Origin: a virus | Length of the DNA stretch: 21,222 nt | Virus record (IMG/VR): IMGVR_UViG_3300026367_000004 | Location: 1-21,222 of that record | Direction: 5' to 3' (one strand) | Shown: in pieces, positions 1-21,222 of the stretch | How positions within the stretch are numbered: the first letter of the stretch is position 1 | How the letters are laid out: each line of letters opens with the position of its first letter | The notes under the pieces: generated by a model | Told to the model about the DNA's origin: nothing | What the model saw: only the letters and a program-made list of their open reading frames with translations | Databases searched by the model: none | Made by a program: the position numbers and the translations under genes

Positions 1-67
1 TATTCAATTTTTTAACAATGACCATCTGATCAGAACTAATAACGGCATCTCGATACTGCTGTTCCAT
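1..67 (-). CDS. 5' end of a probable DGR accessory protein (Avd-like), cut by the window edge
   Basis: An open frame starts at ATG 67-65 and stays open for 22 codons to the window edge. It begins MEQQYRDAVISSDQM, followed by VIVKKLN. The start lies 23 bases after the stop of the Mtd homologue on the same strand, with a purine-rich GGGAGCGAG stretch upstream. In Bordetella phage BPP-1 the gene directly after mtd is avd, a small helical-bundle protein that binds the DGR reverse transcriptase. From memory its N-terminus carries a similar DQM-x-IV segment. The identification rests mainly on position plus this short resemblance, and the rest of the protein is not visible. Confidence 0.55.
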   Translation of the reverse strand, partial: MEQQYRDAVISSDQMVIVKKLN

Positions 68-90
68 TATTTAACTCGCTCCCGCTCGCC

Positions 91-230
91 CTACAAAGAC
101 TCGAAGTGGTCACAGACACCGCGAGCAGAGATGCTATTGCCCGTGCTGCTAGGCGCGGTGTTCCAAATCGACACGAGAGCCCCGGGCGAAGAGTAGTCCC
201 AGTTGCCAGCAAAGACCGCTGCGATGTCTG
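91..230 (-). other. predicted DGR variable region (VR) at the 3' end of the mtd homologue
   Basis: The last 45 or so codons correspond to the variable region of BPP-1 Mtd. FAGNWDYSSPGALVSIWN lines up with FGGAWNGTSLSGSRAALW of BPP-1, and both end in ARGVCDH. In DGRs, adenines of a template repeat are randomised during reverse transcription and copied here. Codons at the expected variable sites are AAC, GAC, TAC, AAC, ACC, AGC, AGC, ACG, GGC, AAT and AGC. All except ACG can be derived from AAC or AAT by changing only adenines. The invariant end (codons 344-354) would hold the initiation-of-mutagenic-homing sequence. Exact borders cannot be set without the template repeat, which is not in the window. 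Confidence 0.75.
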
Positions 231-1155
231 CATAACGATCGGCGCCCCATTGCCACATATGCCCAGAGACACCTTCGCACCCGATCAATGATCGCGCAGA
301 CGCATCAAATTTCGTTGTTACTGGGTCCGTTCCGGTTTTGTAGTTATCGACGCTGCCTGTCGCAAGAGCGATAAACTCTTGTTGAGTTGGCGGCCTTTTG
401 CCAAACGCCGAGAGAGTTTTTACTGCGGTGTACCAGTCGAAATTGGCATATTGAGCAGTGCCATCCCCGCCCCAAAAACTTGGAATTTTTGGCGGGCTTG
501 ATCCATCTGCAATGGTGACGTTATAGGCACTTGTGCCGTTGATTTCTGGCGATGTATTTAGAAGGTAAATGTCTGCCCAAACACCCATAGGGGAGCGAGC
601 CATTCCGCGGGGATCGCGCACATTGGGTTTGTATTTTAGATCCCAAATTGAATATTTGTTTATCTCACTATTTTGGTAATGAAACCCGCCAATTCGACGT
701 GAGTTAAGTGCGGTATAACCGTCTGGAACGGTGTAATTCGCAGACACAACCAAACCCGCTGGCGTGGCGTATATCGCATAGTCGGTGCCGACTGTCATGG
801 ATGCTGGTAATGTAAGCGCTGTATCTTCATCATACGCATAGACCTCACCATTGACGTAAGCACTTAAGTCGGTATTTATTTTTAATGCCCCAGCATCCAG
901 TTTAAACGCGGGCTCTGACACGATCGCTTTGTTAAAAAAGCCATTAAGACGAGCATCAAGTGCTGCCGCTGCTGTGGCGACGGCTTGAGTGTAGTTTGTG
1001 TTGATTGCAAGAATGGTGTCATTCAACTGCGTGTCGATTTCACCAATTTTTCCACTAACATTTTCCGTTAGCGACTGTACAGCAGTTGTTTGCTGTGTGG
1101 CGGCGTCTGTAGCGGCATTCAGTGCTACTACTGCGCTGTCTAATTCTGCACTCAT
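91..1155 (-). CDS. mtd: Mtd-like receptor-binding tail protein, diversity-generating retroelement target
   Basis: This 354-residue protein is a homologue of the major tropism determinant (Mtd) of Bordetella phage BPP-1, the tail-tip protein that contacts the host receptor. Residues 1-75 are Ala/Thr/Asp-rich and helical, probably coiled coil. Residues 85-160 match the Mtd middle domain, with GTDYAIYA (123-130) and IGGFHY (155-160). Residues 168-354 are the C-type-lectin/formylglycine-enzyme fold, with YSIWDLKYKP, DPRGMA (181-186), WADIYLL, YNVTIADGSSPPK (211-223), GKRPP and ARGVCDHF (344-351). The start ATG overlaps the previous stop in ATGA, suggesting coupled translation. BPP-1 Mtd is somewhat longer (about 381 residues). 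The N-terminal part does not resemble the BPP-1 N-terminus, so the attachment region appears to have been exchanged. Confidence 0.93.
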   Translation of the reverse strand: MSAELDSAVVALNAATDAATQQTTAVQSLTENVSGKIGEIDTQLNDTILAINTNYTQAVATAAAALDARLNGFFNKAIVSEPAFKLDAGALKINTDLSAYVNGEVYAYDEDTALTLPASMTVGTDYAIYATPAGLVVSANYTVPDGYTALNSRRIGGFHYQNSEINKYSIWDLKYKPNVRDPRGMARSPMGVWADIYLLNTSPEINGTSAYNVTIADGSSPPKIPSFWGGDGTAQYANFDWYTAVKTLSAFGKRPPTQQEFIALATGSVDNYKTGTDPVTTKFDASARSLIGCEGVSGHMWQWGADRYADIAAVFAGNWDYSSPGALVSIWNTAPSSTGNSISARGVCDHFESL

Positions 1156-1901
1156 GATGCTTCCTCTATTAGTCTTATGCGCTCTGATAGCTGCATATCG
1201 AATATTGATTGTTTAACAAGAACTGTTTGTGTTCGCATGACATCTACGGATTGTTGAAATGAGCTGGTATAAATCCCAGCAACCGCGCCATCTATTAACC
1301 CGCCCAAGCTGTCTTCGATGCCTTGCTTCCACGTTGCGACGTTCTCATTTATTTGATCAAGCCCGCCGAACGAATCCCAGACCTCTTGCGCTGAAAGCGA
1401 GACCGCCAACGTAGCGTCAGCAGCATCTTTTACCGCTTGAATTTCGGCCAATTTATCGCCAAAAGTAACGTTAGACGCTGCAATCAGCTCTTGAAATAAC
1501 CGGCTTGACTTGCGAATGGATGGATAGCTAATCATTGTGTCATCAGGCAACAAGACAGATATGTCTTTGTCGTCTGCGACGAACTCTTTTAGCTTCGAGT
1601 TAACGTCCATTGCATAGGCATTAAGCGATTCAGTTTGCCTGATCGCTTCGTTTAAACGACTTGGGATAGGTACGATTGATGCCATTTCATTGGCGACAGC
1701 ATCGAAGCGCCAAGCCTCGACGAGCGTTAATGTACACGCGCCATATTCATCTGCCGCTGTGCCTGATTTGATTTCTGCACGGGCAGAGCCGATATCAAGT
1801 GACCAGCCACCGAGCACAACGGACAAATCATATCCGCCCGTCACAAATACGGTTTTGCTGCCATTTTCAACAGAGACTGAAGAAAGAATAATCCAAGACA
1901 T
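1152..1901 (-). CDS. phage tail-fibre-type protein upstream of mtd
   Basis: A 249-residue protein. Its N-terminal 65 residues carry VSVENGSKTVFVTGG (9-23), resembling the small beta module with a V-x-NGSK-x-V-x-G motif often found at the N-terminus of phage tail fibres. The remainder is mostly helical and rich in Ala, Asp, Glu, Ile and Leu, probably coiled coil, with no enzymatic motif. It follows the tip protein gene and overlaps the mtd homologue by four bases (ATGA). A structural role linking the tail tip to the Mtd-like receptor-binding protein is likely, but this is inference from position. ATG at 1901 follows AGTAGGGCAT, with a short SD-to-start spacing. Confidence 0.6.
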   Translation of the reverse strand: MSWIILSSVSVENGSKTVFVTGGYDLSVVLGGWSLDIGSARAEIKSGTAADEYGACTLTLVEAWRFDAVANEMASIVPIPSRLNEAIRQTESLNAYAMDVNSKLKEFVADDKDISVLLPDDTMISYPSIRKSSRLFQELIAASNVTFGDKLAEIQAVKDAADATLAVSLSAQEVWDSFGGLDQINENVATWKQGIEDSLGGLIDGAVAGIYTSSFQQSVDVMRTQTVLVKQSIFDMQLSERIRLIEEAS

Positions 1902-1920
1902 ATGCCCTACTTTTTAAATA

Positions 1921-1944
1921 AAAAAAAGCGATCGCATTGATCGC
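1921..1944 (-). terminator. hairpin plus T-run between J-like and fibre genes
   Basis: On the minus strand the stem GCGATC (1944-1939), loop AATGC, stem GATCGC (1933-1928) is followed by seven T (1927-1921). It lies inside the late operon, 20 bases before the start codon of the fibre-type gene at 1901. The T-run side faces the direction of transcription. The plus strand also has T residues after the stem, so it could act in both directions. Confidence 0.6.
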
Positions 1945-1969
1945 CTTTTTGTTGGTTTTTTTTGATGCT

Positions 1970-2545
1970 CTATATAATTCCAGCACCCGATAATGCTTGC
2001 TTAATACTTAAAATATCGCGTTGATTCTTGCCAGTTCGGAGTGATACAAGCAAAGCTGATTCATCCAAATTTGACACTTCCTGCGTCAAATCCAGCGTAG
2101 ACAAGTTGTTGATCGTATCGCCTATTGAATCCTTTAGCGTCGTTACAGAGTAATAAACCGCATAACCAACCCCAAACGCATCGTAAGCCGCCACCGCTAG
2201 GTAATACCGAGTTAACGGCAATAACCCATCCAACGTTATTGATAAGCTCTCCCCTTTGTATTTCTGATTTACATCCGTCATAACAATAGGGTCAGAAGTC
2301 GATACCCACACAACAGTGCCGCGCCGATTGGCGCTACTAGAGAGCGACAACTTAATATTATCGACAGAGGGAATCATTTCGATTACTGGCGTAGCTGGCA
2401 AAGATCTATTGATAGTTAGAGAGGCTGCTGCACCACTTGAAAAAGCGACATTTACGGCACTAACATGCACTTTAAAACTTCTCGGGAATCCAATCGTTTC
2501 AAAATGAGCATTTGTTATCGTTATCGACTCTGTTATTGAGCTCAA
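1970..2545 (-). CDS. 3' part of the J-like tail tip gene, frameshifted from the 5' part
   Basis: The open stretch encodes 191 residues from a TTG codon, but the frame is open further upstream into the end of the preceding gene. Read upstream, it gives AFRFYRVEIIVGSTSVLY before LSSITESITI, a normal beta-strand pattern for a fibronectin-III-like domain that begins in the other frame. A second domain of this type spans roughly residues 50-135, with LLPLTRYYLAVAAYDAFGVG, and a helical tail follows. This is therefore most likely the C-terminal part of the tail tip protein rather than an independent gene. A weak TTG start with no good ribosome-binding site supports that view. Restoring one frame would give a protein of about 803 residues ending at 1970. 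Confidence 0.7.
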   Translation of the reverse strand: MSSITESITITNAHFETIGFPRSFKVHVSAVNVAFSSGAAASLTINRSLPATPVIEMIPSVDNIKLSLSSSANRRGTVVWVSTSDPIVMTDVNQKYKGESLSITLDGLLPLTRYYLAVAAYDAFGVGYAVYYSVTTLKDSIGDTINNLSTLDLTQEVSNLDESALLVSLRTGKNQRDILSIKQALSGAGII

Positions 2546-2582
2546 ATAAAGAACGGATGTTGAACCAACAATAATTTCAACC

Positions 2583-4382
2583 CTATAAAAACGAAAGGCG
2601 TTTTTTGATACTAGGAGCCCAATTTAGTGTTAGATCTGCATCAAATTCACCAGATTGAGCTAGCCCTGCAATTAAAGGTAGGGTTGGAACATATACGCCG
2701 AACGTAATACTAGTAGGCTCAGATCTGGTTAATGCGTTTCTAGCTCGAACCATGGCGATATACTCACCCTGACCCAAATAAGGTAAGTTAATTCTTGGCA
2801 TATAATCATCAAGCCAACCAGCACTACTGATCAATGACGTGCTTAGTACTTGAACCGAATCTGAAACACGATATATTTCGATTACATAATCATGCACATA
2901 TGCACTATTAGACTGCGACCATATTAACGCGCCTACAGTTGAGTCATCCCATTCATCAGATAAATACGATAATGCCTCTGGCGCTGGTAATATGCTGGAA
3001 TCCGCCACGGTTGGCGGAGTAATAACTGGCTGATCCGGCAAATCTATCCAAGGAAAAATAGACGGATCATACGCCGCACAAGTAAAAGAGATCTCGCCAT
3101 CTGCTGTGATTTTACGAGAGGCAACACGCCAAAGCGTCCCATCGCGTAAGCCTGGCACATCCATGACAAGCAAATCACCACAGCGAACTTTGATCATCCA
3201 CGGTTGTCCAGTAAAAGCGATCGCACCACCAATTCGGCTCTCTAACAAAGCTTGGCGTGCAATATCCAGCGCTTGATAACGGTTTGTACATGAATCGACT
3301 GTGATATCAGCATGTGATTCTTCCCAGTTATCCTCCTCCAGATAGGACTGATACTCGGCATCGTCAATTGGGTAAGTGGCCTCGTTTGTATCCCATTCTT
3401 TGTCTGGGTCTACATAGGAAACAGTCACACGGTTGTATTTATCACGCGCGCCGTTTGGACTGCGGGAAATATCCCCCTCTATGTCATCGTAGGTAACCGC
3501 ATGATCTGGCGTGGAGTCGTTTTGAATAACGTAACGCCATTGCCCTGCCGTTTGAGTTAGAAACGCGCGGCTTTCTGATACCAATTGCTTGATATTATCA
3601 AACGGCGTTTTGCCTGTATCGATTGCTACGTTACAGGCGAAGCGCCTTACCATAACATCGCTGTCAGAATTGCTTGGATAGCTCACATCAGCAAGGTTTG
3701 CAGCGGTTTTAAATGACTCAAAATCTATTAAGTTATCAGGAATACCGACACCGTACTCAGTTGAGCGAAAGTAATCTAAAACAGCTAAGGAAAAATTGTC
3801 AGAATAGGCCGTACTTTCATCTCGTGGGTCGTATAAAAGAGCGCCTTCTATAATGGAATTAAACACAGGTAAGCCGCTGTATTTATCCTGATCGTAGGTG
3901 TATCTAACAGCCTGATATGAAAAACCTTGCAAACGATGATTCGTTGTCCAATCTGATAACTCTGAAACAAAATTCGCGTCAGCCGCTTGGGATGGGTAGC
4001 CCGCATGGAACGTATAACGCAAAGCGTTACCGAATGTTGATTCTGCTTTATCTGATACAGTCACAGAACTTGAGCTATGGACAGGACCAATACACTGAAC
4101 AAGCACAGAATTAAGATACGCATTTTTGTTGCCGCTTGTAGACAAGTAGACGCGAGTGCCTCCAAGCTTACGCTTACCATAAATTTTTGGCGGCTTTTCA
4201 GTGGCTGAACTTTTGTTGACAGTCAATCCTGATGTTGTATCGGCAGCTGCTGCGGGTTTTGGCTCCTCTGGGTTTATTAACTCCTTAACCCAATCTATCG
4301 CGTCCTTAAACTTATCTAAAGGGTTAAGAAAATCGTTTATTGGCCGCGAGAGCGCCTTTTTTATCTTAGAAAAAAAGCCCAT
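2583..4382 (-). CDS. phage tail tip / host-specificity protein (J-like), N-terminal part
   Basis: A 599-residue tip protein of the lambda gpJ / central fibre type. It begins with a short amphipathic helix (MGFFSKIKKAL) and a linker, continues with PPKIYGKRKLGGTRVYLSTS and the mixed alpha/beta core typical of phage tail-tip proteins (DYFRSTEYGVGIPDNLID; RSPNGARDKYNRVTVSYVDP), then fibronectin-III-like domains from about residue 460. In lambda-like phages this protein closes the tail tip and carries the receptor-contact parts. The start codon shares one base with the previous stop (TAATG). The frame ends abruptly inside an FN3-like strand (LNWAPSIKKRLSFL), and the missing part continues in another frame at 1970-2600. 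Truncation, a sequencing error in a short homopolymer, or an unusual recoding event are all possible. Confidence 0.85.
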   Translation of the reverse strand: MGFFSKIKKALSRPINDFLNPLDKFKDAIDWVKELINPEEPKPAAAADTTSGLTVNKSSATEKPPKIYGKRKLGGTRVYLSTSGNKNAYLNSVLVQCIGPVHSSSSVTVSDKAESTFGNALRYTFHAGYPSQAADANFVSELSDWTTNHRLQGFSYQAVRYTYDQDKYSGLPVFNSIIEGALLYDPRDESTAYSDNFSLAVLDYFRSTEYGVGIPDNLIDFESFKTAANLADVSYPSNSDSDVMVRRFACNVAIDTGKTPFDNIKQLVSESRAFLTQTAGQWRYVIQNDSTPDHAVTYDDIEGDISRSPNGARDKYNRVTVSYVDPDKEWDTNEATYPIDDAEYQSYLEEDNWEESHADITVDSCTNRYQALDIARQALLESRIGGAIAFTGQPWMIKVRCGDLLVMDVPGLRDGTLWRVASRKITADGEISFTCAAYDPSIFPWIDLPDQPVITPPTVADSSILPAPEALSYLSDEWDDSTVGALIWSQSNSAYVHDYVIEIYRVSDSVQVLSTSLISSAGWLDDYMPRINLPYLGQGEYIAMVRARNALTRSEPTSITFGVYVPTLPLIAGLAQSGEFDADLTLNWAPSIKKRLSFL

Positions 4383-4894
4383 TATTTACCCCACTTGATA
4401 TCACTAATTTCTGTGCCTGCGAAATCCAAACCTCGGTCACCCGGATAAATCAAATTTTGAGCGTTTGAGTTCGTTGAACGGCCGCGAATTTGCTGCCAAT
4501 GGATAATATTGGCACTGGCGGTCACCTCGATTGCGTAACCGCCTTCTGTGTCGGTCGCTTCGTACTCGATCATTCGACCTTCAAACACTTTGTGAAACTC
4601 TTCCGTACCATCATCCAAAATATGCTGGCTGTAATAGGTAACCGTTTGATTTAGATATTTATCCGCATAAAACGCTTGTAGTACTGGGTCATCTTCATCA
4701 GATATATTTAGCGTGATTTGCCAGTCGCCCGTGGTGATTTCTAGTGTGTCTTCTACTTCCCCAATACCGTCTTCGGCAAGGTATAAATCTGGCTCGTACA
4801 GATCCCCCATGAACGACACGGGTATGCCGCCATCTGTCATGAGTAGATCACCACCATTGCGAAATGACATCTTGATTAAGTTACGAATAATCAT
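4382..4894 (-). CDS. small phage tail hub-like protein (DUF2163-type)
   Basis: A 170-residue protein resembling the small tail proteins of the DUF2163 / BR0599 type that sit between distal tail protein and tail tip genes. Supporting features are MSFRNGGDLLMTDGGIPVSF (9-28), alternating strands with EITTGDWQITLNISDED, FEGRMIEYE, a C-terminal region with RGRSTNSNAQ and PGDRGLDFA, and the ending ISDIKWGK that is characteristic of the group. It probably forms part of the tail-tip hub. It lies 2 bases after the previous stop and overlaps the tip gene by one base, so the three are translated together. No catalytic residues are recognised. Confidence 0.7.
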   Translation of the reverse strand: MIIRNLIKMSFRNGGDLLMTDGGIPVSFMGDLYEPDLYLAEDGIGEVEDTLEITTGDWQITLNISDEDDPVLQAFYADKYLNQTVTYYSQHILDDGTEEFHKVFEGRMIEYEATDTEGGYAIEVTASANIIHWQQIRGRSTNSNAQNLIYPGDRGLDFAGTEISDIKWGK

Positions 4895-4896
4895 GC

Positions 4897-5448
4897 TTAC
4901 AACATCTCTTCAAAGCTTGCTGAAACCGTCGTTAACGGCCCTTTTGTCTTATATGAAACATCATCATCTGTGCGGGTCACCTCGATGGCGACGGCATCAA
5001 ACTGGACGACTTCGGACAATGAAACGTTGCGCCTTAATGACGGAAACAACTGGACGATATCGCCTGTTATTTTGGTGATTCGGTAGGTTTTGGTGTGACC
5101 AAAGAAACGCACTAGATGACCAAGTGATAAACTACCAACGCCATTTAAAAGCACTTGGTTAGCGCCAGCGTTGGCTGGCTCGATTGCCTGCCACGTGCCG
5201 CTCGCATTGGGGTGAAACGATCGCACAGGATGAACAAGCCCAACCTGCAAAGACTGCCCCTTCATTTCATCTAGGGCGATTTCAAGCGATAACGATTTAT
5301 CACTTAGATACGATGGCCACGTTACGTCTAATAACCATTTTTGCTGTTCTAAGTTTCGAGATACCTTGCGGCCAGAACGTGAGCGAGAAATAACGCTAGG
5401 ATCGTTGGAGGTGATGGTCACCTCTGCTTCATCAATATATGGGAGCAT
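4897..5448 (-). CDS. distal tail protein (phage tail tip ring component)
   Basis: A 183-residue protein resembling the distal tail protein family that links the tail tube to the tip. Residues 28-50 (GRKVSRNLEQQKWLLDVTWPSY) match the family's N-terminal strand pattern. The middle has LSLGHLVRFFGHTKTYRITKI, the GHTK-x-Y signature seen in such proteins, and the C-terminus is typical (TTVSASFEEML). The frame could open at GTG 5454, but ATG 5448 is preferred because GAGG sits five bases before it. A hairpin terminator and its T-run end about 18 bases upstream of this start. The preceding minus-strand gene is the tape measure, interrupted by a lipoprotein gene on the other strand. Confidence 0.75.
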   Translation of the reverse strand: MLPYIDEAEVTITSNDPSVISRSRSGRKVSRNLEQQKWLLDVTWPSYLSDKSLSLEIALDEMKGQSLQVGLVHPVRSFHPNASGTWQAIEPANAGANQVLLNGVGSLSLGHLVRFFGHTKTYRITKITGDIVQLFPSLRRNVSLSEVVQFDAVAIEVTRTDDDVSYKTKGPLTTVSASFEEML

Positions 5449-5465
5449 TGGCACCTCAAGGACAT

Positions 5466-5488
5466 AAAAAAACCCGCACGAAGCGGGT
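5466..5488 (-). terminator. hairpin plus T-run before the distal tail gene
   Basis: On the minus strand the stem ACCCGC (5488-5483), loop TTCGT, stem GCGGGT (5477-5472) is followed by a run of T (5472-5466). It lies directly upstream of the ribosome-binding site of the distal tail gene. It faces late transcription and would stop it unless antitermination operates. Confidence 0.65.
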
Positions 5489-5512
5489 CTATAAAAAATT
5501 AAAAAATAGGCA

Positions 5513-5538
5513 TAAAAAAAGCCTGCACAAAGCGAGCT
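5513..5538 (-). terminator. second, imperfect hairpin plus T-run, similar to the one at 5466-5488
   Basis: On the minus strand AGCTCGC (5538-5532), loop TTTGT, GCAGGCT (5526-5520) pairs with one mismatch and one G-U pair, followed by seven T. Arm and loop sequences resemble the neighbouring hairpin at 5466-5488, so the two may be a diverged duplication. Confidence 0.45.
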
Positions 5539-5629
5539 TCATATAAAAATCATCAGGGCGCGTAACAAACCCCAGCATGGATAATTTACCCCTGCTAACT
5601 TAGCGATTCAAGCCAATTATCTGCAAAGC

Positions 5630-5682
5630 TTTTATATAGTAAATTTTGTGTCTATTATTCGGAGTTAACAAACACAAAGGAA
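5630..5682 (+). promoter_or_regulatory. possible promoter and ribosome-binding site of the lipoprotein gene
   Basis: AT-rich sequence upstream of the plus-strand lipoprotein gene contains -10-like hexamers TATAGT (5635-5640) and TATTAT (5653-5658). No good -35 box is placed at 17 bases from either. The ribosome-binding site AAAGGA (5676-5681) is convincing. An independent promoter is expected because the gene is alone on its strand, but the exact promoter is uncertain. Confidence 0.3.
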
Positions 5683-5688
5683 TGAATC

Positions 5689-6258
5689 GTGAAAAAAACA
5701 ATTTTATTAATATCAGCCCTTTCTCTAACTGGTTGCGCTTCCATGACAGACGTGATGGATGGTGCATCAGGAATGGGAAAACTCAGCGTAGATCAAAACT
5801 CATTTGACAACGAAACAATAATATCTCTCACCCCAGATACGCTGTATAACCCAGAAGCTAGTATTTTTAATCCTGTAAGCGCAAGGATAGGCGCTGTTTG
5901 GGCATCGAAAGCGCCAAATTTTGTTAATCTCGCATTTCAGCAAGATGGTGGGTACGTCAGATTTCAAGAAGTATCATTTAAGGTTGACGGAATAACGAAA
6001 ACCTACAACACAGGCTTAAGCGATCTAGATTTTGACCAAACGAAATTATCTGGCATGAAAAGTACCGCCTACGCGCTAATACCTATTTCAGACTTTAAAA
6101 ACCTACTCTCCGCCAAAACCTGCCAACTAAAAATAGAAAAAGACTCTGGTTATGAATTGGCTGATTGCACGATGGACCGCATACCTGGCGGCAAAAAAAC
6201 TGCCATTTTAGGTTTTAGAGAAATGTTAACTGAAATAGAAAACCAAACATCTAAATAA
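5689..6258 (+). CDS. prophage moron lipoprotein on the opposite strand
   Basis: A 189-residue predicted lipoprotein. It has a lysine-containing start (MKKTI), a hydrophobic segment and the lipobox LTGC with the acylated cysteine at residue 16. The mature part is globular and polar with two further cysteines (in KTCQLK and LADCTMD) that could form a disulfide. I do not recognise the family. It is the only plus-strand gene, starts at GTG with AAAGGA upstream, ends in its own 12-bp terminator, and lies between tape measure and distal tail genes. One 60-base stretch I counted is 40% GC. This is the arrangement of a moron: a gene expressed from the prophage independently of the late operon. Known lipoproteins of this kind alter the host envelope or block superinfection; here that role is inference. 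Confidence 0.8.
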   Translation: MKKTILLISALSLTGCASMTDVMDGASGMGKLSVDQNSFDNETIISLTPDTLYNPEASIFNPVSARIGAVWASKAPNFVNLAFQQDGGYVRFQEVSFKVDGITKTYNTGLSDLDFDQTKLSGMKSTAYALIPISDFKNLLSAKTCQLKIEKDSGYELADCTMDRIPGGKKTAILGFREMLTEIENQTSK

Positions 6259-6272
6259 GATGTTTGGTTTTT
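6241..6272 (+). terminator. strong intrinsic terminator of the lipoprotein gene
   Basis: AACCAAACATCT (6241-6252), loop AAATA, AGATGTTTGGTT (6258-6269) form a perfect 12-bp stem followed by TTT. The stop codon of the lipoprotein lies at the loop/stem boundary. On the minus strand the same stem is followed by TTTTC, so it may also affect transcription leaving the tape measure gene. Confidence 0.8.
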
Positions 6273-6276
6273 AGTA

Positions 6277-9200
6277 TCAACGCACTCCTTTTATTTTCCC
6301 ACCATTGCGACCTGCTTCTGCCGATACACCGCTGTAAACCAGCTTTTGTCCTATTTTTGATTGCAAGATATTGATGATTTGCGCAGCTACCTGCTCGCCC
6401 ATTTCCGCGCCAATAGCTTGCGGATTAGAGGACGTCACTTGCACGACGATATCGCCAAAAGTTATTTGGTTAACGGTCGAGCCTTGGACGATTTCTCTGG
6501 CCGCACCTTTTGACATGGTCAAGTTGTTACGATGGCGCGGGTCGGTTTGCGTGAGCACTTCCTCGCCTTTTATCAGTACAGCTGGCACTTCGTTTGCTGC
6601 CAAACGGGCTGAGTAGTTGTCCGAGTCTTGTCCAGCAATACCACCTGTGTGATAAGTCTGGTTATTTACTCGGCCTATCTGCTCAGCACCGTAAGCAACC
6701 ACGGCAGCTGCTGCTGCAACACCTAGAAACGGACCAACATAAGGTATGCCTGCCATAGCATTGTATGCGGACATTGCACCTTGATAGGTGTTAATACCAA
6801 TATTGTAAATAGCCGCCGCTTTGCCGATCGCTGCCAGTTCTTTATTCTTGCTGTCTGCCATCCCAACAAATAGATCGTTAAACTCCCTTTGTTTGTTTAG
6901 GCTGATTTCAAGATCTTGCTGTTCGGCAGTCTTACGGTTTTTAGCGCCACGTTCATCAGCTACCTTTTTCGCATCGTCGTATTGCTTTTGCGTGATGTCC
7001 TTATCTTTCAGATGCTTATCGAGAAGCTTTATTTCTTCTGCGTAGCGATCCTTTTCTTTTTGAAGTTCTGACTTTCCGTAGTCGCTGTATTCTTTCAATA
7101 TTCCGTCTTGGAACTCTTGGAACATTTTGAGCTGGTAGTCGTAGGACTCCTGCTGATATGCAATAACTCTGGCATCTTGGTCGCTCGTAATGCCGTTTTC
7201 TTGCATGTACGCTAATACGCGCTGCTGATGCTCTAACGTCATCTGTTCGCGCTTGGTGTAGTTGTCAGCGAAAGCTGCTAAACGCTTCTGACGCTGGGAG
7301 ACCTCTAATTGCTCCTCTTGAAGCTCAAAGCGTTGTTTGGCGCTGTGTCTCAAGCTGTCTGCTTGCGACACCGTAAGCAGCTTTTTATCTTCCGCCTGCT
7401 GTATATCTGACAGCTCCTTATCAAACGCCACCTGACGAATCTGTTCAGCAGTTTGCGAGGCATCCTGCAGCGCCTTGATATTGGTTTTAAGTTCTTGACT
7501 GGCAATGGCTTGGCGAATAGAAGCTTGTTTGGCTTTTTCGAGAGTTTGACGTCTACCCAAAGCCACAGATAATGCTGCTTCCCTTTCCTGCAGTTCGGTT
7601 TGCTTGCCAAGTGGCTTTTGCTGACGGTTTTCTAATTCATTTAAACCGTCGGTAATCGCAAGAAAGCCCGTTTGCACCTTTTTAGCATCAATCGATTCTA
7701 TTTGCTGATTAGTTAACGCAAGCTCGCTACGCACAGATTTCAGCATGACGTTAAGATCGTCAGCACTGGCGTTTTTAAGGCTGTCGTTAAAGTCTTCCGT
7801 GCTGGCAGTAACCACGTTAAACCCTGATGCAATATCAGAATTCAACAAGCTAATCGCCGTCATCCCAGTGAACAGCAAACCTAATGGACCACCAACCAAA
7901 CCCAATGCCGCACTAAGTCCACGAGCGGCAATAGATCCTGCGCGCATAGAAGCATTGTGAATATTTTGCGCCGTGGTTAATTTCTTGGAGCTTCGTTCAA
8001 GGTCGCCTTTTGCACGGTCTAACCTTTTGGTGTTATCCGTTGCAACCTGAATGGCGGCTGTGTTTTTAGCGATTTGTGCTTGGTGGGCTTGCTCGGCTTT
8101 TTCGGCACGTTTGGTGGCGACAGACAGCCGGTCTTTTGATGATGATAATTCCGTTTCAGCAATTTTCAATTTTTCCGCGCGTAACTTTGCATAGCCCAAC
8201 TGTTCCGCATGGGCCTTGGCGGCTTTCGCGGCTTCAACATCTGCCAACGCTTTGGCTTTCGTTGTTTTTGTTAGTGCTAGATTTTCAGCGGATAGACGCT
8301 CACTTGCGGTGGCATCTTGGCGTTTTGCAACGATAGATTCTTGATACGCTTTTTTCTCGATGCTTAGTTTGACTTCCGCTTTCGCCAACACCGCTTTGGC
8401 TTCTTCTACGTTTGCTACTGCGCTTTGGCGTGTTGCCATAGTGTCAGCGTATTTTGCTTGCGCTGACGTCAAAAAAGCCGAGGTCATGCGACCCGCATAA
8501 ACCGATGCAACCAAGGTGCCTGCGGTCGCCATGACGTCGAGCGTATCGGACACCGCATCACCATCGCTGGCGAATGCGTTAAAGGCTTGGCTAATGGATT
8601 TTACTGTTGGCTCAAATTCTGCGGCCAACTGTTGAGAAAGCGATTTTGTCGCATTCTGCATGATGTTTATTTCGTTGGCGATGCTGGCCAACTTGATAGC
8701 GTCGGCTTCTTTAAGCACTTTGTTGGTTGCGTAGGCTTCGTCTTGCAGCTCTCGCAAACCTTGCGCGCCATTTCGCAGCGCTGGAAGTAAGGCAACGAGG
8801 TTATCGCTGCCGAGCTGGTCCAAGTAAACGCGGGCGCTAGCATCACTGACGTTTTCCAGTTCTTTTGCCACTTTGTACAAAAGCTGATCTGGCGCTAGGT
8901 CGATAAAGTCCTGAACATTGAGGTTCAAGCCCTCAAAGAAATCTGCGCCTTCGCCTGTACCTATGTTGGCAAATTCTTGAATACGCACAGACATATCTTG
9001 CAGCACAGCATTCATCGACTCGCCATCGACACCAAACTTACTGGCGGCGTACTGAAGCGAAGTAATTTGTTCTGTGGTTGTATTCAATCGATCGGCAGCA
9101 AGCAAAGACTGCTCGCCCATTTCCGCCATTTCCTTGGTAAACGCAACCACGCCAACACCACCAAGACCCGCCGCAATGGCAGACGTAGCAGAAATAGCGG

Positions 9201-9297
9201 TTTTTCTCATATCAAGAAAACCCGCTTTTGCCGAATCGAACGCAACGCGCGTACGATCCGTTGCGGTCACTATAAATTCATGGCGAGTGCTACTCAT
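6277..9297 (-). CDS. tail tape measure protein
   Basis: At 1006 residues it is the longest gene here and directly follows the G/GT chaperone region, as expected for the tape measure that sets tail length. The N-terminus (STRHEFIVTATDRTRVAFDSA) is followed by a glycine/alanine-rich hydrophobic segment. Long Ala/Lys/Glu/Gln-rich coiled coils cover about residues 280-450 and 570-820. Hydrophobic stretches lie near 455-490 and 850-878. Near residues 883-925 is the HTGGIAG...NEVPAVLIKGEEVLTQTDPRH motif common at tape measure C-termini. With the usual rule of about 1.5 angstrom per residue the tail would be near 150 nm, in the range of siphoviruses. ATG 9297 overlaps the end of the T frame by eight bases. 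Confidence 0.95.
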   Translation of the reverse strand: MSSTRHEFIVTATDRTRVAFDSAKAGFLDMRKTAISATSAIAAGLGGVGVVAFTKEMAEMGEQSLLAADRLNTTTEQITSLQYAASKFGVDGESMNAVLQDMSVRIQEFANIGTGEGADFFEGLNLNVQDFIDLAPDQLLYKVAKELENVSDASARVYLDQLGSDNLVALLPALRNGAQGLRELQDEAYATNKVLKEADAIKLASIANEINIMQNATKSLSQQLAAEFEPTVKSISQAFNAFASDGDAVSDTLDVMATAGTLVASVYAGRMTSAFLTSAQAKYADTMATRQSAVANVEEAKAVLAKAEVKLSIEKKAYQESIVAKRQDATASERLSAENLALTKTTKAKALADVEAAKAAKAHAEQLGYAKLRAEKLKIAETELSSSKDRLSVATKRAEKAEQAHQAQIAKNTAAIQVATDNTKRLDRAKGDLERSSKKLTTAQNIHNASMRAGSIAARGLSAALGLVGGPLGLLFTGMTAISLLNSDIASGFNVVTASTEDFNDSLKNASADDLNVMLKSVRSELALTNQQIESIDAKKVQTGFLAITDGLNELENRQQKPLGKQTELQEREAALSVALGRRQTLEKAKQASIRQAIASQELKTNIKALQDASQTAEQIRQVAFDKELSDIQQAEDKKLLTVSQADSLRHSAKQRFELQEEQLEVSQRQKRLAAFADNYTKREQMTLEHQQRVLAYMQENGITSDQDARVIAYQQESYDYQLKMFQEFQDGILKEYSDYGKSELQKEKDRYAEEIKLLDKHLKDKDITQKQYDDAKKVADERGAKNRKTAEQQDLEISLNKQREFNDLFVGMADSKNKELAAIGKAAAIYNIGINTYQGAMSAYNAMAGIPYVGPFLGVAAAAAVVAYGAEQIGRVNNQTYHTGGIAGQDSDNYSARLAANEVPAVLIKGEEVLTQTDPRHRNNLTMSKGAAREIVQGSTVNQITFGDIVVQVTSSNPQAIGAEMGEQVAAQIINILQSKIGQKLVYSGVSAEAGRNGGKIKGVR

Positions 9298-9577
9298 TAT
9301 TTTGCTCTGCCTTTTCTATGATGTTCATGGCGCGAATGAATGACTCCGGCTGGTCAAGCAGACCCCCAGATAATGGAAAACGGTTTTTTTGGAAATGACT
9401 GTAGAGGCTGATTAATTCATTGCTTTGGTGACTGATCATGGGTTTTAAACAGGTGTCGGATTCAATCACATTGTCTATTACCCATTGTTTTATTGGCGCT
9501 GGGTTGTTTTTGTCGCAGTGGCGCCCCCATGTGCAGTGATTGCAGTCAAATTGATCTGCATTGCTGTACACGGCCAC
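9290..9577 (-). CDS. gpT-like extension, made as G-T fusion by -1 frameshifting
   Basis: The frame gives 95 residues from GTG 9577, but no Shine-Dalgarno sequence precedes this codon. The frame is open back to a slippery heptamer at the end of the G-like gene. A -1 slip there gives G residues 1-116, then LIIA, then this frame, a protein of about 215 residues. In lambda-like phages the minor GT product, made the same way, is a tail assembly chaperone that binds the tape measure and recruits tube subunits. The N-terminal part has a cysteine/histidine cluster (C-N-H-C-T-W-G-R-H-C) that could bind metal. It overlaps the tape measure start by eight bases. Confidence 0.75.
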   Translation of the reverse strand: MAVYSNADQFDCNHCTWGRHCDKNNPAPIKQWVIDNVIESDTCLKPMISHQSNELISLYSHFQKNRFPLSGGLLDQPESFIRAMNIIEKAEQNNE

Positions 9578-9595
9578 TGCGATGATTAGTTTTTT
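9514..9595 (-). promoter_or_regulatory. programmed -1 ribosomal frameshift site with predicted stimulatory stem
   Basis: In the G frame the end reads CGA AAA AAC TAA. The heptamer A AAA AAC (9595-9589) fits X XXY YYZ in phase. Seven bases downstream begins a 9-bp stem, CGCAGTGGC (9581-9573) pairing with GCCACTGCG (9522-9514). The 50-base loop contains a smaller hairpin, TGCAG...CTGCA. The spacing is what a frameshift-stimulating structure needs. A -1 slip leads into the T frame. Confidence 0.8.
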
Positions 9596-9936
9596 CGATC
9601 TGTTTCGCTAATAAAGGCGCGATTGATGATCTCGTTAAATACTTCGTTAAGGTATTTTTGAGGCACCATATCGAGCATAAAGTGGTTGTATATGAGCGGT
9701 TCGCCTTTTTCATCTACCACACCTTTCCACCCCTGAATACCAAGGCGCAACGCATCACGGATAGATTGCCCGTTATAGACAAAGTAGCCTTCTGCACTCA
9801 CGCTGGCACCCGATTGTACTTGCATAAATTCAAGGCCAGAAAGCGGCTTTAACAGCCACTCTACTTGGCCTGACTCATCACGACCCGATTTAAACCAAGT
9901 GGGAGCGACTTTGCTTTCTTGATTGATGGTTATCAC
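9586..9936 (-). CDS. tail assembly chaperone (gpG-like)
   Basis: A 116-residue protein located between tail tube and tape measure genes, the conserved position of the G chaperone of siphoviruses. It is mostly mixed helix with ...SGLEFMQVQSG... and a C-terminal acidic/basic end (ETDRKN). It starts with GTG 9936, which has a strong AAGGAG seven bases upstream. Its last codons form the slippery sequence for the G-T fusion. It presumably keeps the tape measure soluble during tail assembly and is absent from the finished virion, as known for lambda gpG. Confidence 0.8.
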   Translation of the reverse strand: MITINQESKVAPTWFKSGRDESGQVEWLLKPLSGLEFMQVQSGASVSAEGYFVYNGQSIRDALRLGIQGWKGVVDEKGEPLIYNHFMLDMVPQKYLNEVFNEIINRAFISETDRKN

Positions 9937-9947
9937 AATGTAACTCC

Positions 9948-10880
9948 TTACGTGAATAACAAGCTGAATTCGTCATCGCCAGCGGTTGGCAATGCGGCCA
10001 AACTGATATCGCGCGTGACTTGACCATTACGATCGGCGGCTTTTGGTGCGGCAACGTTGTACACTTTTGGCATGGAAATGGTGTAAATATTGCCAGCTTG
10101 AGTACCGATTCCACCCGTTGTTAATACTGATTCGGCGCCATTTTTCCAATCGATTAAGTAGTCCTTTTGATCGGCTGTTTTGGCGAGAGGATCGATAGAA
10201 CCTGTGACATTACGATCGCTAATATAAATAGCACCGTAACCGTCTGTGCTAGACATGGAGTCTGGCGTGGCAACGGCAATGCCCATATCAACCGTTAATT
10301 TCGACACATCTAACGCACCGCCTAAACTGAAAGCAACACCAATCAAAGGCACCGGCACAATGGACGAATAGGCCGCTGTTGGCACTAAAGTGGCAGAGAT
10401 ATTGCCAGACTGATGACCTGTAAAAGTGAATGACGCTTTGCCGATTGATCCAGTTGAAAGATCAAAGGTCACTTTGCCCATGCAGCCGGTTAACTTGATA
10501 ACGTCGCCATCTTCCCACACGTAAATAGTGCAAGCTTGCTGCCCTGTGGTGGCTGGCAAGTATTCGACCGATGTATCTGCTGTAATGGTTTCTTGGAAAC
10601 CGCAGGCTTTCAGCGCGTCGCCCATTTCTGGTGCCGCACCAACAACGCCCGACCCTTTAATCTCCATGGTGAAAGACACTTCAATCAAGTGGCCAGCATA
10701 GATTTTTTTCAGTTCACCAAACGTGGCGCGCACTGGGTTACGATCGGCCATTCGCTCATTGGCTGGTGACCACTTTAGATCTTCCACCAATTTGGCGTTT
10801 TCTGCGGCTGTTGGCTCGGCATCGGTGCCTTGGGTGGCTTCAATTTTTAGAGCGATAACACTACGCTTTGTCAGTTTCAT
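9948..10880 (-). CDS. major tail (tube) protein
   Basis: A 310-residue tail tube protein of the lambda gpV position. It begins MKLTKRSVIALKIEATQGTDAEPTAAENA, typical of tube proteins, and is dominated by beta strands with Gly/Thr/Ser-rich turns: ADRNPVRATFG, GHLIEVSFTMEIKGSG, and a C-terminal repeat of the strand pattern. Two such beta domains may be fused, since the protein is longer than many tube proteins. ATG 10880 lies inside the 3' end of a 38-codon frame, with only a weak ribosome-binding site, so translation may be coupled. Confidence 0.85.
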   Translation of the reverse strand: MKLTKRSVIALKIEATQGTDAEPTAAENAKLVEDLKWSPANERMADRNPVRATFGELKKIYAGHLIEVSFTMEIKGSGVVGAAPEMGDALKACGFQETITADTSVEYLPATTGQQACTIYVWEDGDVIKLTGCMGKVTFDLSTGSIGKASFTFTGHQSGNISATLVPTAAYSSIVPVPLIGVAFSLGGALDVSKLTVDMGIAVATPDSMSSTDGYGAIYISDRNVTGSIDPLAKTADQKDYLIDWKNGAESVLTTGGIGTQAGNIYTISMPKVYNVAAPKAADRNGQVTRDISLAALPTAGDDEFSLLFT

Positions 10881-10977
10881 TGGTCGTCTCGCTGGCTGGT
10901 TTTTGTTTAATTACGGTGCCGCCTTGGCGCGGTTTGTGCGTCATTTTTGGCGGCGCGGTTGGCTTTTTCTTGGTCAT
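10861..10977 (-). CDS. small basic 38-residue protein between tail terminator and tube genes
   Basis: ATG 10977 overlaps the stop of the tail terminator gene as ATGA and is preceded by AAAGGA nine bases upstream. The product begins MTKKKPTAPPKMTHKPRQGG and ends SETTNETDKA. It is rich in Lys, Pro and Thr and is probably disordered. Its last 20 bases overlap the start of the tail tube gene in another frame. It may be a real small protein, or a leader whose translation opens the weak tube start; I do not recognise a family. Confidence 0.5.
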   Translation of the reverse strand: MTKKKPTAPPKMTHKPRQGGTVIKQKPASETTNETDKA

Positions 10978-11384
10978 AAGCTTGGGTCCTTTGTGTTGTA
11001 GCGATAGCGCACTTGGTACACAAGCTCACGACTAAGCGCTGGCTTTTCCGAGTTAATATCTGGCTCTCCCACGCGGGACGAGCTAATTTCTGTCATGCCC
11101 GACACCGTGCCTTGCAAGGTCATAAGGGCTTTATGAATATCGCTGCGATGTTGGTTGGCCAAAAATTCCAACTGTGTCGACTGAGTAAGCACCACTTGCG
11201 TGATAACCAAATCGAACTCGGCATCAGTAAAGGCACCTTCCAGCAAAGTGGTTTCTTGGCCTTGGCGAACTAGTACGCGCGTTTGATCGGATTTGTATAC
11301 AGGGGTTCGTTCGACCACGGTGGGCTGCATGGCGCTGGTTAGCGCATTGGTTATGGCCATCATGATCGATTCAATCTTGTGCAT
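10974..11384 (-). CDS. tail terminator protein (gpU-like)
   Basis: A 136-residue protein in the position of lambda gpU, which caps the growing tail tube and joins it to the head. The size is close to gpU (about 131 residues), and the alternating helix/strand pattern ends in SRELVYQVRYRYN, similar to the last strand of that family. The start shares one base with the previous stop (TAATG), and the stop overlaps a small downstream frame. The sequence resemblance is modest; order and length carry most of the weight. Confidence 0.7.
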   Translation of the reverse strand: MHKIESIMMAITNALTSAMQPTVVERTPVYKSDQTRVLVRQGQETTLLEGAFTDAEFDLVITQVVLTQSTQLEFLANQHRSDIHKALMTLQGTVSGMTEISSSRVGEPDINSEKPALSRELVYQVRYRYNTKDPSL

Positions 11385-11665
11385 TACATCACCTTCTCTA
11401 CTTGGTACTTAGTTACGCCAGCCACGCCGCCAACAGGCTGGCGTAAATAATACGCTGTGCCTGCTATGGTGATCTTGGAGCCGAGCGGTTCGGCAGATAT
11501 GTCCACATCTGCGACGGTTAACACGTAACCTTCCCCGACGAAATCTTCTCCCTCGAGGAAGTCGTTTTTGAATCGCACTAAAATGGCCGTCTCTGGCGCT
11601 GACTCGTGAAAAGCCTCTTCGCCAAAGTTTTGGGACATCAACCGAAACATATCGAGCTTGTTCAT
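11384..11665 (-). CDS. head-tail joining protein (gpFII-like)
   Basis: A 93-residue protein resembling lambda gpFII, the adaptor that forms the tail-binding surface on the head. It has a helical N-terminus (NKLDMFRLMSQNFGEEAF) and then a small beta barrel with FKNDFLEGEDFVGEGYVLTVADVDI and GSKITIAGTAYYLRQP, matching the family pattern of a G-x-x-I-x-I-x-G-x-x-Y strand turn. It lies four bases after the FI-like gene and abuts the tail terminator gene. There is no Z-like gene between these two, unlike lambda. Confidence 0.72.
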   Translation of the reverse strand: MNKLDMFRLMSQNFGEEAFHESAPETAILVRFKNDFLEGEDFVGEGYVLTVADVDISAEPLGSKITIAGTAYYLRQPVGGVAGVTKYQVEKVM

Positions 11666-11669
11666 GGCG

Positions 11670-12014
11670 TTACGCCTTTTTAGCTGCGCCTAGCGAGACA
11701 AAACGATCGAATGCGGCTTTGTCTTTCGCAGTGAAAGGAGTGCCAGGCTTATGGTTGCCCACGGTATTAATCGCGATCATGTCGAGAGAGCTTGATTGTG
11801 GCGTTACTTTAGCTGCGGCCGCTTCCGCCGCTTTGGCTTCTTCAGCTGCTTTGGCTTCTTCAGCTGCTTTGGCTTCTTCAGCCGCTTTGGCTTCTTCAGC
11901 TGCTTTGGCTTCTTCAGCTGCTTTGGCTTCTTCAGCTGCTTTAGCTTCTTCAGCCGCTTTGGCTTCTTCCGCTGCTTTGGCTTTTGCTGTTTGATCTTTT
12001 TGCGCTTGAGTCAT
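11670..12014 (-). CDS. gpFI-like DNA packaging protein with a repeat helix
   Basis: A 114-residue protein located between capsid and FII-like genes, the place of lambda gpFI, which helps packaging. Residues 12-65 consist of eight exact AKAAEE hexapeptides plus one AKAAEA, which should form a single long charged helix. Residues 77-114 (MIAINTVGNHKPGTPFTAKD, then AAFDRFVSLGAA) resemble the C-terminal domain of gpFI with its PGT-x-F motif. GGAG lies seven bases before ATG 12014, just after a hairpin terminator. The repeat may be length-variable between related phages. Confidence 0.72.
   Translation of the reverse strand: MTQAQKDQTAKAKAAEEAKAAEEAKAAEEAKAAEEAKAAEEAKAAEEAKAAEEAKAAEEAKAAEAAAAKVTPQSSSLDMIAINTVGNHKPGTPFTAKDKAAFDRFVSLGAAKKA
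11820..11981 (-). repeat. 18-bp tandem repeats, eight full copies plus one degenerate
   Basis: Eight 18-base units encode AKAAEE (11838-11981), and a ninth, diverged unit (AKAAEA) lies at 11820-11837. Units are nearly identical in DNA, differing at a few third positions, which points to recent expansion by slippage or recombination. Frame is kept in multiples of six residues. Confidence 0.9.
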
Positions 12015-12028
12015 GGTGTTTCTCCAAT

Positions 12029-12054
12029 AAAAAAGCGACCCGCAGGCCGCTTTT
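12029..12054 (-). terminator. hairpin plus T-run between capsid and FI-like genes
   Basis: On the minus strand AAAAGCGGCC (12054-12045), loop TGCG, GGTCGCTTTT (12040-12031) pairs over ten positions with one G-U pair, and T residues continue to 12029. The GGAG ribosome-binding site of the FI-like gene follows within five bases. It could reduce expression after the capsid gene, since capsid protein is needed in the largest amount. Confidence 0.7.
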
Positions 12055-12085
12055 AGTTAGGTGGTTTTACTTGATAACCGCTGAA

Positions 12086-13123
12086 TTAAGCTAATACGGT
12101 CATGGAAGACGTGGCGTTCGGGTTACCCGGTGCAACGAGTGGAGCAGACGCAGATAATGCAACTCGAACAGACGGGTCAAACTCGTCTTTAAATTTGCTA
12201 AACATGCGAATAGCAACCAACGCTTGCACATCTAAAATGGCTCCAAAATGCTGAGCGCCTGCCACCGCATCAGAAATATAAGTCACTTTCTTGGCCTTTT
12301 GCATGGCGGTTTGAACACCTTTTACTGACACCGTACGCGTATCTACCCATACGGCTAGATTGTTACCCAGCATTCCTTTTAACACGATGCCGTCTGGCAT
12401 GGTGACGCCACGCTCTAACGCGCCAGACTGGCCGGAAAAGTCCGTGTCTAGAGAATCTTTCACTTGCGCGTTGTTTTTGAATGGCTGCCAAACGTCTAAT
12501 GGCAAAATCATATCGGTTGGCGCAACACCACCTTCGGCATCTGACATACGTTTACAATGAGTGTCGATCTGGTCAACAATTTTGGCAGCCGGATTACTCC
12601 AGTATTCATTGCCCGCAGAATCATCAAGCACTACAGTCAGAGATGCATCACGACCAAAATCAACCAACGCTTGACGACCATCTTTGTATGTCAGTGTTAA
12701 TTTGCCATCGGTAAAACCATGGGCCGCCATCATTTCACACAAACGCGATAGGCGCTGGTCATGAGTAATAAACTGCTCTGTTGTAGATGCATTTAGTCGA
12801 TCCATAGGCGTCACTTTATCGCGCACTCGCTCCCCAGTACGTCGGCGCAATGCATTAGATGGCGTAACAATGTCTTTCATCTTGGTGTAGCCAGGCGTTA
12901 GGCGCTTAGTAGACGTTGCGCGCTCGTAAATCACTTGGCCTTGTTCCATTGGCATCACCAATGGTGCTACTTCTTTACCTGCGAATTTCATTTCAACAAG
13001 GACATATTCTTCCTCGCTTTCGATGATGGTAGGCGCGAAACGATTTAGGTAAAACGTTGGAATAACGGATTTTTCTTCGATGTACTGGGCTAACTCGTAG
13101 CGGTCATTTACTGGATTAGGCAT
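12086..13123 (-). CDS. major capsid protein (gpE-like)
   Basis: A 345-residue protein of the lambda gpE family (lambda gpE is 341 residues). Family features include YELAQYIEEKSVIPTFYLNR near the N-terminus, APLVMPMEQGQVI, an SNALRRRTGERV segment, DRLNASTTEQFITHDQRLSR (109-128), and a C-terminal VALVAIRMFSKFKDEFDP-like region (DVQALVAIRMFSKFKDEFDP). It forms the HK97-fold shell. ATG 13123 has GGAG seven bases upstream, directly behind a terminator-like hairpin. A second hairpin follows the stop codon. Confidence 0.95.
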   Translation of the reverse strand: MPNPVNDRYELAQYIEEKSVIPTFYLNRFAPTIIESEEEYVLVEMKFAGKEVAPLVMPMEQGQVIYERATSTKRLTPGYTKMKDIVTPSNALRRRTGERVRDKVTPMDRLNASTTEQFITHDQRLSRLCEMMAAHGFTDGKLTLTYKDGRQALVDFGRDASLTVVLDDSAGNEYWSNPAAKIVDQIDTHCKRMSDAEGGVAPTDMILPLDVWQPFKNNAQVKDSLDTDFSGQSGALERGVTMPDGIVLKGMLGNNLAVWVDTRTVSVKGVQTAMQKAKKVTYISDAVAGAQHFGAILDVQALVAIRMFSKFKDEFDPSVRVALSASAPLVAPGNPNATSSMTVLA

Positions 13124-13136
13124 AACTTAACTCCAT

Positions 13137-13160
13137 AAAAAAACGCCCTCTTGGGGCGTT
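13137..13160 (-). terminator. hairpin plus T-run between decoration and capsid genes
   Basis: On the minus strand AACGCCC (13160-13154), loop CAAGA, GGGCGTT (13148-13142) is followed by T residues to 13137. The ribosome-binding site of the capsid gene starts three bases later. The 3' arm can also pair with an upstream copy, minus-strand AAAAACGCCCT (13189-13179), which would exclude the terminator stem. This gives a possible two-state structure. Confidence 0.65.
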
Positions 13161-13198
13161 CTTGATTGATTTTTAAAAGGGCGTTTTTGTGGGGTTGT

Positions 13199-13579
13199 TT
13201 AAACAGGCAAGCGCAAGTAAATGCCTTGATCCGCTAACAGTTCTTTCACTTCAGCTGCGCTGGACCATGAGTCATCCAACACCAACAGGCTTGGGTTGCA
13301 TTCCACTTCGCAGTAAACAGGACATAACGCGTCTGCTGCAGTGGCATCGGTTGCATAAATCGCAACTCGACGGGGAATCTGTGATCCGTCGGTCGCTGTT
13401 TTCACGCAAGGAATGTATTTACCCGTTGCAGTCACACGACCCAGTAGTGCGTATTGAGCAACCGTGCTACCACTGGCAACCGTTACCGTGTCGGTGATTT
13501 GTGGTTTTTCACCCGTAATAAACGGGACATAATTTTCGCTAACGTCTTCACAAGACGCCATTCCGTAGGTATCAGACAT
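13199..13579 (-). CDS. head decoration protein (gpD-like)
   Basis: A 126-residue protein of the lambda gpD family (about 110 residues), which binds as trimers to the capsid surface and stabilises the expanded head. Family features are TDTVTVASGSTVAQYALLGRV, followed by a run resembling KYIPCVKTATDGSQIPRRVA, and a beta-rich C-terminus (YCEVECNPSLLVLDD). The N-terminal extension fits the family's flexible arm. It follows the protease/scaffold gene and precedes the capsid gene, as in lambda. Confidence 0.9.
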   Translation of the reverse strand: MSDTYGMASCEDVSENYVPFITGEKPQITDTVTVASGSTVAQYALLGRVTATGKYIPCVKTATDGSQIPRRVAIYATDATAADALCPVYCEVECNPSLLVLDDSWSSAAEVKELLADQGIYLRLPV

Positions 13580-13615
13580 AATAAAACCTTTATTTAATAA
13601 GCTATGAGTCGGAAA

Positions 13616-13629
13616 GAGCGCTGGCGCTC
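13616..13629 (-). terminator. short hairpin between scaffold and decoration genes
   Basis: GAGCG (13629-13625), loop CCAG, CGCTC (13620-13616) forms a compact stem just after the protease/scaffold stop, followed by TTTCC on the minus strand. The T-run is short, so this is a weak terminator or an mRNA-stabilising hairpin. Confidence 0.35.
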
Positions 13630-13631
13630 AG

Positions 13632-14036
13632 TTACGCATGCATTTGTGAGTGAGCCGCAATCAGCGGGTTTTTTGATTTTTTTGATGTATCCGCATCTGC
13701 ACTGGCATCCAAATCGTTGTCATCTGACGGTACATTTGGATCAAACTTGCTCATTGTTGTTGCGAAATCTGTCGTTGCCGTTTCTGGCTCGCTGGTCGAT
13801 TCAAGCGTGGCCGACATTTTTTCCGAAACACCTAACATTGCGACGCCCTGCTCTGCACTCATATCTGTACTAAAAGCGATGTGGTAGGCCATTTTCGTGC
13901 GGCCTTCACTTTGCTCTGACAAGACAATGCCTTTGATGCGCTCTCGCTCGGCAGTGGTTGCTTCTGCACGAATTGCGCTTTCGTTTAGCTGTGGCGCATC
14001 AGTCGGTGCGTTTGCGTTTGTTTCTTGTTTTGGCAT
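13632..14036 (-). CDS. nested scaffold protein (Nu3-like), internal in-frame start in the protease gene
   Basis: The C-terminal 134 codons of the protease gene can be translated separately from ATG 14036 (MPKQETNANAPTDAPQ...), which has CCGGAG eight bases upstream. The segment is charged, low in hydrophobic residues and helical, as expected for a scaffold. In lambda the scaffold Nu3 is made in the same way from an internal start in gene C. The ribosome-binding site is visible; separate synthesis is inferred. Confidence 0.65.
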   Translation of the reverse strand: MPKQETNANAPTDAPQLNESAIRAEATTAERERIKGIVLSEQSEGRTKMAYHIAFSTDMSAEQGVAMLGVSEKMSATLESTSEPETATTDFATTMSKFDPNVPSDDNDLDASADADTSKKSKNPLIAAHSQMHA

Positions 14037-14915
14037 TGGAATTACTCCGGTATTGGTTGGGTTGATCTGGTCAATGAATTCTTCCAACGAATCCGCTGGA
14101 GACATGATTTTGTCGGCTAGCTTTAGCTCGACCGCTTGTTTTGCATTGAGTACCGCCGCTTCGGTGGCCATCAACGCGTTAAAATCACAGCCGCGATTGT
14201 CGACAAGGGTTTGCACGAACATGGTTCGTATTTCTTCAAGCTCGCCTTTTTTTCGATCGAATACATCATCAGGCAAAGGCTCGTATGAGTTGCCCTCAGC
14301 TTTACGTGATCCTGCCGTAATGAGGGTTATTTTTTCACCGCCATCTTCCAGCATTTTAGAAATGTCGACATGCGCCATGATCGCGCCGATTGAACCCATG
14401 CGATCAGTACGCGATAGCGTCACCGTGCCTGCAACTGACGCAAACATTTGTGCCGCACTGCAGGCTTCAGGATCGACAATGGCGCGCGTGGGCTTGGTGA
14501 CAAAGGCTTTCGCCCAGTCTGTTAAATCAAACAAACCATCAACTGATCCACCAGGGGAGTTAATGTCGTAAACAATCCCCTTCACGGTTGTGTCATCTTG
14601 CGCCATCTGAATGTTGGCGCGAATACCGTCATACCCAGTCATACCGCTAACTGGCTGTAAATATCCAAAACGATGCGTCAACGAACCATGCACTGGAATT
14701 ATGGCGACGCCGTTTTGAACCCGATAAGGTCGCGGGGCATCTCGACTAAATCCTGCAGCCATATTAGCCAACTGCATTGAGTCCATAGCTTGACCGTCCA
14801 TTTCTAGTAAAGAAAAGTCGATTTTTCCTTTTTCTTTAAGTGCCCCAAGCATGACCGATAAGTACTGTGGGGTTACCGCAAGATTTCGGTTAAAAATCTC
14901 ATCGAGCAGTAGCAT
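13632..14915 (-). CDS. head maturation protease, S49/ClpP-like (gpC-like), fused to scaffold domain
   Basis: The N-terminal 290 residues are a SppA/S49-type serine peptidase: AIIPVHGSLTHRFG, the GIVYDINSPGGSVDG strand-turn (113-127), nucleophile Ser153 in ACSAAQMFAS, the DRMGSIGAIM strand and the general-base Lys205 in AGSRKAEG. In lambda gpC this protein cleaves the portal and is degraded during head maturation. Residues 294-427 form the scaffold part. The frame opens at GTG 14945, but ATG 14915 is chosen because AGAAG lies upstream and the protein then begins MLLLDEIFNRNLAVTPQYL, as related proteins do. It overlaps the portal gene by 17 bases. Confidence 0.92.
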   Translation of the reverse strand: MLLLDEIFNRNLAVTPQYLSVMLGALKEKGKIDFSLLEMDGQAMDSMQLANMAAGFSRDAPRPYRVQNGVAIIPVHGSLTHRFGYLQPVSGMTGYDGIRANIQMAQDDTTVKGIVYDINSPGGSVDGLFDLTDWAKAFVTKPTRAIVDPEACSAAQMFASVAGTVTLSRTDRMGSIGAIMAHVDISKMLEDGGEKITLITAGSRKAEGNSYEPLPDDVFDRKKGELEEIRTMFVQTLVDNRGCDFNALMATEAAVLNAKQAVELKLADKIMSPADSLEEFIDQINPTNTGVIPMPKQETNANAPTDAPQLNESAIRAEATTAERERIKGIVLSEQSEGRTKMAYHIAFSTDMSAEQGVAMLGVSEKMSATLESTSEPETATTDFATTMSKFDPNVPSDDNDLDASADADTSKKSKNPLIAAHSQMHA

Positions 14916-16425
14916 TATTCGATTCTTCTGTGTCACTGGAATCACCTATTAGTTGGTAAATGTCGGAGAGCTTGACACCCTTATCCGCCATTACTTGGCG
15001 TTCATGGGCGATCTGCTCTAAGTTGTCTTCCCAATCGAGCCCCTGCTCGGCACATTCCGCTTCGTAAGTTGAAAATCCGTACTCAACACGAAGCTTGGCA
15101 CCTTGCGCCTCTTTCACTGGGTCAACCCAGCCTTTGCCGCTGGCGATCCATCCGCATTGGCAATACGCTGCGCGGTTCGCGTAAAAATCAGGCGCCTCTA
15201 GGGCGCCTTTGTTGACTTGCTCTTCTAGCCATAACTCATACACAGGTTGCGCCCATGATGAGATAAGCCAAGCACGTCGATTTTTTACAAACTTATAGGC
15301 TTCCAACATGGAAGCGCGGGCGCTTGAGTAGTTGGTTTTACTGAAATCCTTCATCAGCATTTCGTAGGGCATGCCGAACGAAACGCCAATTTGACGAAAG
15401 ATGTTTTCTACAAAGGCGCTGTAAGATGGATTTGGTCGACCCGGTAAAAACGGGGTGACGTCCTCATTTGGTAACAGTGGAATAACAGAGTTAGGACGCA
15501 TGGAATAATCCATGCTGTTCCTAGCATCTAAATACTCGCTCGATATTGTTGCGCCTGCGTCACTATCAGCAGTTGGGCTGTAGATTTGCTTTATCAGCTC
15601 ATCTGGCATATCTGATTTTACAAATGCCGCGATTAAGGCATTATTTGCGGCAGCTTTTAGCTCTGCTTGTGAGTAGTCGTCTAATATCTTGAATTCAGAT
15701 AGCGCCGACACTAAAGCACCGATACCGCGAGATTGTTCTGGCCGAGTTATATCGTAAGTATGTATTGCCATGCGCCGCCCCCAAGGGGTTCGCGCCGGTA
15801 CTCGCGTCCATTTCAACAAATCGCGGGAAATATCAATCGGGTGGCGATTGGCTATGTGGTAAGCGATCGCCTCACCATCGCTGTTTTTTTCTATCCCTCG
15901 TCGCATGCCTGCGCCGTCTATTTTTCCGTTTGGCGTGCAAACGCGGTCAGGGTCGATGATTTGAATACAGAATGCGTTATCTCGTGTTTTTTTCCATCTC
16001 GGCACAGCAAAGCTTTCCCCCGCATCAAACGACTGCATAAACGTCAGCTGCGTCATGGAATGAAAGTTCTGATTTCGCGCCAGTGATGCGTCGTGAGAGT
16101 TGGCCCAAAGCTTAAAAAGGCTTTTGGCTTTTTTAGCCCATTCGCGCGCCCATTCAGCGTCTTTACCAAGCGCCTGATAGTTTGGCTTTGGTGTGGGCAT
16201 TAACATGGAGCCGACGACGTGGTCGGTCATGGTTTGCTTTGCGCCTTTTGCTACGCCGTTGTTGCGAAAAAGGTCTGCTTGACGGGCATCTAAGATGCTT
16301 TTTTCTGGCAGTAGGTCAGCGTCTGCGCTGCGTTTTCGTGGCCGCCAATTCTTGTGGTGATCGTTGTTCGCGCCGCGATATGCTGGCTCGCTTCGAAAAG
16401 GTTGTCCTGTATGGTCAAGTATCAT
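14899..16425 (-). CDS. portal protein (lambda gpB family)
   Basis: A 508-residue portal protein of the lambda type (gpB is 533 residues). Recognisable parts are RSADADLLPEKSILDARQADLFRNN (33-57), DHVVGSMLMPTPKPNY, FMQSFDAGESFAVPRWKK, DPDRVCTPNG, MAIHTYDITRPEQSRGIGALV and the GMPYEMLMKDFSKTNYSSARA motif near residues 353-373. It forms the dodecameric ring through which DNA enters and to which the tail joins. ATG overlaps the gpW-like stop by four bases (ATGA). Confidence 0.95.
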   Translation of the reverse strand: MILDHTGQPFRSEPAYRGANNDHHKNWRPRKRSADADLLPEKSILDARQADLFRNNGVAKGAKQTMTDHVVGSMLMPTPKPNYQALGKDAEWAREWAKKAKSLFKLWANSHDASLARNQNFHSMTQLTFMQSFDAGESFAVPRWKKTRDNAFCIQIIDPDRVCTPNGKIDGAGMRRGIEKNSDGEAIAYHIANRHPIDISRDLLKWTRVPARTPWGRRMAIHTYDITRPEQSRGIGALVSALSEFKILDDYSQAELKAAANNALIAAFVKSDMPDELIKQIYSPTADSDAGATISSEYLDARNSMDYSMRPNSVIPLLPNEDVTPFLPGRPNPSYSAFVENIFRQIGVSFGMPYEMLMKDFSKTNYSSARASMLEAYKFVKNRRAWLISSWAQPVYELWLEEQVNKGALEAPDFYANRAAYCQCGWIASGKGWVDPVKEAQGAKLRVEYGFSTYEAECAEQGLDWEDNLEQIAHERQVMADKGVKLSDIYQLIGDSSDTEESNNATAR

Positions 16426-16649
16426 CGTGGCACCGGATTAGCTGTGATGCCTCGACCCCCACCACCTAGCGCACGAATGCGACGAGTAAGACGGGTTATT
16501 TCGGCATTCATTTGTGGAATTGACACCGCGGCGAAGGTGATGCTGTCACCGTCGCCCGATACGCTTTGCGTTGCTGTGCCGAGTAGACGTTTTGATTTGG
16601 CCGCTTTGAGTGCGGCCAATTCGGCTTTTGCTTCTTGTAGCTCTGTCAC
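16422..16649 (-). CDS. head-tail joining protein (gpW-like)
   Basis: A 75-residue protein between terminase large subunit and portal, the position of lambda gpW (68 residues), which binds the portal and completes filled heads. Pattern: N-terminal helix TELQEAKAELAALKAAKSKR, a beta hairpin with SVSGDGDSITFAAVS, then a second helix IPQMNAEITRLTRRIRALGG. This is the gpW fold of two helices and a hairpin. The GTG start overlaps the terminase stop as GTGA. Confidence 0.88.
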   Translation of the reverse strand: MTELQEAKAELAALKAAKSKRLLGTATQSVSGDGDSITFAAVSIPQMNAEITRLTRRIRALGGGGRGITANPVPR

Positions 16650-18673
16650 GATTTGATACTCCCTACCTTTCCAAATGATCGTTTTTTAGGCTTGGGCGGT
16701 TCAGTTGATGTCACCACCGTTTGCTCGGCTGGCTTTGGCTCTGGCGTTTCTGTCGGCTTTGGCGTCTCGGATTCGATTTCGGTTTGCACGAATTGAGGCG
16801 CGGACGGTTCGATAGTTGGCATTGTTTTGTCCATAAGCTTTTTAAGGGATCGGAGCTGCATACCAAAGTTCATCAATAGTATTCGGAGCATTGCGAAGTT
16901 GCCGACGCGACAATCTAGCGGCTCGTTTCGGCCTCCAGGTGGGTTTTCGAACGTGAAATATTCCTGACCTTTGCTGTATTTCTTCACCATTTTTTCGATC
17001 ACAATGCCTTTAAAATAGCGTTCGTCATACACTTCTTTCAGAGGAAAGTGACAGTAGGATGGCCCCGTCTTTTTGAGCGTTAATCGCCTATAAATAATCT
17101 GCTTTGCTGTGACCGTGTTTAACTCGGTTAAATAGGTTTTGTGCTTGGCATTAGCTTTTTGCGGAAAGCTGGCAATAGGCTTGGTTGAGCCGTTTTCTTT
17201 AGAGCCAAATGTCGGGATATAACGGAACGGGTCACGACGGCATAGCTTATGCACTTCCGATGTGTAGTGACCGCCAGCATCAATGCCGCACAATCTAGCG
17301 CGATGAATCACGCCTGTGGCGCTGATAAATTCGCGGTTCATGTGCTTTTCTAGCTCGTCCCAAATCTGTGGACGGGATAGATCGCCATACAATTTGACGT
17401 AATCTAGCGACCATGACTCTTCATCTGGCCCCCATGCAACGAATTCACCTTCGAAACGATCATCTTGCGTATCAAACCAACACGTTATGATGATGCCGTC
17501 ATGTGGAACCTCGGCCTGATAGATTTCACGGCGATTTTCAAAGCCTGTGGCGTCTACGCTTTCACCTTTGACCTCGAAGGTTTCGCCCATTGAGGTGTTT
17601 ACCCATGTTGTCATTAAGGTATGGTCGCCCGATTTTTCAAGCTTATGAGACTCTAGGAACTTCTCTACAACATCTTTTAAACGTGCATTTGGAAATGGGC
17701 TATAAAGTTCGTTTATGTAGAAGCCTGCAACGCCTGTAAAGGGTGCAGTAGCTCGCCACTCGCCCAATTGAAGCGCTTCGTTTTTTTGATTATTTGTGAA
17801 AAGCTCTTCGCAGTTTGGGCATTTGATTTTGGCCGTTTCTGGTAGATGCTCTTCGTAAACCTCGTGAATTTCTTTGTCTGCTTTTTCCCAAACGACCATG
17901 TGCCATTGGAGTCTTGTAAACTCGCCACAACATGGGCATGGGATAAAGAAATGACGCTTATCACTAAGCGCCATTTCGCGTTCTATTTCGCTACTCCCTT
18001 TTAATGTTGGGGAGCCGCCAAGGATGATTTTTCGGTTGTAGAATGTTTTGCCGCGCTCGTATGCGAGCTTGAGCGAGTTACCTTCACCGCCTGAGTTACG
18101 CGAACAGCGATCAGGTTCTTCCACTAAAATCAATCGAATTGGGGATGATGCTAGTTTTGACGGTGCATTCGAACCGACTAGCTCAAGGTGCCCACCTCGA
18201 TAATGCTTACTTAGTATCGTATTGCCAGCGTTTCGAGATTGCTGATTGATTCTCTTGGCGAGTGGTTCGCTGTCTCGAATCATTGGGCCGAATTTTTCTT
18301 TCGAATAACGCTCGGCCATATCCTCAGTCGGGAACAATACAAGCGCCGGGCAAGGATCACGGTGTATGTGAAAGCCGAGCACGTTGTTTATTACGCCATC
18401 CGTCCACGCTACCTGTGCGGATTTTTGACAAACAACTCGCGGTATTTCTGGATCACAACAAGCGTCTTGGATCTCTTTTAAAAACGGCGTTACTGATACT
18501 CGGTAATCACCTGGTAATGCACTGTTTTCTGCTGAAAGTTTGCGGTATTTTTCCGCCCATTCTGTGATTGATTCGTCTGGCGGTGGTAGCCAAAGTGACT
18601 GTAGGTTTTCGTATACTTCGTCCATGTTGGCAAAGTTGATATCTTGCAGGAAACTATCACTCGTCAATGACAT
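16646..18673 (-). CDS. terL: terminase large subunit (gpA family)
   Basis: A 675-residue packaging motor and cos-cutting nuclease of the lambda gpA type (641 residues). ATPase features: a Walker-A-like KSAQVAWTD at 84-92, the variant form seen in gpA, and Walker B LILVEEPD at 181-188. Two CxxC pairs (246/249 and 285/288) probably bind zinc. The nuclease domain shows D401 in TCWFDTQDDRFEGE and D465 in GIDAGGHYTS. The Pro/Glu/Thr-rich tail after about residue 635 is probably disordered and may bind the portal. It starts inside the small-subunit gene (17-base overlap). Confidence 0.96.
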   Translation of the reverse strand: MSLTSDSFLQDINFANMDEVYENLQSLWLPPPDESITEWAEKYRKLSAENSALPGDYRVSVTPFLKEIQDACCDPEIPRVVCQKSAQVAWTDGVINNVLGFHIHRDPCPALVLFPTEDMAERYSKEKFGPMIRDSEPLAKRINQQSRNAGNTILSKHYRGGHLELVGSNAPSKLASSPIRLILVEEPDRCSRNSGGEGNSLKLAYERGKTFYNRKIILGGSPTLKGSSEIEREMALSDKRHFFIPCPCCGEFTRLQWHMVVWEKADKEIHEVYEEHLPETAKIKCPNCEELFTNNQKNEALQLGEWRATAPFTGVAGFYINELYSPFPNARLKDVVEKFLESHKLEKSGDHTLMTTWVNTSMGETFEVKGESVDATGFENRREIYQAEVPHDGIIITCWFDTQDDRFEGEFVAWGPDEESWSLDYVKLYGDLSRPQIWDELEKHMNREFISATGVIHRARLCGIDAGGHYTSEVHKLCRRDPFRYIPTFGSKENGSTKPIASFPQKANAKHKTYLTELNTVTAKQIIYRRLTLKKTGPSYCHFPLKEVYDERYFKGIVIEKMVKKYSKGQEYFTFENPPGGRNEPLDCRVGNFAMLRILLMNFGMQLRSLKKLMDKTMPTIEPSAPQFVQTEIESETPKPTETPEPKPAEQTVVTSTEPPKPKKRSFGKVGSIKS

Positions 18674-19142
18674 GATCGCCTCCCATACTCACCAGTGCGG
18701 ATTTCACTTCATCTTCTACGATCGCTTTTTGCTCTTTGGTTAATCCAAGACGCTGAGAAAGGCGCGGTGCTAAGTTCATCAAACCTGATTTTGCAGAGGT
18801 GATGATCTGGCCTAGCTTGAATTCGATATCAGGCCGTCTTACTAATTGCTTGGCTTCTTCGCGCACTGAAATCTCTTTTTCTGTGGCTTGCCAGTGCTTC
18901 AATCGGGCGGATTCTATTTTCTCGTCAAAGACGCTAGAAACTTCCTTACCCTGCCCCACTCCTGCTTTTACCATTCGCTGGGTTACAAGCCATTCAATTA
19001 CGGCCTCGGTATCGTAGGTATTTCGCTGTCCACGCCCGCCGACAATCTCTATCGGCATGCCGTTTTTTTGCCATGTAGTGAGCGTTTTTTCGGTCACTCC
19101 AAGGATGTCTGCAAGCTCTTTTTTCTGGACTTTTTTACCCAT
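18657..19142 (-). CDS. terminase small subunit (Nu1-like)
   Basis: A 161-residue DNA-recognition subunit. It begins MGKKVQKKELADILGVTEKT with an excisionase-like winged helix-turn-helix (residues 5-55), as in lambda Nu1, which binds the cosB site and recruits the large subunit. A charged helical middle (SSVFDEKIESARLKHWQATE) and C-terminal helices probably mediate oligomerisation and contact with gpA. The frame extends to a TTG at 19193, but the extra 17 residues (hydrophobic, MNNVCFQIFSF) are not family-like, so ATG 19142 is chosen although its ribosome-binding site is weak. Confidence 0.88.
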   Translation of the reverse strand: MGKKVQKKELADILGVTEKTLTTWQKNGMPIEIVGGRGQRNTYDTEAVIEWLVTQRMVKAGVGQGKEVSSVFDEKIESARLKHWQATEKEISVREEAKQLVRRPDIEFKLGQIITSAKSGLMNLAPRLSQRLGLTKEQKAIVEDEVKSALVSMGGDHVIDE

Positions 19143-19481
19143 TTCAAAAACCCACAAAGAAAAGCTAAATATTTGAAAGCAAACATTATTCAATCAAGAG
19201 CTGACACCCTCATGCACACAACAATGTTGCTTAGTGAAAAACAGATAAAGAGGCGGTTTGAGCGATCGCCTCAATCGTCAATTTAAAAAATGAAAACTTG
19301 AATAAAAAACCGTTACAAAATTGATCACAGAGAATTCAAAAACAAACAGCATTAATTTCTGTGACCGATCATCAAAAAGGAAGGAAGTCCTAGGAACATT
19401 TTATAGCTAGAAATACCATGGGGTCAGAATAACCCCCATTAGGGGTAGGGCTGGGAAGGACCCGTAAAGTATATTTATCAA
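19143..19481 (-). other. 339-bp non-coding gap, candidate cos/packaging region
   Basis: No coding frame is supported here. The position, between the lysis/Z-like genes and the Nu1-like gene, is where lambda-type phages carry cos. Visible structure: GCGATCGC within the near-palindrome TTGAGCGATCGCCTCAA (19259-19275); inverted TCACAGA/TCTGTGA (19325-19331 and 19358-19364); and G/C clusters in which ACCCC (19432-19436) can pair with GGGGT on either side (19420-19424 or 19442-19446). The last could instead be a terminator for the Z-like gene. No cohesive-end sequence can be named. Confidence 0.4.
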
Positions 19482-20195
19482 TCACTTAGCCATCTTAGAC
19501 GCATAATATTTTGCAGCTTCCGAAAACTCCTCACTTATTACCTGTCTCGCCATCTTGTCTGCCTCTTTATAAAAAGGTAAACGTCTTTCGTAACTCGGCA
19601 CGCTCTCAGTAAATGCAATGACTTGCTTGAGCTTCTTACCTTGCTTGTAGTAAATACCAATAGGTTTGTGTGGCGACTTCGGCAAGATGAAATACTTGCG
19701 CGCTTTGCGTGATGTATTCTGATGACTCCCAGCCTCTGTAAACGCCTGAACATCACGTAATATATGGGCTGACATAGCCTTGGTTATATTGCCAAATCTA
19801 TCCAGCTTTACATCACCACCAGGCACAGCGAACTGATTGCCGCGAATCAAGCCCGCACGACGCAACCTTTTTTCGAACGCTTTAGGCTTACGATCCCCTC
19901 CCGATATCATTGGGTCTAGATGGTTTAACACACCACCATTGGCACCCTTCAAGAAGACAGCGGCCTCTAAGTTTTTTTGATTAGAGTATCGATTATAAAC
20001 AGAGTTCAGCGTCCATCTTGTTGGTCTGTCTATGTATTTTGGCAGAACAACCTTAACCAAATGCTCCTTAACCTTATCGGCGGTGCGGTTCAAAGCACGT
20101 ACTGTTGCCTTTGGAATCACATCCTTGTGCAACTGATTTAGTACACGCTCAACATGCTTTGCATCGTCTTTGATCGAGAATCTAAAATCATCCAT
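19482..20195 (-). CDS. phage virion/tail assembly protein, minor tail protein Z-like
   Basis: A 237-residue basic protein from ATG 20195 (GTG 20201 is a less likely start). The N-terminal helix with PKATVRALNRTADKVKEHL is the Ala-x-Asn-Arg pattern of gpZ-like proteins. It is followed by RPTRWTLNSVY and strands LEAAVFLK, then FAVPGGDVKLDRFGNITK and a basic C-terminal domain with ARKYFILP and GIYYKQGKK. I recognise this as a widespread phage morphogenesis family, although its exact role is uncertain. It starts inside the spanin-like lipoprotein gene and lies before the terminase genes, unlike lambda Z, which lies between FII and U. Confidence 0.55.
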   Translation of the reverse strand: MDDFRFSIKDDAKHVERVLNQLHKDVIPKATVRALNRTADKVKEHLVKVVLPKYIDRPTRWTLNSVYNRYSNQKNLEAAVFLKGANGGVLNHLDPMISGGDRKPKAFEKRLRRAGLIRGNQFAVPGGDVKLDRFGNITKAMSAHILRDVQAFTEAGSHQNTSRKARKYFILPKSPHKPIGIYYKQGKKLKQVIAFTESVPSYERRLPFYKEADKMARQVISEEFSEAAKYYASKMAK

Positions 20196-20439
20196 CAACA
20201 CACTGCCTGAGCTGTTCGATGTAGGCAGTTATCTGCCCCATCTCATCTATTGGGACGATGAACGCTACGTCATTGACCGTCGTGTTTATCAGTACTGGTT
20301 CCACCGTCGTGCATGGAATCGGCTGAGTCTTTGGGCTTATCAGGCTTAGCGCTTGGCACCCGCCCAAACTGGCGCAGATAGTTAGCAGGATCATTGCGCG
20401 CTTGATTGAGTCGCTCTTGCTTCTTTGCTTGATCATCAC
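20188..20439 (-). CDS. lysis lipoprotein, outer-membrane spanin (Rz1-like)
   Basis: An 83-residue lipoprotein precursor. KRAMILLTICASLGGC gives a signal peptide and lipobox (LGGC, cysteine 28), and the mature part is about 55 residues with a second and third cysteine. It starts inside the preceding gene and overlaps it out of frame by about 170 bases, the hallmark of Rz/Rz1 spanin pairs that fuse the inner and outer membranes at lysis. The mature part is less proline-rich than lambda Rz1. GTG 20439 and ATG 20436 are both possible starts; GGAAGAG lies upstream. Confidence 0.6.
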   Translation of the reverse strand: MMIKQRSKSDSIKRAMILLTICASLGGCQALSLISPKTQPIPCTTVEPVLINTTVNDVAFIVPIDEMGQITAYIEQLRQCVDG

Positions 20440-20500
20440 GTCTCTTCCACTGAACTGCTTGCTCTAACAGAACAAGCAGTAATTTAGCCCAACTAAGCAT
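20270..20500 (-). CDS. small lysis-cassette protein, possible inner-membrane spanin
   Basis: A 76-residue protein with a short hydrophobic N-terminus (SWAKLLLVLLEQAV), then a charged helix (RRDDQAKKQERLNQARNDPA) and a polar, probably disordered tail. The 170-base out-of-frame overlap with a lipoprotein gene and its position after a holin-like gene suggest the inner-membrane partner of a spanin pair. However, it is short and its hydrophobic segment is weak for a membrane anchor. It overlaps the holin-like stop by eight bases. Small proteins with an N-D-P-A-x-Y-L-R-x-F-G segment occur in phage lysis regions. Confidence 0.5.
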   Translation of the reverse strand: MLSWAKLLLVLLEQAVQWKRRDDQAKKQERLNQARNDPANYLRQFGRVPSAKPDKPKDSADSMHDGGTSTDKHDGQ

Positions 20501-20993
20501 CTTTATTCTTAGCCTTGCCGTAGTTGGCTGCTAACAAATTAATCAATGATTTCAACCAACTAGGCCAATTAGCTGTAACCTTAACAGGTAATGTAGCAAC
20601 TAAATGGGCGACCGCATAGAGCACACCAATCAGTACCCCAACCCATGCAGGCATGATGCTAACCAACGATGGTAATGCACCAACGATCATGGCAATCAAC
20701 CCACCATCATCAGCAGCCACAACGTCCGTCGCATAAGCAGCGAATGAGAAGAAGAACAACAAAGAACCAAACAACAGGCGTCGATAAAACACCAGCGAAC
20801 ACAACACGCCAATAGCCACAACAAGCAGACCAAGCGCCATTGGCGACTTACCAACCGTCACGCCTAACCAACCATCTGATATCGCTAACAACCCAGAGGC
20901 CGAAACAACATCAAAGCCAGCAAACGAGACCACCGAAGCCAGCACAGCAACAGCGATGCATCCCCCCATTATCATTACCTTTCTTACACGCAT
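20493..20993 (-). CDS. multi-spanning membrane protein, probable holin
   Basis: A 166-residue very hydrophobic protein with about four to five membrane segments (near 7-26, 50-70, 73-90, 98-114 and 115-135) and a basic C-terminus ending AANYGKAKNKDA. The ending VATLPVKVTANWPSWLKSLINLLAANYG resembles putative holins of gammaproteobacterial phages. Its place at the head of an overlapping set with spanin-like genes supports a role in timing lysis. It is longer than most holins, so the N-terminal half may be an added membrane domain. The start overlaps the previous gene by ten bases. Confidence 0.6.
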   Translation of the reverse strand: MRVRKVMIMGGCIAVAVLASVVSFAGFDVVSASGLLAISDGWLGVTVGKSPMALGLLVVAIGVLCSLVFYRRLLFGSLLFFFSFAAYATDVVAADDGGLIAMIVGALPSLVSIMPAWVGVLIGVLYAVAHLVATLPVKVTANWPSWLKSLINLLAANYGKAKNKDA

Positions 20994-21222
20994 AACGAAC
21001 CCTCTCTCTCTAGCCCATACAGTTCATATGGAAAGTTTTTAATAAACTCTTCAACAGTGCCAGCACCGTGAACAGTGTTGTAGTGCTTCTTCCAATATGC
21101 CGCCAAAGCCTTGATATCATTGGCTTTAGGCAGCACATACTTTACGCGATAATAGTGAGCCCTGCACATTGCCGCAGCGTATCGATTGTTCCAAATCAAA
21201 GCGTTATGGTCTGGCCAGCCAT
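20984..21222 (-). CDS. C-terminal part of a lysis-region protein, cut by the window edge
   Basis: The frame is open to the right edge. The codons upstream of TTG 21199 read GWPDHNA, so the protein continues outside and the TTG is not a start. The visible part has AAAMCRAHYYRVKYVLPKAN followed by DIKALAAYWKKHYNTVHGAGT. I have seen Y-W-K-x-H-Y-N-T-x-x-G-x-G-T in small phage proteins near lysis genes, often annotated as peptidoglycan-active or structural. By position it could be the endolysin, but no catalytic residue can be assigned. Confidence 0.5.
   Translation of the reverse strand, partial: GWPDHNALIWNNRYAAAMCRAHYYRVKYVLPKANDIKALAAYWKKHYNTVHGAGTVEEFIKNFPYELYGLEREGSLCV

What the first reader, a model, noticed from the sequence alone, without database searches (positions are those of the whole stretch)
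9290..9936. G/GT programmed -1 frameshift with a well-placed stimulatory stem
A AAA AAC lies in phase one codon before the G stop. A perfect 9-bp stem begins seven bases later and encloses a second hairpin. The -1 frame joins directly to the T frame, whose own GTG has no ribosome-binding site. Tail chaperone frameshifting is widely conserved; A AAA AAC with this long-looped stem is a specific, testable variant. A Cys/His cluster in the T part is an extra feature.
Basis: partly seen in the sequence, partly recalled or inferred. Interest (0 to 1): 0.62.

Follow-up and report, generated by a model that had tools for sequence, protein, structure and literature searches.

The report
Ordinary phage tail-chaperone ribosomal frameshift
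This marine-bacterium prophage almost certainly makes its tail-assembly chaperone in a short and a long form by having ribosomes slip back one base at AAAAAAC, a device already known from many tailed phages, here in a protein family that the libraries searched do not name.

Summary
Between the tail-tube and tape-measure genes (minus strand), gene G ends CGA AAA AAC TAA, an in-phase A AAA AAC slip site whose last codon abuts the stop. The -1 frame runs on for about 100 codons (T) to the tape-measure start. In 23 distinct junctions (window included) the G/T boundary always has an in-phase slippery heptamer (19 A AAA AAC, 3 A AAA AAA, 1 G GGA AAC). In 8 of them T has no start codon near the junction, and in 4 the G stop lies well beyond the site, so reinitiation cannot make T there. 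The predicted G fold best matches solved tail assembly chaperones. Programmed -1 frameshifting to a G-T fusion is the best explanation (about 95%).

The stem is partly supported. In the window it is 10 bp, perfect, 6 nt downstream, and more stable than synonymous shuffles. Its outer 7 bp recur in most near relatives, but the encoded protein already dictates most of that complementarity, and distant relatives lack it.

The arrangement is known: AAAAAAC at tail-chaperone frameshifts is published for Loki, phiCbK and HCTV-2. New member of a known kind, low interest. The conserved four-Cys T domain is the least familiar part.

The parts
9586..9936 (-). Gene G: tail assembly chaperone, short form, 116 aa, GTG start with AAGGAG upstream
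   Evidence: predicted fold (pLDDT 86) best matches YqbN 3klu, 5ir0 and HK97 chaperone 2ob9; viral tail assembly chaperones; phrog_313 in 4 relatives
9589..9595 (-). Slippery heptamer A AAA AAC in G phase
   Evidence: in-phase slippery heptamer kept in all 23 distinct junctions
9586..9588 (-). G stop codon TAA, directly after the heptamer
9290..9595 (-). T part, reached by -1 frameshift; 101 codons from the slip site, four conserved Cys
   Evidence: open in all relatives but L040, which has one TAA near its end
9573..9582 (-). 5' arm of the 10-bp stem (TCGCAGTGGC), 6 nt after the heptamer
9513..9522 (-). 3' arm of the stem (GCCACTGCGA)
9948..10880 (-). Tail tube protein gene upstream (context)
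   Evidence: PF18906 Phage_tube_2, E 1.8e-19
6277..9297 (-). Tape measure protein gene downstream (context)
   Evidence: phrog_2854 tape measure, E 4.6e-38

Best explanation
Most ribosomes translate G and stop at 9588-9586. A minority slip one base back on A AAA AAC (tRNAs re-pairing on AAA AAA), probably helped by the stem 6 nt downstream, and continue in the -1 frame to make a G-T fusion of about 215 aa. By analogy with lambda, G coats the tape measure protein and the T part of the rarer G-T recruits the tube protein, and both leave the finished tail. Shown here: the anatomy, its conservation, and a chaperone-like predicted fold of G. Inferred: that slippage happens, its rate, the stem's role, and the function of T.
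For: Gene order tube-G-T-tape measure. [quoted passage not shown] No T start codon near the junction in L005, L006, L009, L024, L025, L029, L031, L039; the G stop is 27 to 108 nt past the heptamer in L005, L006, L010, L039. T is better conserved than G (71-97% against 52-71% in the closest four). G fold matches known chaperones. Downstream structure exceeds the synonymous null at junctions compared with tape-measure windows (mean z -1.29 against -0.27, p 0.0016).
Against: No experiment was run. A_AAA_AAC is reported as much less shift-prone than A_AAA_AAG in E. coli (PMC5009743). The window's G and T match no Pfam or NCBIfam family, and PHROG only at noise level. The stem is not kept in distant relatives.
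Confidence: 0.95

Rival explanations
1. T is a separate protein made by termination-reinitiation at GTG 9577, 8 nt after the G stop.
For: A GTG lies close behind the G stop in the window, L003, L004, L015 and L016.
Against: No ribosome-binding site. The GTG is GTC or GTA in other relatives, and eight have no T-frame start near the junction. The heptamer and its phase would have no reason to be kept.
Confidence: 0.02
2. The fusion comes from transcriptional slippage on the A run rather than ribosome slippage.
For: A runs of 6-9 at the junction; 9 A in L020 and L022.
Against: Only 6 A in the window and in several relatives, short for polymerase slippage (general knowledge); G GGA AAC in L011 has no long run.
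Confidence: 0.03
3. The frame break is a sequencing error or a mutation in one fused gene.
For: None found.
Against: Same break, same phase, in 23 distinct sequences from isolates and metagenomes.
Confidence: 0.005
4. Frameshifting is real but the stem plays no part; its complementarity is a by-product of the encoded IAV...RHCD residues. (Compatible with the best explanation; it concerns only the stem.)
For: Synonymous resampling already gives about 6.3 of the 7 outer pairs; stem broken in L020-L022 and weak or absent in L040 and L042.
Against: Window MFE p 0.004; synonymous variation lowered in the outer-stem codons (0.003 and 0.027 of random codon sets as low); two compensatory pair changes, in L015 and L032.
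Confidence: 0.3

Closest known systems
Lambda G/GT tail assembly chaperone frameshift
   Same: Position between tube and tape measure, -1 shift near the end of G, T part of roughly 100 residues running to the tape measure gene
   Different: Slip site A AAA AAC instead of lambda's GGGAAAG (lambda site from general knowledge); no family-level sequence match found; T carries four conserved Cys
Acinetobacter phage Loki gp12/gp13 and Caulobacter phage phiCbK gp93/gp94
   Same: Proposed tail-chaperone frameshift at AAAAAAC; in Loki directly next to the gp12 stop, as here (PMC5313236; PMC3556154)
   Different: Different protein sequences (no hit to Loki or phiCbK); stems not compared
HK97 tail assembly chaperone (2ob9) and YqbN (3klu)
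   Same: Predicted fold of G: Z 5.2 and 6.0, the top hits together with 5ir0, clear of the next row at 3.1
   Different: 7% identity; modest Z values

Membership tests
Tail assembly chaperone G/GT with programmed -1 frameshift | Two overlapping frames between tail tube and tape measure genes | tested here: met
Tail assembly chaperone G/GT with programmed -1 frameshift | In-phase X XXY YYZ near the end of G with T in the -1 frame | tested here: met
Tail assembly chaperone G/GT with programmed -1 frameshift | Conservation of the shift site where T has no start of its own | tested here: met
Tail assembly chaperone G/GT with programmed -1 frameshift | Chaperone fold of G | tested here: met
   predicted model only: top three solved matches 3klu, 5ir0, 2ob9, of which 2ob9 is titled as the HK97 chaperone; viral chaperones, Foldseek E from 3.5e-4
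Tail assembly chaperone G/GT with programmed -1 frameshift | Recognised by a curated family model | tested here: inconclusive
   no Pfam or NCBIfam hit for window G or T; phrog_313 best E 1.6e-4, in 4 relatives at E 0.1
Tail assembly chaperone G/GT with programmed -1 frameshift | G-T fusion protein made in a small fraction and needed for tails | not testable with these tools
   needs mass spectrometry or a reporter assay
Stem-stimulated -1 frameshift | Downstream stem at about 5-9 nt that is selected as RNA | tested here: inconclusive
   present and stable in the window; selection signal modest and confounded by coding

The most novel reading that the evidence does not exclude
The T part is a distinct four-cysteine, probably zinc-binding, tail-chaperone domain family in marine and rhizobial phages that is expressed only by frameshift, so that it goes unannotated (as in Alteromonas phage P24).
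Probability: 0.5. Interest if true: 0.25.

Novelty: new member of a known kind. Interest (0 to 1): 0.15.

Why it matters
It extends the G/GT frameshift to a chaperone family that the Pfam and NCBIfam models searched do not name. It also shows a T frame with no annotated gene in Alteromonas phage P24 and only a shortened one in Agrobacterium phage JP1. Sequence comparison shows that T cannot be translated separately in several relatives, so the fusion can be predicted with confidence.

Tried and rejected
Direct family hits for window G and T: none in Pfam or NCBIfam, only noise in PHROG. L002 from the G scan is a spurious 12-residue match in another frame. The first genome-contig scan with G found nothing. 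A pseudoknot between the stem loop and downstream sequence: best 7 bp in the window; the downstream half is not the same in L003, so I dropped it. The T fold model is of middling confidence (pLDDT 70) and gave no significant viral match. RNAalifold on 17 sequences gave only a weak consensus (-3.1 kcal/mol) with the outer 4 pairs kept. No mtd-like gene or copy of its variable end was found in the stretches fetched from two Marinomonas prophages.

Full report
What is there. The window is a virus record of 21,222 bases with its structural genes on the minus strand. The order is tail tube (10880-9948, PF18906), G (9936-9586), T (-1 frame, to 9290), tape measure (9297-6277, phrog_2854). Its nearest relatives are Marinomonas prophages. 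G has a good ribosome-binding site (AAGGAG) before its GTG; T's GTG at 9577 has none. G ends CGA AAA AAC TAA, so the heptamer A AAA AAC (9595-9589) is in phase and abuts the stop.

Is the heptamer more than chance? By itself no: the window's genes hold 25 in-phase X XXY YYZ sites in 6274 codons. What carries the case is comparison. Searches with tube and T gave 23 distinct junctions including the window. All have an in-phase slippery heptamer at the point where T begins: 19 A AAA AAC, 3 A AAA AAA (L020, L022, L039) and 1 G GGA AAC (L011). G is only 14-38% identical to the window in the more distant ones, so the site outlasts the protein around it.

Does T start by itself? In L005, L006, L009 (Alteromonas phage P24), L024, L025, L029, L031 and L039 the T frame has no ATG, GTG or TTG between its upstream stop and 100 nt past the junction. 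In L005, L006, L010 and L039 the G frame runs 27-108 nt past the heptamer before its stop, so no stop sits there to reinitiate from. In P24 no gene is annotated over T, and in JP1 only a shortened one. These relatives leave frameshifting as the way to express T.

Is G a chaperone? No curated family matches the window's G. Its AlphaFold model (17 sequences, pLDDT 86) has as its best solved matches YqbN 3klu (Z 6.0), 5ir0 (5.6) and the HK97 chaperone 2ob9 (5.2), with the next row at 3.1. Viral library hits include several named tail assembly chaperones, and phrog_313 (tail assembly chaperone) reaches E 1.6e-4 in relatives. The Z values are modest; together with the gene order they suffice.

The stem. 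In the window it is 10 bp, perfect, 6 nt after the heptamer, with MFE -32.9 kcal/mol, below synonymous shuffles (p 0.004). Over 18 junctions, structure is stronger than in tape-measure windows of the same sequences (mean z -1.29 against -0.27, p 0.0016; the sequences are related, so indicative only). The outer 7 pairs are complete in 13 of 17 ungapped sequences. Two pairs show a change on both sides that is compensatory in a folded helix: C-G to U-A in L015 and G-C to A-U in L032, where the helix is again 10 of 10. Outer-stem codons vary less at synonymous sites than random codon sets (0.003 of sets as low in five close sequences, 0.027 in 17). Against this, resampling synonymous codons already gives about 6.3 of the 7 outer pairs, because the encoded residues fix most of them, and the helix is broken in L020-L022. 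The stem is a likely stimulator in this clade, not a family-wide feature.

The T part. Four cysteines (C18, C21, C27, C49 of T) are invariant or nearly so; the His next to C27 is replaced in the rhizobial phages. A metal site is an inference. The T model is of middling confidence and matched nothing.

What is known. G-T frameshifting is conserved in long-tailed phages (review PMC5009743). A_AAA_AAC is given there for HCTV-2, and is reported for Loki directly next to the gp12 stop (PMC5313236) and for phiCbK, with GGGAAAC in Colossus (PMC3556154). PMC3711429 lists A_AAA_AAC among its consensus frameshift heptamers and measured 6-7% shifting for two tail-chaperone genes. The finding is therefore a sound but ordinary case.

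Noticed in passing
window 91-1155 (-): Product matches Mtd second domain (PF21916, E 3e-16), from the Bordetella phage tropism determinant; it may be the target of a diversity-generating retroelement whose template and reverse transcriptase would lie beyond the window end. No copy of its 3' end elsewhere in the window and no homologue in the two Marinomonas stretches checked.
   Followed up: partly
window 11822-11983 (ORF 11670-12014, -): Nine 18-bp tandem repeats encoding (KAAEEA)n inside a small gene between capsid and tail genes.
   Followed up: no
window 5689-6258 (+): A putative lipoprotein gene on the opposite strand within the tail operon, no Pfam match; looks like a moron gene.
   Followed up: no
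window 20188-20500 (-): Two overlapping small frames, one with a lipoprotein signal (GGCQ), arranged like Rz/Rz1 spanins; no Pfam match.
   Followed up: no
L005 4786-4891, L006 4776-4893, L039: In these relatives the G frame continues about 33-38 codons past the slip site in a Ser/Thr/Ala-rich tail overlapping the conserved T frame, so the same DNA is read in two frames.
   Followed up: partly
L040 (T frame): The T frame of this genome's copy holds one in-frame TAA near its end, possibly a decayed prophage.
   Followed up: no
L009 2011-2304 (Alteromonas phage P24): No gene is annotated over the T frame in the deposited record.
   Followed up: yes
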